Made by a program: the position numbers and the translations under genes
Shown here: one piece after another, positions 1 through 64,000 of the stretch
Position numbering within the stretch: the stretch's first letter is position 1
Layout: each line of letters begins with the position of its first letter
Origin: an uncultured Bacteroidia bacterium
GTDB lineage: Bacteria; Bacteroidota; Bacteroidia; Bacteroidales; UBA932
Assembly (NCBI GenBank): GCA_902782225.1
Contig: CACZMF010000005.1
Location: 62,001 to 126,000 of the forward strand
Direction: 5' to 3'
DNA length: 64,000 nucleotides
Notes under the pieces: generated by a model
The model's input: the letters and a program-made list of their open reading frames with translations, nothing else
What the model was told of the DNA's origin: nothing
Databases searched by the model: none

Positions 1-1
1 C

Positions 2-61
2 TCCTCCTGCGTGTACCGCTTCCCCTACCGGGACCTGGTGCGCGCTATGGTACGTCGTTGA
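2..61 (+). CDS. Possible C-terminal tail of a gene entering from the left edge
   Basis: The first 60 bases contain an open frame on the plus strand that ends with a TGA at 59-61 and encodes about 19 residues ending in RAMVRR. Nearly all third codon positions up to the last five codons are G or C, as in real genes of this window, which is why I list it. It would overlap the 3' end of the convergent GH3 gene by 37 bases. No family can be recognised from so short a piece, and it could be chance. Confidence 0.35.
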   Translation, partial: SSCVYRFPYRDLVRAMVRR

Positions 62-2130
62 AGAGAGTCCGAGCTGCCTCCGTATAGCAGCTCCCACTCG
101 CCCTTCAATGGTATCATATCCCCTTCATCATCGGACCACCAGCTGAAAGTCTCATCCGTCAGAGAGAAGGTGACCTTGACAGTCTTTCCGGCCGGGATGG
201 CGACCCTCCGGAAGCCGCGCAGGCTCTTCTGCGGGCCGTCGGGGTCGCCTGGACGCCGGACGTAGAGCTGGACGGTCTCCGTGCCGTCCCTTGTGCCGGT
301 GTTCGTGACGGGAATGGTTATTCTCCGGGCGCTTACACTTGCATTGCCATAGGAAAATGTGGTATAGCTCAGGCCGTATCCGAAGGGGTACAAGGGCTCT
401 CCGGCGAAGAAGCGATAACTGCGTCCCTTCATGCTATAGTCCTCATAGTCGGGAAGTTGCTCCGTGTTTCTATAAAAAGTCACGGGCAGTTTGCCGGACG
501 GGACCACGTCTCCGAAAAGCACTTCGGCAATGGCCGTGCCGCCTTCCTGCCCCGGGTACCAGGCCTGAAGGATGCCGCTGCAGCTTTCGGTCTCGGGGAC
601 GAGGCCCACAGCACTGCCGCTGAAGTTGACAAGGATGATTGTCTTGCCTGCTTTGTGCATGGCCTGAAGCAGTTGCCGCTGGGCGTCAGGCAGTTCTATG
701 GAACTGCGGTCTCCGCCCCGGAAGCCGGGAAGGTCCACGGTCATCTGCTCGCCTTCCAGTCTCGGATTGATTCCGCCGGCGAAAATGACAGTGTCCGTCC
801 CTTCGAGTTCCTTCAGCACGAAGGGGATGTCGGCAGGCGGAAGCACGGGCTCGCAAGCCCTGAGGTATTTAAGGCCGGGGCACCTTCTGCGAAGGGCGTC
901 CAGAAGGGTCGTCGTGCTGTCGGGCACGGGATTGTAGTTGCCCCACATCATCTGCCGGTCATCGGCATTGGGGCCTATGAGGGCAAGGTTTGTGCCGGAC
1001 CTCAGCGGCAGGACGCCGCCTTTGTTCTGCAGCAGGACCAGCGATTCCCTGGCCATCTGCAGGGACAGGCGGCGGTGGGACGGCCCTTCCACAAGGGCGC
1101 TGTCCAGCCCAGACCAGGGGTCGATGCCGTCCAGCTCTCCCAGCCGTATCCTGGCGGCAAGCACTCTTGTGAGGCTGCGGTCCACGTCTTCCTCCTTCAG
1201 CAGACCCGCCCGGACTGCCTCGGTAATGTGGCGGTAGGAGTCGCCGCATTCCATGTCCACGCCGTTCGCAACTGCCTCGGCCACAGCATGCAGAGCATCG
1301 GGGCTATAGCCGTGGCGTCCTTCCACGAAGAAGTCGTGGACTGCCCAGCAGTCGGAGGTGACTATTCCCTTGTAGCCCCATTCTCCGCGCAGCAGAGTAT
1401 CCACCAGGTATTTGTTGGCGCCGCACGGTACGCCCCTGAATCGGTTGTAGGCTATCATCACTTCCTGCACGCCGGCTTTTGTGACAAGTTCCTTGAATGC
1501 AGGAAGATAGCTTTCGCGAAGGTCGCGCTCGGAGACCTCCGCATCGAAACTGTGGCGGTTCCATTCGGGGCCGGAATGCACGGCGAAGTGCTTGGCACAG
1601 GCGTGGGTCTTGAGAACGGCCGCACCGGGGTCGCCCTGCAGGCCGCGCACCACGGCAGCGCCAAGTTTGGCTGTGAGGAAGGGGTCTTCGCCATATGTCT
1701 CCATTCCCCTGCCCCATCGGGGGTCGCGGAATATGTTGATATTTGGAGTCCAGAATGTAAGTCCTTGGTAATTGCCCACAAAGCCTGCTTCCCGGGCCTG
1801 CCGGTTCTTGATCCGGGCCTCGTCGCTGACTGCGGTGAACACCTCTTCGAGCAGATGTTCGTCGAAGGAAGCGGCCATCCCGATAGGCATCGGGAACACG
1901 GTTGCGCTGCCGTTCCGCCCCACTCCGTGCAGGGCCTCGTTCCACCAGTTGTAGGCGGGTATTCCAAGTTCGGGGATTGGCGCCGAAGCGTGCATCAGCA
2001 GCGATGCTTTCTGCTCAAGACTCAGTCTCTCAATCAGTTCAGCAGCGCGCTCTTCTGCAGTGGGCGCACCCGGAGCCCCGCAAGCGGCTGCCACGGCAGC
2101 CAGCAGGATCGCCAGAAAAATCTTCTTCAT
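25..2130 (-). CDS. GH3 family beta-glucosidase/beta-xylosidase-type lipoprotein
   Basis: A 701-residue exo-acting glycoside hydrolase of family GH3, predicted to remove terminal beta-linked sugars from plant or host oligosaccharides at the cell surface or in the periplasm. The start at 2130 gives a lipoprotein signal (MKKIFLAILLAAVAAACG, Cys after AAA); an upstream in-frame ATG at 2175 lies before the TATATTTG promoter box and is rejected. The GH3 barrel domain carries the nucleophile motif VTSDCWAV (Asp at about residue 260). The alpha/beta-sandwich domain follows, then a C-terminal fibronectin-III-like domain (FGYGLSYTTF onward). The SDC motif and length resemble xylosidase-like GH3 enzymes, but the substrate is not decided. 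Divergent from tRNA-Pro. Confidence 0.93.
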   Translation of the reverse strand: MKKIFLAILLAAVAAACGAPGAPTAEERAAELIERLSLEQKASLLMHASAPIPELGIPAYNWWNEALHGVGRNGSATVFPMPIGMAASFDEHLLEEVFTAVSDEARIKNRQAREAGFVGNYQGLTFWTPNINIFRDPRWGRGMETYGEDPFLTAKLGAAVVRGLQGDPGAAVLKTHACAKHFAVHSGPEWNRHSFDAEVSERDLRESYLPAFKELVTKAGVQEVMIAYNRFRGVPCGANKYLVDTLLRGEWGYKGIVTSDCWAVHDFFVEGRHGYSPDALHAVAEAVANGVDMECGDSYRHITEAVRAGLLKEEDVDRSLTRVLAARIRLGELDGIDPWSGLDSALVEGPSHRRLSLQMARESLVLLQNKGGVLPLRSGTNLALIGPNADDRQMMWGNYNPVPDSTTTLLDALRRRCPGLKYLRACEPVLPPADIPFVLKELEGTDTVIFAGGINPRLEGEQMTVDLPGFRGGDRSSIELPDAQRQLLQAMHKAGKTIILVNFSGSAVGLVPETESCSGILQAWYPGQEGGTAIAEVLFGDVVPSGKLPVTFYRNTEQLPDYEDYSMKGRSYRFFAGEPLYPFGYGLSYTTFSYGNASVSARRITIPVTNTGTRDGTETVQLYVRRPGDPDGPQKSLRGFRRVAIPAGKTVKVTFSLTDETFSWWSDDEGDMIPLKGEWELLYGGSSDSLQRRTIARTRSR

Positions 2131-2135
2131 TTGCC

Positions 2136-2143
2136 CAAATATA
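2136..2143 (-). promoter_or_regulatory. Promoter -7 box of the GH3 gene
   Basis: On the minus strand this reads TATATTTG, an exact match to the Bacteroidota -7 consensus TAnnTTTG, and ends 6 bases before the ATG at 2130. The leader would be almost absent, which supports the 2130 start. Confidence 0.6.
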
Positions 2144-2185
2144 CAAATTTGGCAAAAAAGATTTGCACGGAACAATTAAATTTTC

Positions 2186-2193
2186 TACTTTTG
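2186..2193 (+). promoter_or_regulatory. Promoter -7 box of tRNA-Pro(AGG)
   Basis: TACTTTTG fits TAnnTTTG and lies 10 bases before the tRNA 5' end, so the primary transcript would have only a few extra 5' bases. Confidence 0.6.
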
Positions 2194-2203
2194 CAGTCCA
2201 ATT

Positions 2204-2276
2204 CTGGATGTGGCGCAGTTGGTAGCGCACCTGGTTAGGGACCAGGAGGTCGCTGGTTCAAGTCCAGTCATCCAGA
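2204..2276 (+). tRNA. tRNA-Pro, anticodon AGG as read
   Basis: A 73-nt cloverleaf: perfect 7-bp acceptor stem (CTGGATG/CATCCAG) with C1:G72 and discriminator A73 as in bacterial tRNA-Pro, D stem GCGC/GCGC, anticodon stem CCTGG/CCAGG with loop TTAGGGA, T arm with TTCAAGT. The anticodon is AGG with G37. No CCA is encoded. A34 in tRNA-Pro is unusual for bacteria, where TGG, GGG and CGG are usual. It is followed at once by a terminator and a G-rich repeat. Confidence 0.93.
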
Positions 2277-2318
2277 CACGAGGAGCCGTATGGCTCCTTT
2301 TTTTGTGTCTGGATGACT
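2266..2318. repeat. Inverted repeat: tRNA 3' end and its mirror copy
   Basis: The 14 bases 2266-2279 (end of the tRNA plus three bases) recur as an exact reverse complement at 2305-2318, bracketing the terminator hairpin. A read-through transcript could fold the tRNA 3' strand into a long hairpin. The same arrangement is seen beside the other tRNA-Pro at 61.8 kb. Confidence 0.85.
2281..2304 (+). terminator. Intrinsic terminator of tRNA-Pro(AGG)
   Basis: Stem AGGAGCC / GGCTCCT with a GTAT loop followed by a T tract, starting 4 bases after the tRNA. It is nested inside a larger inverted repeat (2266-2279 with 2305-2318) that includes the 3' end of the tRNA. Confidence 0.85.
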
Positions 2319-2374
2319 ACTACTATCCCCCTGCACCCCCAGGGGACGGGGGGCGTTCCCCCGACACCCCCTGA
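2319..2374 (+). repeat. Dispersed G/C-rich repeat, copy 1 of 3
   Basis: Begins ACTACTATCCCCCTGCACCC and continues with runs of G, then C, ending near CCCCCTGA. Close relatives lie at 52664-52720 (minus) and 61742-61786 (minus). The G and C runs can pair (GGGGGGCGTTCCCCC) and could also form quadruplex structures. It follows directly on the mirror copy of the tRNA end. No ORF is credible here. Confidence 0.8.
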
Positions 2375-2429
2375 CATTACTGATAGAACCTGCATCCGTC
2401 TATGTCATGATGGAACGGGAACAGAGGCT

Positions 2430-2514
2430 GCTGCTCCCGCTGGCAAAGATTTCCTTCCAGGAGGAGCATTATCACCCGATTTCGCTCCCGCTGGCATTAT
2501 TATTCTTCCAGCGG
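2430..2514 (+). repeat. 85-bp dispersed repeat, copy A
   Basis: Matches the reverse complement of 33689-33773 over the full 85 bases with only about four mismatches. Internally it holds two direct copies of GCTCCCGCTGGCA, each followed 8 bases later by CTTCCAG, so CTGG/CCAG hairpins can form. The two copies are in inverted orientation 31 kb apart. Confidence 0.85.
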
Positions 2515-2653
2515 CAGCACCTTGGAAAGTGGGATTTCACCATCTGCCACGCCCAGGCCCAGGAGAGATAGGTTAGGTTGCCTTTCCTCTCTGTGTGCTC
2601 GTTGTAGTGCAAACAAGTATATCGTTTCCTTTGCGAATGGTGCTATATTTGAT

Positions 2654-2661
2654 TATCTTTG
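2654..2661 (+). promoter_or_regulatory. Promoter -7 box of the CobW-family gene
   Basis: TATCTTTG fits TAnnTTTG, with TTTG at 2633-2636 as a possible -33 part. The predicted transcription start falls close to 2668, favouring the ATG at 2681 over that at 2669. Confidence 0.55.
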
Positions 2662-2680
2662 TGTCGCTATGACTATAAAT

Positions 2681-3811
2681 ATGGAAACAAGACAGCTGCC
2701 GGTGCTGCTTCTGACCGGCTATCTGGGGAGCGGAAAGACCACGCTCCTCAACCGCATACTCGCAAACCGTAAGGGAATACGCTTCGCCGTGATAGTGAAC
2801 GACATAGGCGAAGTCAACATAGACGCCGGCCTGATCCAGAAAGGCGGCGTGGTGGGTCAGGGCGACGACTCGCTGGTGGCCCTGCAGAACGGCTGCATCT
2901 GCTGCACGCTGAAAATGGACCTCGTGGCCCAGATTGCCGACCTCGCGGCCACCAAGGCCTTCGACTACATAGTCATCGAGGCCAGCGGCATCTGCGAACC
3001 GGCTCCCATCGCCAACACCATCAGCACCATGCCCTCTTTCGGAGTCCAGTACACTCGTGGCGCCGTACCCTACGTGGACTGCATAGTCACGGTGGTGGAC
3101 GCACTCCGCATGAAGGACGAATTCGCCGGCGGCGACGCCCTCGGCAAGGAAGACATCGACGACGACGACCTCGAGCGCCTGCTCATCGAACAAATAGAGT
3201 TCTGCAACATTGTCCTGCTCAACAAAGCGTCAGAAATCACTCCCGACGAACTCGGCCGCCTGCGCGCCATCGTCAAAGGCATCAATCCCGGCGCCAAAGT
3301 GCTCCAGTGCGACTACGGCGACATTGACCTCGATGAAATCATCTACACCGGAATGTTCGACTTCGACACCGTGGCCACTTCCGCCGCCTGGATTTCGGCC
3401 ATCGAAGGCGAAGACGAAGAGGAAGAAGCCGAAGGCGAAGCCCTGGAATACGGCATAGACACCTTCGTCTATTACAGCCGTGAGCCCCTGGACCTCAACA
3501 AGTTCGACAACTTCATCTTCAAGCACTGGCCTTCCAATATCATACGTGCCAAAGGCATTTGCTATTTCGCCTCCGAGCCCGATCAGTGCTACCTCTTCGA
3601 GCAGGCAGGCCGCCAGAAACTGGTGCGCGACGCCGGCCTCTGGTATGCCACGATGGATGAATACGAACTCCGCCAGCAGATGGAACGCGACCCCCAGCTC
3701 CGCCGCGACTGGGACCCCGTCTATGGCGACAGGATGCAGAAAATAGTGTTCATCGGGCAGAATCTCGACAAAAATGAAATAACCCGCTTGATGGATGCAT
3801 GCAAGATTTAG
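2681..3811 (+). CDS. CobW/YjiA (G3E)-family GTPase, putative metallochaperone
   Basis: A 376-residue cytosolic P-loop GTPase of COG0523. Seen: Walker A GYLGSGKTTLLNRIL near the N-terminus, the metal-binding GCICCT (CxCC) motif, a DDD/Glu-rich segment, a guanine-specificity-like NKAS motif, an acidic insert (EGEDEEEEAEGEA) and a C-terminal CobW_C-type domain. Family members deliver Zn, Co or related metals to client proteins; the client is unknown here. Start: ATG at 2681 (or 2669) follows the TATCTTTG promoter; the longer frame back to 2522 is noncoding. The VWA lipoprotein follows after 35 bases on the same strand. Confidence 0.92.
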   Translation: METRQLPVLLLTGYLGSGKTTLLNRILANRKGIRFAVIVNDIGEVNIDAGLIQKGGVVGQGDDSLVALQNGCICCTLKMDLVAQIADLAATKAFDYIVIEASGICEPAPIANTISTMPSFGVQYTRGAVPYVDCIVTVVDALRMKDEFAGGDALGKEDIDDDDLERLLIEQIEFCNIVLLNKASEITPDELGRLRAIVKGINPGAKVLQCDYGDIDLDEIIYTGMFDFDTVATSAAWISAIEGEDEEEEAEGEALEYGIDTFVYYSREPLDLNKFDNFIFKHWPSNIIRAKGICYFASEPDQCYLFEQAGRQKLVRDAGLWYATMDEYELRQQMERDPQLRRDWDPVYGDRMQKIVFIGQNLDKNEITRLMDACKI

Positions 3812-3846
3812 CGTGTTGCTGCATTTAAGAAGTAAAGGTTTAAGAA

Positions 3847-5103
3847 ATGAAAAGGACTTTATTCACAATTGCCGGCGCTATTGCGCTGATATTCAGTTCC
3901 TGCAGCAAAGCTGACTTCTCCTTCGACGACTATCCATATGCCCCCGAAAAGGCTGACGGCGGAGCCATAATGGGTGACTCGTCAGATAATGGCGGCGGAC
4001 AGGGCGGACAAGCCGGAAAAGTCACTGCCGGCGAATGGAACGACCTCGACAACTGGCTGTTCTGGGGCAAACTTATGACCAATACCCCGGACGAACAGAA
4101 TGAACAGGGCGACCAGTCGGACCCCGACAACCAGCAGAGGGTCAACTACCGTGAGCTCACCAATCAGTGGAAATTCAACACCAGCCAGCGAGTGGCGGTG
4201 CGCGTAACCGACGGTTCCGGCAAGGCCCTTCCGGGAATCTCCGTCCACCTTCTGCAGGCGGGAAAGACGCTCTGGATGTCGCGTACGGACGTTTTCGGAC
4301 GTGCCGACTGCTGGGTAGGAATGTTTGACGGCAATGATAATGCAAACGGCCTCACGATATCGCTCGACGGCGCCGAAATGCCCGGATCCCCTGAAATCAC
4401 GGCCTGGGGCGATGAGGTGAAACTCAACGAATACACCCAGACCAATTCCACCCAGACCGCCAGCCAGTACGACGCCGACATCCTGTTCATAGTGGATGCC
4501 ACCGGATCGATGGGCGATGAGATCGAGTACCTGAAGGCCGATCTTGTGGATATCATCAACAAAGCCCGGAACCAGAACCTCCAGGTCAAGTTACGCACCG
4601 GGGCTCTGTTCTATCGCGACGAAGGGGATGACTATCTCACACGCGTGTCGCAGTTCTCCGATAACCTGGACGACACCAAGAAGTTCATCTCAAAGCAGTC
4701 AGCAGGCGGTGGCGGCGACTATCCCGAAGCCGTCCATACGGCCCTCGAGCACTCCATCCAGAAACTGTCCTGGAACAACGGCGCCCGCACCAAACTGGCA
4801 TTCATGCTTCTTGACGCCCCGGCCCACATCGACCAGCAGGGCGTGATAGAGAGCCTGCACAAATCCGTTGAATACTATGCCGCCCAGGGCATAAAGCTCA
4901 TCCCCGTCGCATCCAGCGGCGTGGACAAGAGCACCGAGTTTATGCTGCGCCTGTTCTCGATTACCACTGGAGGCACCTACGTGTTCCTGACCGACGACAG
5001 CGGCATCGGCGGCGAGCATCTCGAAGCCACCGTAGGCGAATACGACGTGGAGATCCTGGGCGACCTGATGGTGCGCCTGATCACCAAATACGTCGCGGGC
5101 TAG
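3847..5103 (+). CDS. VWA-domain lipoprotein
   Basis: 418 residues with a lipoprotein signal (IFSSC lipobox at about residue 19), a low-complexity Gly/Gln/Asp linker, a small carboxypeptidase-regulatory/Ig-like domain at about 115-160 (RVAVRVTDGSGKALPGISV), and a von Willebrand A domain from about 208 to the end. The MIDAS motif is DATGSM, the DxTGS variant of DxSxS, so divalent metal-dependent protein binding is likely. Expected to sit at the cell surface or outer membrane facing the periplasm. It follows the CobW gene by 35 bases and ends 3 bases from the stop of the convergent phosphatase-fold gene. Binding partner unknown. Confidence 0.88.
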   Translation: MKRTLFTIAGAIALIFSSCSKADFSFDDYPYAPEKADGGAIMGDSSDNGGGQGGQAGKVTAGEWNDLDNWLFWGKLMTNTPDEQNEQGDQSDPDNQQRVNYRELTNQWKFNTSQRVAVRVTDGSGKALPGISVHLLQAGKTLWMSRTDVFGRADCWVGMFDGNDNANGLTISLDGAEMPGSPEITAWGDEVKLNEYTQTNSTQTASQYDADILFIVDATGSMGDEIEYLKADLVDIINKARNQNLQVKLRTGALFYRDEGDDYLTRVSQFSDNLDDTKKFISKQSAGGGGDYPEAVHTALEHSIQKLSWNNGARTKLAFMLLDAPAHIDQQGVIESLHKSVEYYAAQGIKLIPVASSGVDKSTEFMLRLFSITTGGTYVFLTDDSGIGGEHLEATVGEYDVEILGDLMVRLITKYVAG

Positions 5104-5106
5104 CGT

Positions 5107-6048
5107 TTACCGTTTATAGAGATAAGTGGCCATTATCGGATAATGGTCACTTATCCATTTATTGCCGTAGTCTCCGTCCAGCACCTTGAAGGTGAGGGCC
5201 GTGAGCTGCTCTCCGCTGAAGAAGATGTGGTCTATCTGCGACTTGGGAGCCGTGTAGTTGTTGAAAGTGAATTTGGTCTTGTCGGAATCCGGAGCGACGT
5301 CGCGGGTGGATTTCATCTTGTCCTTAATGGGCGCGAAAATGGCGTCGCTGGCCACGGTATTGAAGTCGGCCATCAGGAATGCCGGCAGGTTTCTGGTGTT
5401 GAGTTCCTCCATTTTCTGCGCGATGAGTTTCATCGACTCGCTGCGGGCTGTCTTGCCCTTGTTGTCGAGGTGGGTGTTGAAAACGAAGAACTGGAGTTTC
5501 GATTTCTTGTGCATAAAGTGTACCCAGGTGAGGGTGCGGGCGTAGGCGGCGTCCCAGCCCTTGCCCAGCTGGTCGGGCGTCGCTGAGAGCCAGAATGTGC
5601 CCTTATCCATTACTTGCAGTGAATCACGCAGCCAGAACACCGCCATCGCCTCTTCGGCGGAGTAGTTCGTGGTGGTGGGAGGGACCTTGCCGGTGTCGCG
5701 GCCGATGCCGTACCAGGAGTATTCCGGGTGGGCGCTGATCATATCAGTGATTTCGTGGGCCTGGGCCTCCTGGAAGCCGATCACCATCGGGCGCGCCTCG
5801 GTGAGCATCTTGATGACGGCTTTCTTGCGGTCGTCCCAGCCGTTGACGGGCTGGCGGTTGTCCACTGCCACGTTGAACGACATCACCGACAGAGTGAATT
5901 CGTCCACCGGTTTGGCTGCCGGTGTGGCAGGCTCTTCGGGCTCTTCTTCTATGGGTTCTTCCTGGGGCGTCTTTCCGCAAGCGCTCGCAAAAGCCGCTGC
6001 GGCAGCCATCAGCAGGGTAGTGACAACTATAAGGATGAATTTTTTCAT
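5107..6048 (-). CDS. Endonuclease/exonuclease/phosphatase-family lipoprotein
   Basis: 313 residues. The start at 6048 gives a signal with lipobox ASAC followed by a Glu/Pro-rich linker. The EEP fold motifs appear in order: MSFNVAVDN, GFQEA (metal-binding Glu), FNTHLDN, MADFN, DHIFFS and the terminal SDHYPI (catalytic Asp-His). Related secreted enzymes hydrolyse phosphodiester or phosphomonoester bonds in nucleic acids, sphingomyelin or inositol phosphates; which one applies cannot be told. The divergent esterase gene starts 49 bases away, and both use TAnnTTTG promoters in the shared gap. Confidence 0.9.
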   Translation of the reverse strand: MKKFILIVVTTLLMAAAAAFASACGKTPQEEPIEEEPEEPATPAAKPVDEFTLSVMSFNVAVDNRQPVNGWDDRKKAVIKMLTEARPMVIGFQEAQAHEITDMISAHPEYSWYGIGRDTGKVPPTTTNYSAEEAMAVFWLRDSLQVMDKGTFWLSATPDQLGKGWDAAYARTLTWVHFMHKKSKLQFFVFNTHLDNKGKTARSESMKLIAQKMEELNTRNLPAFLMADFNTVASDAIFAPIKDKMKSTRDVAPDSDKTKFTFNNYTAPKSQIDHIFFSGEQLTALTFKVLDGDYGNKWISDHYPIMATYLYKR

Positions 6049-6055
6049 AATACTG

Positions 6056-6063
6056 CAAATATA
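6056..6063 (-). promoter_or_regulatory. Promoter -7 box of the EEP-family gene
   Basis: Reads TATATTTG on the minus strand, ending 7 bases before the ATG at 6048. The divergent promoters share a gap of only 49 bases. Confidence 0.6.
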
Positions 6064-6065
6064 AT

Positions 6066-6094
6066 TAAATTTGTGGAACACATTTTTACTTTTG
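6066..6094 (+). promoter_or_regulatory. Candidate promoter boxes of the tandem esterase gene
   Basis: Two TAnnTTTG matches lie before the ATG at 6098: TAAATTTG (6066-6073) and TACTTTTG (6087-6094). The second is so close that its transcript would be leaderless, so the first is the better choice for translation from 6098. Confidence 0.45.
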
Positions 6095-6097
6095 AAG

Positions 6098-7828
6098 ATG
6101 AAACGGTACATATTGATAGTGGCGGGCTTGTTCCTGAGCCTGGCACTGCTCGCCCAGGAAAGGGAGTTCATCTGGCCCAGAAACAAAATGCCCAACGCCA
6201 GCGACACCCAGATCGCCGCTATGACATCGGAATCCAAGGCTGAAGGATTCAATCCCGCCAAGCACCGACAGCCTTATCTGGAATGGTTCGAGGCGCCCGC
6301 CAATCCCAACGGCACCTGCATGATCCTGATTTCCGGAGGCTCCTACAAGAACTGTTGCGATATGGACCTTATAGCGCTCTGGCGTAAAGAGCTGACAGCC
6401 AAGGGAGTACAGTGCGTGAACTTCGTCTACCGCACTCCGCGCCCGGAAGGTATGCCGTACTATATGACCGCCTGGGAGGATGGCCAGAGGGCCGTGCGCA
6501 AGGTGCGCAGCCAGGCCGCCAGGCGAGGCTTCGACCCCGAGAAGATAGGGGTGGTGGGGATGTCGGCCGGAGGCCACCTGAGCCTGCTGCTGAGTTCCGG
6601 TTCACAAACCGTGACCTACGACAGGGTCGATGCAATCGACGACCTGCCCTGCCACATCAACGTGGCCATAGTGAATGCTCCCGCCTACGTGACTTCGGAT
6701 GCAGACGAGCTTGGCATTCCCGCCTCCCGCCAGGGTTACGGCGCCGACGTGAGCCTGTCGAAGGTGTTCCCGTTTGATGAAAAGACCTGCCCGATCAGCC
6801 TGCACCACGGCGGAGCGGACAAGTATTCTCCCAATGGATCCACGCTGGTGTACAGGAAGTTGCGCAAGATGGGCGTCCCTGCCGAACTGCACCTCTACCC
6901 GGACAAAGGGCACGGCGCCTACGGATTCGACCGCGCGCTGGAATTCCTCACCCAGATGGGCTTCCTCGGGCCCGTGGAGCCGGAGGTGGCCCTGCTCGAC
7001 CGTTTCCAGTCCGACTCCGCACGCGCCTTCTACAGCAAGGAGCCCGTGTGGCCGGAAGGGAAGATTCCTGACTTCCAGGCGGAACAGTGTGTCCCTTATC
7101 TTGAGTGGCACATCCCGGCCGTCCGAAAGACCGATGCCATACAGATCATCTACTCCGGCGGCAGCTACAAGAACAACGATCCGGACGGCTTCGAGGTCGC
7201 TCCGGCGCGCCGCTACCTCAATGCGATGGGCATAACCGTGGTCACGCTTAAATACCGCACCCCCCGCCCCGCAGCGCCGCTGGCCAAGCACACCACCGCC
7301 TGGCAGGACCTGCAGAGGACCATACGCATCGTCAGGAGCGAGGCCGCCGGAAAGGGGCTGAACCCCGACAAGATCGGCATAATGGGATCCTCCGCGGGCG
7401 GGCATCTCACGCTTATGGGCGTGACTTCGTCCCGGCACAATTCCTACAACAAGATAGACAAGACAGACAACCTGCCCTGCAATGTGCAATGGGGAATAGG
7501 CATCTATCCGGCCTACTCCCTCACCGACGGAATCGACAAGCACAACACCACCAAAGGTAACGATGATTCTGCGGTACTCGTGCCCGAATTCTCATTCGAC
7601 CTCGACACCGCCCCAATGCTCCTGATCCACGGCGACGCCGATGTCTGGGCCTCGATGAATTCCGTCAAAGTCTGGGAAAAGATGCGCGCTATGGGCGTCC
7701 AGAGCGAACTCCACACCCTCGCCACCCGCCCGCACTGCTTCCAGCGCACGGCCTCCCCGGGTACCGGCAGCTACACCTGGCTCGACCGTATCGGCGAATA
7801 TCTCACCGCACGGCTGAAGCTGGAATAG
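6098..7828 (+). CDS. Secreted protein with two tandem alpha/beta-hydrolase (esterase) domains
   Basis: 576 residues with a signal peptide (MKRYILIVAGLFLSLALLAQ) and two homologous alpha/beta-hydrolase halves. Both halves repeat the same landmarks: an oxyanion-region motif SGGSYKN, YRTPRP, and the nucleophile elbow (GMSAGG in the first, GSSAGG in the second), followed by the acid and His regions (HHGGADKYSP...DKGHGAYG; IHGDADVWAS...RPHCFQ). The fold resembles BD-FAE/acetyl-xylan-esterase-type carbohydrate esterases, so polysaccharide deacylation is plausible. The duplication inside one polypeptide is real, not a frameshift. Divergent from the EEP gene; convergent with tsaB. Confidence 0.87.
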   Translation: MKRYILIVAGLFLSLALLAQEREFIWPRNKMPNASDTQIAAMTSESKAEGFNPAKHRQPYLEWFEAPANPNGTCMILISGGSYKNCCDMDLIALWRKELTAKGVQCVNFVYRTPRPEGMPYYMTAWEDGQRAVRKVRSQAARRGFDPEKIGVVGMSAGGHLSLLLSSGSQTVTYDRVDAIDDLPCHINVAIVNAPAYVTSDADELGIPASRQGYGADVSLSKVFPFDEKTCPISLHHGGADKYSPNGSTLVYRKLRKMGVPAELHLYPDKGHGAYGFDRALEFLTQMGFLGPVEPEVALLDRFQSDSARAFYSKEPVWPEGKIPDFQAEQCVPYLEWHIPAVRKTDAIQIIYSGGSYKNNDPDGFEVAPARRYLNAMGITVVTLKYRTPRPAAPLAKHTTAWQDLQRTIRIVRSEAAGKGLNPDKIGIMGSSAGGHLTLMGVTSSRHNSYNKIDKTDNLPCNVQWGIGIYPAYSLTDGIDKHNTTKGNDDSAVLVPEFSFDLDTAPMLLIHGDADVWASMNSVKVWEKMRAMGVQSELHTLATRPHCFQRTASPGTGSYTWLDRIGEYLTARLKLE

Positions 7829-7840
7829 CCTGAGGCAGCG

Positions 7841-8614
7841 TCAGAAGAGTTTTTTGCCCACAGTGGCGACGAAATCCTTGAGATAGAAGGGCTCGAAGTA
7901 TGCGGTGTCGCGGAAACGGCCGGCGCTGAACTCTTCAAGCGCCGGTTTCAGCATTGCCTCGGCGGTAGGACACTCCTGCCTGAACCATCTCCCTTCCCCA
8001 GAGAGTATCTCGCGGCATTTCTCCACCCCGTCGCCGATGAACAGCACGTTGCCGGGAGCTTCGGGGGTCTCCTCGGAAACTGTAGCCACCCTCGGCTCCA
8101 TAAGAGGGAGGGGCCCACGAAGTGGGAGGGGTCGCGAAGCGACGTTTCCGAGGAGACCCCCGAAGCTCTCGACCACCACTGGAGCGACCTCAGTAAGTCT
8201 CTCTCCGGCAGCGGAATAGGTGGCAGTATACACCTCCATACGGCGGGCGTCGATCATGGGCATGATGTAGCGGCAACCCTCCGGAAGGCCGGCGGCGATA
8301 GCCTGCGCCGCGAGGACATCGAGCGTGCCGACGGCAAGTAGCGGGATACCCCCGCCGAAGCAGAGGCCCTTGGCCGTGGACGAGCCCACACGAAGGCCGG
8401 TATATGACCCAGGACCCATACTGAGGCACACGGCATCGCAGTCGCTGACGCGAAGGCCCCTCTCCGAGAGCATATCGGCCACAAACGGTGCCGTCATTGA
8501 TGCATGCGCCCTGGGAGTTTCACTTTTGCGTACCGCCGTTATGCGGTCCCCTTCGATGAGGGCCGTAGAGCACAGAGATGTGGAAGTCTCTATCAGGATT
8601 ATACGAGGAGACAT
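7841..8614 (-). CDS. tsaB: TsaB, tRNA threonylcarbamoyladenosine biosynthesis protein, with an inserted palindromic segment
   Basis: 257 residues. TsaB is the ASKHA-fold partner that dimerises with TsaD for t6A37 modification of ANN-decoding tRNAs in the cytosol. Seen: IETST near the N-terminus, RAHASMTAPFV, and the diagnostic SMGPGSYTGLRVG motif. The start at 8614 overlaps the upstream cvpA gene by 16 bases. The protein is longer than E. coli TsaB (231 residues) because residues of about 149-187 are encoded by a palindromic DNA segment with 25-bp perfect inverted ends; the reading frame stays open through it. Whether that loop is tolerated or functional is unknown. Confidence 0.92.
   Translation of the reverse strand: MSPRIILIETSTSLCSTALIEGDRITAVRKSETPRAHASMTAPFVADMLSERGLRVSDCDAVCLSMGPGSYTGLRVGSSTAKGLCFGGGIPLLAVGTLDVLAAQAIAAGLPEGCRYIMPMIDARRMEVYTATYSAAGERLTEVAPVVVESFGGLLGNVASRPLPLRGPLPLMEPRVATVSEETPEAPGNVLFIGDGVEKCREILSGEGRWFRQECPTAEAMLKPALEEFSAGRFRDTAYFEPFYLKDFVATVGKKLF
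8056..8168. repeat. Palindromic insertion inside tsaB
   Basis: The 25 bases 8056-8080 recur as an exact reverse complement at 8144-8168 with a 63-base centre. The centre holds two small hairpins, CCCAC-GAA-GTGGG and GTCGC-GAA-GCGAC. The element is in frame and replaces about 39 codons of a variable region. It resembles in behaviour the palindromic elements known to insert in frame into genes of Rickettsia, though it has no sequence tie to them that I can see. Confidence 0.85.
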
Positions 8615-9126
8615 TCTGCAGTTTCCGGATTCAGATATTGACCGACAAAAACCTTGAGCTGGGGCAGAATACCGGACGCGAAGTCCCGAAGTATCGGCCA
8701 CACCCTGAGTTCGGCTATCTTTTCAGTGTCCATCAAGTTCCAACTGGAATTGAGCCCTTCGAACACAGAGATCAGCAGGCCGAGAAGCAGGGCCGTGGTG
8801 AATATGCCGAACACTGCGCCGAGCAGGCGGTTGAGCCATCCGAGGGTGGCGATCTTGAAGAGTTTCGTGATCAGGCGGCCCACCAGCGCCATAAGAAGCG
8901 CACAGAAAAGGAAAATAACGATAAAGCACACTATGTGCGTCGCTGTTTCCTGGGTGCCGAACTGCGTCATGGCGACCTCCGTGAGGTCGGGGGCGAAACG
9001 CCCGGCAACAATCACTCCCACAATGACGGACACCAGCGAAACCACCTGGGTCACAAGGCCTTTCACGAGTCCGAGAATCAAGCCTGGGATAAAGAGCGCC
9101 AATAATATAATATCAATAGTCGCCAT
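8599..9126 (-). CDS. cvpA: CvpA-family inner-membrane protein
   Basis: 175 residues with four hydrophobic segments (about 5-25, 28-45, 65-85, 100-125), in the pattern of the CvpA/colicin V production family. It opens with the family-typical sequence of a helix followed by GLVKGL. The family is linked to envelope integrity and colicin V export in E. coli; its molecular role is not settled. It sits upstream of tsaB with a 16-base overlap, so the two are co-transcribed, and is divergent from ileS. Confidence 0.88.
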   Translation of the reverse strand: MATIDIILLALFIPGLILGLVKGLVTQVVSLVSVIVGVIVAGRFAPDLTEVAMTQFGTQETATHIVCFIVIFLFCALLMALVGRLITKLFKIATLGWLNRLLGAVFGIFTTALLLGLLISVFEGLNSSWNLMDTEKIAELRVWPILRDFASGILPQLKVFVGQYLNPETAECLLV

Positions 9127-9149
9127 TTCTAAAACTGTACGAAAATTAT

Positions 9150-9157
9150 TATATTTG
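9150..9157 (+). promoter_or_regulatory. Promoter -7 box of the ileS operon
   Basis: TATATTTG, exact match to TAnnTTTG, 38 bases before the ileS ATG at 9196. No T-box or other leader structure is seen in the short leader. Confidence 0.65.
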
Positions 9158-9195
9158 CAGGATTATTTACCTAACTGCAAAAGTAGCAAAAAAAT

Positions 9196-12100
9196 ATGAC
9201 ATTCAAAGAGTATAAAGGACTGGATTTGGTAGCCGCAGGAAACGAGATTCTGGAGCGGTGGAAGAAGATGGATGCGTTCGGAGAATCCCTGAAGTTGCGT
9301 GAAGGAGCCCCTGAATTCATATTCTTTGAAGGCCCGCCCAGCGCAAACGGCATGCCGGGAATCCACCACGTGATGGCCCGCAGCATCAAGGACGCCGTCT
9401 GCCGCTACAAGACCCAGAGCGGCTTCAAGGTGCGCCGCAGGGCAGGATGGGACACCCACGGCCTGCCGGTGGAGCTCGGCGTCGAAAAGATGCTGGGCAT
9501 CACGAAGGAAGACATAGGCAGCAAGATAAGCGTCGCCGACTACAATGCCGCCTGCCGCCGCGAGGTGATGAAATACACCGCAGAGTGGCGCAACCTCACC
9601 GAGCGCATAGGCTACTGGGTGGATATGGACGACCCGTACATCACCTACGACAACCGCTACATCGAGACCCTCTGGTGGCTGCTGAAAGACATCTACGGCA
9701 AGGGCCTGCTCTACAAGGGCAAGTCCATACAGCCCTACAGCCCCGCCGCCGGCACCGGCCTCAGCACCCATGAGCTCAACCAGCCCGGCTGCTACCGCGA
9801 CGTCAAGGACACCACCTGCTGCGCCCAGTTCAAGGTCGTCGGAGAGGAAGACCTCTATTTCCTCGCCTGGACGACCACACCGTGGACCCTGCCGTCCAAC
9901 ACGGCTCTCTGCGTGGGCCCGAACATCGACTACGTGAAGGTGCGCAGCACCAATCCCTACACCGGCGCCCCAGCCACCTACATCCTCGCCCAGGCCCTCG
10001 TGGGCTCATGGTTCAGCGAAAAAGTGCCCTTCGAAGTGCTTCCCGGCACGGTCAAGGGCAGCGAGCTGGTGGGTATGCGCTATGAGCAGCTGATTCCGTG
10101 GTTCCGTCCCGACGGCGACGCTTTCAGGGTGATTCCCGGAGACTACGTGACCACCGAAGACGGCACCGGCATCGTGCACATCGCGCCCACTTTCGGTGCC
10201 GACGATGCACGCGTGGCCCGCGCCGCAGGCATTGCCGCCATGCAGGTCAAAGACCTGAACGGCGACCTGCAGGCCCAGGTGGACACCAAGGGCCGCTTCT
10301 GCCGTCTCGAAGACCTCGATCCCGGCTACATGGCCAGCCACGTGGATGCGTCCTACGCCGAGTTCGCAGGCCGCTTCGTCAAGAACGCCTACGACCCGTC
10401 CCTCGCCCCCGACGCCCCCACGCTCGATGTCGATATCTGCGTGATGCTCAAAGGCCAGGGCAAGGCGTTCCGCATCGAAAAGCACGTCCACACCTACCCC
10501 CACTGCTGGCGCACCGACAAGCCCGTCCTCTACTACCCCCTGGACAGCTGGTTCATCCGCACCACCGCCGTGCGCGAACAGATGATGGCCCTGAACGACA
10601 CCATCACCTGGAAGCCCGAATCCACCGGCACCGGCCGTTTCGGCAAGTGGCTGGAGAACATACAGGACTGGAACCTCAGCCGCAGCCGCTACTGGGGCAC
10701 TCCCCTGCCCATCTGGCGCACCGAAGACGGCAAGGAAGAGATCTGCATTGGCAGCGTCCGCGAGCTCTATGAGCAGATAGACAAGGCCGTTGCCGCAGGC
10801 TTCATGCCCGCCAACCCGTTCCGCGAAGCCGGCTTCGACCCCGCCGACATGAGCAAGGAAAACTACGACCGCATAGACCTCCACCGTCCCTACGTGGACG
10901 AGATATTCCTCGTGTCCCCGACCGGACGCAGGATGAAGAGGGAGACCGACCTCATCGACGTCTGGTTCGATTCCGGTGCCATGCCCTACGCCCAGACCGG
11001 CCTCCGTGGCCTGCAGAGCGCCGATTTCGGCTGCACGGCAGACTTCATCGCCGAAGGCGTGGACCAGACGCGCGGCTGGTTCTACACCCTCCACGCCATC
11101 CACACTATGGTCAGCGGCACCCCTGCTTTCAGGAGGGTGATTTCCAACGGCCTGGTGCTGGACAAGAAGGGAGAGAAGATGAGCAAGCGCCTCGGCAACG
11201 CAGTGGATCCGTTCAAGGCGATGGACAACTACGGCCCCGACGCCCTGCGCTGGTATATGATGACCAACGCCCAGCCCTGGGACAACCTGAAATTCGACGA
11301 AGCGGGAGTGGAAGAGGTGCGCCGCAAGTTCTTCGGCACCCTCTACAACTCCTATTCCGTGTTTGCACTCTATGCGAACCTCGACAATTTCGACCCTGCG
11401 GCCACGGCAGTTCCCTACAAGGAGCGTCCGCTGTTCGACCGCTGGATCATCAGCAAGCTCAACACCCTCGTCAGCCGCGCCATCGCCGCCTACGAGGACT
11501 ATGATATCACCCTTGCAGGCCGTCTGGTGCAGGATTTTGTCTGCGACGACCTGAGCAACTGGTACATCCGCCTCAACAAGAAGCGCCTCTGGGGCTCCGG
11601 AATGTCTGCCGACAAGCTGGCCTGCTACCAGACGCTTTATGAGGTCCTCAAGGGAGTCGCGCTGCTCGGCGCCCCCATTGCCCCGTTCTTCATGGAGAGG
11701 CTCTGGCTGGACCTTGTGCCCGGCAGCGAGTCGGTCCACTTCGAGGCAATGCCCAAGGCCGACATGAGCCTCGTGGACGAAGCGCTCGAGGAGAGCATGT
11801 CCTTCGCCCAGAAGGCGTCTTCGATGGTGCTCGCCCTCCGCAAGAAAGTCGGCATCAACGTGCGCAAGCCGCTCGCAAAGGTGCTCGTGCCCGTGCTCGA
11901 CGACGAAGTCAAGGCCCACATCGAAAAGGTGCGCGACATATTCCTCACCGAAGTGAACGTCAAGGAACTGGAGTTCCTCCACGACACCACCGGCATCATC
12001 ACAAAGAAGATCAAGCCCAACTTCAGGACGCTCGGAAAGAGCTACGGCAAGCAGATGAAGGAAATCGCCGCCGCTTTCGGCTCCCTTGGCCAGGAAGAAA

Positions 12101-12543
12101 TATCCGCAATCGAGCGCTCGGAAGAATACACGCTCGAACTTCCTTCCGGACCTGTGGTGCTGCGTACCGGCGACTTCGAGGTCAGTTCGGAAGACATGCC
12201 AGGCTGGCTCGTCGCCACCGAAGGCACCCTGACGGTAGCTCTCGACATCGTGCAGACTCCCGAGCTCGTGCTTGAAGGCACTGCCCGCGAGCTCATCCAC
12301 CCCATCCAGAACCTGCGGAAGGAAAGCGGCTTCGAACTGACCGACCGCATCGACACCACTGTCTATGCCGCCGGCTCCGCCTACGACGCAATTTCCAGGG
12401 CTATCGAGGCCTGGGGCGACTACGTATCAGCCCAGACACTGTCTTCTTCCCTGGTGCTGAAGCCCCTGGAAGAAGCGCCTGCCGAAGCCGCCGAAGTGGC
12501 TTGGGAAGAAGGATCAATCAGAATTAACCTTAATCGAATATAA
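9196..12543 (+). CDS. ileS: Isoleucyl-tRNA synthetase
   Basis: 1115 residues, class I aminoacyl-tRNA synthetase that charges tRNA-Ile in the cytosol. Seen: the HIGH-equivalent GIHH at residues 55-58 (in GPPSANGMPGIHH), the CP1 editing domain, WFIRTT, GWFYTLH and the KMSKS-equivalent KMSKR at 661-665, then the anticodon-binding domain and a long C-terminal region. The length and motif variants place it with the longer, eukaryote-like IleRS type, often associated with mupirocin tolerance (family knowledge, not tested here). First gene of a run with the DksA-like gene, lspA and the phytase-like gene. Confidence 0.97.
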   Translation: MTFKEYKGLDLVAAGNEILERWKKMDAFGESLKLREGAPEFIFFEGPPSANGMPGIHHVMARSIKDAVCRYKTQSGFKVRRRAGWDTHGLPVELGVEKMLGITKEDIGSKISVADYNAACRREVMKYTAEWRNLTERIGYWVDMDDPYITYDNRYIETLWWLLKDIYGKGLLYKGKSIQPYSPAAGTGLSTHELNQPGCYRDVKDTTCCAQFKVVGEEDLYFLAWTTTPWTLPSNTALCVGPNIDYVKVRSTNPYTGAPATYILAQALVGSWFSEKVPFEVLPGTVKGSELVGMRYEQLIPWFRPDGDAFRVIPGDYVTTEDGTGIVHIAPTFGADDARVARAAGIAAMQVKDLNGDLQAQVDTKGRFCRLEDLDPGYMASHVDASYAEFAGRFVKNAYDPSLAPDAPTLDVDICVMLKGQGKAFRIEKHVHTYPHCWRTDKPVLYYPLDSWFIRTTAVREQMMALNDTITWKPESTGTGRFGKWLENIQDWNLSRSRYWGTPLPIWRTEDGKEEICIGSVRELYEQIDKAVAAGFMPANPFREAGFDPADMSKENYDRIDLHRPYVDEIFLVSPTGRRMKRETDLIDVWFDSGAMPYAQTGLRGLQSADFGCTADFIAEGVDQTRGWFYTLHAIHTMVSGTPAFRRVISNGLVLDKKGEKMSKRLGNAVDPFKAMDNYGPDALRWYMMTNAQPWDNLKFDEAGVEEVRRKFFGTLYNSYSVFALYANLDNFDPAATAVPYKERPLFDRWIISKLNTLVSRAIAAYEDYDITLAGRLVQDFVCDDLSNWYIRLNKKRLWGSGMSADKLACYQTLYEVLKGVALLGAPIAPFFMERLWLDLVPGSESVHFEAMPKADMSLVDEALEESMSFAQKASSMVLALRKKVGINVRKPLAKVLVPVLDDEVKAHIEKVRDIFLTEVNVKELEFLHDTTGIITKKIKPNFRTLGKSYGKQMKEIAAAFGSLGQEEISAIERSEEYTLELPSGPVVLRTGDFEVSSEDMPGWLVATEGTLTVALDIVQTPELVLEGTARELIHPIQNLRKESGFELTDRIDTTVYAAGSAYDAISRAIEAWGDYVSAQTLSSSLVLKPLEEAPAEAAEVAWEEGSIRINLNRI

Positions 12544-12545
12544 TT

Positions 12546-12947
12546 ATGGCAGAAGAAACAAAGACCCGCTATTCCGATGAGGAACTGGCCGAATTCAAGG
12601 AGATCATCGACAAGATGCTCGCCAAGGCCAGGGCGGAGTACGAAACCCTCCGCTATGTAATCATGCACAACGGCACCAACGACATCGAAGACACTTCGCC
12701 CTCATTCAAGACTGTCGAGGACGACGGCGCTTCGCAGCTTTCCAAGGAAGAGGCAAGCCAGCTGGCCCAGCGTCAGTACAAGTTCATCCAGAACCTGGAA
12801 GCCGCCCTTGTGCGCATCGAGAACAAGACATACGGCATTTGCCGCGAGACAGGCAAACTCATCCCCAAGGAGCGCCTGCGCCTTGTTCCGCACGCCACCC
12901 TCACTGTTGAGGCCAAGGAAAAACTCGCCAAGTCCGGACGCAAATGA
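12546..12947 (+). CDS. TraR/DksA-family protein lacking the zinc-finger cysteines
   Basis: 133 residues. An N-terminal coiled-coil-forming segment (about 8-100) is followed by the DksA C-terminal signature (TYGICRETGKLIPKERL...VPHA). Only one Cys remains, so the four-Cys zinc finger of classical DksA is absent, as is common for this paralogue in Bacteroidota. DksA relatives bind the RNA polymerase secondary channel; that role is inferred. It starts 2 bases after ileS and overlaps lspA by the four bases ATGA, so translation is probably coupled. Confidence 0.88.
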   Translation: MAEETKTRYSDEELAEFKEIIDKMLAKARAEYETLRYVIMHNGTNDIEDTSPSFKTVEDDGASQLSKEEASQLAQRQYKFIQNLEAALVRIENKTYGICRETGKLIPKERLRLVPHATLTVEAKEKLAKSGRK

Positions 12948-13516
12948 AAGTGTCCAGAGGTGCGAGGCTGATCATACTTGGTGTGGCACTCGTGGTCATC
13001 GACCAGATTATCAAATATCTGGTCAAGACCAATATGACTCTTGGAGAGCAGATTCCCGTGATCGGGAACTGGTTCCGCCTTTGCTTCGTGGAAAACGAGG
13101 GCATGGCCTTCGGCATGAAGTTCGGGGGCGCGGTGGGCAAATTCTGCCTGTCACTGTTCCGTATCGTGCTCTGCGGTGCGCTCATCTGGTGGATCTCTTC
13201 CCTGAACAAGAAGGGCAACGTGCCTCCGGGGGTCCTGGTGGGCCTGACTCTCATCACGGCAGGAGCCTTCGGCAACATCATCGACAGCCTGTTCTACGGC
13301 ATCATCTGGGACTATGCCCCGCTGATGTTCGGAAAGGTTGTGGATATGTTCTACTTCCCTATCATCCACAACGCCGCCGGCGAGGTGGTTTTCTTCAGCC
13401 CCGTGTTTAATTTCGCCGACTCGTGCGTGACCGTCGGCGCTTTCTACATGGTGCTCTTCCAGTGGCGTTTCTTCGCTTCAGACGACAAGAAGAAGGATGA
13501 CAAGACGGCTGCTTAG
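12944..13516 (+). CDS. lspA: Lipoprotein signal peptidase (signal peptidase II)
   Basis: 190 residues, inner-membrane aspartyl protease that cleaves prolipoprotein signal peptides before the lipidated Cys. Seen: first transmembrane helix with VVIDQIIKY, the family motif VENEGMAFG, GNIIDSLFYG with the first catalytic Asp, and FNFADSCVTVG with the second. Four transmembrane helices and a Lys-rich tail. The many lipoproteins in this window are its substrates. Overlaps the upstream gene by ATGA and the downstream phytase-like gene by 20 bases. Confidence 0.95.
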   Translation: MKVSRGARLIILGVALVVIDQIIKYLVKTNMTLGEQIPVIGNWFRLCFVENEGMAFGMKFGGAVGKFCLSLFRIVLCGALIWWISSLNKKGNVPPGVLVGLTLITAGAFGNIIDSLFYGIIWDYAPLMFGKVVDMFYFPIIHNAAGEVVFFSPVFNFADSCVTVGAFYMVLFQWRFFASDDKKKDDKTAA

Positions 13517-14816
13517 CATACTGGCCGCCCTGCTGTTCGTCTGCTGCGGCTGCACGGGCACGGGCAAGAGCAGGGCCAACGACGACCCTGCTGCTGAACA
13601 GCGTGAATGGGCCATGGGCACCAGCCGCCTGTATCCTGAGTCTTTAGCCGATGTGCCCAAAGCCCCGGCAGGCTATAAACCGGTGTATCTCAGCCACTAC
13701 GGGCGCCACGGTTCGCGTTATCTAGTGGACCCTGGCCAGTATGGCAATGTGTACTCAGTGCTGAAAAAGGGGGCTTCCGACGGCAAACTGACTCCGGAGG
13801 GCCGGCACCAGTGGCAAATGCTTGCAGCGCTCTATCCTTCGCTTGAGAAGCGGGAAGGCGAGCTGACGAGACTTGGCGCGCAGCAGCACCGAGGCATCGC
13901 CACCCGCATGGTCCGCCGATATCCGTCCCTTTTCAGCCGCATTTCCAGCATCGAGGCCAATTCCACCAACCTGGAACGGACGATGCTCTCCATGCTGAAC
14001 TTCACCCAGGCGGTGCTCTCGGAAGCTCCCGGCGCACAGATACATGCCAATGCTTCAAGGAGTTATATGGGGCGCATCAACCAGCACACGCTGGAAAATC
14101 CAAGCGCCACCGAGGAAGACATACAGTGGAAGAAAGGCACCGGGCTATGGCGTCCCGCCTATGAGCAATATGTAGCCGGTCTCATCGACCCTAAACCGTT
14201 CTGCTGCCGCCTGTTCACGGATTATGCATATCTGCAGGGCATCTGCAACCCCCTGGACTTCGAACTGGACTTCTGTGACGTGGCGATGAACCTGCCGGGC
14301 TGCGGCTATGGATACGCCATGATGGATGCTTTCACGGATGAAGAGCTCAGCCTGCTCGGACGCCTTGACAACTATCGTTTCTACGTGTCCAAAAGCCGCT
14401 GGCCAGGAGGAAACATCCGCGCCTGCTACCTCTCGGAATCGGTGCTCGGCGACATTATCGACCGCGCCAAAGAAGATATGGATGAAGGCGTCACTGTGCG
14501 CCTGCGCTTCGGCCACGACGGATGTCTGATGGCCCTGTTTGCACTGCTCAGGCTCGACGGCTGGAATGCCGAGATCGAGGATCCCGCGGATGCCTGGAAA
14601 GTATGGGATGTGTCCCGTATTCCTATGGCCGCGAATCTCCAGCTGGTGTTTTTCCGCAACCGCAGGGGCGATCTGATTTTCCTGCCTCTGCTCAACGAAT
14701 CCCCTATGCGTTTCCCTCTCGAGCCGGTCCACGGGTCATTCTACCGCTGGTCCGACTTCGTGTCCTACTGCGAACCAATCCTCAGGGAAGCCCGGGAAGG
14801 GCTGATGCAGAAGTAA
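13497..14816 (+). CDS. Histidine acid phosphatase/phytase-like (MINPP-type) secreted protein
   Basis: 439 residues with a signal peptide and likely lipobox (FVCCGC, about residue 17-19). Branch-2 histidine phosphatase: the catalytic RHGSRY motif (YGRHGSRYL) lies near residue 65 and the proton-donor motif appears late as FGHDG. MINPP enzymes of gut Bacteroidota hydrolyse inositol hexakisphosphate; many have HAE at the donor site whereas this protein has HD, as in classical phytases and acid phosphatases. Its start overlaps lspA by 20 bases, so it shares the ileS operon. Substrate is inferred. Confidence 0.87.
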   Translation: MTRRLLSILAALLFVCCGCTGTGKSRANDDPAAEQREWAMGTSRLYPESLADVPKAPAGYKPVYLSHYGRHGSRYLVDPGQYGNVYSVLKKGASDGKLTPEGRHQWQMLAALYPSLEKREGELTRLGAQQHRGIATRMVRRYPSLFSRISSIEANSTNLERTMLSMLNFTQAVLSEAPGAQIHANASRSYMGRINQHTLENPSATEEDIQWKKGTGLWRPAYEQYVAGLIDPKPFCCRLFTDYAYLQGICNPLDFELDFCDVAMNLPGCGYGYAMMDAFTDEELSLLGRLDNYRFYVSKSRWPGGNIRACYLSESVLGDIIDRAKEDMDEGVTVRLRFGHDGCLMALFALLRLDGWNAEIEDPADAWKVWDVSRIPMAANLQLVFFRNRRGDLIFLPLLNESPMRFPLEPVHGSFYRWSDFVSYCEPILREAREGLMQK

Positions 14817-14851
14817 TTTTCATTTATTTTTGAATAAGTCAGGATTTTATA

Positions 14852-14859
14852 TAACTTTG
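14852..14859 (+). promoter_or_regulatory. Promoter -7 box of tRNA-Ser
   Basis: TAACTTTG fits TAnnTTTG and lies 11 bases before the tRNA. Confidence 0.55.
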
Positions 14860-14870
14860 CAATCCTTTTC

Positions 14871-14955
14871 GGAGGTGTGGCCGAGTGGTCGATGGCGGCA
14901 GTCTTGAAAACTGTTGAACGGCAACGTTCCGGGGGTTCGAATCCCTCCGCCTCCG
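14871..14955 (+). tRNA. tRNA-Ser(TGA)
   Basis: An 85-nt type II tRNA with acceptor stem GGAGGTG/CGCCTCC, anticodon loop CTTGAAA (TGA), a long variable arm (GAACGGCAACGTTC region) and a TTCGAAT T loop. Discriminator G as in serine tRNAs. No encoded CCA. Confidence 0.96.
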
Positions 14956-14964
14956 CGGAACGCG

Positions 14965-15002
14965 AAAGAGAGAGGCCGGCAGTGACGCCGGCCTCTCTCT
15001 TT
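14965..15002. terminator. Bidirectional terminator between tRNA-Ser and infB
   Basis: A 16-bp perfect stem (AAAGAGAGAGGCCGGC / GCCGGCCTCTCTCTTT) with loop AGTGAC. T-rich on both strands, so it can serve the tRNA on the plus strand and the rimP-nusA-infB operon on the minus strand. Confidence 0.88.
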
Positions 15003-15016
15003 TGGCTGTACGCAGC

Positions 15017-17683
15017 TTAGAGCGTGCGCTTGATCTCGACGATCTGGAAGGCCTCGATCATATCGCCCTCCTTGATGTCGTTGTAGCCGGAGATGCTCAT
15101 ACCGCATTCCTTGCCGGCAAGGACCTCCTTGACGGAATCCTTTCCGATCTGCAGGGAGCCGAGCTCGCCGGTGTAGATCACGATACCGTCGCGGATGAGG
15201 CGCACCTTGGACTTCTGGATCATCTTGCCGTCGCGCATGATACAACCGGCGATCGTGCCCACTTTGCTGATACGGAAGATCTGCTTGACCTCGGCGGTAG
15301 CAATGACTTCCTCCTTCTTCTCAGGCTCCAGCATACCCTCGATACCATCCTTGACCTCGTTGATACAGTCGTAGATGACGGAGTACAGGCGGATTTCGAT
15401 TCCCTCCCGGTCTGCGCTCTTGCGGGCCTCGGGAGTAGGACGCACCTGGAAGCCCACGATCACGGCGTCGGAAGCCTCTGCAAGCAGGACATCGGATTCG
15501 GAGATAGCGCCCACGGCCTTGTGGATCACGTTGACGCGCACCTCCTCGGTGCTGAGCTTGATGAGGGAATCGGACAGGGCCTCCACGGAGCCGTCCACAT
15601 CGCCCTTGACGATGACGTTGAGCTCCTTGAAGTTGCCGATGGCGATACGGCGGCCGATCTCTTCGAGGGTCATATGCTTCTGGGTCTTGATGCCCTGGAT
15701 GCGGATGAGCTGCTCGCGCTTGGCGGCAATGCTCTTGGCCTCCTTCTCATCGGTGAGCACGTTGAACTTCTCGCCTGCAGCGGGAGCGCCGCTCAGGCCG
15801 AGCACCGACACGGGAGTCGAAGGGCCAGCCTCCTGAACCTTCTGGCCGCGCTCGTTGAACATGCTCTTGATCCTTCCGTAGAAGCTTCCGCAGAGCACCA
15901 CGTCGCCCTGGTGGAGGGTGCCGTCCTGGACCAGCACGGTGGCGAGGTAGCCACGGCCCTTGTCCAGCGAGGACTCTATCACGGCGCCGCTGGCGAGCTT
16001 GTTGGGGTTCGCCTTGAGCTCGAGCAGGTCGGTCTCCAGAAGCACCTTCTCGAGAAGCTTGTCCACGTTGATGCCCTTCTTCGCCGAAATCTCCTGGCAC
16101 TGGTACTTGCCGCCCCAGTCTTCGACGAGGATATTCATTTCGGAAAGCTGGCGGCGAATCTTTTCGGGATCTGCGCCGGGCTTATCTATCTTATTGATTG
16201 CAAACACCATAGGCACGTTGGCGGCCTGGGCATGGTTGATTGCCTCGATGGTTTGGGGCATCACGGCGTCGTCGGCTGCGACGATGATAATAGCAAGGTC
16301 GGTCATCTGGGCACCACGGGCACGCATGGCGGTGAACGCTTCGTGACCGGGAGTGTCGAGGAAGGTGATCTTGCGGCCGTCCTCCAGCTTCACGCTGTAG
16401 GCACCGATGTGCTGGGTGATACCGCCCGCCTCACCGGCGATGACGTTGGTCTTGCGGATATAGTCGAGCAACGAGGTCTTACCGTGGTCGACGTGGCCCA
16501 TCACGGTGATGATAGGCTCACGGGGCTTGAGGTCCTCGGGACGGTCGGGCTGCTCGTTGGAGGCGATTTCGTCGGTCAGCCCGGCGGTCACGAACTCCAC
16601 CTTGTAGCCGAACTCCTCAGCCACGAGCACCAGCGTCTCGGCATCGAGTCTCTGGTTGATGGACACCATGAGTCCGAGGCTCATACAGGCGCCGATGACC
16701 TTCACCACAGGGGTGTTGTTCATCAGGGTTGCGAGGTCGTTGACCGTCACGAATTCGGTGACTTTCAGCACCTTCTTCTCTGCAGCGGCCTCCATAAGCT
16801 CCTCCTGGGTGCGCTGGGCGGCGGCTTCGCGCTTCTCCTTGCGGTACTTGGCGCCGAAGTTGTTCTTCTTGCCCTCGTTCATCCTGGCGTAGGTCTCCTT
16901 GACCTGCTTCTGGATCTCTTTCTGCATTTCTTCCTGCTCGGCCTCGGTCATCGCGGGCTTCAGGCGGTCGCGGTCGCGCTTGCGCTTGCCCTGTCCCGGT
17001 GCGGGCTGGGCAGGTGCATTCTTGGGCTTATCCTTCTTAGGGGCGTTGCGGTCGATGGTGGCACCGGCCTTTGCAACATCAACCTTGCGGGCGCCCTTGC
17101 TGATGCGCTCGCGCTTCACGGGCTTGCGGTCAAACTGGCTGAGGTCAACCTTGCCCACCACCTTGAACGGCGATGCGTCAGCAGCCTGGGCCGGTTCTGC
17201 GGGCTTCTCGGGCTCGGCAGGCTTCTCCGGTTCTACAGGCTTTTCAGGCTCGGCAGGCTTCTCTGGCTCAACGGGCTTCTCGGGCTCCGCCGGTTTCTCC
17301 GGCTCTGCGGGCTTTTCGGGCTCCGCCGGTTTTTCGGGCTCCGCGGGCTTTTCCGGCTCTTCGGCCTTGGCTGATTTGCGGGTGTTGAAGAAAGTGTTTG
17401 ACTTGATGGTCAGCTCCTCCTCTTCTTCTTCCTCTTCGGCGCGTGAGAGCTTCTTGTTGGTCTTTTCAAGGATTTCCTTCACCTTGATATCGACCAGCGC
17501 AGCCTGCTCGAGGGCTTCCTTATCCTTGCCGAACTGCTTCTGGAGGTCGGGGAGGTACTCGTCCGACACCTTCGCGTTCGGGTTCTCATCGATCTCGAGC
17601 CCCTTCTTGCGGAGGAATTCCACAAGGTCGCTCAGACCGATGTTGAATTGCTTTAAGAGTTTTGTTATTCTGATTTCTGCCAT
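15017..17683 (-). CDS. infB: Translation initiation factor IF-2
   Basis: 888 residues. IF-2 places fMet-tRNA on the 30S subunit and drives subunit joining by GTP hydrolysis. Seen: IF2_N domain ([20 protein letters not shown]), a long low-complexity linker with about nine [12 protein letters not shown] units (about residues 105-170), a basic Lys/Arg segment, the G domain with [12 protein letters not shown] near residue 395, DTPGHEAF and NKIDK, then domains II to IV. The start codon overlaps the nusA stop by one base. Encoded last in the rimP-nusA-infB operon. Confidence 0.97.
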
Positions 17684-18951
17684 TAGTCTTCAAATTCTGC
17701 TTTAAGTATCCGGACAACGTCCTCGACAGTCTCGTCGTCGAGGTCGGCGCGCTTGGCGATGTCTTCAGGGTCGATTGCGAGCACGCTCTTGGCGGTGTCG
17801 CAGCCTATGCCCTTGAGTTTGTCGATAACCCAGCCGTCGATTTCGTTGGCGAAATCGTCGAGCAGTACGTCTTCCTCCTCCTCTTCGAACTCGGACTTGG
17901 AGAGCTCCCTCCAGACCTCGATCTCACGGCCGATGAGCTTGCCGGCAAGCAGGACGTTGACACCGTTGCGGCCGATGCCCTTCTTGACCTCGTCGGGAAG
18001 CATATACACCTTGACCTTGTCTTCGGGACTCTGGCCCATGTCGATGCTGGACACCATACCGGGAGAAAGGGCCCTCTGGATGAGGAGGGTGGGATTGTTG
18101 GACCAGGGAATCACGTCGATGTTCTCGTTGCGGAGTTCGCGGACGATTCCAAGTATGCGGCTGCCCTTCACGCCGATGCAGGCTCCGATGGGATCCACAC
18201 GGTCGTCGTAGGACTCCACAGCCACCTTGGCGCGGTCGCCGGGCACGCGGACCACCTTCTTGACGGTGATCAGGCCGTCGGCGATTTCGGGGACTTCCTG
18301 CTCGAAGAGTCTCTCGAGGAATTCGTCGCTGACGCGGCTCAGGGTGATGTAGGGAGTGGTATTGTTGCGCATCTCCACGCTCTTGATGATGGCGCGCACG
18401 GACTCGCTCTTCTTGAAGCGCTCGCCCGGAATCTGCTCGGCCTTGGGGATGTGGAGTTCATTGCCGTCCTCGTCGAGGATGAGGACTTCCTTGCTCCAGG
18501 TCTGATAGACCTCGCCCACGAAGAGTTCACCGACTTTCTCGGAGTACTTCTTATAGACGTTGGCCTTCTCGATGTCCATGATACGGCCCTGGAGGTTCTG
18601 GCGTATATTGAGAATTCCGCGGCGTCCGAAGGATGCGAGCGGGAAAAGCTTGGCGTAGGAGTCGCCGATTTCATAGTCGTCGTCGCCGGTGAGTTCCTGC
18701 ACCTGCTCGAGGGTCATTTCCGCGTTGGGATTTTCCACCTCTTCGACGATTTCGAAGTTCTGGTAGATTTCGCAGGTACCTTTATCGACGTTCACGATCA
18801 CGTCGAAGTTGTCGGAGCTGCCGAATGTCTTGGCGATCTGGGTCAGGAACACGTCCTTGAGCACGCCCATCATCACCGAACGGTCGATGTTCTTCTCCTC
18901 CTTGAAGTCCTTGAAGGCGTCAATGAGGGTGATTACTTTTTCTTTTTCCAT
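17683..18951 (-). CDS. nusA: Transcription elongation/termination factor NusA
   Basis: 422 residues. N-terminal RNA-polymerase-binding domain (about 1-125), S1 domain (about 130-200, [15 protein letters not shown]), two KH domains (about 205-345, including [11 protein letters not shown] and [12 protein letters not shown]) and a C-terminal tail with acidic residues and a helix-hairpin-helix-like segment. Binds elongating polymerase and influences pausing, termination and rRNA antitermination. Stop overlaps infB by 1 base and start is adjacent to the rimP stop, the classic operon order. Confidence 0.96.
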
Positions 18952-19223
18952 TATTCTTCTATAGTTTTCAATATTTCATCTGCTTCTTCCGCACCGATGC
19001 CGAGCGAGCCCACGGTCAGGGCATAATCTTCGATATTGCGGTCGAACGCCGCGAGGACAGCCCTGTGGACATACTCACAGTCAGCGAGTTCCACCGGGGC
19101 GGACTGCTTGTCGAGGGTCACTTCGAACACATTGTCGTCGTCGTTGAAATCAATGGCGACCACGGTGCAGCCGCGCTCCTGCGCAGCCTTCAGCACCACT
19201 TCTTCAAATTCGTTCCTTTGCAT
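18951..19223 (-). CDS. RimP-like protein reduced to the N-terminal domain
   Basis: 90 residues. Position directly upstream of nusA and the sequence (VELADCEYVHRAVLAAFDRN, then IEDYALTVGSLG, matching the DDC.. and ..Y.LEVSSPG landmarks) identify the alpha/beta N-terminal domain of RimP, the 30S maturation factor. RimP is normally about 150 residues with a C-terminal SH3-like domain; here the stop follows the first domain and merges with the nusA start, so the second domain is missing. The start at 19223 follows a TATATTTG promoter; a longer open frame upstream is noncoding. Confidence 0.8.
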   Translation of the reverse strand: MQRNEFEEVVLKAAQERGCTVVAIDFNDDDNVFEVTLDKQSAPVELADCEYVHRAVLAAFDRNIEDYALTVGSLGIGAEEADEILKTIEE

Positions 19224-19279
19224 ACGGTTCCGGATAACAAAAAATAGAAGCCCTTCGGCCTCTATCTTCAACACGTCTG

Positions 19280-19287
19280 CAAATATA
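19280..19287 (-). promoter_or_regulatory. Promoter -7 box of the rimP-nusA-infB operon
   Basis: TATATTTG on the minus strand, giving a leader of about 50 bases before the rimP ATG at 19223. Confidence 0.6.
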
Positions 19288-19319
19288 GTAATTCTATGGC
19301 AAACCGCCAAATAAATAAC

Positions 19320-19327
19320 TATATTTG
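19320..19327 (+). promoter_or_regulatory. Promoter -7 box of pnuC
   Basis: TATATTTG. It lies downstream of the ATG at 19296, which therefore would not be transcribed from this promoter; the GTG at 19332 is only 5 bases beyond, implying a leaderless or nearly leaderless message. Confidence 0.55.
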
Positions 19328-19331
19328 TGCC

Positions 19332-20105
19332 GTGGACAACAACAAATTCAATAAGTATTTCTCGGTTTTCATCCTGCTGGGAATGACCGTGGTCACAGTA
19401 GCCGCCACGGCCCTGAAATTCGGCCCCGCCGACCCCCAGGGGCGCTGGCTGCTGCTCTTTGCCGCCTTCGGGTCCCTGATGGGCGTGGCCGCGACAGTGG
19501 CCTCCGCAAACGGCAAGATCATCACCTTCCTGTTCGGGCTGCTGGACGTGGCGATCTACGGCGCCATGTGCCTCCTGAACTGGAAGAACGGCAGTTCCGG
19601 CCTCGGCAACGCCGTGCTGCATTTTGTCTATTTCGTGCCCATGCAGTTCGTGGGTTTCTTCCAGTGGCGCAAGCGCGGCAGCGACGACGAAGGCAGTGTC
19701 AAGGCCAGGCGGCTTGGCTGGAAGCAGCGCCTGCTTGCCGCTGGAGTCTTCCTCGCCGGCTCATTCATTGCCTACCTGATCATAGCCCGTTTCGACAAAT
19801 CCGCAGCCGACACTTTCATCAAGACCGCCGTTGTGCTCGACGTGCTTCCGCTGATGTGCAACATCATAGGGCAGTTCCTGATGAGCACGGCATATATGGA
19901 ACAGTGGTTTTTCTGGATAGGCGTCAACATCTTCTCCATCGCAATGTGGAGCGTCAGCCTGAAAAACGACCCGGGCTCATCCTACGCCCTTATCTATATC
20001 GTCAAGTATTCCTTCTACCTCCTCAACTCCCTCAACGGCCTTCGCAACTGGCTCATTTTAAGTAGGCCAGGCTCTCAGGACCCTCGTTGTACAGGAGATC
20101 CATGA
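19332..20105 (+). CDS. pnuC: PnuC-family nicotinamide riboside transporter
   Basis: 257 residues from the GTG start (269 if the ATG at 19296 is used). Seven or so hydrophobic helices and PnuC landmarks: FVPMQFVGFFQWRKRG, and EQWFFWIGVNIFSI near the C-terminus. Takes up nicotinamide riboside by facilitated diffusion for NAD salvage; some relatives carry thiamine or riboflavin. Start chosen because the promoter TATATTTG at 19320-19327 lies between the two candidate starts. Its 3' end overlaps the convergent wbqC gene by 53 bases. Confidence 0.87.
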   Translation: MDNNKFNKYFSVFILLGMTVVTVAATALKFGPADPQGRWLLLFAAFGSLMGVAATVASANGKIITFLFGLLDVAIYGAMCLLNWKNGSSGLGNAVLHFVYFVPMQFVGFFQWRKRGSDDEGSVKARRLGWKQRLLAAGVFLAGSFIAYLIIARFDKSAADTFIKTAVVLDVLPLMCNIIGQFLMSTAYMEQWFFWIGVNIFSIAMWSVSLKNDPGSSYALIYIVKYSFYLLNSLNGLRNWLILSRPGSQDPRCTGDP

Positions 20106-20637
20106 CGGAAAGGCCCGGGACGAAACCGAAGCGATCCCGGAAGACCTGCCAGTAGGGCCTGCCCACATAGGAGGACGATTTTTTCGGATCTATCGAATTG
20201 CGGAGGTCCCCTTCCACTTCACGCACGAAATCAGCGGTCGGGACTATCTCCGGCGAGATGCCTATCTTGCGGCAGAAGAAGCCGATAATGTCCATGTTCA
20301 TGTCCCAGAGCCTCTCCCTGCGGGCATCCAGCAGCGCATATAGTTCATCCCGGTAGTACTCGAAAAACGGCGAACTGTAGTAGGCGGTGTCGATAGCATA
20401 CTCGCACTGCCTGAGCCACGGCGTGCTCCAGTCCACGCGTATGTCCCGGATAAGCCGCGTCCCGTCGTGGAGCACCGGCACGCGCAGGTCCATGGGACCG
20501 CCCTCCGTCAGGATGCGGCAGCGGTTGCGCCAGGTCTGCTTACGGTAACTCTCGCACGCCTCCATATAAACGGTCGAGTTCCCCGCCAGCACGGCGAAGA
20601 ACTCAATCGGAGGGAACCAGGCAGTGGACAGGGTCAC
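20053..20637 (-). CDS. WbqC-family protein
   Basis: 194 residues with the WbqC family layout: an N-terminal STAWFPPIEFF segment, RNRCRILTEGGPMDLRVPV, and a C-terminal PYWQVFRDRFGFVPGLSVMDLLYNEG block. Family members are found in O-antigen and glycan loci, but the reaction is not established. It starts on the last base of lpxA, so it belongs to the lpxD-lpxC-lpxA operon; a role in LPS or surface glycan synthesis is inferred. Confidence 0.88.
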   Translation of the reverse strand: MTLSTAWFPPIEFFAVLAGNSTVYMEACESYRKQTWRNRCRILTEGGPMDLRVPVLHDGTRLIRDIRVDWSTPWLRQCEYAIDTAYYSSPFFEYYRDELYALLDARRERLWDMNMDIIGFFCRKIGISPEIVPTADFVREVEGDLRNSIDPKKSSSYVGRPYWQVFRDRFGFVPGLSVMDLLYNEGPESLAYLK

Positions 20638-21449
20638 TACTCGATGGCGCCTTTCTCCCGGGCGTCGCCGGCGCGCACTATGCCGCGCTTGGAGCCGCGG
20701 ATGAAATCCAGGATCACGTCCCTCTCCACCGACGGCGGGAAGCCTTCTTCCACCCTTGCGATGGCGTCGGAGAAGTTGTAGCCCTGGTAATAAAGCACGT
20801 CGTAGATATCCTTTATCGTGCGGATCACGTCGGAGTCGAAGCCCCTGCGGCGCAGGCCGACGATGTTCACGCCGGCGTAGCAGATGGGCACGCGGCCGCA
20901 GATGGAATAAGGCGGGATGTCCTTGTTGACGGCAGTGCCGCCGCCGACCATTGCGTGGGTGCCTATCTTGGTGAACTGGTGCACCTTGGTGCCGCCGCCT
21001 ATGATGGCCCAGTCATCCACGTCCGTCTCGCCGGCGATGCCCACGTAACTGACAAGGATGCAGTGGTTTCCGACACGGCAGTCATGGGCCACGTGGACGT
21101 AGGACATAATCAGCGTGTCGCTGCCCACCCTGGTCACGCCCTTGCCGCTGGCCCGGGTGCCACGGTTGATCGTCGCGCACTCGCGTATGTTCACGCGGTC
21201 GCCTATTTCGACATAGGTAATCTCGCCGTCGAACTTGAGGTCCTGTGGTATTGCGCCCACGACCGCACCCGGAAAGACGTTGCAGTCGCGGCCTATCTTC
21301 ACGTAGGAGAAGATGGTTGCGTGCGGAAGGATTTTGGTGCCTTCACCGATTTCCACGTTGTCGTCGATAAAAGCGTAGGGGCCGACTTCCACGGAATCGG
21401 CGAGCCTGGCGCCGGGATGCACGGAGGCAAGAGGATGAATATTAGCCAT
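20637..21449 (-). CDS. lpxA: UDP-N-acetylglucosamine acyltransferase LpxA
   Basis: 270 residues, first acyl transfer of lipid A synthesis in the cytosol. Left-handed beta-helix hexapeptide repeats from about residue 5 to 185 (for example VEIGDRVNIRECATINRGT with the catalytic-region His in HVAHDCRVGNHC), then a C-terminal helical domain (RRGFDSDVIRTIKDIYDVLYY). Two bases downstream of lpxC and overlapping wbqC by one base. LpxB is not in the window. Confidence 0.96.
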   Translation of the reverse strand: MANIHPLASVHPGARLADSVEVGPYAFIDDNVEIGEGTKILPHATIFSYVKIGRDCNVFPGAVVGAIPQDLKFDGEITYVEIGDRVNIRECATINRGTRASGKGVTRVGSDTLIMSYVHVAHDCRVGNHCILVSYVGIAGETDVDDWAIIGGGTKVHQFTKIGTHAMVGGGTAVNKDIPPYSICGRVPICYAGVNIVGLRRRGFDSDVIRTIKDIYDVLYYQGYNFSDAIARVEEGFPPSVERDVILDFIRGSKRGIVRAGDAREKGAIE

Positions 21450-21451
21450 AT

Positions 21452-22351
21452 TTACAGTTGCTTGAATACTTCTTTTGCTGCTTTCGTGTTAAGCGAGTGG
21501 CCGGACTTGTATGCCACCACGCGTGCCTTCAGGAAACCTCCCGAGAGGCGCAGGTCGCCGATGATATCCAGCAGCTTGTGGCGGCCGCACTCATCGGGAA
21601 ATCGCAGGGTCAGGTTGCTCAGGTAGCCCTCCGGAGTCACATCCAGGAGCGGCTGGCCCAGCATTTTCGACATAAGTTTGAGGCGCAGGCGCGACACCGG
21701 TTTGTCCACGATCACGATTGCGTTCTCGACGTCGCCGCCACGGGCAAGGCCCAGAAGCAGCATCGGCCAGATTTCCCGCAGGAAGCAGAAAGTGCGGCAC
21801 GGAGCCACCTGCGTGGCATAATCCACGCCTTTGCCGAATGCCACGGTCTGCCGTCCGACTGCCTTCGCCGCAAAATCTATGGTCACTTCATAGGAAGGTT
21901 CATCCGAGGGAGTAATCTTCACCCAGGCCCCGTTGCGCTCGTTACGCACTATGATTTCTTCCTTGATTTCCACCCACTTGCGGGGCGCGTTCTGCTCCAG
22001 CAGGCCATCCTGCCCAATCGCTTGCACATAAGGGGCGGCGCTGCCGTCCAGGATAGGCACTTCCGGTCCTTCGAGCTCGATATAAGCGTTGTCCACGCCC
22101 AGCCCGGTCAGGGCCGAAAGCACGTGCTCCACGGTGCCGGCCTTCGCCCCGTCCTTCTCCAGCAGCGTGCTCCGGCGGGTGCTGGCCACGCTGGAGGCAA
22201 CAGCAGGAATCTCCCTGCCGCCCAGGTCGGTGCGGATAAAAACTACGCCGGTATCCACCGGAGCGGGCTTCAGGCAGACCCTGGCAGGCTTTCCGGTGTG
22301 GAGTCCCTTACCTTCGAAACTGTATGTCGATTTCAGTGTGTACTGATTCAT
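21452..22351 (-). CDS. lpxC: UDP-3-O-acyl-N-acetylglucosamine deacetylase LpxC (no FabZ fusion)
   Basis: 299 residues, the zinc-dependent committed step of lipid A synthesis. Seen: EGKGLHTGK, zinc ligand motif VEHVLSALTGLGVDN, and FPDECGRHKLLDIIGDL with the second His and the Asp ligand. Many Bacteroidota carry LpxC fused to FabZ (about 460 residues); here the frame ends at the end of the LpxC domain and lpxA starts two bases later, so FabZ must be encoded elsewhere. Preceded by lpxD. Confidence 0.96.
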   Translation of the reverse strand: MNQYTLKSTYSFEGKGLHTGKPARVCLKPAPVDTGVVFIRTDLGGREIPAVASSVASTRRSTLLEKDGAKAGTVEHVLSALTGLGVDNAYIELEGPEVPILDGSAAPYVQAIGQDGLLEQNAPRKWVEIKEEIIVRNERNGAWVKITPSDEPSYEVTIDFAAKAVGRQTVAFGKGVDYATQVAPCRTFCFLREIWPMLLLGLARGGDVENAIVIVDKPVSRLRLKLMSKMLGQPLLDVTPEGYLSNLTLRFPDECGRHKLLDIIGDLRLSGGFLKARVVAYKSGHSLNTKAAKEVFKQL

Positions 22352-22391
22352 AAAGTATGCAAAGATAAGGATTATTTAGACGGGAATCAAA

Positions 22392-23378
22392 TCAATCGTC
22401 CACAGCCTGTTTGAATTTGGCGTATGCCTTGAGATAAGTCTGGTGGTCGATGCCGGGATTGCCATACAGTGTCTGGCCGCTCTTGCGCACGTTTCCGATG
22501 ACTGAAGACTTGGCGCAGACGGTCGTGAACGGGGCAATATTGATGTGCCCTACCACGCCCACCTGGCCGCCGAAAATGCAGCCCTCGCCTATCTTCGTGG
22601 ATCCTGCCACGCCGCACTGGGCGGCCATGGCGGTGTTCTTCCCCACCACCACGTTGTGGGCAATCTGGCAAAGGTTGTCGATACGCACGCCGTCTTCTAT
22701 GATGGTGGATTCCATCGGAGCGCGGTCCACCGTGGTGTTGGAGCCAATCTCCACGTCATTGCCTATGACCACGTTGCCGACGTGCTCGATCTTCTGCCAG
22801 CTGCCGTCCGGCTGCTTGGAATTGCCGAAACCGTCGTCACCGATAATGCATCCGGAGTGCAGGATCACCCTGTCGCCTATCACCATGCCCGGGAAAATGT
22901 GCACGCCGGGGTAGATGATGCAGTTGCGGCCTATGGTCGTGCCTTCGCCGATAGTCACATTGTCGTGGATCTGCGTGCAGTCGCCCACCCGGCAGTGCTT
23001 TCCTATAGTCACGAAATCGCCCACCCAGACGCGGCTGCCCAGTTTCGCGCTGCAGGCGATGCGGCAGCGGCCGCGGTGCCGGCGGAAACTCTTCTTGCGG
23101 TCGGCCACGATCTTAAGCAGTTGGGCAACTGCGGAATAAGCATCCGGAACCCGCACCAGGGTGGGAGCAACGGGCTGCTTTGGCACAAAATCAGAATTCA
23201 CCAGCAAGACGGACGCCTTGCTGGTGTAAACGAACTGTTCGTATTTGGGATTGGCAAAGAAGCATAACTGCCCCGCTTTGCCATGTTCAATCTTGGCGAA
23301 ACTCTTCACAGTGGCCTGGGGATCGCCCTCGACTGTGCCGCCGAGGGCGGCCGCCAGTTCTTTTGCCGTCATCTCCAT
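22392..23378 (-). CDS. lpxD: UDP-3-O-acylglucosamine N-acyltransferase LpxD
   Basis: 328 residues. N-terminal uridine-binding domain (about 1-100: ELAAALGG...FFANPKYE), then hexapeptide-repeat beta helix with the LpxD signature HSGCIIGDDGFGN and NTTVDRAPMESTII, and DNLCQIAHNVVVGKN containing the catalytic His. Transfers the second acyl chain to UDP-GlcN. Follows the FadL-type gene by one base. The start at 23378 is used; an internal ATG two codons later is equally possible. Confidence 0.95.
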   Translation of the reverse strand: MEMTAKELAAALGGTVEGDPQATVKSFAKIEHGKAGQLCFFANPKYEQFVYTSKASVLLVNSDFVPKQPVAPTLVRVPDAYSAVAQLLKIVADRKKSFRRHRGRCRIACSAKLGSRVWVGDFVTIGKHCRVGDCTQIHDNVTIGEGTTIGRNCIIYPGVHIFPGMVIGDRVILHSGCIIGDDGFGNSKQPDGSWQKIEHVGNVVIGNDVEIGSNTTVDRAPMESTIIEDGVRIDNLCQIAHNVVVGKNTAMAAQCGVAGSTKIGEGCIFGGQVGVVGHINIAPFTTVCAKSSVIGNVRKSGQTLYGNPGIDHQTYLKAYAKFKQAVDD

Positions 23379-23379
23379 A

Positions 23380-25086
23380 TCAGAGCCTCCATCCTATGGT
23401 CACAAGCACATCCCACACACCGCGTTTGATGGTCTCGAGGGGAGCTCCCACGCCCAGCGAACGACCGGCGTTGTCTTTGGCGTCATAGGCCCCGTAGTAA
23501 TAGGGAGCATAGTTCTGCACGGGATAACTGGTCGTGCGCACCGCAAGGTCGGCAAAGAACGAGCCGGGCGAAGAATAACCGATACCGAAAGAGAATGCGT
23601 GGGTCAGGTCCTTGAAATAGTGGCCCGACACCAGGTTCTGGTCGAAGACGTCCGTCTCGCCCTTGAAGCCCACGGTCTCGGCAGTGATGACGGTGCCCCT
23701 TTCGTCAAGCCAGTACTTTTCGGGGCTGGTCACGAAACTGTAGCCGGCACGCAGGGCAAGCTCGGGAATGGGCTTGACCTCAAGTCCGGCGCGCAGGGAA
23801 TGCGAAAGGCCGCCGAAGGTGCGGTTCACGTGGTTGAGCTGGGCCCAGCCGTCGTCCAGATGGTAGCCATACCTGTCTGCATCGGAGTACTTGATCACGC
23901 TGTAGTCCGTCATTTCATAGTCCACGCTCAGGAGTCCCAGTCCGGGGGCGGTCCAGGCGATGCCCGCATCGACTATGTAGGGAGTACGGAGGGAATAGGA
24001 CGCCTCGCCGAGAGAGGACATCGCGCTGCCGTTGAACTTCCTGTCCTCGAAAGAGGTGGACGCCGTGTAGCGCCACTCCTCATTGATGGAATACAGGGTA
24101 GGGCTCTGGAAGGAAGCTCCCAGCCTGAGGTTCTTGGTGGGCAGGTAGATAATGCCGAACTGGCCGTAGATACCCACGCCGGAAGCATTGTACCTGTAGC
24201 CGTTGGTGGAACTGAGGTAATTGGTGGCTTCCCTGAGCTCCGTGCCGTCCTTATCCTTGGACGTGAAGATTATGGGGAAGGCCGAAGGCTGCTGGGCGCT
24301 TTCGGAAAAGACCTCCTGCCGGCTGTATCTCAGCGTCGGAGTGCCAAGGTTGAAGCCGAAGTAGAAACTGTCCTGCACGTTGAAGGCAAAGTTCCAGGCT
24401 ATGTCGGTCTTGGAGCCATAGGTATTGAGCGCGGAAGCCTGGTCCAGGGTGCCGGGCACGTAACTGTAGGTCTCCCTTTCATTTACGCGCTCGTTGGAGC
24501 CGGCATAGCGGTTTGATCCTTCAGCTCCGTATTCGCCGAACTGGTTGGCGTCGTAGCCCGTCCACAGGAGGCGGCCCATATCATTGGGGGCGACACCGGC
24601 GGCTCCGGCGGCAAGGTTCCCGAGGTAGGACGTGGAGGAATTGGTCCCGCGGGCGGTGGAATAACTGAGGTAGTTGTTGGTCGTATTGGCCACCACTCCG
24701 AACGTCGCCCAGTTGAGCCAGTCGCTGTCGTAGGTCTCGAACACCATCATCAGGCCGATGTTGGGCATCACGAACTTGGTGTGGTTCTCCTTGATGGGAT
24801 CAGCGAAATTCACGCCGTCGGCAGCGTATGCCGTCTTCACGCCGGAGAACAGCAGGCCCGGCGTCACGGTGAACTGCCAGTAGCTGTTGACGGCGGATCC
24901 GGCAGGGTTGAATGTCACGGAGCCGAGGTCGCCGCCCAGGGCCGTCACAGCGTTGCCGAGGGCCACGGAACGGGCGGTTCCATAGTAGTTGTTGCGGCTC
25001 ATTGTGTGGCCGTCGTACATATTCTGAGCTCCCGCAGCGAAAGCGAGCGAAAGCATGAGGATCGTGGAAATGAAGATTCGTTTCAT
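23380..25086 (-). CDS. FadL/OmpP1/TodX-family outer-membrane transport protein
   Basis: 568 residues with a signal peptide ending near AFAAGAQ. The N-terminal plug-like segment carries family landmarks (ARSVALGNAVTALGGDLGSVTFNPAGSA), followed by alternating beta strands and a terminal strand ending in WDVLVTIGWRL, an aromatic/Leu end suited to BAM recognition. FadL relatives import hydrophobic compounds across the outer membrane. It lies upstream of lpxD with no gap, suggesting co-expression with envelope synthesis. Cargo unknown. Confidence 0.85.
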   Translation of the reverse strand: MKRIFISTILMLSLAFAAGAQNMYDGHTMSRNNYYGTARSVALGNAVTALGGDLGSVTFNPAGSAVNSYWQFTVTPGLLFSGVKTAYAADGVNFADPIKENHTKFVMPNIGLMMVFETYDSDWLNWATFGVVANTTNNYLSYSTARGTNSSTSYLGNLAAGAAGVAPNDMGRLLWTGYDANQFGEYGAEGSNRYAGSNERVNERETYSYVPGTLDQASALNTYGSKTDIAWNFAFNVQDSFYFGFNLGTPTLRYSRQEVFSESAQQPSAFPIIFTSKDKDGTELREATNYLSSTNGYRYNASGVGIYGQFGIIYLPTKNLRLGASFQSPTLYSINEEWRYTASTSFEDRKFNGSAMSSLGEASYSLRTPYIVDAGIAWTAPGLGLLSVDYEMTDYSVIKYSDADRYGYHLDDGWAQLNHVNRTFGGLSHSLRAGLEVKPIPELALRAGYSFVTSPEKYWLDERGTVITAETVGFKGETDVFDQNLVSGHYFKDLTHAFSFGIGYSSPGSFFADLAVRTTSYPVQNYAPYYYGAYDAKDNAGRSLGVGAPLETIKRGVWDVLVTIGWRL

Positions 25087-25113
25087 AATGGCAAAGTATT
25101 AATGGTTAAGAAA

Positions 25114-25944
25114 TTACCTGCGCCCGCCGCCACCGCTGCTGCCACCGGAATAGCCGCCGCCAGAGTGGCTGCTGCCGCCGGAATAGCCGCCTCCCGAATA
25201 GCTGCTGCCGCTGCTTCTGGAGTAACTGCTTGAAGAAGAACTGCGTGAGTAGTCAGACGAACTGCTGCGGTAGCCGGAACTGGAGCTGGAGCTCGTGGAG
25301 CCCGAACGCCTGTATCCGCTGGATGAACCGGAATGCGAGCCCGAACTGCGGCCTTTGCTGCCGGAACTGCGCAGCGAAGAGGCGGAAGAGCTGCTTCCCA
25401 GCGAGCCGGAGCGGCGGTAGTTGTTGCCTCCGGTCAGATAGTTGCCGGGGCTGGCATAGCCTTGGCGGTATGCGCTGGAGGCGTAGGAATTGTAGCCATA
25501 GTAGTAGGGGGAATAATAGCTGCGGTAGCCATAGTAGCCGTAGTGGCCGTAGCTCCACCAGGGATCCCAGAACGGATCGAACCAGGGATCGGCCCAGGAG
25601 TAATACCCCCTGTAGCTCCAGTAGGGGCTATAATAACCATAATAGGGGCTGTAGTAGCCGTAATAGCCGTAGAATGGAGAATGGAAGGGGCTGTAGTAAT
25701 AGCTGTAATAGGGGTCGTCATCCTTCTGGACAGTCCCCTTGCTGCCGAGTTTCAATGTGTCGGAAGCATTCTTCCTGGCGGCCATCTCCCTGAAGTCGTC
25801 TTCAGATAGCAGTTCCACCACGGGCTGGGGCCTGTAGTAGATGCCGTCCGGGTATTCCTGCTCCCGAGAAGCATATTGAGCGGTAGTCCCGCAAGATGCC
25901 AGCGCAAGAAGCGCGGGCAGTAAAATGATCAGACTCCGTTTCAT
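25114..25944 (-). CDS. Tyr/Gly/Ser-rich lipoprotein
   Basis: 276 residues. Lipoprotein signal (LLALASCG) followed by a short folded segment, a Tyr-rich region (about 80-160) made of repeated YYGYY, PYYGYYSP and YSPYW blocks, then a Ser/Gly/Arg region of SSSGYRSS and SGGGYSGG type to the end. This sequence style is typical of structural or adhesive surface proteins, but no domain is recognised. The start at 25944 has an unusually strong ribosome binding site for this phylum (AAAAGGAGGT, 7 bases upstream). It sits 27 bases upstream of the FadL-type gene on the same strand. Confidence 0.75.
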   Translation of the reverse strand: MKRSLIILLPALLALASCGTTAQYASREQEYPDGIYYRPQPVVELLSEDDFREMAARKNASDTLKLGSKGTVQKDDDPYYSYYYSPFHSPFYGYYGYYSPYYGYYSPYWSYRGYYSWADPWFDPFWDPWWSYGHYGYYGYRSYYSPYYYGYNSYASSAYRQGYASPGNYLTGGNNYRRSGSLGSSSSASSLRSSGSKGRSSGSHSGSSSGYRRSGSTSSSSSSGYRSSSSDYSRSSSSSSYSRSSGSSYSGGGYSGGSSHSGGGYSGGSSGGGGRR

Positions 25945-25949
25945 TATGT

Positions 25950-25960
25950 TACCTCCTTTT
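25950..25960 (-). promoter_or_regulatory. Strong Shine-Dalgarno site of the Tyr/Gly-rich lipoprotein
   Basis: AAAAGGAGGT on the minus strand, spaced well for the ATG at 25944. Most genes in this window lack such a site, so high translation is suggested and the start choice is firm. Confidence 0.7.
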
Positions 25961-25974
25961 ATAATAAAAGTTTG

Positions 25975-25982
25975 TATATTTG
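25975..25982 (+). promoter_or_regulatory. Promoter -7 box of proS
   Basis: TATATTTG, 58 bases before the proS ATG at 26041. Confidence 0.6.
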
Positions 25983-26040
25983 CGTCACAATATCCGTGCC
26001 GTCTGGCGGCACAATGCAAATTTGACAAAAAAAATTAAAT

Positions 26041-27519
26041 ATGGCAAAAGAGGTTACTAAACGAGCCGAAAATTATTCCCAATGGTACAACGACCTGGCC
26101 CTGAAGGCGGATCTCGCCGAGCAGTCCGCAGTGCGCGGATGTATGGTCATAAAGCCCTATGGCTACGCCATTTGGGAGAAAATGCAGTCGCTGCTTGACG
26201 CAAGATTCAAGAAAACCGGAGTCCAGAACGCATACTTTCCCCTCTTCATCCCCAAATCCTTCTTCAGCCGCGAAGCCGAGCACGTGGCCGGATTCGCCAA
26301 GGAATGCGCCGTGGTCACGCACCACCGCCTGATGAACGACCCGGACGGCAACGGCATCGTAGTGGATCCTTCCGCAAAGCTGGAAGAAGAGCTCATCGTG
26401 CGTCCGACTTCCGAAACCATAATCTGGAACACCTACAAGAACTGGATCACCTCCTGGCGCGACCTTCCCCTGCTGTGCAACCAGTGGTGCAACGTCGTGC
26501 GCTGGGAGATGCGCACCCGCCTTTTCCTCCGCACTGCCGAATTCCTCTGGCAGGAAGGCCACACGGCCCACGCCACCGCAGAGGAGGCGCAGGCCAAGGC
26601 GGAAGAGATGGTGCACGTGTATGCCGATTTCGCCCGTGAAGTCATGGCACTGCCCGTGATCGTGGGCCACAAGAGCCCCAACGAGCGTTTCGCGGGAGCC
26701 ATCGACACCCTCACGATCGAAGCCATGATGCAGGACGGCAAGGCCCTCCAGGCCGGCACCTCCCACTTCCTCGGCCAGAATTTCGCCAAGAGCTTCGACG
26801 TGCAGTTCACCAACAAGGAAGGCAAGATGGACTATGTCTGGGCAACTTCCTGGGGCGTGAGCACCCGCCTGATGGGAGCGCTGATCATGGCGCACGGCGA
26901 TGACAACGGCCTCGTGCTGCCTCCCGCCCTCGCCCCCATCCAGGTGGTGATGGTGCCTATCTACAAGGGCGACGACGAGTTCAACGCAGTGATGCAGGAG
27001 CTCGACAAGATTAAGGACCAGCTGGAGGCCCTCGGAGTGAGCGTGAAGATAGACGGCCGCGACACCCTGAGGCCCGGCTTCAAGTTTGCGGAATGGGAGC
27101 TCAAGGGAGTGCCCGTGCGTCTTGCGATGGGCGCCCGCGACCTTGCCGCCGGCACCGTGGAAGTGGCCCGCCGCGACACCCTCACCAAGGAGACCATGCA
27201 GCTGGAAGGCATCGCAGAGCATATCAAAGGCCTCCTGGACGCCATCCAGAAGAACATCTACGACAAGGCCCTCGCCTTCCGCGACGCCAATGTGGAAAAG
27301 TGCGATGACTGGGAGGAGTTCAAGGTGAAGATCCAGCAGGGCAAGTTCCTGTTATGCCACTGGGACGGCACCACCGAGACCGAGCAGGCCATCAAGGACC
27401 AGACCAAGGCGACTATCCGCTGCATCCCCGTGGACAGCTATGTCTGCGAGGAAGAGGGCCGCGACATCTATTCAGGGAAGCCTTCAAAGGCACGCGTTGT
27501 TTTTGCTATTTCATATTGA
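26041..27519 (+). CDS. proS: Prolyl-tRNA synthetase (archaeal/eukaryotic-like type)
   Basis: 492 residues, class II synthetase that charges tRNA-Pro. Seen: motif 1 region around [11 protein letters not shown], motif 2 [12 protein letters not shown]...[16 protein letters not shown] split by a loop, [13 protein letters not shown], motif 3 with [12 protein letters not shown], then the anticodon-binding domain and the C-terminal zinc-binding-like domain. The INS editing domain of the bacterial long form is absent, as expected for the short type. Followed after one base by the DUF3078 gene. Confidence 0.96.
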
Positions 27520-27520
27520 T

Positions 27521-28579
27521 ATGAGGAAATTTATACTTTTGACAGGACTTCTTGCCCTCAGCGTCTCCGGCTTCGCCCAGGACGACGCCCAGAAAGCAGC
27601 CGCAGAGGCGGCCGCAGCCTTCGTGGACGCCAAGGCCGACGAAGCTGCCGCAGCCAAGCCTAAATACTGGCAGTACTCCACCGTGTTCGACATCGGCGTG
27701 AACCAGACCTCCCTGTTCAACTGGGCAGCCGGCGGATTCAACAACATCACGCTCAGCACCGGTTTCGACGGCAAGGCCTACTACGCCAAAGACCGCATGA
27801 ACTGGAAGAACCGTCTCCAGCTTCAATATGGTTTCATCTGGTCGGCAGACAAGTCGTACGTGCTCCAGAAGAGCAACGACCGCATCTATTTCGAGAGCAA
27901 GTTCTCCTACAAGACGGCAAAGGAGACCTGGAACTGGACCGCAAGCTACGATTTCCGCTCCCAGTTCACCGATTCGTATTCCAACTACGATTATCCCTTC
28001 GCCGGTGAAGACAAGCAGCATATGGACGAGCATATGAAGGAGGAAATGAAGCATATGTTCGAGGAATGGAGAAAGGGCAGCATCAAATCCACTTTCCTTT
28101 CGCCTGCCTACAACAATCTTGCAATCGGTGCCGAGTGGACGCCGGCTCCCTGGTTCAACCTCAACATTTCACACCTGACCGGCAGCGTGGTCATCGTCAC
28201 CGAGCCCGTGCTCCGCAAGCAGTACGGCATGCCCGTGACTCCCGCCACAGCCGCCGTGGATCCGGTCTACAGCGCCGCCCTGTTCCAGTTCGGTGCCTCG
28301 ATCAAGGCGAACGCCAAGTTCTCGATCAACGACAAGTTTAATTACGAGACCCAGCTGGTCGTGTTTACCGACTACCTCAACCATCCTTTCACGCAGTACC
28401 GCGTGAACTGGGACAACAAGATTGCCTGGCAGATCACTTCGTTCTTCAAGATCGGCCTGAGCACCTGGCTGCTCTACGATCCTATCGTGGAAATTGACGG
28501 CGTGAAGAGCAAGGTGCAGTTCAAGGATTTCCTGGCGTTCAACTTCACATTCGCTTTCGGCAAGAAGGATCTGAAATAA
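27521..28579 (+). CDS. DUF3078-family secreted protein
   Basis: 352 residues with a signal peptide ending at GFAQ, an Ala-rich helix (about 20-45), and a beta-strand-rich body opening with FDIGVNQTSLFNWAAGGFNN, the hallmark of the DUF3078 family, ending in FNFTFAFGKKDLK. Probably an outer-membrane beta barrel or associated protein; function unknown. Starts one base after proS and its stop overlaps the tilS start, so the three genes are likely co-transcribed. Confidence 0.85.
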   Translation: MRKFILLTGLLALSVSGFAQDDAQKAAAEAAAAFVDAKADEAAAAKPKYWQYSTVFDIGVNQTSLFNWAAGGFNNITLSTGFDGKAYYAKDRMNWKNRLQLQYGFIWSADKSYVLQKSNDRIYFESKFSYKTAKETWNWTASYDFRSQFTDSYSNYDYPFAGEDKQHMDEHMKEEMKHMFEEWRKGSIKSTFLSPAYNNLAIGAEWTPAPWFNLNISHLTGSVVIVTEPVLRKQYGMPVTPATAAVDPVYSAALFQFGASIKANAKFSINDKFNYETQLVVFTDYLNHPFTQYRVNWDNKIAWQITSFFKIGLSTWLLYDPIVEIDGVKSKVQFKDFLAFNFTFAFGKKDLK

Positions 28580-29508
28580 TGAAAGTGCTTCTCGCAGTCA
28601 GCGGCGGCATTGATTCAATGTATATGCTCCACAGGGCCCCCGATCTTTTTCCGGGGGCTTCTTTGGCAGTCGCCCACTGCAATTTCCGCCTGCGGGGAGC
28701 CGAATCGGACGGCGACGAGGCATTCGTGCGCGAGGAATGCGAGAAGGCCGGGCTGACGCTCTTCGTGAAGCGTTTCGACACGTCCGCCCACGCTTCTGCG
28801 AACGGCATTTCCATCGAGATGGCGGCCCGCGAGCTTCGCTACGCCTGGTTCCGGGAGCTGTGCAGGGAGCACGGTTTCGATGCCGTGGCCACCGCCCACA
28901 ACGCCAATGACAATGCCGAGACCCTGATACTCAATCTGCTGCGCGGCACCGGCACCAAGGGCCTTCGGGGTATTCCTGATCACGGCTCCATTGTACGGCC
29001 GTTGCTGGGAGTGACGAGGGACGAGATTCGGGAATGGATGGAGCGGCACGGTTTCGAGTGGCGGGAGGACAGCACGAATGCGGAGAGCGAGGTCAAGAGG
29101 AACAAGATCCGCAACCGGGTGTTCCCGGTGTTCGCCGAGATCAATCCTTCGTTTGTCCGCACTCTCGGGGAGGATATCGAAAGGATCCGCCAGACGGACG
29201 ATATCGCTGATGATTATTTTCGTGAAGCTGCAGCCCGCATCGTGAAACATGCCCCGGAGGCCGCCTCAGGGGCGATTCTGGAGATCAGCGTCCCGGGGCT
29301 CCTCGCCCTTAAGCACTGGCGCTACGTGCTCTGGCGCACCATCGAAGACTACTCGTTCAGCGCCGAGACCTTCGCAAAGCTCTGCGAGCTCCTCGACCGC
29401 TACCGCACCTCCCCCCTCGGCACCGTCACCCTCAGCGGCAAAACATTCCAGTCCCCGGGTCACCAGCTCACCGCCCGCCGCAAGCACCTCCTGCTGACCC
29501 TCCGGTAG
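28579..29508 (+). CDS. tilS: tRNA(Ile)-lysidine synthase TilS, short form
   Basis: 309 residues. Converts C34 to lysidine in the AUA-decoding tRNA-Ile. Seen: PP-loop SGGIDSMYM near the N-terminus, HCNFRLRGAESDGDE, ATAHNANDNAETLILNLLRGTG and PLLGVTRDEI. The family in this phylum is often about 430 residues with a C-terminal TilS_C domain; here the frame ends soon after the second helical domain. Overlaps the DUF3078 stop (TAATG). Last high-GC gene before the AT-rich island. Confidence 0.93.
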   Translation: MKVLLAVSGGIDSMYMLHRAPDLFPGASLAVAHCNFRLRGAESDGDEAFVREECEKAGLTLFVKRFDTSAHASANGISIEMAARELRYAWFRELCREHGFDAVATAHNANDNAETLILNLLRGTGTKGLRGIPDHGSIVRPLLGVTRDEIREWMERHGFEWREDSTNAESEVKRNKIRNRVFPVFAEINPSFVRTLGEDIERIRQTDDIADDYFREAAARIVKHAPEAASGAILEISVPGLLALKHWRYVLWRTIEDYSFSAETFAKLCELLDRYRTSPLGTVTLSGKTFQSPGHQLTARRKHLLLTLR

Positions 29509-29534
29509 CTGTTTGATTATTCCGGCAAAACTCT

Positions 29535-29542
29535 TATCTTTG
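29535..29542 (+). promoter_or_regulatory. Promoter -7 box of structured RNA A
   Basis: TATCTTTG fits TAnnTTTG; a transcript from about 29548 would cover all the hairpins up to the T tract at 29771. Confidence 0.55.
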
Positions 29543-29547
29543 CATTG

Positions 29548-29776
29548 TCTTTATAGACGCTACAAATTTGTACACCGTGGTACCCAGAGTCCACAAAGCG
29601 AGTTAGGTTATATCGTGCCCGGCTCGCTTTGTGCGTTAAAAGAGGATACCTTAATAGTTGGCAACGCCCTGCCGGAGCTAATGGCGCAAAAGTGCTCCCA
29701 GGTTTCTGGATAGGAATCTGGTAATCTATTTAGGGCAAGAATCAGGGAGTCCGTCACCGGCGGCGTTGCCTTTTTT
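29548..29776 (+). ncRNA. Putative structured leader RNA A with terminator, upstream of a nuclease-like gene
   Basis: About 229 bases without credible coding potential. Hairpins visible: an 11-bp perfect stem (29592-29602 with 29623-29633, CACAAAGCGAG/CTCGCTTTGTG) and a long closing stem (GGCAACGCC-CT-GCCGG at 29660-29675 with CCGGC-GGCGTTGCC at 29757-29770) followed by six T, ending 11 bases before the next gene's ATG. Inside lies the motif CTGGATAGGAATCTGGTAA (29706-29724) plus CAAGAATCAGGGA, shared with RNA B. Either an attenuator-type leader or an independent RNA partner of the downstream gene. It does not match an RNA family I know. Confidence 0.6.
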
Positions 29777-29787
29777 AGCTTAAACTG

Positions 29788-30321
29788 ATGAAGAAAAGAC
29801 TTGTTTTGCCAAACGAGGCCAGTAATGGGGAGCAGAATAATGACTATTTGCAAGACTTAGCATTTGGGGAAAGACTGTTGATTCATTGTGATGCCGATAA
29901 AAGAGAAGTACATAAGAATATTCTGGCTGCTTGTGTCATTCTCGGTACTTTCCTCACCACGATGATTCGTATTAGGCCTCATCGCCTTGAATATGGCGTA
30001 AAGAATCCAGAATATGAGATTGATGGCCTGCTTGCTGATAGAAAAGGAATAGAAAGTGAGAAAGGAATCAAGTGGGGGTTTATCTCTGCAATCAAACAAG
30101 GATGTAAGGTTGTGGTGATAGATTTAAATGATAGAATGTATAGTAAACCACTGAGGATCAACACTATATCCAAAATGATCCGATGGCGTCGCAAGGACTT
30201 TGAGCAAGGAAAGATTCTCAGATGCTATATCGTTTATCATTGCCGAGCAATAGTAGTCGAGAATGAAGACATCCTTGATCTTGAGCAAATTAGAACTATA
30301 ATAAAAAAATTGAAGCCGTAA
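29788..30321 (+). CDS. Small protein resembling CdiA-C/polymorphic-toxin nuclease domains
   Basis: 177 residues, AT-rich, no signal peptide. The C-terminal half has the pattern KNPEYEIDGLLADRKG ... AIKQGCKVVVIDLND ... ILRCYIVYHCRAIVV, which recalls the tRNase/BECR-type C-terminal domains of CdiA and phage head-associated toxins (conserved Asp-rich strand, Lys, then a hydrophobic VVIDL strand). Family assignment is by eye only. Preceded by structured RNA A whose terminator ends 11 bases before the ATG; followed by structured RNA B and a small unknown gene. A toxin or defence nuclease is possible; a decayed mobile-element gene is the alternative. Confidence 0.5.
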   Translation: MKKRLVLPNEASNGEQNNDYLQDLAFGERLLIHCDADKREVHKNILAACVILGTFLTTMIRIRPHRLEYGVKNPEYEIDGLLADRKGIESEKGIKWGFISAIKQGCKVVVIDLNDRMYSKPLRINTISKMIRWRRKDFEQGKILRCYIVYHCRAIVVENEDILDLEQIRTIIKKLKP

Positions 30322-30461
30322 CAAGTACGGCCTCAAGATAGACGCCACGGCTTGAAGTTATCGCGCCTTTGCGGGCTCATCTGATGCAAAGATAGTAACT
30401 TTTTGGGGATTGACAAATTAATTACATATCCATTTAGAGCGCGATTATTTAATACTTTTAT
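30322..30461. other. AT-rich gap between the nuclease-like gene and RNA B
   Basis: Contains a hairpin right at the gene end (GCCGT-AACAAGT-ACGGC, 30314-30330) without a T tract. A plus-strand TATATTTG marks the start of RNA B. No gene seen. Confidence 0.5.
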
Positions 30462-30469
30462 TATATTTG
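30462..30469 (+). promoter_or_regulatory. Promoter -7 box of structured RNA B
   Basis: TATATTTG, exact consensus, followed by a TGTCC-TTTG-GGACA hairpin at the predicted 5' end of the transcript. Confidence 0.6.
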
Positions 30470-30474
30470 CGGTT

Positions 30475-30706
30475 GTCCTTTGGGACATTACATAATGATG
30501 AAAGTGTTTTCGCTTTGATCCTTGGATAGAAATCTGGTAAATTTCATCAAGAACAGGGATAAGCAGATCACTCCCATCGCCTTGCGTGGTGCTTTGTGCC
30601 GTTCCGTGCACATCGCCATAATTGGTGTGGAGTATCGTTTATTTGTTCTTGGGCTTACCAGAGCCTCTATCCAGGTAAACGAATGCTCCACACTTTTCTT
30701 TTGTTT
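30475..30706 (+). ncRNA. Putative structured leader RNA B sharing a motif with RNA A
   Basis: About 230 bases with a 5' hairpin, the motif CTTGGATAGAAATCTGGTAA at 30521-30540 and CAAGAACAGGGA at 30548-30559 (as in RNA A), and an inverted copy of the same motif at 30644-30675. A terminator-like hairpin (GTGTGGAG 30625-30632 with CTCCACAC 30686-30693, inner TCGTTTA/TAAACGA) is followed by a T-rich run. The inverted copy sits in the loop of that hairpin and can pair for about 18 bp with the upstream motif, so two alternative folds exist. A small ORF starts 39 bases further on. Confidence 0.55.
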
Positions 30707-30744
30707 AATAGCATCCGAGGGGCAGGGTGATAATACATGGAATT

Positions 30745-31068
30745 ATGTGCATAGTAATTGATCCTAAAGAAAAGATTAAAGAGTATCTCATTAAGTGGGG
30801 ATATCTACCAATTGCGAATAGTATCGGGTCTGAACACACACACGACACTCTAATTAACGCCGCCGCTTATGTGTACAACGATTTTCTTGGTGTTAATTTG
30901 GAAGAACAAGGTTGCTGTTGGGCATCCAACGTGAAAGGAAATAATCTAATTAGTATTATTTGTAATGCACTTAGCCAAATTGAAAAAGAGTTCTCCTGCT
31001 ACAATAGCAAACAAAAAAGTAATAAAGATCAGATTATTGACAAGTCTAAAGAGCTTATAAATAATTGA
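30745..31068 (+). CDS. Unknown small protein downstream of RNA B
   Basis: 107 residues from the ATG at 30745 (a GTG at 30727 would add six residues). No signal peptide, no recognised domain; mixed charge with two adjacent Cys (EEQGCCWASN) and a Lys/Asn-rich C-terminus. Low GC and codon use set it apart from the flanking core genes, as with the nuclease-like gene upstream. By analogy to toxin-immunity pairs it could be a partner protein, but nothing in its sequence shows this. Confidence 0.5.
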   Translation: MCIVIDPKEKIKEYLIKWGYLPIANSIGSEHTHDTLINAAAYVYNDFLGVNLEEQGCCWASNVKGNNLISIICNALSQIEKEFSCYNSKQKSNKDQIIDKSKELINN

Positions 31069-31157
31069 ATACATCGCAGAATAGACATACTATTCGGCAT
31101 TACTTATAAAGCTATGGCTTGTCCTATAGATAATCTAATTGAGCGTTATAATTAACC

Positions 31158-31289
31158 ATGAATAATAAAAGGCTTTATTTGCAACCAGAGTGTGCTCTTG
31201 AGCCAAACTGTTCATTACAGGGATTATTATGTCAAAGCCCAGTAGACGGCGGCTTGGAAGGCATTAATGAAGAAGATTGGGTTATATAA
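31158..31289 (+). CDS. 43-residue small ORF upstream of the fimbrillin/FISUMP lipoprotein
   Basis: Begins MNNKRLYLQPECALEPNCSL and contains SPVDGGLEG, ending EEDWVI. The layout (short basic start, LQPE, central Cys, a GG pair, acidic Trp-containing tail) is like the many 35-50-residue peptides found beside surface lipoproteins in Bacteroidales, whose role is unknown. The stop is 12 bases before the lipoprotein ATG, so co-transcription is likely. No own promoter box is obvious; an AT-rich spacer of 89 bases with an AGAATAG/CTATTC hairpin precedes it. Confidence 0.6.
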   Translation: MNNKRLYLQPECALEPNCSLQGLLCQSPVDGGLEGINEEDWVI

Positions 31290-31301
31290 CAGAATTGACT
31301 T

Positions 31302-33479
31302 ATGAAAACTTTACTCAAGTATGTTGTCTTATTTTCTGCGGCGATTCTTGACGCTGCCTGCAGTGACATTATAGAGTCTTCTGAATCCGTTTCTTCCCCC
31401 GAGAAAGAGATTATCTTGATGGCCACACGTGAAGGCCTTCAACCGGGTACCCGTTCTTTCCGTCTCGATGATGGTTCAGTCTGGTGGAATCCTGCTGAAG
31501 CGGTCAGCGTATTTTACGGAAGTGGAGCAGATGGAGGCAGCAAATTTGTGTCGATGAATACCGCTATTGCTGAGACTGTCGAACTGCAAGGATCCGTGCA
31601 GATGGCTGGTTCCGGTAAGGACTTCTGGGCGGTTTATCCTTATTCCGAGGATAATTCCTGCGACGGCTCCTCAATTACTACCGTCATTCCCGACGTCCAG
31701 ATAGGTGTTGAAGGTAATTTCTCTGGAGATGTTTTCCCTGCAGTAGCAAAGTCAAGTTCTATGACCCTCGCATTTTGGAACATTTGCGGTGGCGTTAAGT
31801 TCTTCGTCTCAAGGGGAGATATACAGTCCGTCTCCTTTAAAGGAAACAGACAAGAGGTACTGGCAGGAAAAGTGCGCGTTTCACTTAACGCTGAAGGGAT
31901 ACCTGATGTCGTAGAAGTCGTTGATGGCAAAACTGAAGTAACACTAAACGCTCCCGATGGTGGCACTTTCAAGGCTGGCAAGTACTATTATATAACCCTG
32001 CTACCGACCGCTCTTGATAGTGGTTTTACAATGACTTTTAGTACTGCCGCAGAGGTGGGCGCTGTTATGAGCAGCAACCCGCAGAGCATCAAACGCTCGG
32101 TCTTTGGTATACTGAAGAACATCGATTCAAAGGTCTATGAGTGGAATAAAATAGAGTGGGTTGATCTCGGCCTTCCGTCGGGCTTGAAATGGGCTACATG
32201 CAACATTGGAGCATCCAAGCCTGAGGAATATGGCGATTATTTTGCATGGGGGGAAACGGAACCATATTATGAGATTGGACATGCCCAGTCCGATAGCCCT
32301 GTGTGGAAAGCAGGGTGTGAGCTTGGTTATTCTTGGCCGTCTTACGTATTTGAGCTAGGCACAGATTGGTATGGCCCGTTCTCCAAATATGTCTCAAAGC
32401 CCAGTTGTGGCACAGTTGATAATAAGACTATTCTTGACCCTGATGATGATGCAGCAAGTGTAGTCTTAGGCGACGGCTGGCGGATGCCAACGGCTGAGGA
32501 TTGGACAGAACTGATGGAGAACTGCGACTGGATATGGACCACGTATAATAATGTACCTGGCTTCAGAGTTAACAGTCTCAAAGCAAGTGATAGCAATAAA
32601 AGAATTTTTCTTCCAGCAGCAGGCTACCGTTATGGCGTAAAGCTTAATGATTTGTACACTGTGGGCCACTATTGGTCTTCGTATAGGCACATTGATGATC
32701 GTGCCGTTTACTTCAATTTTTCTTATCGCAACGTCATCGGAAACAATGGTACAGAACGATGTGGTGGACTTTCAATTCGGCCCGTATACGGCGACCGAAT
32801 TCATCCGGGAGCAGTCTCTCTTAGCAATACTTCTCTCTCTTTATATGTTGGTTATTCAGAGCAATTGACAGCTACAGTTCTTCCAAACAATGCGGCAGAG
32901 AAAAGTGTTATGTGGTCTTCTGACAACACAGAGGTTGCTGTAGTTAATGAAACTGGTATAGTGAAGGCTTTAAGCCCAGGAACGGCAACTATTACAGCAA
33001 GTGCTGTTGATGGTAACGGAACGGCAACTTGCGTGATAAGCGTTGAAGAAATGACCGTCGATTGGACTTATATTGAAGGCACATGGACTGCACAGAACTA
33101 CGATAACGATGTTCCGGACGGAGATCTCTACAAGGCCCAGTTCAAGAAGATTGACGATACCACCGTTGCCCTCATCAACCTTTGGTACGGTGGCGAGGCC
33201 CTCCAAGGCACGATTACATTCGACGCAGCGACCAACTCTGCTACCATGTCCTTTCCTGCAAAGCAGGTTGTCATGGATGCTTCTACCTATGGTTATGGCA
33301 AGTTGTTGCTCATCGGCTATGACGGAGGTTGGGCATACGTTCCCGCCACCGCGATAGTGACTGCCGCCGGCATCACTCTCGGACCTTGGAACCTTCTCAT
33401 CACAGCCGGATCATATGCAGGGTCTCAGTTTGGCAGCTCCTACACTACTGTGTTCACGAAATCCTTAGTTGTTCAGTAA
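31302..33479 (+). CDS. Multidomain surface lipoprotein: fimbrillin-like, FISUMP and Big2 domains
   Basis: 725 residues. A lipoprotein signal (ILDAACSD) leads into a fimbrillin-type N-terminal region (about 35-280: WAVYPYSEDN, GGVKFFVSRGDIQSVSFKGN). Next is a FISUMP-type domain (about 287-505: EWVDLGLPSGLKWATCNIGA, YGDYFAWGETEP, GWRMPTAEDW, FLPAAGYRYG, GHYWSSYR, SIRPVYGD). A Big2 Ig-like domain follows (about 510-590: LSVGY-type strand, WSSDN, GIVKALSPGTATITA), then a C-terminal beta-rich domain of about 130 residues. Likely exposed on the outer membrane, possibly as an adhesin or fimbrial component. GC is lower than in core genes, consistent with the accessory island. Confidence 0.82.
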   Translation: MKTLLKYVVLFSAAILDAACSDIIESSESVSSPEKEIILMATREGLQPGTRSFRLDDGSVWWNPAEAVSVFYGSGADGGSKFVSMNTAIAETVELQGSVQMAGSGKDFWAVYPYSEDNSCDGSSITTVIPDVQIGVEGNFSGDVFPAVAKSSSMTLAFWNICGGVKFFVSRGDIQSVSFKGNRQEVLAGKVRVSLNAEGIPDVVEVVDGKTEVTLNAPDGGTFKAGKYYYITLLPTALDSGFTMTFSTAAEVGAVMSSNPQSIKRSVFGILKNIDSKVYEWNKIEWVDLGLPSGLKWATCNIGASKPEEYGDYFAWGETEPYYEIGHAQSDSPVWKAGCELGYSWPSYVFELGTDWYGPFSKYVSKPSCGTVDNKTILDPDDDAASVVLGDGWRMPTAEDWTELMENCDWIWTTYNNVPGFRVNSLKASDSNKRIFLPAAGYRYGVKLNDLYTVGHYWSSYRHIDDRAVYFNFSYRNVIGNNGTERCGGLSIRPVYGDRIHPGAVSLSNTSLSLYVGYSEQLTATVLPNNAAEKSVMWSSDNTEVAVVNETGIVKALSPGTATITASAVDGNGTATCVISVEEMTVDWTYIEGTWTAQNYDNDVPDGDLYKAQFKKIDDTTVALINLWYGGEALQGTITFDAATNSATMSFPAKQVVMDASTYGYGKLLLIGYDGGWAYVPATAIVTAAGITLGPWNLLITAGSYAGSQFGSSYTTVFTKSLVVQ

Positions 33480-33688
33480 TTCTAAGTCTAGTTGCCGACC
33501 AATAAATGTCATGGATTGGTTTGATAATATAGATGTGAACGAGAATAAGGACTATGGTAAGAAACTTGTATCCGTTCTGCTTAAATAAGCGTTCAAGGTC
33601 AGTTTTTAGCTTGGGGACCTTGAACGCCAATTTATATTTTGTCGGACGCTTACTCCATAAGACACAGGTAAAACCCTCCAATTTGCTA
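33480..33688. other. Gap after the surface lipoprotein
   Basis: AT-rich. A 25-codon open frame (33512-33589, MDWFDNIDVNENKDYGKK start) may be a gene remnant; it ends on the first bases of the CAAGGTC palindrome. The 85-bp repeat follows. Nothing else supported. Confidence 0.45.
33589..33627. repeat. CAAGGTC palindrome family, copy 1
   Basis: Perfect 12-bp stem GCGTTCAAGGTC / GACCTTGAACGC with a 15-base loop (AGTTTTTAGCTTGGG). A near-identical hairpin in the opposite orientation is at 46515-46553, and two related ones at 44518-44552 and 46442-46476. It may act as the terminator of the surface lipoprotein gene. Confidence 0.8.
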
Positions 33689-33773
33689 CCGCTGGAAGAA
33701 TAATAATGCCAGCGGGAGCGAAAACAGGTGATAATGCTCCTCCTGGGAGGAAATCTTTGCCAGCGGGAGCAGC
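33689..33773 (-). repeat. 85-bp dispersed repeat, copy B
   Basis: Reverse complement of 2430-2514 over all 85 bases with about four mismatches. Here it lies between the 3' ends of the surface lipoprotein gene and the DPP III gene. Confidence 0.85.
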
Positions 33774-33801
33774 AAAGGCAGCGACGGTCCGGCGAAAGGC
33801 C

Positions 33802-35790
33802 CTACAGTACCCCGTACTTCTCCCCGTAGGAGAGCATCTGGCCGAGGTAGTCGTCGGTGTAGCGGATTTCGTAGTCGGTGATTACGCCACCCTTTTCCAC
33901 GGGGACGATATCCGGATTGATGAAGCCGCCGTAGGGCTTGAGGCCGAGGGCTGAATAGCGGTCGATAACCTCACGATGGAGCTTGGGATCGATCTGCACC
34001 GCATATTCCTCCACCAGGGCCTTCCCAGCCTCATAATCGCCGGTCGACTTAATCCTCTGAATCTCAGCGAGAAGCTTTCCGAAGAGAGAGCGCAGGGCCT
34101 CATAATCGCAAATCACGAAGAACGTCTTTCCGTCCCTTTCGCGCCGCTCGATAACACCCTGCTCCTGACCCTGTTGGAAACACCATTCAGAAATCAGCTT
34201 ACGGTCCTGCATATGGGCTTCGGTATTGCTGCGGCCAAACTCCACGCGGTTGAACTGCACCATCAAGCCGTTGCGTATAAAGCTGTCGTACTCAGCCTTA
34301 TAGGCCTCGGCATCAGGCATAATGCCAAGCTCCACCAACTTGGGGTCGGCAGCATAATAGAGGCCGAACAGGTCGGCACGCGCCTCCTCGAGCGTGGATG
34401 AATACTCACCCATAGCCGTCGCAGCCACTCCCTTGAGCAACTGGCCAGAGCCGTGGCCGAGGCATTCGTGCAGGTCGGTATGTATCTCGGAAGCGTAGGA
34501 ACCATATTTCTTCGAACGCGCGATCTCAGCGTCATCCCATGCAAACTCAGTCAGCACATTGGCCGGAGACTCCTCTGCGGAATACTCATAAGCGCGGGAA
34601 ATGTTGGAAATGGTCACGCTCTTGGAGCCGTGGTCACGGCGTATCCAGTCGGCATTGGGAAGATTGATGCCGATAGGAGTGGCAGGATAAGAGTCGCCGG
34701 CGAGGCACACGGCGTTGATGACCTTCGCGCTGATACCCTTCACCTTAGCCTTCTTGAAGCGCGGATCCACCGGCGAATTGTCCTCGAACCACTGGGCGTT
34801 GGCGCTCAGGATGGCGGAACGCTCGGATGCCTTTGCGTCTTTGATGTTCACGTGGCCCTCCCAGGAGCCCTTGCGGCCCAGGGGGTCGTTGTAGTCTTCC
34901 ACGAAGCCGTTCACGAAATCCACGGTGCCGAGTGTGTCCTTGACCCACTCCACATTGAATTCGTCCCACTTCCTGAGGTCGCCGCTGCGGTAGTAATCGA
35001 TCAGAAGGGCCAGGGCGCGCTTCTGGATGTCGTTCTCAGCAACCTTGCGGGCAAGTTCCAGTTCGGCGCAGATCTTTTCGATGGCCGGGCCATAGATACC
35101 GCCAACTTTCCAGGGTTTCTCGACCACCACGCCATCTTCCTTCACCACCTTGGTGTTCAGGCCGTAAGCCACAGGGTGCTTGTCGGCGGGATCCTCGATG
35201 GAAGCATAGTATGCCTCCACCTCGTCGCGGGTGACGCCTTCATAGAAATTGACGGAAGACAGTTCCACGATGTCGCCCTCCTTCGAGGTGCTCCGGCGCT
35301 GGGGGCACACGGTCGGATCGTAGGCATAGGGAATCAGGAAACCGGCCTCATCGGAACGGCCCACAGCATCCAGAAGCTTTTCGAAATATCCGGCCTCGCA
35401 CTCGGGATAAAACTTGTCCTCGGCATAATGATGGTGGATGCCATTGCTGAAGAACAGTCTCTTGGCATAATTGGTAAATGCCTCGAACTCACTGCATTTG
35501 CGGTCGCCTGCATAGTTCCGGAGTATATCTTCGACGGCATGCCTGAGCTGGAGGTTCCCGGCGCAATTCTGGTCCCACAGGATATCCCTCCCCCACTTCG
35601 CCGCCTCGGCGAGATGGTAGGCATATTCCTTCTGCTGGAGGCTCAGGCCATCCCAGCCCGGCACCTGATACCGTATCACCTTCACGTCTGCAAACTGATC
35701 CACGGTATATTTGAAATCCGACTTCTTTCCGCCGCAGCCCGCCACCAGCAGCACTGCCGAAACATTCAGCATCATTTTAATAATTCTCAT
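33802..35790 (-). CDS. Dipeptidyl-peptidase III (M49) lipoprotein
   Basis: 662 residues with a lipoprotein signal (VLLVAGCGG). Zinc peptidase of family M49, releasing dipeptides from peptide N-termini. Seen: the zinc motif HECLGH (HTDLHECLGHGSG), the third ligand motif EEARAD, and the conserved GPAIEKI..., WFEDNSPVDP and NAVCLAGDSYP segments. The signal places it outside the cytoplasm, unlike eukaryotic DPP III; that is common in gut Bacteroidota. Overlaps the end of murI by four bases (ATGA), the last gene of a long minus-strand run. Confidence 0.93.
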   Translation of the reverse strand: MRIIKMMLNVSAVLLVAGCGGKKSDFKYTVDQFADVKVIRYQVPGWDGLSLQQKEYAYHLAEAAKWGRDILWDQNCAGNLQLRHAVEDILRNYAGDRKCSEFEAFTNYAKRLFFSNGIHHHYAEDKFYPECEAGYFEKLLDAVGRSDEAGFLIPYAYDPTVCPQRRSTSKEGDIVELSSVNFYEGVTRDEVEAYYASIEDPADKHPVAYGLNTKVVKEDGVVVEKPWKVGGIYGPAIEKICAELELARKVAENDIQKRALALLIDYYRSGDLRKWDEFNVEWVKDTLGTVDFVNGFVEDYNDPLGRKGSWEGHVNIKDAKASERSAILSANAQWFEDNSPVDPRFKKAKVKGISAKVINAVCLAGDSYPATPIGINLPNADWIRRDHGSKSVTISNISRAYEYSAEESPANVLTEFAWDDAEIARSKKYGSYASEIHTDLHECLGHGSGQLLKGVAATAMGEYSSTLEEARADLFGLYYAADPKLVELGIMPDAEAYKAEYDSFIRNGLMVQFNRVEFGRSNTEAHMQDRKLISEWCFQQGQEQGVIERRERDGKTFFVICDYEALRSLFGKLLAEIQRIKSTGDYEAGKALVEEYAVQIDPKLHREVIDRYSALGLKPYGGFINPDIVPVEKGGVITDYEIRYTDDYLGQMLSYGEKYGVL

Positions 35791-36533
35791 ATCAGATTAA
35801 ACAATTTTTTCAAGGTTGCATCGCTGCCGGAGGAGAGGAGTTCCACTCCGGGGTCAGGGTCTGAAAGGGCAATGCCGTGGTCATTCAGCACATCCACAAG
35901 ATGCCGGGCCACTGCAGGGGCCGGGTCGATGAAGCGGACGCCCTCGGGTGCAATGCGCTGCATCAGAGGCAGAAGGAAGGGATAATGCGTGCAGCCAAGC
36001 ACTATGGTGTCGGCTCCAGCCGCAAGAAGCGGCTCAAGACTCTCCCGCACCACGGCTTCGGCGTGCGGCCCGTCGAGCTCCATCCCCTCAACCAGCTCCA
36101 CAAAACCACGGCCGACGCGCTCTTCTATCTTCACCGCATCCGCATACTGCTCCTTGGTATTCAGATACTTGGGAGCCTTCAGCGTGCCGGCTGTCGCAAG
36201 CACGCCCACCACGCCGCTGCGTGTGCCGGTGGCGGCGGGCTTGACCGCGGGCTCCATGCCCACGAAAGGCACCGGATACTCGGAGCGGAGCGTCGCGATG
36301 GCTGCGGCCGTGGCCGTGTTGCATGCCACCACGACCGCCTCCGCGCCTTTGGAGAGCAAAAGCTCGGTAACGGCGCGTCCGCGCTCTATGATATAGGACG
36401 CGGACTTCTCGCCATATGGACAATGGGCATTGTCCGAATAGTATATATAACGTTCATCAGGGAGAATCTTCCGAATCTCCCTGAGAACTGACAGGCCTCC
36501 TGAGCCCGAATCGAAAATCCCTATCGCCGCCAT
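35787..36533 (-). CDS. murI: Glutamate racemase
   Basis: 248 residues from the ATG at 36533 (a TTG four codons upstream lies inside the preceding gene and is less likely). Makes D-Glu for peptidoglycan. Seen: GIFDSGSGGLSVL, the two catalytic cysteines in VVACNTATAA and LGCTHYPF, and SDNAHCPYGEKS. Overlaps the DPP III start by ATGA. The neighbourhood (NamZ, AmpG, SpoIID) fits a cell-wall role. Confidence 0.96.
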   Translation of the reverse strand: MAAIGIFDSGSGGLSVLREIRKILPDERYIYYSDNAHCPYGEKSASYIIERGRAVTELLLSKGAEAVVVACNTATAAAIATLRSEYPVPFVGMEPAVKPAATGTRSGVVGVLATAGTLKAPKYLNTKEQYADAVKIEERVGRGFVELVEGMELDGPHAEAVVRESLEPLLAAGADTIVLGCTHYPFLLPLMQRIAPEGVRFIDPAPAVARHLVDVLNDHGIALSDPDPGVELLSSGSDATLKKLFNLI

Positions 36534-36534
36534 A

Positions 36535-37950
36535 TTATGAAGCAAGCTGTCCGAGCACCTCGAAGCAGGCCTTGCCGTCGATCACCACCATGCGGTAGAT
36601 GGTGTCGTCCACTTTGTAATAGGTGTCGCCCTGGAGTTCGAGGGTCTCGTAGTCGTCGGGCAGGGATTCCACGAGTGCACCTGCGGGAGGCACAATCACC
36701 GTGTACTGCCCGTCCGCACCCTTGACGTAGAACACACCGTCGTTGTAGAAATACTCCGTACCGGCTGCAGCGTAGCTCTGCACAAGCCCAAGGGAGGTTG
36801 CGAGAGTGCCGGATGCATTGGCCTGGGCCGCATTGAGGGCGATATTCGCGTTCTGCTGGGCAATCAGGGCGTTGTTGGCAGCGATGGTGCTGTTCTGCTC
36901 CTGGATCGTACGGTAGTTGTCGTTGATGGTGTCGTAGTAGTGGATGGTATCGAAGTAGTAGGCAAATCGGCAGGCGGTGTAGACCGCGTCGGCAAGGGGG
37001 TGGAACACGTAGCCGAAAGGCGGACGGCACACCCAGTATCTGCCGGAGTGGTAGCGATACCAGATATTGTCATAGAAATAATAGTCACGACCCCAGTAGT
37101 GGCGCACCTCGTAACGGGGAGGAGGAGCCGGCAGGTAGTGGCCGTAGTGGTGGTGGCCATATGAGTGGAAATAGGCCGGAGTACCCCTCAGCTCACGGTG
37201 CACGGGAGCGCGGTGGACGGGCCTGTGGCCGGGATGGGGATTCACGTTGACCCTGCCGGGCACGTGGCCTGCGGGAGCCACGTGGTTGTGGCCGGGAGCG
37301 GGACGGCGGCTGCCCACGTGGCTGTAATTGCCGTTGTGGCGGGGGCTGTGGGAGCCGTCGATATGGCCGCGCGAAGGGGCGGTATGGGCAGGGCCTGCGT
37401 GGGCGCTGCCTCCGGGCCTGCGGGCTCCGTCGGTCACGTGACCACTGCCGGATACGTGACCGCTGCCGGAAACGTGGCCGCCGTGGTTACGGACGTCGCC
37501 CATATTATGGCTGCCGCCGGAAGGACGTGCCGATGAACCACCGGCAGGACGTGCCGATGAACCGCCGGCAGGACGAACTGGACGCACTGACGAGCCGCCG
37601 GAATTGTGGTTGCCGCCGGATGCGCTTCCGCCGGAGATACGGCCGCTGCCGTGATTCCTGACGCTGCCGCCCGAAGGACGGGAAGGCCTTTCCTGGCCAA
37701 CCGAGGAAGGACGGCTGTGGCTGCCGCTCACCGACCCGCCGAAACTTGGCGAACGGTGGGAGGTGGAGCCTGAACTATGAAAACCGCCGGAGTTGTGGTG
37801 GGATCCGCCGGAAGAATGAGTGTAACCGGAACTATGTGAACCGCCGGAATGGTTAGAGCCACCGCCACGGGAGTGGGGCTGTGCGACAAGAGGGATAGCG
37901 AAAATGACGGCTGCCGTCATCATTGCTGCGAGTCTAGTCAGATGTTTCAT
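36535..37950 (-). CDS. DUF6515-like secreted protein with long His/Gly/Ser-rich region
   Basis: 471 residues: signal peptide ending near LVAQP, a region of about 230 residues rich in Gly, Ser, His and Arg with repeats such as SSARPAGG and GHVSGSGHV, a Tyr/His-rich segment (YGHHHYGHY), then a compact domain (RDYYFYDNIWYRYHSGRYWVCRPPFGY) followed by a Gln/Asn/Ala helix and a C-terminal beta domain (TEYFYNDGVFYVKG). The last two match the DUF6515 pattern as I remember it. Probably periplasmic or surface; the His-rich part could bind metal. Function unknown. Confidence 0.72.
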   Translation of the reverse strand: MKHLTRLAAMMTAAVIFAIPLVAQPHSRGGGSNHSGGSHSSGYTHSSGGSHHNSGGFHSSGSTSHRSPSFGGSVSGSHSRPSSVGQERPSRPSGGSVRNHGSGRISGGSASGGNHNSGGSSVRPVRPAGGSSARPAGGSSARPSGGSHNMGDVRNHGGHVSGSGHVSGSGHVTDGARRPGGSAHAGPAHTAPSRGHIDGSHSPRHNGNYSHVGSRRPAPGHNHVAPAGHVPGRVNVNPHPGHRPVHRAPVHRELRGTPAYFHSYGHHHYGHYLPAPPPRYEVRHYWGRDYYFYDNIWYRYHSGRYWVCRPPFGYVFHPLADAVYTACRFAYYFDTIHYYDTINDNYRTIQEQNSTIAANNALIAQQNANIALNAAQANASGTLATSLGLVQSYAAAGTEYFYNDGVFYVKGADGQYTVIVPPAGALVESLPDDYETLELQGDTYYKVDDTIYRMVVIDGKACFEVLGQLAS

Positions 37951-37962
37951 ATGCCAGTGGTT

Positions 37963-39213
37963 TTAATATAAGTAATACTTCTTCGACAAGCTTCTGAAGC
38001 CTTCGGTTTCAGCAGTCCAGTAGGAAAGGATGTCGGAGACCTTGAAACGCTTGCTGAATTCTTTACTTACAAAGTCCGTTCCACAAACTTTGTTGAACAT
38101 ATTTATCCGCCCGGCAGACAGCTCGAAGGGGTTCTTTTTGTAGAGCTCATAGACCGCCTGCATCACGTAGAACTGTATCAGGGTCATAGGTGCGGCTTCA
38201 TAGTCGGTGAAATAATATTGCACCCCGTGGACCAGTTTTTTGGCGCAGCTGCCGTAGAAAGGAGTATAGTGGACCGTCCTCCAGGCCACTCCCGGCACCT
38301 TGTAGCTGTCCAGGCGGGCCTTGAGCTGGTCGGCGTCTATCCAGTCGGCGGCGAAGGCGTCGAAAGGAATGGTGTAGCCTATGCCGATATTGAGGTAGTC
38401 GTTGAATTCACCCACCAGGCCGGCGCAGGGATAACAGATGGCACTGCGCGGATAAGGGATGTTGGGGGACGGCATCACCCAGGGGAGGCCGGTCTTGTCG
38501 TAGGTCATCCAGCGCTCCCAGCCCTCCATGGGCACAACGGTGAGCTGGCACTTGAGCGGCAGCTGGTCGCCCTTCTGCCCCCGGTTGAGTCCCTCTTCGT
38601 TGATCATCATTGCGATTTCGCCCACGGTGAGGCCGTACACATAGGGGATGCGGTACTGGCTCACGTAGGAATAAAAACCGTCGCGCACCAGGCTGCCTTC
38701 CACTTTCAGGCCGCCGAGGGGATTGGGCCGGTCGAGCACCATCACCTGCACGCCCACGGTGGCGCAGGTGCGCATCAGCAGGCCAAGGCAGCTGATGAAG
38801 GTATATGAACGGGTGCCTACGTCCTGTATGTCATAGACCACGATGTCCACGTCCTTGAGCATTTCGGGCGTTGGCTGGCGGGTGGCGCCGTAGAGGGAGT
38901 GCACCGGCAGGCCGGTCGCCGCATCCCGGGAGGATTCCACCTTGCCGCCGGCCCAGACGTCGCCGCGCACGCCGTGCTCAGGCGCATAGAGGGCCACAAG
39001 GTTGACGTTCTCCCGGAGTATGTCGATAGTGGAGCGGAGCTGGCTGTCCACGCCGCTGGGATTGGTCAGCAGGCCAACCCTCTTGCCGCGCAGGCCCTCG
39101 AAGCCGCGGTCGCGCAGGACTTCGATTCCCGGCTTGACCTGGGCTGAAAGACTTATTCCGACGGTAAGCGCCGCCGCGCAAAGAATGTGACGAAGAATGT
39201 GGCGAGGCAACAT
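37963..39213 (-). CDS. namZ: NamZ-like exo-beta-N-acetylmuramidase (DUF1343)
   Basis: 416 residues with a signal peptide. The DUF1343 family includes NamZ (GH171), which removes terminal MurNAc from peptidoglycan fragments. Seen: GKRVGLLTNPSGVD, LYAPEHGVRGD, SLYGATRQPT, VVYDIQDVGTRSYT, DRPNPLGG and the C-terminal TDYEAAPMTLIQF region. It overlaps the upstream AmpG-like permease by 61 bases, which ties it to muropeptide recycling: cleavage of wall fragments outside and import by AmpG. The enzyme name rests on family membership. Confidence 0.9.
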   Translation of the reverse strand: MLPRHILRHILCAAALTVGISLSAQVKPGIEVLRDRGFEGLRGKRVGLLTNPSGVDSQLRSTIDILRENVNLVALYAPEHGVRGDVWAGGKVESSRDAATGLPVHSLYGATRQPTPEMLKDVDIVVYDIQDVGTRSYTFISCLGLLMRTCATVGVQVMVLDRPNPLGGLKVEGSLVRDGFYSYVSQYRIPYVYGLTVGEIAMMINEEGLNRGQKGDQLPLKCQLTVVPMEGWERWMTYDKTGLPWVMPSPNIPYPRSAICYPCAGLVGEFNDYLNIGIGYTIPFDAFAADWIDADQLKARLDSYKVPGVAWRTVHYTPFYGSCAKKLVHGVQYYFTDYEAAPMTLIQFYVMQAVYELYKKNPFELSAGRINMFNKVCGTDFVSKEFSKRFKVSDILSYWTAETEGFRSLSKKYYLY

Positions 39214-40436
39214 AACATTACGAGTATAAAGAATCCAACATAACCGAGCGCTTCCTGCAAGTATCCGGCCACAAGTCCGGGAAGCATCATTGAAAGCGCC
39301 ATGAAGGCGGTGCAGATTGCATAGTGGGACGTCTTCATCGGGCCTTCCGAGAAGTGCATCATATAGAGCATGTAGGCCGAGAAGCCGAAGCCGTAGCCGA
39401 ACTGGTCGAACACCACGCAGGCGCCCACGGTCCAGAGACTCTCAGGCTGCGCTATGCTCATATACAGGTACACGGCGCAAGGGAGCGCCAGCGACAAAGC
39501 CATGGGCCACAGGCACTTGCGCAGGCCGAGCCGGGCGGCCGCAAGGCCTCCGAGGATGCCGCCGGCAAGCAGGGCGATCACCCCGAAGGTGCCGAACACC
39601 ACTCCGTACATGTCGGTGGTGAAGCCAAGTCCGCCCGCCTCCACGGGATCCCTGAAAAAGGGGAAGAGCATCTTCACGGAAAATGCCTCCGGAAGCCGGT
39701 AGAGCAACATGAACGCGATTGCAATCCATATCCCCTTCTTGCGGAAGAACGAGGCGAAAGCTTCCCCGAACTCACGGACCACGTCGGCGGCGGTGCGCAC
39801 CTCGCCGGCATTACGGTCGTCAGCCGGACGGGGCAGGATGAAGGCGTGGTAGAGGGCCATCAGGGCAAGGATCGACGCGGAAACTATCATAGTGACCGAC
39901 CACGCGGCGGGGATGTCTCCGAGACGCTTTTCCAGCATACCGGCCATCACCACCAGCACGCCCTGCCCGAACACGGAGGCGATACGGTAGAATGTGCTGC
40001 GTATGCCCACGAAAGCGGACTGCTGCCGCTTGTCCAGGGCCAGCATGTAGAATCCGTCGGCGGCGATGTCGTGGGTGGCGGATGCGAATGCGGCCACGAT
40101 AAAGAGGATCAGCGTGAAGGTGAACGTGGACATGCGCACGGTCGCGGCTATCAGTCCTATGGCGGCAAGCATCAGGACCTGCATCGTGACTATCCACCAG
40201 CGCTTGCTCCGGAATATGTCCACGAACGGGCTCCAGAGGGGCTTCACCACCCAGGGAAGGCTGATGAGGCTGGTCAGCAGCGACAGCGTGCCGTTGTCCA
40301 TACCCATATCCTTGAACATTATCAGGGATATGGTGTTCACTATGAAATACGGGATACCCTCGACGAAATAGAGAGTGGGTATCCAGAGCCAGGGGGATTT
40401 ACTCTTCGACTGTTGCACCTTTATAGTAGTATTCAA
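39153..40436 (-). CDS. AmpG-like muropeptide permease (MFS)
   Basis: 427 residues, about 12 transmembrane helices. N-terminus PWLWIPTLYFVEGIPYFIVN is typical of AmpG-type MFS proteins, as is the LPWVVKPLWSPFVD motif. AmpG imports GlcNAc-anhydroMurNAc or MurNAc peptides through the inner membrane. The gene overlaps the SpoIID fusion upstream by 38 bases and namZ downstream by 61 bases, forming a tightly packed recycling module. Confidence 0.9.
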   Translation of the reverse strand: MNTTIKVQQSKSKSPWLWIPTLYFVEGIPYFIVNTISLIMFKDMGMDNGTLSLLTSLISLPWVVKPLWSPFVDIFRSKRWWIVTMQVLMLAAIGLIAATVRMSTFTFTLILFIVAAFASATHDIAADGFYMLALDKRQQSAFVGIRSTFYRIASVFGQGVLVVMAGMLEKRLGDIPAAWSVTMIVSASILALMALYHAFILPRPADDRNAGEVRTAADVVREFGEAFASFFRKKGIWIAIAFMLLYRLPEAFSVKMLFPFFRDPVEAGGLGFTTDMYGVVFGTFGVIALLAGGILGGLAAARLGLRKCLWPMALSLALPCAVYLYMSIAQPESLWTVGACVVFDQFGYGFGFSAYMLYMMHFSEGPMKTSHYAICTAFMALSMMLPGLVAGYLQEALGYVGFFILVMLCCLATFFVTFFARRRLPSE

Positions 40437-42498
40437 GTATCTGTTTGTAGTTGAAGCCCTTTGTGGACATCACCGCGGCTCCGATCTGGCACAGGCCCAC
40501 TCCGTGGCCCCAGCCCTTGCCGCGGAGCACCATGGTGTCGCCCTCCCAGCGGGCTTCGAAATCGGAGCTTTTGAGGTGGGACTTGCTGAGGGCCCTGCGG
40601 ATGGCGAGTTCCTTGCCTATCACTTCAGTGCGCAGGGTGCCGCGGATCCGCAGGTATTTGATGCGTCCGGAGACTCCGCGCTCTACGGGCTCAAGGTCCA
40701 GGACAGTGCCGAAATCGATGCCCGTACGCTCCCGGACCAGCGCCGAGAGTTCTTCCCGGGTGTAGCGCTGCTCCCAGTCGTGGAAATCCACGGTCTCGAG
40801 ATCATAGTCGTTGAGCACCTGGGAGAGAATTGCCGGGTCGTGGCAGTCGCAATAAGGGTCTTCGACGCTCTGCAGGTAGGGGTAGTCGCGGTCTTCCCAG
40901 CAGGTACTGAACAGCTCCGACCTGCCTCCACAGCACTTGGAGTAGCGTGTGTCGCATATTTTGCCTTCGTAGCGCAGCACCTGTCCCCAGGTCTGGTCTA
41001 TGGCCTGGCGGACGGTCTCCCCTGCCGCAAGCGTGAGTCCCTGGTAGCGCTGGCAGTGGTCGTCGGCGCACACGTCGTAGCGCTGGTGCGGCACGGCGGA
41101 TTCCGCCTGCTCCGGATTTCGCCTGTCCCTGATACGGGCAAGCGCCCAGCTGCGGGAGATTACGGCGTGGGCTTTCAGGAACTCCAGGGAGGCGCTGGCG
41201 CGCATTTCCGAAGAGATGACGCTGAGCAGGTAGTCCTCCAGTCCTATGCGGTTGATGGCCGTGACCCTGTCGCCTTCGGCAATGAATTTCAGCGAGCCGG
41301 CAAACTTCTGGTCCTGCTCACGCTGCCAGTGGAAGTCGATGCCTATCGGCACGTTGCATAATATGAATGAAGGCTCCGCAAAGAGCGTGGAGCGGGTCAC
41401 GGCATCGAAGTAAAGTTCGTCGTAGAGGGCGCCGTTGTAGTTGATGCGGCCATCCTTGACGCTCACCTTCTGCGGACCGGCGCCGTCGGAAATGATTTCG
41501 AAAGTGATTTCCGGTGCGGACAGTATGCCTACTTCGATTTCGGGCTGCCTGCGGGTCAGGCGGGACTGTATCATCTGCTCATCCTCGGCGCTGACGCTCG
41601 TTTCGGCGAGCATTTCCTCGAGCTGGGCGGGGGTGGCTTTCTCATAATCCTCCTCGCAGGGGGCCACGAACACGCCCGCCATTTCGGCCGCTCCGGGGCT
41701 GATTGTCAGATGGTCGGCGCCCTCGGCGTAGTAGTGGTGGGAGCGGAGGGCGCTGCGGAGCACCACCATCACGCGGTATTCTTCCTTCTGTTCCTTGAAC
41801 CAGGCATAGAGGTTGAACCTGGGCTCGAGGCCGGGGTCCATCACGGGGCAGCAGTCGAGGAACTGATAGAACACCTTGGCCAGCGACTTGGTGGTGTCGG
41901 CCTTGATGCAGTAGACGCCGCGGGTGAAATGCGGGTAGTGGTAGAGTTTGGCGTCCTTGACCGTGGACAGGGGGTCTCCGGGCTCGTCCAGGAAGGCGTC
42001 GACGGCCGTCTCCAGAGGGAGGGAGCCGCGGGGAACCGCCTGGAAATGAAGGTGGTCGGGGGCGGAAGCGCCGCTCTGGGGGCCGTTGTAGTAGGCGGTG
42101 AAGTCGAGGTAGTTCCAGGCAAAGTCCAGCATATCCGGAAGGTGGTGCCATATGGCCTGCGGGACGTGCTGGTCGCGGGCTATGACCAGGTGCTTGTTGA
42201 AGATGGGAAAGGGATTCACCTGGATATTGTAGCGGCGGCCCTTTCGGCCCTCGAACTTTATGTGGAACTGCTCCGGAGGGCGGTTTTCCGCGCACAGGAA
42301 GCAGGGACGCGCGGCAAGGCTGGCCTCATCGGTCTGAGCCGTGCTGGATGCGATGCGGCAGGGGTTGAACTGAATCTTGGCGTCCAGTCCGCCCACCTTG
42401 ACGCTGCGGATATGCATTGATTTCAGGGCGCGGAAATTGGCGGCGGCCAAAGGCCACACCGACAACTGGTCCTGTATGAATTTTGCGAGTTTGTCCAT
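40399..42498 (-). CDS. DUF4922-SpoIID/LytB fusion protein
   Basis: 699 residues, no signal peptide seen. N-terminal part (about 1-330) fits DUF4922, a HIT/GalT-like fold (RPCFLCAENRPPEQ, FPIFNKHLVIARDQHVP, SGASAPDHLHFQAVP with the His-x-His motif). The C-terminal part (about 340-690) is SpoIID/LytB (GLEDYLLSVISSEMRASASLEFLKAHAVISRSWA split by charge, GWGHGVGLCQ). SpoIID enzymes cut denuded glycan strands; HIT-like enzymes transfer or hydrolyse nucleotidyl groups. The pairing with AmpG and NamZ suggests handling of wall sugars, possibly in the cytosol. Combined function is inference. Confidence 0.82.
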   Translation of the reverse strand: MDKLAKFIQDQLSVWPLAAANFRALKSMHIRSVKVGGLDAKIQFNPCRIASSTAQTDEASLAARPCFLCAENRPPEQFHIKFEGRKGRRYNIQVNPFPIFNKHLVIARDQHVPQAIWHHLPDMLDFAWNYLDFTAYYNGPQSGASAPDHLHFQAVPRGSLPLETAVDAFLDEPGDPLSTVKDAKLYHYPHFTRGVYCIKADTTKSLAKVFYQFLDCCPVMDPGLEPRFNLYAWFKEQKEEYRVMVVLRSALRSHHYYAEGADHLTISPGAAEMAGVFVAPCEEDYEKATPAQLEEMLAETSVSAEDEQMIQSRLTRRQPEIEVGILSAPEITFEIISDGAGPQKVSVKDGRINYNGALYDELYFDAVTRSTLFAEPSFILCNVPIGIDFHWQREQDQKFAGSLKFIAEGDRVTAINRIGLEDYLLSVISSEMRASASLEFLKAHAVISRSWALARIRDRRNPEQAESAVPHQRYDVCADDHCQRYQGLTLAAGETVRQAIDQTWGQVLRYEGKICDTRYSKCCGGRSELFSTCWEDRDYPYLQSVEDPYCDCHDPAILSQVLNDYDLETVDFHDWEQRYTREELSALVRERTGIDFGTVLDLEPVERGVSGRIKYLRIRGTLRTEVIGKELAIRRALSKSHLKSSDFEARWEGDTMVLRGKGWGHGVGLCQIGAAVMSTKGFNYKQILEYYYKGATVEE

Positions 42499-42499
42499 T

Positions 42500-43057
42500 T
42501 CAGAGGAGTGAGAACAGGCTTTTTCGTATCATCCCGAATTCGTATTCGAAATTGGGTGTGAGGATGCTCTTGCCCATGGATTCTTCTATTTCGGAGACCT
42601 CCCACCAGCGGCCTTCGATGACCTCGTCGCCGTCGGGACGAAGGTCGAAGTGGCCCACGGCGGCATAGACGCTGACGAGCTCGTGCTCGACGGCCGAATC
42701 CCACACGTAGGAGGTCAGGGGCACGGGATTGAAATCATAGAAGGCAAGCTCTTCGCCGGCCTCTCGGAAAAGGGCTTCCTTGAGGTATTCCCCATAGCCG
42801 ACGTGGCCGCCGACGGCAGTGTCCCAATAAAGGGGGAAGATGGATTTCTTCGCGGAACGGTGCTGGAGGTAGATGCGGCCGAAGCGGTCGATGATATGAA
42901 GATGCACCACGGGGTGGAGAAGTTTTGCGGCGTGGCAGGATGCGCGGGAGGCCCTGGCCACGACCGTGCCCGTGGGCTGGACCACCGGGAGCATCTCCCT
43001 GGTGCCTTTGTTGCCCGCCGCAAGAGGGGCTATGCTAACCGGGTAGACCAGTTCCAT
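42500..43057 (-). CDS. Nudix hydrolase
   Basis: 185 residues. The Nudix box is complete: GHVGYGEYLKEALFREAGEEL (G-x5-E-x7-RE-x2-EE pattern, about residues 88-108). The N-terminal extension (PTGTVVARASRASCH...HPVVHLHIIDRFGRIYLQHRS) resembles IPP-isomerase/YfcD-like Nudix proteins. Cytosolic; substrate not evident. Overlaps the HU-CCDC81-like gene by 23 bases and ends one base before the SpoIID fusion starts. Confidence 0.9.
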   Translation of the reverse strand: MELVYPVSIAPLAAGNKGTREMLPVVQPTGTVVARASRASCHAAKLLHPVVHLHIIDRFGRIYLQHRSAKKSIFPLYWDTAVGGHVGYGEYLKEALFREAGEELAFYDFNPVPLTSYVWDSAVEHELVSVYAAVGHFDLRPDGDEVIEGRWWEVSEIEESMGKSILTPNFEYEFGMIRKSLFSLL

Positions 43058-43883
43058 CTTCAGGAGCGTTTATGATTGAGAGTTCTTCTTCCGTGTAGAG
43101 AAGCTTGTCCGTGAAATCCGGCGCAAGGCGCGACAAGGCCACGAAGCCGCCGAGAAGGAGCGCCACCGAGGCCGCGACGCCAATAGCCCAGCGCGCAGCC
43201 GCCGGAAGCGGCCTCCGGGGCTTTGCCGGGGCGAGGGTGGGAGCGGTCGTGGTGGCTTCCGGAGCGGGGGTGGCTGCGGAGGCCGTTTCCGGGGCGGAGG
43301 CAGGCTCCTGAGCGGCCGGCTGACTGATTTTTGCCGAATTTTCGTCAGAAACGGCAGTTTCGGGCTCTGGCTGACTGATTTCGGACGATTTCTCGTCAGG
43401 AGCGGCGGCAACAGGGGCGGCAACAGGGGGAGCCACAGGGACGTCGGGCAAAGTGACGGCCCGGTGGGTCTTCAGCGACACCGGATCCAGCCCGCAGGCA
43501 TCAGGAGAAATGTCGAGATCCTCGTCGGCCACGAAGAAAAAGTGATTCTCCCTGGTGGCGCGAAGGCGGCCAAGACCCGGGAGATCCACGGCCTTTTCCT
43601 CCCGCAGCGTCGCTGCAAGGCCGGAAAGGAACTCCCCTATTATCGCAGCGGCCTCAGCAGGCGACCGGCCGTTATCCCTGGCATACAGCTCTGCCAGCAG
43701 GCTGTCGCCGCGCACTGTTTCCGTGAAGGACAGGCGCCTGTAGGGCGGATTGATCGTATAGCCCCTGTCGGAGAAGGAGGCAGGCATATCCTGGGCCACG
43801 AAGCATCCCAAACCGGGGAGGTCCAGGGCATCGTGGTCGAGAATCAGGTCTCCTACCATCCGGGCAAGCAGTTCCACATCCAT
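43035..43883 (-). CDS. HU-CCDC81-like protein with one transmembrane helix
   Basis: 282 residues. Two tandem HU-like domains of the CCDC81 type at about 1-60 and 65-135 (DALDLPGLGCFVA, KAVDLPGLGRLRA), a Pro/Ala/Glu-rich linker with an internal repeat (SSEISQP / SAKISQP), a transmembrane helix at about 232-252 and a short outer tail. Relatives in Bacteroidota often end in a SPOR peptidoglycan-binding domain; here SPOR is absent. Cytosolic HU-like part anchored to the inner membrane. First gene of the minus-strand cell-wall run; TAAATTTG promoter box just upstream. Confidence 0.8.
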   Translation of the reverse strand: MDVELLARMVGDLILDHDALDLPGLGCFVAQDMPASFSDRGYTINPPYRRLSFTETVRGDSLLAELYARDNGRSPAEAAAIIGEFLSGLAATLREEKAVDLPGLGRLRATRENHFFFVADEDLDISPDACGLDPVSLKTHRAVTLPDVPVAPPVAAPVAAAPDEKSSEISQPEPETAVSDENSAKISQPAAQEPASAPETASAATPAPEATTTAPTLAPAKPRRPLPAAARWAIGVAASVALLLGGFVALSRLAPDFTDKLLYTEEELSIINAPEDGTGLPG

Positions 43884-43890
43884 AACAAGG

Positions 43891-43898
43891 CAAATTTA
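43891..43898 (-). promoter_or_regulatory. Promoter -7 box of the HU-CCDC81-like gene
   Basis: TAAATTTG on the minus strand, 7 bases before the ATG at 43883. It may drive the whole overlapping run down to the DPP III gene. Confidence 0.5.
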
Positions 43899-43989
43899 GC
43901 AAATATCCCCGAATCGGACAAATCCAGGAATTTGTAGTCCAAGATACAAAAAAATCACGAAAAAATTTGCATTTAAGAAAAAACGGCGT

Positions 43990-43997
43990 AACTTTGC
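43990..43997 (+). promoter_or_regulatory. Promoter -7 box of tRNA-Asn
   Basis: TAACTTTG fits TAnnTTTG. The pre-tRNA leader would contain a small hairpin CCCGT/ACGGG at 44002-44019. Confidence 0.5.
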
Positions 43998-44028
43998 AAT
44001 CCCGTTTGGAATGACGGGTTGAAATATT

Positions 44029-44102
44029 CCTCTTTAGCTCAGTTGGTTAGAGCACCTGACTGTTAATCAGGGGGTCCTAGGTTCAAGTCCTAGAAGGGGA
44101 GC
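44029..44102 (+). tRNA. tRNA-Asn(GTT)
   Basis: 74-nt cloverleaf with acceptor stem TCCTCTT/AAGGGGA, D stem GCTC/GAGC, anticodon stem CCTGA/TCAGG with loop CTGTTAA (GTT), T arm CTAGG-TTCAAGT-CCTAG, discriminator G. No encoded CCA. It borders the low-GC duplicated region, and tRNA genes are common integration sites, but no integrase or attachment repeat is seen. Confidence 0.96.
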
Positions 44103-44114
44103 AACTGATACACA

Positions 44115-44149
44115 AGCACTTACGGAAACGTAGGTGCTTCTTTCGTTTA
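44115..44149 (+). terminator. Terminator after tRNA-Asn
   Basis: 11-bp stem AAGCACTTACG / CGTAGGTGCTT (one G-T pair) with GAAA loop, followed by a T-rich run. Confidence 0.8.
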
Positions 44150-44200
44150 TATCAGTAGCACGTTGGTCCCCTCTTTGACAAAATAGTTTTCAGGAAACTC

Positions 44201-44230
44201 TTGGAGGAGAAGAAATAATGGCTACCTTTG
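44201..44230 (+). promoter_or_regulatory. Promoter of small RNA copy 1
   Basis: TTG, then 19 bases, then TACCTTTG (44223-44230): the full two-part Bacteroidota promoter with ideal spacing. Identical architecture and spacing in copy 2. Confidence 0.65.
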
Positions 44231-44235
44231 CAATA

Positions 44236-44303
44236 GGATTATATCGGAGTTAGGGCAACTCCAAGAGAACAGACATCTAGCCTCTAAATGGATGTCTGTT
44301 TTT
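44236..44303 (+). ncRNA. Putative small RNA with intrinsic terminator, copy 1
   Basis: About 68 nt. Hairpin GGAGTT-AGGGC-AACTCC, then terminator hairpin CAGACATC / GATGTCTG (44270-44277, 44291-44298) with loop containing CCTCTAAATG and a T tract. Copy 2 has different stem sequences but the same two-hairpin layout and the similar loop CCTCTATATG. Confidence 0.6.
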
Positions 44304-44373
44304 GTTTAAGAGTTAACCGAGGGGAGGTACTTGAAACACGAGCTGTTTGTTCTACGCCCTAATAATCCGATAT

Positions 44374-44466
44374 ATGAATAAGAGAACAGAACGCAAGGTT
44401 GTTCGCATCTCCATTAGAGTCGAGGTTGCGAAGCTTGCCAGAGTCAAGGCGCACACGCGCCATTAA
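44374..44466 (+). CDS. 30-residue Arg/Lys-rich small ORF, copy 1
   Basis: Begins MNKRTERKVVRISIRV and ends KAHTRH; the paralogue at 46262 has exactly the same length and 19 of 30 identical residues. VRISIRV followed by a helix-like stretch resembles the first strand and helix of ribbon-helix-helix proteins, but it is too short for the full fold. The coding reality is uncertain because the 3' part (GGCGC-ACAC-GCGCC) also forms a hairpin conserved between copies. Confidence 0.4.
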   Translation: MNKRTERKVVRISIRVEVAKLARVKAHTRH

Positions 44467-44517
44467 ATAAGTCCAGCCAGGAACGGTTGGTATCTATATG
44501 CATTTCGACCATCTGGT

Positions 44518-44552
44518 GGGCAAGGTCTGATTTCAGGTTGGAGACCTTGCCC
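44518..44552. repeat. CAAGGTC palindrome family, copy 2
   Basis: 10-bp stem GGGCAAGGTC / GACCTTGCCC, 15-base loop (TGATTTCAGGTTGGA). Followed at once by a second hairpin GCCCAT/ATGGGC. Confidence 0.8.
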
Positions 44553-44568
44553 ATAAGAATGGGCCTTG

Positions 44569-44757
44569 TCAGTTCTTCGGCCTCTTGATGCTGCCCAGGC
44601 CATTGGCCCTGGAGGAGAAATCCTTGCAGTCGAGGCGGGAGGCGTCGATGTCGCCGGCACCGTTGAAATTCACGGATTCGAGCTGCGGGCACGAAACGGT
44701 GAGGGTGAGTTTTTCAACTCTTGTTGAACTTGACTTTGTCTTCTTTTCTGACTTCTT
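44569..44757 (-). pseudogene. Decayed, internally deleted copy of the GIN-domain adhesin gene
   Basis: Matches the C-terminal end of the intact gene at 46587-47300 (…SIKRPKN stop) and then, after a jump at a GGC(A/G)CCGTTGA micro-repeat, the segment around LTLTVSCPQLESVNFNG. About 240 bases between are lost, a one-base insertion (CAACTCTTGTTG against CAACCCTGTTG) breaks the frame, and homology ends near 44757. The promoter and signal peptide are missing, so it is not functional. Confidence 0.85.
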
Positions 44758-45150
44758 GAGGTCGATGCCTCTGTAACTGAGAGGCTGTACTTGCTGTTGC
44801 CATATGTTGTAGTTTTCCTATAAATAGTCCTGTGGTTTGATTTGTTTGGTTGGATAACCTTATTTTTTTTCAAAAGTCAGGTAAAACTATCGTAAAGCAC
44901 GGTTGGCTCAACCAACCAGTTCTCCCTAAGAAATAAAAAAGAGGGAGTTTACAACTTACAAATCCCCGCCATGGGGACCTATTTCCCGACTGGTTAGACT
45001 TGCAAAAAAGTGGCACAGACCGCATGCAGGGCAGGAAACTAAAGGCTTAAATCTCGCTTATTTTTCGAAGTAATCCCATTGCATACCTGTATGATACGGA
45101 CTTGTTAGCATGATTTTTGTTACCTTTGTTTTCAGTTAAAGGACACCATC
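44758..45150. other. Gap before the JAMM-like gene
   Basis: AT-rich, no gene. Hairpins GGTTGG-CTCAA-CCAACC (about 44902-44918) and CTCCCT/AGGGAG (44923-44948, no coding). TACCTTTG at 45121-45128 is the probable promoter of the gene at 45151. Confidence 0.5.
45121..45128 (+). promoter_or_regulatory. Promoter -7 box of the JAMM-like gene
   Basis: TACCTTTG fits TAnnTTTG, 22 bases before the ATG at 45151. Confidence 0.5.
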
Positions 45151-45990
45151 ATGAAACGATTTTTATTTTTCCTTCTGCTTTGGTTTGTCTTCACTCCTTC
45201 TGCCATCGCCCAGAATGCGGACCCGCTACCCGATGCAGAGGTGCTGAAAGCCGCGAACGACAGTATACTAATTGACGCGTATGCACTTTACCTCCACGAA
45301 AAAGTCGCGTGGGTGCTGGAGGATGTCTTGACTGATAGCCAACCGACGACAATTAACGAGATTGCTGGTTGGTTTCCTGTTGGCGATGAAGAGGACGAGG
45401 ATGTTGTGAAAGGCGTGTTTTTCAACGAAGAAAAGACCAAGGCGTTGTTTGAGGCATCGTTCAACCTCAAGACAGGCACAGTATCTGGGAAGAGTGTTGT
45501 CAGAGACCTCTCCCCTGAGGAGATTGAAATGATTAACGTGCGTGAGAAGGTTCTCCTTGCTGTTCGGACGCTTGATGTTGAGGACTTGCCGTCATGCCCA
45601 GAGGGATGTACATTTAATACTGAAGTCATTCCGATTGACGAGGACCTGTACAGAGTGTACTTTATGCTGGGGACCACTCAACATGGTGTCATACCCTTTG
45701 GTTGCGACTTCTCGTATGACTGCGATTCTGAAGGAAACATCAAGGGATTCCGTCGTTACCACAAGACATACATTCCGACACAACTCAAGATGGACGACGG
45801 CTCTCCCGTGCTATCTGTTGTTCACTCACACCTCAGGACCTGTCCGCTCATAGCACCAACCGACATTGCGTTGTTCCTTCTTTATGGATATGAGGCAGGG
45901 CTATCAGGGTTCAAAGTTCTCAGCACGGCATACCACTGCGTGTTCTCGTTTGACCCAGAAACATTCGAAATCAACGTTGAACAACTGTAA
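45151..45990 (+). CDS. Secreted protein of unknown family with a JAMM-like HSH-x10-D motif
   Basis: 279 residues with a signal peptide (ends near AIAQN). The middle part is acidic and unassigned. The C-terminal part has VVHSHLRTCPLIAPTDIALF: His225, His227 and Asp238 have the HxH-x10-D spacing of JAMM/MPN+ metallopeptidases, followed by strands (GFKVLSTAYHCVFSFDP) as in that fold. The usual Ser before the Asp is Ala here, and an upstream catalytic Glu cannot be assigned with certainty. GC is lower than in core genes. It lies between the two cassette copies. Confidence 0.6.
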   Translation: MKRFLFFLLLWFVFTPSAIAQNADPLPDAEVLKAANDSILIDAYALYLHEKVAWVLEDVLTDSQPTTINEIAGWFPVGDEEDEDVVKGVFFNEEKTKALFEASFNLKTGTVSGKSVVRDLSPEEIEMINVREKVLLAVRTLDVEDLPSCPEGCTFNTEVIPIDEDLYRVYFMLGTTQHGVIPFGCDFSYDCDSEGNIKGFRRYHKTYIPTQLKMDDGSPVLSVVHSHLRTCPLIAPTDIALFLLYGYEAGLSGFKVLSTAYHCVFSFDPETFEINVEQL

Positions 45991-46036
45991 GCATCCGCCT
46001 CATCAGCCACTCACGGTTGATTTCAATGAATTCCAC
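45991..46036. other. Short gap before cassette copy 2
   Basis: No feature seen. The gene-free interval continues through cassette copy 2 up to 46586. Confidence 0.4.
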
Positions 46037-46071
46037 AGTCCCCTCTTTGACAAAAAGTTTTCAGGAAACTC

Positions 46072-46101
46072 TTGGAGGAGAAGAAAAAAAGCTTACCTTT
46101 G
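46072..46101 (+). promoter_or_regulatory. Promoter of small RNA copy 2
   Basis: TTG, 19 bases, TACCTTTG (46094-46101), the same promoter as copy 1. Confidence 0.65.
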
Positions 46102-46106
46102 CGTCA

Positions 46107-46181
46107 GTCATTTATGTTATGCCATCATTGGTGGGATAAATGAAACGGACTCCTATCCTCTATATGGACGTCCGTTTTTTT
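46107..46181 (+). ncRNA. Putative small RNA with intrinsic terminator, copy 2
   Basis: Hairpin CATTTAT/ATAAATG, then terminator hairpin ACGGAC / GTCCGT (46145-46150, 46170-46175) with loop containing CCTCTATATGG and seven T. The stems differ from copy 1 yet pair, while the terminator loop is conserved. Confidence 0.6.
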
Positions 46182-46261
46182 AGACCCGTAAACTGAGGGG
46201 AGGTGGGGAGGTACTGAAGCAAGGAGGTCCGGCGTTCTTACACCCACTAATGATAATATAA

Positions 46262-46354
46262 ATGAAAAGAAGAACGCGACCAGCATTTGTTCGCATCTCC
46301 ATTGGGGTGGAGTTAGCGAAGCTTGTCAAGGTAAAGGCGCATAAGCGCCATTAA
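46262..46354 (+). CDS. 30-residue Arg/Lys-rich small ORF, copy 2
   Basis: Begins MKRRTRPAFVRISIGV and ends KAHKRH, aligned without gaps to the copy at 44374. The same caution applies: a GGCGC/GCGCC hairpin overlaps the end, so this could be an RNA element rather than a gene. Confidence 0.4.
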   Translation: MKRRTRPAFVRISIGVELAKLVKVKAHKRH

Positions 46355-46441
46355 ATAAGTCCAGCCAGGAACGGTTGGTATCTAAAAAATCTATGACCTT
46401 CCGGAAGTCACTCCAGAGGTTCAGCATTTCGACTGTCTGGT

Positions 46442-46476
46442 GGGCAAGGTCTGATTTCAGCCTAGGGACCTTGCCC
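46442..46476. repeat. CAAGGTC palindrome family, copy 3
   Basis: 10-bp stem GGGCAAGGTC / GACCTTGCCC with loop TGATTTCAGCCTAGG; closest to copy 2. Confidence 0.8.
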
Positions 46477-46514
46477 ATAAGAATGGGCCTACAGAAGCCT
46501 GAGAATGCATATTA

Positions 46515-46553
46515 GCGTTCAAGGTCCCCAAGCCAAAAAAGGACCTTGAACGC
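46515..46553. repeat. CAAGGTC palindrome family, copy 4
   Basis: 13-bp stem GCGTTCAAGGTCC / GGACCTTGAACGC; its reverse complement is nearly identical to copy 1 at 33589-33627, loop included. Lies 34 bases after the stop of the GIN adhesin gene (minus strand) and could terminate it. Confidence 0.8.
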
Positions 46554-46586
46554 TGATTAAAGAGCGGGGGCGAAGATTGGGCCTTT

Positions 46587-47300
46587 TCAGTTCTTCGGCC
46601 TCTTGATGCTGCCCAGGCCATTGGCCCTGGAGGAGAAATCCTTGCAGTCGAGGCGGGAGGCGTCGATGTCGCCGGCGCCGTTGATGGAGGCCTCGGCCTT
46701 GTCGGCACGGCCGGACAGCACGATGTCGCCGGCGCCGTTGATTTCCATCTTCAGCGATGAGCAGTCGATTCCTTCGATCTCTACATCTGCGGCACCGTTC
46801 ACGTTAATGGTGGCCTCCCCTGTCTTGAGCCCCTTGATTTCCATATCGGCGGCTCCGTTCACCTCGGCCGAGAACGCGGGGGCTTCGATTCCGGCGGGGG
46901 CGCTGAAGTCCACGGCACCGTTGAAATTCACGGATTCGAGCTGAGGGCACGAAACGGTGAGGGTGAGTTTTTCAACCCTGTTGAACTTGACCTTGTCTTC
47001 TTTTCTGACCTTCAGAAGGCCACCTTCGCTCACGATGCTGATCAGAGGAAGAATATTGTCCGGCCCGCTGAGCTTCACTGAGCAGTCGCCGGGAGTGTAG
47101 ACCACATCGCAGGCAACATTGCAGCTCATGGAGCTGAAAGGACTCACGACGGTGTCTTTGACGGCCATCGTGTCGCTGGCTTTCACGATTTTCACGCCTT
47201 CCCTGGCGTTCACCAAGGTGGTGCCGTTGACTTTGACGAAGCGGCAGGAGGGCAGGAGGATCAGGGCCACGGCCGCAAGAACTAATTGGATCTTTTTCAT
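46587..47300 (-). CDS. GIN-domain (DUF2807) putative auto-transporter adhesin lipoprotein
   Basis: 237 residues with a lipoprotein signal (LILLPSCR). The body is the DUF2807 'head GIN' domain: repeated strands with FNGAVD, VNGAAD, INGAGD units (about residues 125-225). These proteins are thought to be secreted or surface-attached; function is not settled. Last gene of the ABC-GntR operon, 8 bases after the regulator. A broken copy is at 44569. Confidence 0.85.
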   Translation of the reverse strand: MKKIQLVLAAVALILLPSCRFVKVNGTTLVNAREGVKIVKASDTMAVKDTVVSPFSSMSCNVACDVVYTPGDCSVKLSGPDNILPLISIVSEGGLLKVRKEDKVKFNRVEKLTLTVSCPQLESVNFNGAVDFSAPAGIEAPAFSAEVNGAADMEIKGLKTGEATINVNGAADVEIEGIDCSSLKMEINGAGDIVLSGRADKAEASINGAGDIDASRLDCKDFSSRANGLGSIKRPKN

Positions 47301-47308
47301 ATCGATGG

Positions 47309-47647
47309 TTATTTAATGTAATCTTTGAGGTTGACGCCGAGAAGGGAGGCACGCTGCAGGAGCAGCGGCACTTCTTCCTCGATGAACTTGCGGCGTTCGG
47401 TTTCCTGGATCGATTCAATCGCATCATCGCACACGAAGAAGCCTATGCCGCGCTGGTTGTAGATGACCTTGCGGTCGGTCAGAGTCTCGTAGGAGCGGGC
47501 CACGGTGTTGGGGTTGACCCCTATCTCCGCTCCCCACTCACGCACGGACGGGATTCGGGCTCCGGGCTTGAAACTACCGGCCAGGATCCTGTCGCAGATG
47601 TTGTCCGCAATCTGGATGTATATAGGTTTGTTGTTGTCGAATTCCAT
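47309..47647 (-). CDS. GntR-family (YtrA-type) transcriptional regulator
   Basis: 112 residues: winged helix-turn-helix of the GntR class (about 10-75: PIYIQIADNICDRILAGSFKPGARIPSVREWGAEIGVNPNTVARSYETL, in pieces) and a short helical dimerisation tail, without the large effector domain. This is the YtrA subfamily, whose genes usually sit with ABC transporters and repress their own operon. The operator at 49285-49322 fits this. Six bases downstream of the permease gene. Confidence 0.92.
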   Translation of the reverse strand: MEFDNNKPIYIQIADNICDRILAGSFKPGARIPSVREWGAEIGVNPNTVARSYETLTDRKVIYNQRGIGFFVCDDAIESIQETERRKFIEEEVPLLLQRASLLGVNLKDYIK

Positions 47648-47652
47648 AGCGG

Positions 47653-48459
47653 CTAGTGTTTGATGGTGCGCAGGCGGAGCCAGATGAGGGCGAGCAATCC
47701 ACCCAAAGTGATGAAGTTGGATATGTTGGCTATCCAGTTCAGAGTCCGGATCGCCACCTCGGGATCATTGAAACTATCCTCCAGCCGGCCAAGTTGCTCA
47801 GGCTGGACATCAAGGCTCCCCACCACAAGGACAGCCAGCAACGAGAGCACGGTCCCAATGGCAAACAGGCAGAGGAAAGTCTTTGCGACCTTGGCCTTCT
47901 TGAACAGCAAGCCGCCAAGGGTGAAAGTCAGGGTGCATCCGCACCAACCGAGGAACAGGATCGCCGGGATATTGATATAGAAGTCATCATTGCCCGTGAA
48001 GTTCAGCGCATCTCCGCAGAAGCCGGCTATAGCCCCATTGCCGTATGCGGCAGGAAACAGCCAGCTGAGCAGGGCGTCGGATCCCAGGGTCAGCGCCAGC
48101 AATGCCGCCGGCACCACAATGCACACCATGAGAGACAGGGACAGCCATTTCTCAGCGGTGGACGCCGGAAGCATCAGGAAATCCGAGCCCGCACGCTTGT
48201 CGGTGACGGATCCGTAGATCTTGACCCCGGCAGAGACCGCCGTCACAAAAACCACAACGCAGAACACGGTGAACTTTGCCTGGTCTGAGACTGCGGATGT
48301 GCTGCCGCTGCTGAAAAGGGAGCCCAGCATATGCAGGACCAGGAGTATCACCGGCATCAGGCCCAGCACCAGGAGGCTGATTCCGTAGCTGTTGCCGGCC
48401 CTGCGCAGGTCATAGGCGAAATAGTTTGCGAAACGCTTGATATCGAATATGTTATTCAT
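47653..48459 (-). CDS. ABC transporter membrane protein
   Basis: 268 residues with about six hydrophobic segments (25-50, 75-95, 112-135, 165-190 and two near the C-terminus). No conserved permease motif stands out, but the gene overlaps the ATPase gene by 8 bases and precedes a YtrA-type regulator, the usual layout of ABC-2-like exporters. Substrate unknown; cell-envelope stress export is typical for relatives. Confidence 0.8.
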   Translation of the reverse strand: MNNIFDIKRFANYFAYDLRRAGNSYGISLLVLGLMPVILLVLHMLGSLFSSGSTSAVSDQAKFTVFCVVVFVTAVSAGVKIYGSVTDKRAGSDFLMLPASTAEKWLSLSLMVCIVVPAALLALTLGSDALLSWLFPAAYGNGAIAGFCGDALNFTGNDDFYINIPAILFLGWCGCTLTFTLGGLLFKKAKVAKTFLCLFAIGTVLSLLAVLVVGSLDVQPEQLGRLEDSFNDPEVAIRTLNWIANISNFITLGGLLALIWLRLRTIKH

Positions 48460-49282
48460 GGCGGAAGATGTTTTTGACGAGTTCTTTGTGCTTATGGACG
48501 GTATTGAACAGGGCTTCGATGTTCACCTTGCTTTCGCTTCCCTCCGTGTTCTGGTACACCTGGATGAAACCCCCGGGAAGCTGCTCCGAATAGAGGCTCC
48601 GGGGATTCAGCACGGTGCCATAGTCGAAAAAGAGCTTGCTGGAGATCTGCTCCAGGCTCGCGTTGAGAAGCACTTCCCTCTTGTCCAGGATTATGATGGG
48701 ATCGATGATGTTTTCCAGGTCCCTGACCTGATGGGTGGAGATCACGATGGTGGCATCCTCCGCAGTGTGCTTCATCAGTGCGGAGCGGAACTGTGCCTTC
48801 GAGGGAATGTCGAGGCCGTTGGTGGGCTCGTCAAGATAGAGGTGCCTGACACCGGAAGCCAGGGCGAAGGCGATATAGGTCTTCTTGAGCTGTCCGGAAG
48901 ACATAGCGTTCATCTTCTGGGCAGGATTCACCTCGAATTCATTGAGGAGCGCCACATATTTGTCGACGGAGAAAGCGGGCCAGAAAGCGCCGCACGCCCT
49001 CGCCCAGCCAAGGGCCCTGTCGTTGACGGGAGCCACTTCATCGGGGAGGTAGTACTGGTCGCAGAGAAGGGAAGGCTCCCTCCTGCTGGGGTCGTGGCCA
49101 TCGGTCAGGATAGTACCCGACTTGGTTTTCTTGAGTCCGCAAAGGAGTGTCAGCAAGGTGGTCTTGCCCACTCCGTTCTCGCCCAGAAGACCGTAGATCT
49201 TTCCGGGCTCGAGGTCCATCGTGATGTTGCGCAGGACCTCATTTTGGCCGTAGCTGAAAGCTAAATCATGAATTTTTATCAT
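48452..49282 (-). CDS. ABC transporter ATP-binding protein
   Basis: 276 residues. Walker A GENGVGKTTLL (about 37-47), signature MSSGQLKK replacing LSGGQ, Walker B HLYLDEPTNGLD, switch His in VISTHQ. A C-terminal extension of about 70 residues follows the core domain. First gene of the operon, its ATG only 2 bases from the palindromic operator. Confidence 0.95.
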   Translation of the reverse strand: MIKIHDLAFSYGQNEVLRNITMDLEPGKIYGLLGENGVGKTTLLTLLCGLKKTKSGTILTDGHDPSRREPSLLCDQYYLPDEVAPVNDRALGWARACGAFWPAFSVDKYVALLNEFEVNPAQKMNAMSSGQLKKTYIAFALASGVRHLYLDEPTNGLDIPSKAQFRSALMKHTAEDATIVISTHQVRDLENIIDPIIILDKREVLLNASLEQISSKLFFDYGTVLNPRSLYSEQLPGGFIQVYQNTEGSESKVNIEALFNTVHKHKELVKNIFRHE

Positions 49283-49284
49283 TG

Positions 49285-49322
49285 CCTTTGCAGTGTATTA
49301 GTTCATTAGTACACTGCAAAGG
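49285..49322 (-). promoter_or_regulatory. Palindromic operator over the promoter of the ABC-GntR operon
   Basis: Perfect 13-bp inverted repeat CCTTTGCAGTGTA / TACACTGCAAAGG with a 12-base AT-rich centre (CTAATGAACTAA). It overlaps the minus-strand -7 box TACCTTTG (49317-49324) and covers the likely transcription start, an ideal place for repression. YtrA-type repressors bind GTGTA...TACAC palindromes of this kind, so the regulator at 47309 is the natural candidate. Its binding is inferred. Confidence 0.82.
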
Positions 49323-49353
49323 TAAGACAAAAATTCAGATTTGCAAATAAAAA

Positions 49354-50184
49354 TTAAAGAAAATTGCAACAATCAGGATTATAGCACCTTCCGCCCACGA
49401 AACCAAGTGCACTGATGGCGGCGGTCTCCTCAGCATCCAGCCGTATGGAGGCAGCCGCAAGATTTTCCACTATCCTGGACGGGGTCACGGACTTGCAGAG
49501 CGGAATCACCCCGCAGGCCAGCACCCACGCTAGCACGACCTGCGCCGGCGTCACTCCCCTGCGGCCGGCAATGCCGGCAATGACCGGATGCGAAAGCGCC
49601 TCCCCCTTTATCAGGGGTGCCCACGCCTCCACTGCCATCCCGTGCTCCCGGCAGAAATCCAGGCAGTCGCGCTGCATCCAGCCCGGATGGAACTCGATCT
49701 GGTCCACCATAGGGGCTATTTCGGCTTCATCAAGCAGCGGCATTATGTGCCTGGGCATGAAATTGCTGAGTCCGATCGCGCGCACGCGACCCTCTTTATA
49801 CAGGCGCTCGAACGCACGCCAGGTGCCGGCATTGATCTCCCTCCAATTGTCGTAGAAGAAGGGGGACGCCGGCCAGTGGATAAGATACAGGTCAAGGTAG
49901 TCCAGCCCGAGCGCTTCCATCGAACGGTCGAAAGCGCGCAGGGTGCTGTCGTAGCCGCGTTCGGAGTTCCAGAGTTTGGTGGTCACGAATATCTCTTTCC
50001 TCGGAACGCCGGACTCGCGCACTGCGGCCCCGACTTCCGCTTCGTTGCGGTAGAAAGCAGCTGTGTCCACATGCCTCCAGCCGCAGCGAAGCGCGCATAG
50101 CACTGAGTCCTTAGTGTCTTCAGGCGGCATCTTGTAGGTGCCGAATCCCATCGCGGGGATCTCTACTCCATTGCTGAGTTTCAT
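49354..50184 (-). CDS. Aldo/keto reductase
   Basis: 276 residues from ATG 50184 (5 bases after the GH31 stop); the longer frame to 50298 would run into GH31. NADPH-dependent (beta/alpha)8 oxidoreductase with the tetrad Asp (HVDTAAFY), Tyr, Lys (VTTKLWN) and His (LYLIHWP), GLSNF, QIEFHPG and the cofactor motif IPLCKSVTPSRI. Closest in style to 2,5-diketo-gluconate reductase-like AKRs. Substrate unknown; the neighbouring GH31 suggests sugar metabolism. Confidence 0.93.
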   Translation of the reverse strand: MKLSNGVEIPAMGFGTYKMPPEDTKDSVLCALRCGWRHVDTAAFYRNEAEVGAAVRESGVPRKEIFVTTKLWNSERGYDSTLRAFDRSMEALGLDYLDLYLIHWPASPFFYDNWREINAGTWRAFERLYKEGRVRAIGLSNFMPRHIMPLLDEAEIAPMVDQIEFHPGWMQRDCLDFCREHGMAVEAWAPLIKGEALSHPVIAGIAGRRGVTPAQVVLAWVLACGVIPLCKSVTPSRIVENLAAASIRLDAEETAAISALGFVGGRCYNPDCCNFL

Positions 50185-50188
50185 AGGC

Positions 50189-52588
50189 TTACATCTGAAT
50201 TTCGACGGTGAGCGGCTGGGATGCCGGGGATTCGGGAAGCGTGACGAAGGCCTTGCCGCCGCCCACGCACACGGCATCCGAAGGCAGGGCGGCGCCATTC
50301 AGGCGCACTGCCGCAGGAGCCTTGTTCACCCCCTCCAGCACGACGCTGATGCAGCGGCCGGCGGGAGCCCCATCGTAGCTGCCTTCACGCGCGCCAATCT
50401 TCAGCACGGTCTTGCGTCCGGCCACGGTCTTTTCAATGAGGGTGGTGGCGAAATCCCTGACGTAGCTCTGGGAAATGCCGTCGTCTTCATAATGCACAAT
50501 CCTGCATGGAGCGCTGCCGGGCACAACCATCAGGCGCAGTCCGCTCTCCTGTTCCTGCAGGTTGCGTATGCCTTCGGGAGCCATTGGAATCACGGCACCG
50601 GCACGCACGAACCAGGGATTCTGGTCAATGGTGTACTTAAGCTTATACAATTTGCCGCCGCGGAGCAGTCCGCCGTGGGCGCAGTCGTACCACTCGCCCT
50701 TGGGCAGCCACACGTCACGTTCCGCCACACCGTCCTCCCCGCAGGGTTCGGTGATGGCCGTGGCCAGGATATTGTCGCCGAAGAAGTACTCTTCGTTCCA
50801 TTTGTAGGCCTCTTCCTGCTCCGGATAATAATAGTATAGCGGCCGGCACATGGAAACTCCGGTCTCCGTGGCCTGGTGCGCAGCGTCGTAGATGTAGGGA
50901 CTCAGGTCGTAGCGCAGCCTGATGGCCGCCTTGAGGTGCTCATAATATTCGGGGAATATCCATATACGGCAGTCCAGATTCGCATCCTGCGTGGCGTGCG
51001 TCTTGAAAATGGGGGTGAACACGCCGAACTGCATCCAGCGGGTGTAGAGTTCAGCATTGCGCGGGCCTCTTTTGGCCTTGTCCTGCTGGTGCCCTCCGAT
51101 GTCGTGGCCCCAGTAGCCGTAACCGACGTTGGAGGCAGTGGAAGTGAAGTACGGCAGGAACTTCAGCACCGACCATTCTGAATAAGTGTCACCGGAGAAG
51201 CCCAGCTGGTAGCGGTGGCTTCCCAGTCCGCCCCAGCGGTGGTAAATGAGCGGACGCGGGGCATGCAGGCCCTGGGAGCGGGTCTGGCGAAGCTTATCGT
51301 TCCAGAAAGCATAATTGCACCAGAAGGTGTTGGAAAGGTCCTTGACATACTTGCTTTCACGCCACTGCTGCCAGTCGAGCCACCAGAAATCCACTCCCTG
51401 CTTCTCCAGGGGACGGATCACGGAATTGAAGTATGCGTCCGCCCAGGCCTGCTGGTCGAGGCGGAAGGGCACGGGCGCGCGCCAGCCGGGCTTGCCGGAC
51501 GGCTCCTTGTTGCCCTTGAACGTGTAGCCTCCTTCGGGATAAATGTAGCCCTGAGGGCCGTCGTAATCGTCCGTACGCGAGAGGTAATCGGCAACGAAAC
51601 GCTCGTAGCAGTCTTCATAGGGACGGATTCCCGATGCGGGGTGGAGGTTCAGCGCGGTCTTGAATCCTTTGGCGTGGAGGTCGCTTAGAAGCCCTTCGGG
51701 ATCGGGTATGAGGTCACGGTCCCAGGTGTAGCCGGTCCAGCCGCGGCGCTGGTCGAATTCATCGTGGCCGGTGCGCTTGTCCAGGGGCTTCCAGGTCTCG
51801 TGCCAGTCCATGTCGATGATGAACACGTCCGCCGGAATGTCGCGGGAGCGCATATCGTCGGCAAGCTGAAGCATCTCATCGTCGGTGTATATCCAGTAAC
51901 GGCTCCACCAGTAGCCGAATACGTACTTAGGAGGCAGGGGGATGACGCCTGCAATCCTGGTGAAGTCATTCAGCGCTGCGAGGTAGTCGTGCCCGTAGGC
52001 GAAAATGTACCAGTCGATACACTCCCCTTCCGGCCTTTCGCAGACCCACTCGCCCCAGTCGGAGGAATCCTTTTCGAAGAGGTGGCGGGAGCTTTCATCG
52101 ATCACTGCCCAGCCGTCGCGGGAGAGGATTCCGTCCTCAAGTTCCTTTTCGCGGTGGCTCAGGCGGTCGAAGCCCTTGCAGCCGTCGAGCGTGCGGGTGG
52201 TGCCCTTAAGGTTGCCGGTCGCGGCGTCGCCGGGATGCCAGGTGACGGTCTTGCCGCCAAGTTTGAAACTGACACTCAGGTTGTCAGGGGCGAACTTTCC
52301 GCCCTTGTAGGAGAGGGTCAGCCCGGAGGTCTTGATGGTGACTCCGTCCCCTTTGCGATCCGCCTTGAAAGACGGCACGGGCAGGTTGCGGTTGATGACC
52401 GCAAGGCTTGCGCGGTCTTCAAACTTGCCGTCCGCCGCCCACTCCATACGTACCAGGCGGTCAGTCAGGACTGTGAAACGGGCATTGCCGCAGACTACTG
52501 TCGCACCCGGTGCGGCAACCGGGTCACTCTGCGCCCTGCCGGCCACCCCGGCCATGAGCACAAGCATCAAACATATTATTCTTTTCAT
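50189..52588 (-). CDS. GH31-family alpha-glycosidase, secreted
   Basis: 799 residues with a signal peptide (MLVLMAGVAGRAQ). N-terminal beta-sandwich (galactose-mutarotase-like), catalytic barrel with KYVFGYWWSRYWIY, nucleophile region DFWWLDWQQW (Asp405) and acid/base region SGDTYSEWS (Asp467), then distal beta domains with the DUF5110-like part (LPKGEWYD). GH31 includes alpha-glucosidases, alpha-xylosidases and others; the WLDWQQ variant is not enough to decide. Co-directional with the reductase; 149 bases separate it from the FAD oxidoreductase upstream. Confidence 0.93.
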   Translation of the reverse strand: MKRIICLMLVLMAGVAGRAQSDPVAAPGATVVCGNARFTVLTDRLVRMEWAADGKFEDRASLAVINRNLPVPSFKADRKGDGVTIKTSGLTLSYKGGKFAPDNLSVSFKLGGKTVTWHPGDAATGNLKGTTRTLDGCKGFDRLSHREKELEDGILSRDGWAVIDESSRHLFEKDSSDWGEWVCERPEGECIDWYIFAYGHDYLAALNDFTRIAGVIPLPPKYVFGYWWSRYWIYTDDEMLQLADDMRSRDIPADVFIIDMDWHETWKPLDKRTGHDEFDQRRGWTGYTWDRDLIPDPEGLLSDLHAKGFKTALNLHPASGIRPYEDCYERFVADYLSRTDDYDGPQGYIYPEGGYTFKGNKEPSGKPGWRAPVPFRLDQQAWADAYFNSVIRPLEKQGVDFWWLDWQQWRESKYVKDLSNTFWCNYAFWNDKLRQTRSQGLHAPRPLIYHRWGGLGSHRYQLGFSGDTYSEWSVLKFLPYFTSTASNVGYGYWGHDIGGHQQDKAKRGPRNAELYTRWMQFGVFTPIFKTHATQDANLDCRIWIFPEYYEHLKAAIRLRYDLSPYIYDAAHQATETGVSMCRPLYYYYPEQEEAYKWNEEYFFGDNILATAITEPCGEDGVAERDVWLPKGEWYDCAHGGLLRGGKLYKLKYTIDQNPWFVRAGAVIPMAPEGIRNLQEQESGLRLMVVPGSAPCRIVHYEDDGISQSYVRDFATTLIEKTVAGRKTVLKIGAREGSYDGAPAGRCISVVLEGVNKAPAAVRLNGAALPSDAVCVGGGKAFVTLPESPASQPLTVEIQM

Positions 52589-52663
52589 TATACAACAAAT
52601 TATTCTTGGAGCAGATGGTTTGGATGTGTTAAGCAGAAGACCGTCTTTCGGGCGCAGCCCGAT

Positions 52664-52720
52664 TCAGGGGGTTTCGGGGGGAACGCCCCCCGTCCCTTGG
52701 GGGTGCAGGGGGATAATAGT
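52664..52720 (-). repeat. Dispersed G/C-rich repeat, copy 2 of 3
   Basis: On the minus strand it starts ACTATTATCCCCCTGCACCC and continues AAGGGACGGGGGGCGTTCCC, CCCGAAACCCCCTGA, close to copy 1 at 2319-2374. It follows directly on a palindrome formed by the end of the FAD oxidoreductase gene. Confidence 0.8.
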
Positions 52721-52757
52721 ATCAAGCTGAAGACCGTTCATCGGTCTTCAGCTTGAT
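52721..52757. repeat. Palindrome at the end of the FAD oxidoreductase gene
   Basis: 16-bp perfect arms (CGGTCTTCAGCTTGAT at 52742-52757 and its reverse complement at 52721-52736) with a 5-base loop that contains part of the stop codon. As in copies 1 and 3, the G-rich repeat begins right where the mirror copy of the upstream sequence ends. No T tract. Confidence 0.85.
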
Positions 52758-54576
52758 GCCCAGTTCTGTCAACTTGGTGATAGAACTGGGTATAGGGCAC
52801 GTCGGTGCGGCCGGCACCCTTCTTCATCAGGGCCACAAGATCGGCGAAGTTGGTCTTGTAGATGTCGCGGGGCAGGAGCTTCTTTGCCACGCAAATGCTG
52901 GCGGCGAGACCCACCACTTCGCCCATCATGGCGCAGGTGCGCATCACGCGCACCGAGCCCAGGGCTATGTGGGTGACGCTGATGTCGCGGCCGGCCATGA
53001 ACATATTGGGCACATCGGCGCTGTAGAAGCAGCGGTACGGCAGGGCGTACGGGTCGATGGGGGTGAGCTTGCCTATCGACATCCACTCGGCACCGGGATA
53101 CTTGCCGGCGTTGCGCGGATCGGGATAGTGCTGGTCGATGCGCCAGGTGGTGGTGCAGGTGCCGTCTTCATAGGGGATGGGGCGGGTGAGGTCCTGTTCG
53201 CGCAGGATGAGGTCTCCCACTATGCGGCGGCTTTCGCGCTTGCCGCTGACGTGCGAGACCCAGGTCAGGTGCGTGCACTCCCAGTCCTCCTTCTTGGCAA
53301 GGCGGTTCTTGCAATAGGAGAAGGTGCTGTAGGCCACGTACATACCGTAGTCACGTATCTTCTCGGCATCGGCTATCTGGTCGTCGTTCATGCCCACTTC
53401 CCAGTACCAGTTGGCGCGATGGACGGGCTCCACGGTCTCCTCGTCGAGTTTCAGGCCCCAGTCGAGGCTGTCCGGGAAGCTGCAGGGGGTGTTCCAGTCT
53501 TCGCAGTACCATTCGATGCTCACGCCCATCGTGTAGCCGTCGGCCTTTTCGGGCGCAAGGCTCTCGCCGAATTCCTCGCGGGCCTCGCGTCCCATCATCG
53601 TGCGGGCACCCGCCATCACGGCAAGATGGGCGTCGCCGGTGCAGTCGGAGAACACGTAGCCGCCTATGCGGATGCGGTCCTGCCTGGTGGCCTCGACGGC
53701 TTCCACTGCGGCGATCCTGCCGTCCTTCATCTCCACCTTGTCCACGGTGTAGCCGGCGAAAAGCGTGATGTTGGGCTCGGCCGCGATGACGTCCCACTTC
53801 TTCCAGTCCTGGTAGTGGTGGGCACCGCGGGCGTTGCCGTATCGGTCGGGGCCTATTTCGTTAAGTATGTAGCCCAGAGACGGATAGGGAGGCATATTGA
53901 TCTGGCCTCCAAGGCCGACGCGCACCTCGGAGCTGTTGTTGCCGCCGAGGATATAGCGGTCCTGGATCAGGGCCACGCGGGAGCCGTTGCGGGCGGCGGC
54001 GATGGCTGCGCAGAGGCCGGACATTCCCGCCCCCACGATGACGAAGTCAAAGTCGCCCTTGTCCACCACCGGCTCGGGCAGAAGCTCGGTCCGGAGAGCC
54101 TTGTAGGCTTCGACCCCGGCGCCGGGAGCCTCGCCGGAAGTGGTCAGGAGAACCGCGTCGCAGCGGCCGTCCAGGCCGGTGAGGTCGTGGATGGAGAGTT
54201 CGTGCTCCCCTGCCTTGAGCTCGTATTCACCGCCCTTCTGCCAGTACCACGCTGCGCGCTCGGGACGTGTAGCCCCCGGGCAACCGGTGCCGAACTCGGC
54301 AGGATCGGCCTTGCCGTCCAGGCAGACCTGGAAAATGCCGGGGGTCTTGCCCTCGGACCAGAAAGCCGTCCAGTTCTTAGTGCGGACCCAAAGGGTGTAG
54401 CGGCCGTCTTTTTCGATGTTTATGCGGGTCGAGGGATCGTTTTTCAGGGGCTCGCCCAGGCCGTGGGCAAGGAGATAGCTGGATCCCATTTGCAGCACAA
54501 ACTGCTGCTCCACGGTCCAGTCGCCCAGCGAATCGAAACGCGTGGCGAGGACCATCAGAGAATTTGTTTTATCCAT
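52738..54576 (-). CDS. FAD-dependent oxidoreductase with N-terminal beta-rich domain
   Basis: 612 residues without a clear signal peptide. About 1-165 is a beta-sandwich like golvesin or carbohydrate-binding domains (GRYTLWVRTKNW, ELKAGEHELSIHDL). The rest is an FAD-dependent oxidoreductase of the PF12831 type: FVIVGAGMSGLCAAIAAARNGSRV (Rossmann GxGxxG, split by charge), GGNNSSEVRVGLGG, FSDCTGDAHLAVMAG and ALGSVRVMRTCAMMGEVVG. Such enzymes occur in sugar-degradation loci of this phylum; the substrate is unknown. The last codons lie in a palindrome. Confidence 0.85.
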   Translation of the reverse strand: MDKTNSLMVLATRFDSLGDWTVEQQFVLQMGSSYLLAHGLGEPLKNDPSTRINIEKDGRYTLWVRTKNWTAFWSEGKTPGIFQVCLDGKADPAEFGTGCPGATRPERAAWYWQKGGEYELKAGEHELSIHDLTGLDGRCDAVLLTTSGEAPGAGVEAYKALRTELLPEPVVDKGDFDFVIVGAGMSGLCAAIAAARNGSRVALIQDRYILGGNNSSEVRVGLGGQINMPPYPSLGYILNEIGPDRYGNARGAHHYQDWKKWDVIAAEPNITLFAGYTVDKVEMKDGRIAAVEAVEATRQDRIRIGGYVFSDCTGDAHLAVMAGARTMMGREAREEFGESLAPEKADGYTMGVSIEWYCEDWNTPCSFPDSLDWGLKLDEETVEPVHRANWYWEVGMNDDQIADAEKIRDYGMYVAYSTFSYCKNRLAKKEDWECTHLTWVSHVSGKRESRRIVGDLILREQDLTRPIPYEDGTCTTTWRIDQHYPDPRNAGKYPGAEWMSIGKLTPIDPYALPYRCFYSADVPNMFMAGRDISVTHIALGSVRVMRTCAMMGEVVGLAASICVAKKLLPRDIYKTNFADLVALMKKGAGRTDVPYTQFYHQVDRTGHQAEDR

Positions 54577-54578
54577 GT

Positions 54579-55070
54579 CTATAGAAATGAGTATTTAATT
54601 ACCAGCCAAGCCATTACCCCGGCCGTTATGAGCTTGAGGCCGGTGCCGAGGAGGAAGCCGAGGAAAGCGCCTGCGCCGGCCTTAAATGCCGACCAGACAC
54701 CCTTGTTGTTGACGAGGAGCTCGCCGAGGAAGGCGCCGATGAGGGACCCCATGATCATGCCCACCGGCGTCATGAACATTCCGACGACAAGACCGATGAG
54801 CGCACCGGTCGAAGCCGCTTTGTGGCCGCCCGTCATCTGCGTGGTCTTCACGGGGATTATATAGTCCAGGACAGTCACGATCACGGTCACGGCAAGCCAG
54901 ATGAGCAAGCAAGCGGTAGTCATAGGATCCGGCTTGTCGCCCACCCTGCCGGCGAAATACGCCAGAAGCATGCCGACCCAGCTCAGAGGAGGCCCCGGAA
55001 GGCCCGGAACCACACTTCCGACTATGCCCAGGATGGCAAAAATTATCGCAAAGACTATGAGTGCAACCAT
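54579..55070 (-). CDS. DUF456-family membrane protein
   Basis: 163 residues with four hydrophobic helices (about 4-25, 48-70, 85-120, 140-160) and the DUF456 hallmarks VPGLPGPPLSWVG, DYIIPVKTTQMTGGHKAASTGALIG and GAFLGELL. Function unknown. Two bases separate its stop from the start of the FAD oxidoreductase, so the two share a transcript. Divergent from the second FAD oxidoreductase. Confidence 0.92.
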   Translation of the reverse strand: MVALIVFAIIFAILGIVGSVVPGLPGPPLSWVGMLLAYFAGRVGDKPDPMTTACLLIWLAVTVIVTVLDYIIPVKTTQMTGGHKAASTGALIGLVVGMFMTPVGMIMGSLIGAFLGELLVNNKGVWSAFKAGAGAFLGFLLGTGLKLITAGVMAWLVIKYSFL

Positions 55071-55094
55071 ACTGCGAATTTAACAATTATTTCA

Positions 55095-55102
55095 TATTTT
55101 TG
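55095..55102 (+). promoter_or_regulatory. Promoter -7 box of the oxidoreductase-phosphoesterase-symporter operon
   Basis: TATTTTTG fits TAnnTTTG, 8 bases before the ATG at 55111. The minus-strand DUF456 gene has the weaker match TAAATTCG in the same 40-base gap. Confidence 0.45.
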
Positions 55103-55110
55103 TAGCAGTT

Positions 55111-56499
55111 ATGAAAAAGATAACCTGCAACAGCAGCGTGCCCGTTGTCGCAAACTACGACGTGGTGGTCTGCGGCGGCGGCCCTGCCGGATTCATCGCT
55201 GCAATCGCAGCGGCAAGGTGCGGAGCCCGCACGGCCCTGGTCGAGCGCTACGGCTTTCTCGGCGGCATGGCGACGGCCGGAATAGTAGCCCCCCTGAGCG
55301 TCTTCACCTACAACGGCGAAAAGGTCATAGGAGGCATCCCCTGGGAGTTCTGCGAGCGCCTTCAGCAGATGGGCGGCGGGCTCATCGAGAAGCCCCTTGG
55401 CAACGTGGCCTTCGAGCCCGAGCTCTACAAGCTTTGCTGCCAGCGCATGGTCCTCGAAGCCGGGGTCACGCTCCATCTGCACTCTTCTCTAAGCGGCGTC
55501 CGGACAAGTTCCGACGGGCGGATCGAGGCCATAATCATCAACAACAAAAACGGCACCGAGGCCATCGAAGCCAAGGTTTACATAGACTGCACGGGCGACG
55601 GCGACCTGGCCTATATGGCAGGCGTGCCGATGCAGCCCGACGAAGGCAAGCCGCTCCAGCCCCTGTCGTCCTACTTCGTGCTCGGCGGCGTGGACACCTC
55701 CACTCCCCGGATGCAGGCCGCAATTCACCACAACCGCCAGGGTGTCAACTGCCAGTGCGAAGAGATACGCGCCGAACTGCTGGCCCACAAGGAGGAATGG
55801 GGCATCCCCGAATTCGGCGGCCCGTGGTTCTGCACCACCCTGCAGCCAGGCGTGGTCACGGTCAATATGACCCGCACCGCCGGCAATGCCGTCGACAACG
55901 CCGACCTCACCCGCGCCGAGTGCGAACTGCGAGAGCAGGTGTTCCTGATGGCGCGCGTGCTCAGTGACCACTTCCCAGAATTCAAGCACAGTTACGTCAG
56001 CGCCGTTGCGGTGCAGGCCGGCGTGCGTGAGACCCGCCGCATCAAGGGAGCGCACACCATTACGGCTCAGGAATACGTGAGCGCCTTCCACTACCCCGAC
56101 TCCGTGTCCCGCGGCGCCCATCCCATCGACATCCACGTGGCCAAAGGCGCTTCGCAGAACATCACCTTCCTGAAGACGCCGGCCTACGTGCCATACCGGG
56201 CGCTCTACTCCCCCGGTTTCGGCAACCTGCTCGTCGCCGGCCGCTGCATCAGCGCCGACAAGACGGCATTCGCCTCGCTGCGCGTGCAGGCCTCCTGCAT
56301 GGGCACCGGCCAGGCAGCAGGAGTCGCCGCCGCCCTCGCCGCCGCCGGCAGCAGGAGCGTCTCCGACGTCGACATCGCATCCCTGACCGCCCGCCTGCGC
56401 AAGATCGGCGCCGTCCTCGGTGGCGCCCAACCCCCTGAGCCGCAGCCACTTGCACAATCTGCCCGCGCGGAAAATGATGCAGGCAAAATCAATATATGA
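55111..56499 (+). CDS. FAD-dependent oxidoreductase (PF12831 type)
   Basis: 462 residues. Begins with a Rossmann FAD motif (YDVVVCGGGPAGFIAAIAAA), then YGFLGGMATAGIV, FIDCTGDGD-type motif (YIDCTGDGDLAYMAG), RETRRIKG, and a C-terminal NLLVAGRCISADKTAF...ASCMGTGQAAGVAAAL. A shorter relative of the enzyme at 52738, lacking its N-terminal domain. First gene of a plus-strand run with the phosphoesterase, symporter and secreted protein. Reaction not known. Confidence 0.88.
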   Translation: MKKITCNSSVPVVANYDVVVCGGGPAGFIAAIAAARCGARTALVERYGFLGGMATAGIVAPLSVFTYNGEKVIGGIPWEFCERLQQMGGGLIEKPLGNVAFEPELYKLCCQRMVLEAGVTLHLHSSLSGVRTSSDGRIEAIIINNKNGTEAIEAKVYIDCTGDGDLAYMAGVPMQPDEGKPLQPLSSYFVLGGVDTSTPRMQAAIHHNRQGVNCQCEEIRAELLAHKEEWGIPEFGGPWFCTTLQPGVVTVNMTRTAGNAVDNADLTRAECELREQVFLMARVLSDHFPEFKHSYVSAVAVQAGVRETRRIKGAHTITAQEYVSAFHYPDSVSRGAHPIDIHVAKGASQNITFLKTPAYVPYRALYSPGFGNLLVAGRCISADKTAFASLRVQASCMGTGQAAGVAAALAAAGSRSVSDVDIASLTARLRKIGAVLGGAQPPEPQPLAQSARAENDAGKINI

Positions 56500-56527
56500 T
56501 TGACACACAAGAAATTACGCGCCACAC

Positions 56528-58240
56528 ATGAAAAGGATTATCATCATACTGCTGCTGGCAATGGCCATCGCGCCGGCTACGGAAGCCAGACAGAAGCTGC
56601 CGAAGGGCTGCACCGTCTGGGGCCAGGTGCTGAAAGACGGTACGCCCATGCAGGGCGTCGTGGTCTCGGACGGCGCCGAACTTGCCACCACCGACAAAAA
56701 GGGCTTCTACTACCTGAAATCGGCCAAGCGCGAGGGCAGCGTGTTCGTGAGCATACCCAGCTGCACGGAAGTCGAGACCACCGACGGAATGCCGGCATTC
56801 TGGCAGCGGCTCACCGGGCCTGAAGGCACGGCCGAGCGCCACGATTTCACGCTGACCGGCGTGGACAACACCAACTACACCCTGATAGCCATTTCCGACA
56901 TCCACCTGGCCAACCTGTTCGACGACATGCTCCAGTTCAAGGAGGTCTTCATGCCCCGCTTCCGCGAGGAAGTCGAAAAGGCGAAGCCCCGCGGGCCGGT
57001 GTACTGCCTCAACTGCGGCGACAGCGTCTATGACCGCTACTGGTATGAGTACGGATACTCCATCGAGTGCTTTCCCAAGACGCTGGCTGACTGCAAGTTC
57101 CCTGTGCCCATGTTCCACGTCATGGGCAACCACGACAACGACGGCGGCACAGCACGCGAAGGCGACGTCGATTTCAATGCCGCCGAACGCTACCGCCGCA
57201 CAATGGGCCCCACCCACTACTCATTCAATCTCGGACGCGAGCACTACATAGTCCTTGACAACATAGTCTACCGCAACAGCGAAGGCCGTATAGACAGCTA
57301 CGAAGGCATCACCGGCAAGCGCGACCACGACCACTACTTCACCGCCGACCAGCTGGAATGGATGAAGAAGGACCTGGCCACCGTCAAGGACAAGGACGCC
57401 CCGCTGATAGTGGCGTTCCACTGCCCCATTATGCGCTACAAGGGAGGATTCACCGGAAACGCCATCAACCACCACCTCCAGTGCGCCGGCGGCGGAGAGG
57501 AGGAACTCTTCAACGAGTTCACAGCCCTGCTGAAAGGTTTCCCCGACGTGCACTTCATCTCCGGGCATTCCCATCAGAATATGCTCTGCTACGGTTCCGA
57601 CGACACATCCACCTATCCCAATATCTCCAACATAGTGGAACACAACATTTCCGGAGTCTGCGGCTGCTGGTGGCAGCCGGCGGCGCACGGCGGCCTCACC
57701 CTCGCCCCCGACGGCGGCCCCGCCGGCTTCGAGGTGTTCCCGTTCGAAAGGGACAGGATGCAGTGGTACTTCGTGTCCATCGACGACGGCGCAGGGCAGC
57801 AGTTCCGCGTGTTCGACATGAATGCCGTGCGCGACTACTACAACAACGACGGAGCCGTGCAGGCCATGCTGAAGCACTACGACAAGCGCACCCGCTACGA
57901 CCAGATCGAAGACAACATGCTGCTGATCAACGTCTGGGCATGGGAGAGCAAATGGAAGATAAGCGTCACCGAAAATGGCGTAGAACTGCCCGTGAAGCAC
58001 AAGAAGGCCGAGAATCCGCAGTTCACCATCGACTACTACCTGCCGAAGGCCGCCTGGGACGACAATTCCAAGAGCCGCTGGCCGTCCAAATACAACGAAC
58101 CTGGATATAAGCCCCACTATTTCTGGGCCAAGGCATCATCGCCTAACAGTACCGTAGTGGTCAAGGTCACCGACAGCTTCGGGCAGGAATACATACAGAC
58201 CGTGGAGCGCCCGAAGCCTTTCGGCAAGAAAATGAGATAG
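56528..58240 (+). CDS. Secreted calcineurin-like phosphoesterase with flanking beta domains
   Basis: 570 residues with a signal peptide. A small N-terminal carboxypeptidase-like domain (GCTVWGQVLKDGTPMQGVVV, about 25-110) precedes the metallophosphoesterase core with its metal-binding motifs in order: ISDIHLAN, NCGDSVYD, MGNHDND, FHCPIM and GHSHQN. A C-terminal calcineurin-C-like domain (about 400-565) follows. Periplasmic hydrolysis of a phosphomonoester or diester is likely. The downstream symporter (6 bases away) may import the product. Confidence 0.9.
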   Translation: MKRIIIILLLAMAIAPATEARQKLPKGCTVWGQVLKDGTPMQGVVVSDGAELATTDKKGFYYLKSAKREGSVFVSIPSCTEVETTDGMPAFWQRLTGPEGTAERHDFTLTGVDNTNYTLIAISDIHLANLFDDMLQFKEVFMPRFREEVEKAKPRGPVYCLNCGDSVYDRYWYEYGYSIECFPKTLADCKFPVPMFHVMGNHDNDGGTAREGDVDFNAAERYRRTMGPTHYSFNLGREHYIVLDNIVYRNSEGRIDSYEGITGKRDHDHYFTADQLEWMKKDLATVKDKDAPLIVAFHCPIMRYKGGFTGNAINHHLQCAGGGEEELFNEFTALLKGFPDVHFISGHSHQNMLCYGSDDTSTYPNISNIVEHNISGVCGCWWQPAAHGGLTLAPDGGPAGFEVFPFERDRMQWYFVSIDDGAGQQFRVFDMNAVRDYYNNDGAVQAMLKHYDKRTRYDQIEDNMLLINVWAWESKWKISVTENGVELPVKHKKAENPQFTIDYYLPKAAWDDNSKSRWPSKYNEPGYKPHYFWAKASSPNSTVVVKVTDSFGQEYIQTVERPKPFGKKMR

Positions 58241-58246
58241 GCGCCT

Positions 58247-60028
58247 ATGGGTTCCCTCGACCTGGCAGTACTGCTGTTCTATTTCGTCGGCCTGGTGGCC
58301 GTGAGCCTGCTCGTGAGCCGCAGGATCAAGAATTCCGAAGATATGTTCATCGCAGGACGCAACTCCTCCTGGTGGCTTTCCGGCGTGTCCTCATATATGA
58401 CCATATTCTCCGCCAGCACCTTCGTGGTCTGGGGCGGAGTGGCCTACAAATCGGGGCTTGTGGCCGTGATGACGGCAATATGCCTCGGCATCGCATCCCT
58501 TATCGTAAGCCGCTGGATAGCAGGGCGCTGGCGCCGTCTTCGCATCAAGTCTCCTGGGGAATACCTGACCGTGCGCTTCGGCCACGGGACAGTGCGCTTC
58601 TACACCGTTGCCGGCATAGTCGGGCGCGGGGTGCATACCGCGGTGGCACTTTATGCCGTGGCCGTGGTCACGTGCGCCCTCATCCAGGTGCCCGAAGGCA
58701 GCGTGTTCGCGTCCACTGGGCTGCCGGGGGATTCCGCTCCGGGCTGCCTCAGCATCTGGTGGGCCCTGGCGTTCCTGGGGGGCATCACGCTCGCGTACAC
58801 CGTGGCGGGCGGCTTCCTGGCCGTGTTGATGACGGATTTCATCCAGTTCGGCGTGCTGCTGTCGGTGGTCGTGTTCATGGTGCCGCTGTCGTTCCACGCT
58901 ACCGGCGGCGTGGGCAGCTTCATCGAGAAGGCAAGCGCGATTCCGGGCTTCTTCTCCCCCACCTCGCCGACCTACGGGTGGCTGTGGCTGGTGCTGTGGA
59001 TGTGCCTCCACGTGGCGATGATAGGCGGCGACTGGCCGTTCGTACAGCGCTACATCAGCGTGCCCACGGTCAGGGACGCCCGCAGGAGCACCGCCCTCAT
59101 CGGGGTGCTTTACCTGGTCACGCCGCTCATATGGTACCTTCCCACAATGATTTACCGCACGCTGGTGCCGGGGCCCGGAATGGACGTGGATCCGGAAATG
59201 ATGACGCGGCTGGGCGAAAGCGCCTACGTGAATATGAGCAGGACCGTGCTGATGGGAGGAATGGTCGGGATGATGCTTGCGGCGATGCTTTCGGCCACGC
59301 TGAGCAACGTGTCCGGCACACTGAACGTGTATGCAAACGTGTTCACCTATGAAATCTGGGGGCACTGGAAGGGCAACGCGGACTCTTCGGAGCGGCGCAG
59401 GATCCGCGTCGGGCGCGTGTTCACACTGGTTTTCGGGCTCGTGATCATAGGCATCGCGATGCTGGTGCCGCTCGCCGGAGGTGCCGAGAAAGTAGTTGTG
59501 CTGATCCTGACGATGGTGCTGTGCCCGCTGTATATTCCGTCCATCTGGGGCCTGTTTTCGCGCAGGCTGAACGGCAACCGGCTGGTGGCGGCGATGCTGG
59601 CCAGCTGGGCAATAGGTTTTACCGCGCGCTTCACAATCCCGGCGGAGCTTGTGAGTCCGAGCCTGCTGGAGTCGGTGTCGGGCTGCGTGATTCCGGTGCT
59701 TATCCTGGGCGCGATGGAGCTGTGGTGCCGCTTCCGGGGGATTACGAGTTCCGGGCACGACTCTCTGGAGGCAGTGGTCGATCCGGCCGCAGACGTGGAG
59801 CCGGGGCCGGCCGTCAAAGCTGCCACGAAGCGCTATTCGCACCTGGCCCTCAACTGTTTCTGCATCACTGTCGGAGTCATTGCGCTTCTGCTTGCGGGGC
59901 TCCTTGCCGCGGGCGAGCCGAAGGCCGTGGCCGTCAAAGGCACGGTGCTCTCGTTTATCGGCGCAATTATTTTGATCATAAGCATTTACGTCGTTTACAG
60001 AATATTGGATGAAAAAGTCAATCGTTAG
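58247..60028 (+). CDS. Sodium/solute symporter (SSS family)
   Basis: 593 residues with about 14 transmembrane helices. SSS landmarks: RRIKNSEDMFIAGRN, WWLSGVSSYMTIFSASTFV, GRWRRLRIKSPGEYLTVRFG in pieces, TVAGGFLAVLMTDFIQ, and GDWPFVQRYISV. Imports a small solute such as a sugar or carboxylate with Na+. Co-directional with the phosphoesterase upstream and overlapping the next gene by 20 bases, so it probably carries the product made by this cluster. Confidence 0.93.
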   Translation: MGSLDLAVLLFYFVGLVAVSLLVSRRIKNSEDMFIAGRNSSWWLSGVSSYMTIFSASTFVVWGGVAYKSGLVAVMTAICLGIASLIVSRWIAGRWRRLRIKSPGEYLTVRFGHGTVRFYTVAGIVGRGVHTAVALYAVAVVTCALIQVPEGSVFASTGLPGDSAPGCLSIWWALAFLGGITLAYTVAGGFLAVLMTDFIQFGVLLSVVVFMVPLSFHATGGVGSFIEKASAIPGFFSPTSPTYGWLWLVLWMCLHVAMIGGDWPFVQRYISVPTVRDARRSTALIGVLYLVTPLIWYLPTMIYRTLVPGPGMDVDPEMMTRLGESAYVNMSRTVLMGGMVGMMLAAMLSATLSNVSGTLNVYANVFTYEIWGHWKGNADSSERRRIRVGRVFTLVFGLVIIGIAMLVPLAGGAEKVVVLILTMVLCPLYIPSIWGLFSRRLNGNRLVAAMLASWAIGFTARFTIPAELVSPSLLESVSGCVIPVLILGAMELWCRFRGITSSGHDSLEAVVDPAADVEPGPAVKAATKRYSHLALNCFCITVGVIALLLAGLLAAGEPKAVAVKGTVLSFIGAIILIISIYVVYRILDEKVNR

Positions 60029-60962
60029 TCTGGTACTGCTGGCCGCCTGCTTTTCGGCTGCCGCACAGGCGTTCGGGGGCCTGCAGCTGAACCCCGAGTG
60101 CAGCGAGTTCATCGTGAAGGAAGGACGCAAGAGGCCCCAGCAGGGCATGGACATAAGCGGCCGGTTCCTTTTCTCGCTGGAAGACGGAGGCCACGTGAAC
60201 GTGTATGATTTCAAAAAGGCGAACCCGGTGCCTATAGGAGAGTTCGAGCTGGCCTCGTCCTGCAAGGACAACCACGCCAACAACGCCGAGTTCGGCATAG
60301 AGAAGAAACGCGGCGCATCGTTCCCGCTGCTCTACATTTCCAACGGCAAGGTGGGGAGCGACATCGAGTGGACCTGCTTCGTGGAGAGCATCAAGCGCTG
60401 CGGGAAGACGTTCAGCTCCGAGCTGGTGCAGACTATCAAGCTGGATATCAGCTGCTTTGCCGAAAAGGGCTACGAACCCATCTTCGGGGCGCCGAGCTGG
60501 CTGATCGACCGCGAGCGAAAGGCCCTCTGGGTTTTTTCCGCACACCAGCGCACGACGCCCGCGGTGACTCTCCGCGCAGAAGACAACTTCTACATCGCCT
60601 ACCAGTTCAGGATCCCCGCCCTGTCGGAAGGATCGGAGGTAATTCTGACGGTTGACGATCTGGTCAAGCAGGTCATTTTCCCATACGAAACCTGGTTCAC
60701 ACAGGCGGGGTGCATGCTGGACGGCAAGATTTTCTATTGTTTCGGAGTCGGGGTGATCGACCCGGTGGGCCGCCCGTCGCGCATCCGCGTCTACGACACC
60801 GACTCCGGCACGATCTGCGCTAAATACAACCTCGACGAGGAGATCCCCTACGAGATGGAAGACCTCGCCATACGCGACGGCTGGATCTACGTCAACACCA
60901 ACACCAGCATCAAGCGCGGCCAGGGCAAGCCCGTCGTGTATAAACTGGCCATGCCGAAATAG
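60009..60962 (+). CDS. Secreted protein of unknown function, possibly beta-propeller
   Basis: 317 residues with a signal peptide (ACFSAAAQA). Rich in beta strands with repeated patterns such as GRFLFSLEDGGHVNVYDFKKA, KIFYCFGVGV and RIRVYDTDSG that suggest propeller blades, but no family is recognised. Its start overlaps the symporter stop by 20 bases, so it belongs to the same operon and may bind or process the same substrate. Confidence 0.75.
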   Translation: MKKSIVSLVLLAACFSAAAQAFGGLQLNPECSEFIVKEGRKRPQQGMDISGRFLFSLEDGGHVNVYDFKKANPVPIGEFELASSCKDNHANNAEFGIEKKRGASFPLLYISNGKVGSDIEWTCFVESIKRCGKTFSSELVQTIKLDISCFAEKGYEPIFGAPSWLIDRERKALWVFSAHQRTTPAVTLRAEDNFYIAYQFRIPALSEGSEVILTVDDLVKQVIFPYETWFTQAGCMLDGKIFYCFGVGVIDPVGRPSRIRVYDTDSGTICAKYNLDEEIPYEMEDLAIRDGWIYVNTNTSIKRGQGKPVVYKLAMPK

Positions 60963-61741
60963 CGACAAAAAGAATCTCAGGCGGCCCGACAGGTGAACAG
61001 AAACCCTTCATCCTGGTCGTTCTGTATGTACACCTCTCCCTGTTTTGACTTCCAGGAGGCTGATTTGAGGGGGAGGTGAACAAAAAAACGCCTTGATTCA
61101 TCGGTTTTCTGCTCACCTCTAGTTTAAGCGTCTTGCCGCAATCCGGTTGTGGGTGAAGACAATCAGTCTTTCCACCCCCTCCCCGACCGTTTGCCGTAAC
61201 CCCGTGGTTATGACGGAGGTGTCCCAGAATCCAGGACACCTCCAGCGGAAACCCCTAATTTCTGGCTGTGGTCCCCCTGAATCCAGGACACCTCCAGCAG
61301 AGAACTTCCGGTAAAATACTCGACCACCGGAGGTACAATATCGCCCGGCTGCTGATCACGCCGAAGGCAAGGTTGCATTTCTCGCCGAAGGAGAGTCTGC
61401 TCCGGCTTGACCACACTTCCCGCTACCACCCCTTCCCCGACACCTTTGCCGACACCTTTGCCGCCAGCCGGCCGTGGGTGGCGAGGAGGTTGCGGCTGCC
61501 CTTGTGGGAATCATTCGTGAGGACGATGTGGGGGTACTGACGTTGTTTTCGCACGCTCGGAATAGGCTGAGTGGCCGCAAAACCCTCCGTGAGGACGACG
61601 TGGGAACGCTGACATTGTCTTCGTGTGCTGGGAATAAGCGGAACGGCAGCCTTGTGGCGCTGGTCCTCGGCGTCTCTGGCGCGGGTCCCCCGGTTGTCTG
61701 GCGCAGGTCCTCAGCGTCTCTGGCGCGAGTCCGAAAAATAT
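60963..61741. other. Repeat-rich gene-free stretch
   Basis: No credible gene in 780 bases. It contains: AGGTGAACAGAAACC near 60990 with an imperfect inverted partner (GGTTTTCTGCTCACCT, about 61102-61117); a palindrome GGAGGTGTCC/GGACACCTCC (61215-61243) whose right half GAATCCAGGACACCTCCAGC recurs at 61279-61298; a 12-base tandem (CCGACACCTTTG, from about 61437); two diverged copies of about 50 bases starting CGTGAGGACGA at 61516 and 61588; and near-repeats of CTCTGGCGCGGGTCC around 61675-61730. It looks like accumulated small repeats or a long-decayed locus. Confidence 0.6.
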
Positions 61742-61786
61742 GTGGGGACCGCCCCTCAGTCCCCTGGGGGTGCAGGGGGATAGTAG
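61742..61786 (-). repeat. Dispersed G/C-rich repeat, copy 3 of 3
   Basis: On the minus strand CTACTATCCCCCTGCACCCC, then CAGGGGACTGAGGGGCGGTC. The first 30 bases match copy 1 exactly; the rest is diverged. It sits 6 bases beyond the mirror copy of the tRNA-Pro(CGG) 3' end. Confidence 0.8.
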
Positions 61787-61792
61787 CCGGGT

Positions 61793-61838
61793 ATCCCGAC
61801 AAAAAGAGCACTCAATTGAGTGCTCTTTTTGTCGGGAT
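61793..61838. terminator. 46-bp perfect palindrome: terminator of tRNA-Pro(CGG) including its 3' end
   Basis: ATCCCGACAAAAAGAGCACT and its continuation form 23-bp perfect arms. The inner part (AAAAAGAGCACTCAA/TTGAGTGCTCTTTTT) is a terminator with T tracts on both strands; the outer 8 bases on the tRNA side are the 3' end of the tRNA and on the other side its mirror copy. Confidence 0.85.
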
Positions 61839-61905
61839 GATCCGACTCGAACGGACGACCCCCACGTCCCGAACGTGGTACGCTAGCCAACTGCGCTACA
61901 TCCCG
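61832..61905 (-). tRNA. tRNA-Pro(CGG)
   Basis: 74-nt cloverleaf on the minus strand: acceptor CGGGATG/CATCCCG with C1:G72 and A73, anticodon stem CCACG/CGTGG, loop TTCGGGA (CGG, G37), T loop TTCGAGT. No encoded CCA. Overlaps the outer arm of the palindromic terminator. Confidence 0.96.
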
Positions 61906-61910
61906 CTGGT

Positions 61911-61940
61911 GAAAAATCAGACGCGTCGGGAACGCGTCTG
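61911..61940 (-). terminator. Terminator of rpsT
   Basis: 9-bp stem CAGACGCGT/ACGCGTCTG, loop of five, followed on the minus strand by a T tract (61917-61912), 10 bases after the rpsT stop. Confidence 0.8.
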
Positions 61941-61950
61941 TCAGGGAGTT

Positions 61951-62205
61951 TTAAGCAAGCTTGTTGATGTAAACCTGGATGCCGCTCTTGAGATTGGAGG
62001 CCTTGTTCTTGTGGATGACTCCGATCTTTGCGAGCTTGTCGATCATCGCGTACACCTTGGGGGCGTTCTTTTCGGCCTCGGCCTTGTCGGTGGTGTTGCG
62101 GATGTCGCGGATAGCGTTTCTTGTGGTGCGTGCATAATACCTGTTATGCAGGCGGTGCCTCTCGCTCTGGCGATCGGCTTTCTTAGCTGAAGCTGTATTT
62201 GCCAT
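61951..62205 (-). CDS. rpsT: Ribosomal protein S20
   Basis: 84 residues, [18 protein letters not shown] start, helical and rich in Lys/Arg/Ala, with the S20 pattern RNRYYART and [23 protein letters not shown] in pieces. Binds 16S rRNA early in 30S assembly. Located 22 bases after tRNA-Glu on the same strand, probably one transcript, and closed by its own terminator. Confidence 0.97.
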
Positions 62206-62227
62206 TGTATTATTTTTTAATATTTGG

Positions 62228-62299
62228 TAGTGGGTAGGAGAATCGAACTCCTATTGCAGGAATGAAAATCCTGAGTACTAGCCGTTATACGAACCCACC
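62228..62299 (-). tRNA. tRNA-Glu(TTC)
   Basis: 72-nt cloverleaf on the minus strand, acceptor GGTGGGT/ACCCACT (G-T at the end pair), anticodon stem CAGGA/TCCTG with loop TTTTCAT (TTC), T loop TTCGATT, discriminator A. No encoded CCA. Confidence 0.94.
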
Positions 62300-62337
62300 A
62301 AACTCAATTCCTACACGACTATGCGTAATAGGGATTG

Positions 62338-62345
62338 CAAAGGTA
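62338..62345 (-). promoter_or_regulatory. Promoter -7 box of tRNA-Glu-rpsT
   Basis: TACCTTTG on the minus strand, 38 bases upstream of the tRNA 5' end. Confidence 0.55.
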
Positions 62346-62442
62346 TAAAATTAATTCGATACCGCCAAACATTTTTTTAATCTTTGTTTCCGCCTTCAAT
62401 ACAAGATGTACCTCCGGAATGCATATATATGATGAAAAAGTG

Positions 62443-62450
62443 TATATTTG
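62443..62450 (+). promoter_or_regulatory. Promoter -7 box of the L,D-transpeptidase gene
   Basis: TATATTTG, 5 bases before the ATG at 62456. Earlier in-frame starts (62384 onward) would lie upstream of the transcription start, so 62456 is preferred and the message is nearly leaderless. Confidence 0.6.
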
Positions 62451-62455
62451 CAGGT

Positions 62456-62938
62456 ATGAAGCTACTGATCATCCTACTCTCGTGCCTGCTTGGCTTGCAG
62501 CCGGGAATTCATGAGGGGAGACCGTTTGTCGTGGTGGACAAGCAGGCCCTGACCCTCAGCCTTATGGCGGCGGACAGCACGCTGATTAAGTGCTACCCAA
62601 TTGCCTGCGGGACCAACTACGGCACCAAGACCCGCAAGGGCGACCGGAAGACCCCGGAGGGCTGCTTCCGCATCAACCAGGTGCTCAACGCCCGCGGCCT
62701 GAGCCACGACTTCGGCGACGGCAAAGGCCCCGTGCGCGATGCCTACGGCCCCTGGTTCCTGCGGCTTGACGTGCCCGGCTACCGCGACATCGGCATCCAC
62801 GGCACCCATCTCCCAGAATCCATAGGCTCCCGGGCCACCGAAGGCTGCATACGCCTCAGGAACGAAGACATCAAAGACCTCAAAGGGCATGTCGGAGTCG
62901 GCACGCTCGTCATAATACTACCCGACAATCAAGAATAA
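62456..62938 (+). CDS. L,D-transpeptidase (YkuD family)
   Basis: 160 residues with an N-terminal signal peptide (LLIILLSCLLG). YkuD catalytic motif: IGIHGTHLPESIGSRATEGCIRL, with the catalytic Cys at about 131 and the conserved His in GIHG; the usual SHGC is TEGC here. DRKTPEGCFRINQ is the typical TPxGxF region. Forms 3-3 crosslinks or attaches proteins to peptidoglycan in the periplasm. The substitution next to the Cys is seen in part of the family. Confidence 0.9.
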   Translation: MKLLIILLSCLLGLQPGIHEGRPFVVVDKQALTLSLMAADSTLIKCYPIACGTNYGTKTRKGDRKTPEGCFRINQVLNARGLSHDFGDGKGPVRDAYGPWFLRLDVPGYRDIGIHGTHLPESIGSRATEGCIRLRNEDIKDLKGHVGVGTLVIILPDNQE

Positions 62939-62947
62939 TCCAGCAAT

Positions 62948-64000
62948 ATGAAACTTCGCAGTCTCTCAATCATCGCCGCACTCCTCTGCCTTGCCACGGC
63001 AGCTGGCGCACAGGACCTCAAACCTGTCAAGGACAAGGAAAGTAAACTCTTCGGCTACCAGGACAAAAGCAAGAACTGGGTCATCCCTCCCAGCTTCGAG
63101 GCCGCCAAGCGTTTCAACAACGGCTACGCAGTAGTCGAAAAAGGCGGGCTCAAAGGTCTCATCGACCCGGCCGGCAACTGGGTGCTCCAGCCCCAGTACG
63201 ACAATATCGGCAAGTACGACAAATCCGGACTCTGCGAAGTCACGGTGAAGAACGGCAAGGTGCGCCGCCACGGCCTCGCCGACCAGGCAGGCCGTCTGGT
63301 CATGCCTCCCGAGTGCGTCGCAGTCAGCGTGCTCCGAAGCGAATCCCTGATTGCGGCTGAGCGCGATGTGGAAATCCCCCGCGTGGGCATGAAGCCGATG
63401 TGGGGCCTGTACGACATGCAGGGCAACGAGATTTTCGAGCCTCAGTTCACTTCGTCGCCTTCGTTCTACAACGGACGGGGCACCGCACGTTCGGCCTGGA
63501 ACGGCCTCAAGGGCATCATCAGCAGCGACGGAGAGACTCTCCTGCCGTTCAACAACCTCGCCATCTCCAGCCGCTACGGGGGCTATGAAGTGCTGACCTC
63601 CGACTTCGTGCGCGAGGTCTGGGACTCCCGGATGCAGAAAACCGAAGAATTCCCCCTCCAGGGCTATGTCTTCCCCTATGACCCCGCCGGCGACCCGGTG
63701 CGCGCAGCCGCATGGCACGTCGGGCCCGTGGGCCACAGGTTCCACCGCAACAACCTGAAAGAGGCCAGGATCAGCAGCGACTGGCGAAGCAAAGGTGCAA
63801 GTTGCAGCGACCTGCGCATCGACTGGGGCTACGACCGCTTCGTGCGATTCGAGCCGGTGATTGATGACGGTCAGCATCCGGGCTCCATGCTCGAACCCAA
63901 CTCCGGACAGTACTACACCGTCAAGGCGGTGCTCTGCGAGAGCGACGGCACCCCTGTAGGCGACGTGTCCAGATGGGGCTGGTTCGAAGCGGAATGCGCC
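62948..64000 (+). CDS. WG-repeat secreted protein, 3' end outside the window
   Basis: At least 351 residues; no stop before the edge. Signal peptide (MKLRSLSIIAALLCLATAAGAQ), then WG (KWG-type) beta-hairpin repeats: KLFGYQDKSKNWVIPPSFEAA, GGLKGLIDPAGNWVLQPQYDN, PMWGLYDMQGNEIFEPQF and LKGIISSDGETLLPFNN. The later part (about 215-351) leaves the repeat pattern. WG-repeat proteins are thought to be binding scaffolds; role here unknown. Nine bases after the L,D-transpeptidase stop, so probably co-transcribed. Confidence 0.85.
   Translation, partial: MKLRSLSIIAALLCLATAAGAQDLKPVKDKESKLFGYQDKSKNWVIPPSFEAAKRFNNGYAVVEKGGLKGLIDPAGNWVLQPQYDNIGKYDKSGLCEVTVKNGKVRRHGLADQAGRLVMPPECVAVSVLRSESLIAAERDVEIPRVGMKPMWGLYDMQGNEIFEPQFTSSPSFYNGRGTARSAWNGLKGIISSDGETLLPFNNLAISSRYGGYEVLTSDFVREVWDSRMQKTEEFPLQGYVFPYDPAGDPVRAAAWHVGPVGHRFHRNNLKEARISSDWRSKGASCSDLRIDWGYDRFVRFEPVIDDGQHPGSMLEPNSGQYYTVKAVLCESDGTPVGDVSRWGWFEAECA

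Follow-up and report, generated by a model that had tools for sequence, protein, structure and literature searches.

The window analysed here, a stretch of 64,000 nucleotides (G000:C5:62001-126000) from a genome of 2.58 Mb in 34 contigs, contains three copies of a short, C-rich and structured repeat, which we call element E and which consists of CTAYTAT-CCCCCTGCACCCCC-AGGGGA together with covarying hairpins. A first-pass annotation of this DNA had reported three copies, and all of them were found, an 18-mer of the element giving three exact matches in the window and four at up to three mismatches, far above the mean of 0.04 in shuffled sequence. The hosts that it had named were likewise recovered, as genes for tRNA-Pro(AGG) and tRNA-Pro(CGG) (ARAGORN) and for an FAD-dependent oxidoreductase (Pfam PF12831). 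The features of the three loci are as follows.

2204..2277, plus strand: tRNA-Pro(AGG), host of copy 1 (ARAGORN)
2266..2279, plus strand: 5' arm of the copy 1 hairpin, the tRNA 3' end plus two bases (14 nt, perfect)
2281..2304, plus strand: loop of this hairpin, with terminator stem and T-run (read from the sequence)
2305..2318, plus strand: 3' arm of copy 1, an inverted copy (mirror) of the tRNA 3' end (loop 25)
2320..2374, plus strand: E copy 1, tag CTACTAT at 2320-2326, then the C-rich body (3' limit approximate)
52738..54576, minus strand: FAD-dependent oxidoreductase, host of copy 2, its C-terminus ending in FYHQVDRTGHQAEDR before the stop (Pfam PF12831)
52742..52757, minus strand: 5' arm of the copy 2 hairpin, coding, at the gene 3' end (16 nt, perfect)
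52721..52736, minus strand: 3' arm of copy 2, the inverted gene 3' end (loop 5, containing the gene's TGA stop)
52664..52719, minus strand: E copy 2, tag CTATTAT, then the C-rich body (3' limit approximate)
52631..52644, minus strand: second copy of the mirror arm, 3' of E copy 2, with one mismatch (ACGGTCTTCTGCTT)
61831..61905, minus strand: tRNA-Pro(CGG), host of copy 3 (tRNA gene search)
61816..61838, minus strand: 5' arm of the copy 3 hairpin, 8 nt of the tRNA plus downstream sequence (23 nt, perfect)
61793..61815, minus strand: 3' arm (mirror) of copy 3 (loop 0)
61788..61798, minus strand: possible second small fold-back CGGGATACCCG in the interval from mirror to E (read from the sequence)
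61742..61786, minus strand: E copy 3, tag CTACTAT, then the C-rich body (3' limit approximate)

The annotation had placed the mirror directly before the element in every copy; the perfect arms of 14, 16 and 23 nt are present, and at copy 3 six bases intervene. Ten perfect hairpins with stems of at least 11 nt occur in the window, and three of the five with stems of at least 14 nt are those of the E copies. A separate hairpin repeat family with AAGGTC...GACCTT stems, which lacks E, lies at 33589-33627, 44517-44553, 46441-46477 and 46514-46554.

In the copies read, the conserved part of E spans roughly 50-90 nt, and aligning 26 selected long copies gave two covarying stems, with 18 predicted pairs of which 9 were changed on both sides. 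No terminal inverted repeats were apparent when the alignment was inspected by eye. Direct repeats of varying length flank a minority of copies (for example G023:C6:99393, G027:C1:74424 and G006:C27:46141), with duplications of 36 and 38 bp among them. The window's genome holds 13 exact copies of the 16-base core ATCCCCCTGCACCCCC. A covariance model with strict filters detected E in 14 of 41 genomes of the genus, at up to 18 copies each, and a pattern search allowing one mismatch detected it in 11 of 61 genomes including the window's own, all of the same genus, and in none of 24 order-level relatives. Named records with E, among the matches listed, are mostly metagenome-assembled genomes of Bacteroidales, many of them titled as rumen samples; one 17-mer match among those listed is to a Candidatus Cryptobacteroides record and lies at a contig end, so that the E body would fall outside the sequence. 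The genus may be Cryptobacteroides. Also among the matches listed are six loci of Helicobacter MIT 00-7814 with exact 17-mer matches (L152, L156, L186, L191, L227 and L238), and at L156 the 17-mer is flanked by a different hairpin, GCAGGGGG...CCCCCTGC. Three tandem E units with a 70-bp spacing occur in L038 at about 1430-1660 (G033:C8:65331-65471, minus strand), where the inner units carry a GACGACG...CGTCGTC hairpin.

To evaluate the association between E and the mirror arms, we used a collection of 164 copies, which never included copies too close to contig ends. Removal of those with less than 120 nt upstream or more than 93% alike left 135 Bacteroidales copies and 23 from other taxa, the latter group being assigned from record titles and including three Bacteroidaceae/Prevotellaceae records (L127, L228 and L233) without an E body. 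The tag ahead of CCCCC is CTACTAT in 48 of the 135 copies and CTATTAT in 28. A perfect inverted arm of at least 12 nt ending within 30 nt of E was found in 56/135 copies, compared with 8/957 random positions of the loci (957 of 1000 kept, positions near a C-rich core being skipped), 0/675 composition shuffles and 0/23 of the 17-mer matches in other taxa; for arms of at least 8 nt the corresponding counts were 92/135, 62/957, 13/675 and 2/23. Host-derived arms are thus statistically tied to E, and the case that the annotation had named against such a link, that most copies lack arms, fails. Its proposal of a dispersed, copied element linked to a snap-back palindrome drawn from differing host sequences is supported. 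The 43/135 copies without a perfect 8-nt arm indicate that the hairpin is not obligatory, or that it decays.

E and its arm are linked most strongly where E lies at a tRNA or gene end, and less so within open frames: arms of at least 12 nt accompany 23/38 copies at tRNAs, 12/19 at same-strand gene ends, 4/8 where gene ends lie on both strands, 0/3 at opposite gene ends, 12/46 in open reading frames and 5/21 unclassified copies. Among the 92 copies with arms of at least 8 nt, 49 have a hairpin loop of at most 6 nt and none has the E tag within the loop. An inverted host copy beyond E was noted by eye at G011:C65, G004:C74 and G027:C6; some such copies look like E nested in another repeat.

Comparison with relatives, whose gene or tRNA ends are without the mirror arm, identifies this arm as the added copy at the level of sequence. 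The 3' end of the oxidoreductase gene was compared with seven relatives' loci, of which four align to within 7 nt of the stop; around these four stops there is no E, and perfect inverted repeats reach 5-6 nt at most, compared with 16 nt at the window's stop. Among 22 tRNA-Pro(AGG) ends (the window's own and 21 relatives, one locus ending 39 nt on), the mirror is absent from most; L253 has a mirror followed by another C-rich sequence, and L242 a 10-nt mirror and no C-rich sequence. In ten putative empty-site comparisons made by eye, the hairpin and E are jointly missing in some (e.g. L198/L187 and L224/L271), and several are too diverged for the joint to be placed. One comparison, L058 with L141, shows host-like bases (AATCCATC) between hairpin and E, and the fold-back may therefore be separate from insertion. 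Between window copy 3 and L203 the host arm has three differences, each matched in the mirror, and one of these changes interrupts the T-run (TTTTT to TTTCT); among the pairs shown, L060/L083 is a counter-example to matched arms, with a difference on one arm only.

Arms that follow the host were also found within coding DNA. With tRNA cases excluded, 46 of the 135 copies (50 before exclusion) lie in stop-to-stop frames of at least 60 codons on each side, and seven of eight E-bearing open reading frames scanned against Pfam and NCBIfam match known families. The YgiQ match forms one stretch (156-739) spanning E at residue 361, and the MiaA, PrmC and GltA frames with E score above curated cut-offs; in DnaX, from the window's own genome, E lies beyond the conserved domains, in a GH92 frame the match stops 6 residues before E, and in a GH3 frame E falls between domains. 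An 807-codon frame with two in-frame E copies (L008:596-3016, minus strand) gave no Pfam or NCBIfam match at 1e-5. Several E inserts are therefore in frame within real genes (dnaX, ygiQ, miaA, gltA and prmC). In truA, at about 3858 in L192 and about 6004 (reverse) in L201, the start of the gene is present a second time after E, over about 60 bp, and this second copy continues into an open truA frame.

The ygiQ insertion spot was compared across 33 loci, with a segment of 51 aa in 9 and of 74-137 aa in 14, the motif having failed in 10; four of the 14 longer segments hold E and the rest other inserts. Five records have E at this one spot; pairing extends to 70 of their 80 cells, and only L216 is perfect. 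The arms of these five records have a covariation of 0.212, compared with 0.069 in shuffles (0/500) and no more than 0.075 under sliding; four pairs were changed on both sides, a number that 26/500 shuffles reach, and seven cells were changed on both sides against 2.3 in shuffles. The ygiQ arms follow each species' own codons. The shared site may reflect either one old insertion later re-templated or several insertions at a hotspot. In other species (L320-L324, L332, L341, L344, L346 and L347) the same spot carries a different palindromic repeat in frame, in which GGCC-rich flanks surround GGGCCCCTCCC or its complement, and the L346 copy of it lies between long inverted arms.

From these comparisons we infer a template-switch mechanism, its timing and the mobility of E. 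In our reading, to which we assign a probability of about 0.5, E is a REP/RPE-like selfish repeat, and the hairpin next to it is produced by fold-back template switching with host DNA as the template, perhaps when E inserts. E would be a selfish repeat, small, structured and apparently non-coding, that belongs to one genus-level group of Bacteroidales and spreads by some route, and beside it the host sequence just upstream would be copied as its reverse complement through snap-back (intrastrand) template switching. The 3' end of the nascent strand would anneal to itself at a short inverted seed already present in the host, such as a terminator stem or a few bases like CCG...CGG in ygiQ, after which roughly 8-24 nt would be copied backwards before synthesis continued towards E. 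The timing that we favour is the insertion event, the fold-back then being part of the joining of E to its target, and some arms would have been re-templated or extended afterwards. Inserts would survive where they are tolerated, namely behind the 3' ends of tRNAs and genes, in frame in proteins and beside a duplicated gene start. Snap-back template switching would explain the long perfect arms, the short loops, the host specificity and the matching changes; E loci carry its mark, a reverse-complement copy of adjacent sequence that is absent from relatives, and the lack of the E tag in all 92 loops supports a coupling to insertion. Evidence against this reading comes from the copies without an arm, the weaker link inside open frames, the spacers between arm and E, the mirrors that occur without E, the host-like bases of L058, the one-sided difference of L060/L083 and the direct duplications present at some flanks instead. 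No within-species insertion of E, insertion intermediate or mobilising enzyme was seen in the data examined.

A more specific form of this proposal, which we regard as tentative and less likely than not, is that E represents a class of mobile repeats that bring no outer hairpin with them, but make one at each new site from target DNA by snap-back copying during insertion and afterwards keep it matched to the host sequence as that evolves. The trait of a host-built hairpin seems common to at least one other C-rich repeat of the genus, of the GTTACCCC type, and is perhaps found in the GGGCCCCTCCC type as well. Were this form true, site-built outer hairpins would constitute a host-templated mode of transposition. 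In many copies of E the arm taken from the host seems to preserve a legible record of a joining or copying event, which makes mechanisms testable from sequence. Hairpins in the coding DNA of ygiQ, with arms that track host codons, bear on the creation and upkeep of stems without selection for structure, and the pattern of hairpins may reveal how repeats of this sort become established within and next to genes.

A possible alternative is that E inserts in an ordinary manner and that its G-rich template strand and hairpins subsequently stall replication, the stalled nascent strand snapping back repeatedly and leaving hairpins on the upstream side of E. What makes this rival serious is the distance between the arm and CCCCC, which is at most 8 nt in only 33 of the 92 copies; a spacer or second hairpin separates the arm from E in the remaining 59. 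It would also accommodate the stacking of a second small hairpin, such as GGGGCTGAAGCCCC after the tRNA-His mirror in L067, the host-like bases of L058, and arms that match the local host in ygiQ and in L004/L203. The empty loops speak against it, since the tag would have been copied before a fork came to a halt at the G-run, and a single old event followed by drift could account for the site shared by L136 and L140 (the latter being the place of L082).

Selection could instead have built the hairpin beside E by ordinary point mutation, for a role as terminator or in protection of mRNA 3' ends, and the distribution of E around tRNA genes bears on this reading. Within 180 nt of a tRNA, E was found downstream on the same strand at 39/119 loci, never downstream on the opposite strand and never upstream on either strand (39/0/0/0), the loci having been partly chosen for holding E so that 39/119 is not a genomic frequency; this sole orientation leaves room for a preference for 3' ends. 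Gene-end copies show a similar bias, with 19 on the same strand only, 3 on the opposite strand only and 8 on both, and the hairpin-bearing stretches have stable predicted folds (z of -6.05 to -8.92). These observations would suit selection, but arms of 12-24 nt match the tRNA or codons exactly, in some cases within open reading frames, and pairing is retained in copy 3 despite the broken T-run, a mirrored difference that favours templating over selection of a terminator. We consider selection unlikely as the origin of the hairpin.

The first-pass annotation had also suggested that E targets terminator hairpins, in the manner of group IIC introns, and the position of E after the terminator at those 39 tRNAs, on the same strand only, is what such targeting would produce. 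A mirror of at least 12 nt (including at least 5 nt of the tRNA) was present at 25/39 tRNAs with E, compared with 4/79 without E, in 118 distinct tRNAs. Since 75 of 79 E-less tRNAs thus lack the mirror, the oxidoreductase ends of the four relatives contain no inverted repeat longer than 6 nt, and 46/135 copies lie inside long open frames away from terminators, the suggestion does not stand as worded, and we rejected pre-existing hairpins as the target of E, a reading that we now hold to be highly improbable. Three of the four E-less tRNAs with a mirror (L253, L297 and L120) are followed by another C-rich sequence and L098 by none; mirrors without E were noted at tRNA-Val in L098 (19 nt, 5 within the tRNA) and at tRNA-Pro in L242 (10 nt). 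An artefact of assembly or amplification, which the apparent origin of the titled Bacteroidales E records as metagenome assemblies (by title, among the matches listed) might suggest, is scarcely credible given that E occurs in assemblies of several projects among those matches, that point differences distinguish records with a common site (L136/L140 and L049/L231) and that inserts keep the reading frame in recognisable genes.

By analogy, E would combine the workings of a REP/RPE-type repeat with mutagenesis by template switching. REPs and REPINs are described in the cited sections as GTAG- or CGTC-tagged palindromes, mostly downstream of coding regions and sometimes inside genes, including those of tRNA pseudouridine synthases (PMC3733652, PMC3116915), and the mode of REPIN spread is given there as not settled (PMC3116915). 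As far as these sections describe them, they resemble E as short palindromic repeats, and the reverse strand of E often has GTAG ahead of a hairpin, the tag reading ATAGTAG in 48/135 copies and ATAATAG in 28/135. Unlike in GTAG-type REPs, the tag-side stem of E is not conserved; it differs at each site and matches the local host. Y1_Tnp matches, taken as RAYT on the basis of frame length, occur in 31 of 41 genomes, with and without E, and 20 Y1-transposase loci, which covered only one of the six matches in the window's genome, contained no E core. Rickettsia palindromic elements are reported in the sections cited as selfish palindromic repeats lying in frame in protein genes (PMC10969869, PMC3733652), as do 46/135 E copies; they belong to a different phylum, and host-copied arms are unmentioned in those sections.

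Template switching can create perfect stems in one step (PMC8794818), and template-switch or quasipalindrome mutations have been found in RNA genes and in yeast coding DNA (PMC8794818, PMC8604942). The accounts cited share with E the copying of neighbouring sequence as its reverse complement, the one-step perfect stems and the homogenised arms, whereas the E case recurs beside one repeat family. Group IIC introns are described in the part cited as inserting immediately after rho-independent terminators (PMC8919778), a position that E shares; unlike them, E has a conserved part of roughly 50-90 nt and no Rfam intron match, a scan of 16 E loci at the gathering score having returned tRNA matches only. 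The coding palindromes of Nematomorpha mitochondria are, in the passages cited, inverted repeats kept within working protein genes (PMC6649704), as are those of E; theirs encode conserved protein on both arms, whereas one arm of E's is an added copy. Host-copied arms beside a bacterial repeat were not recognised among the entries listed by the literature searches.

The competing hairpin that the annotation envisaged in read-through RNA may influence maturation of the two tRNAs. In the predicted minimum-free-energy fold of tRNA plus trailer, the tRNA 3' end is sequestered, which would concern read-through RNA only; at both tRNA copies of the window a T-run precedes the part of the mirror complementary to the tRNA, so that a normally terminated transcript would be without the mirror. 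A search for the second C-rich repeat, of the form GTTACCCC(A/T)CCCC..., found three copies in five genomes, too few for statistics. Among the four loci at which this repeat was observed (L349, L350, L351 and L297), it follows a tRNA in three and runs into a GTCG-hairpin-CTCC module resembling that of E.
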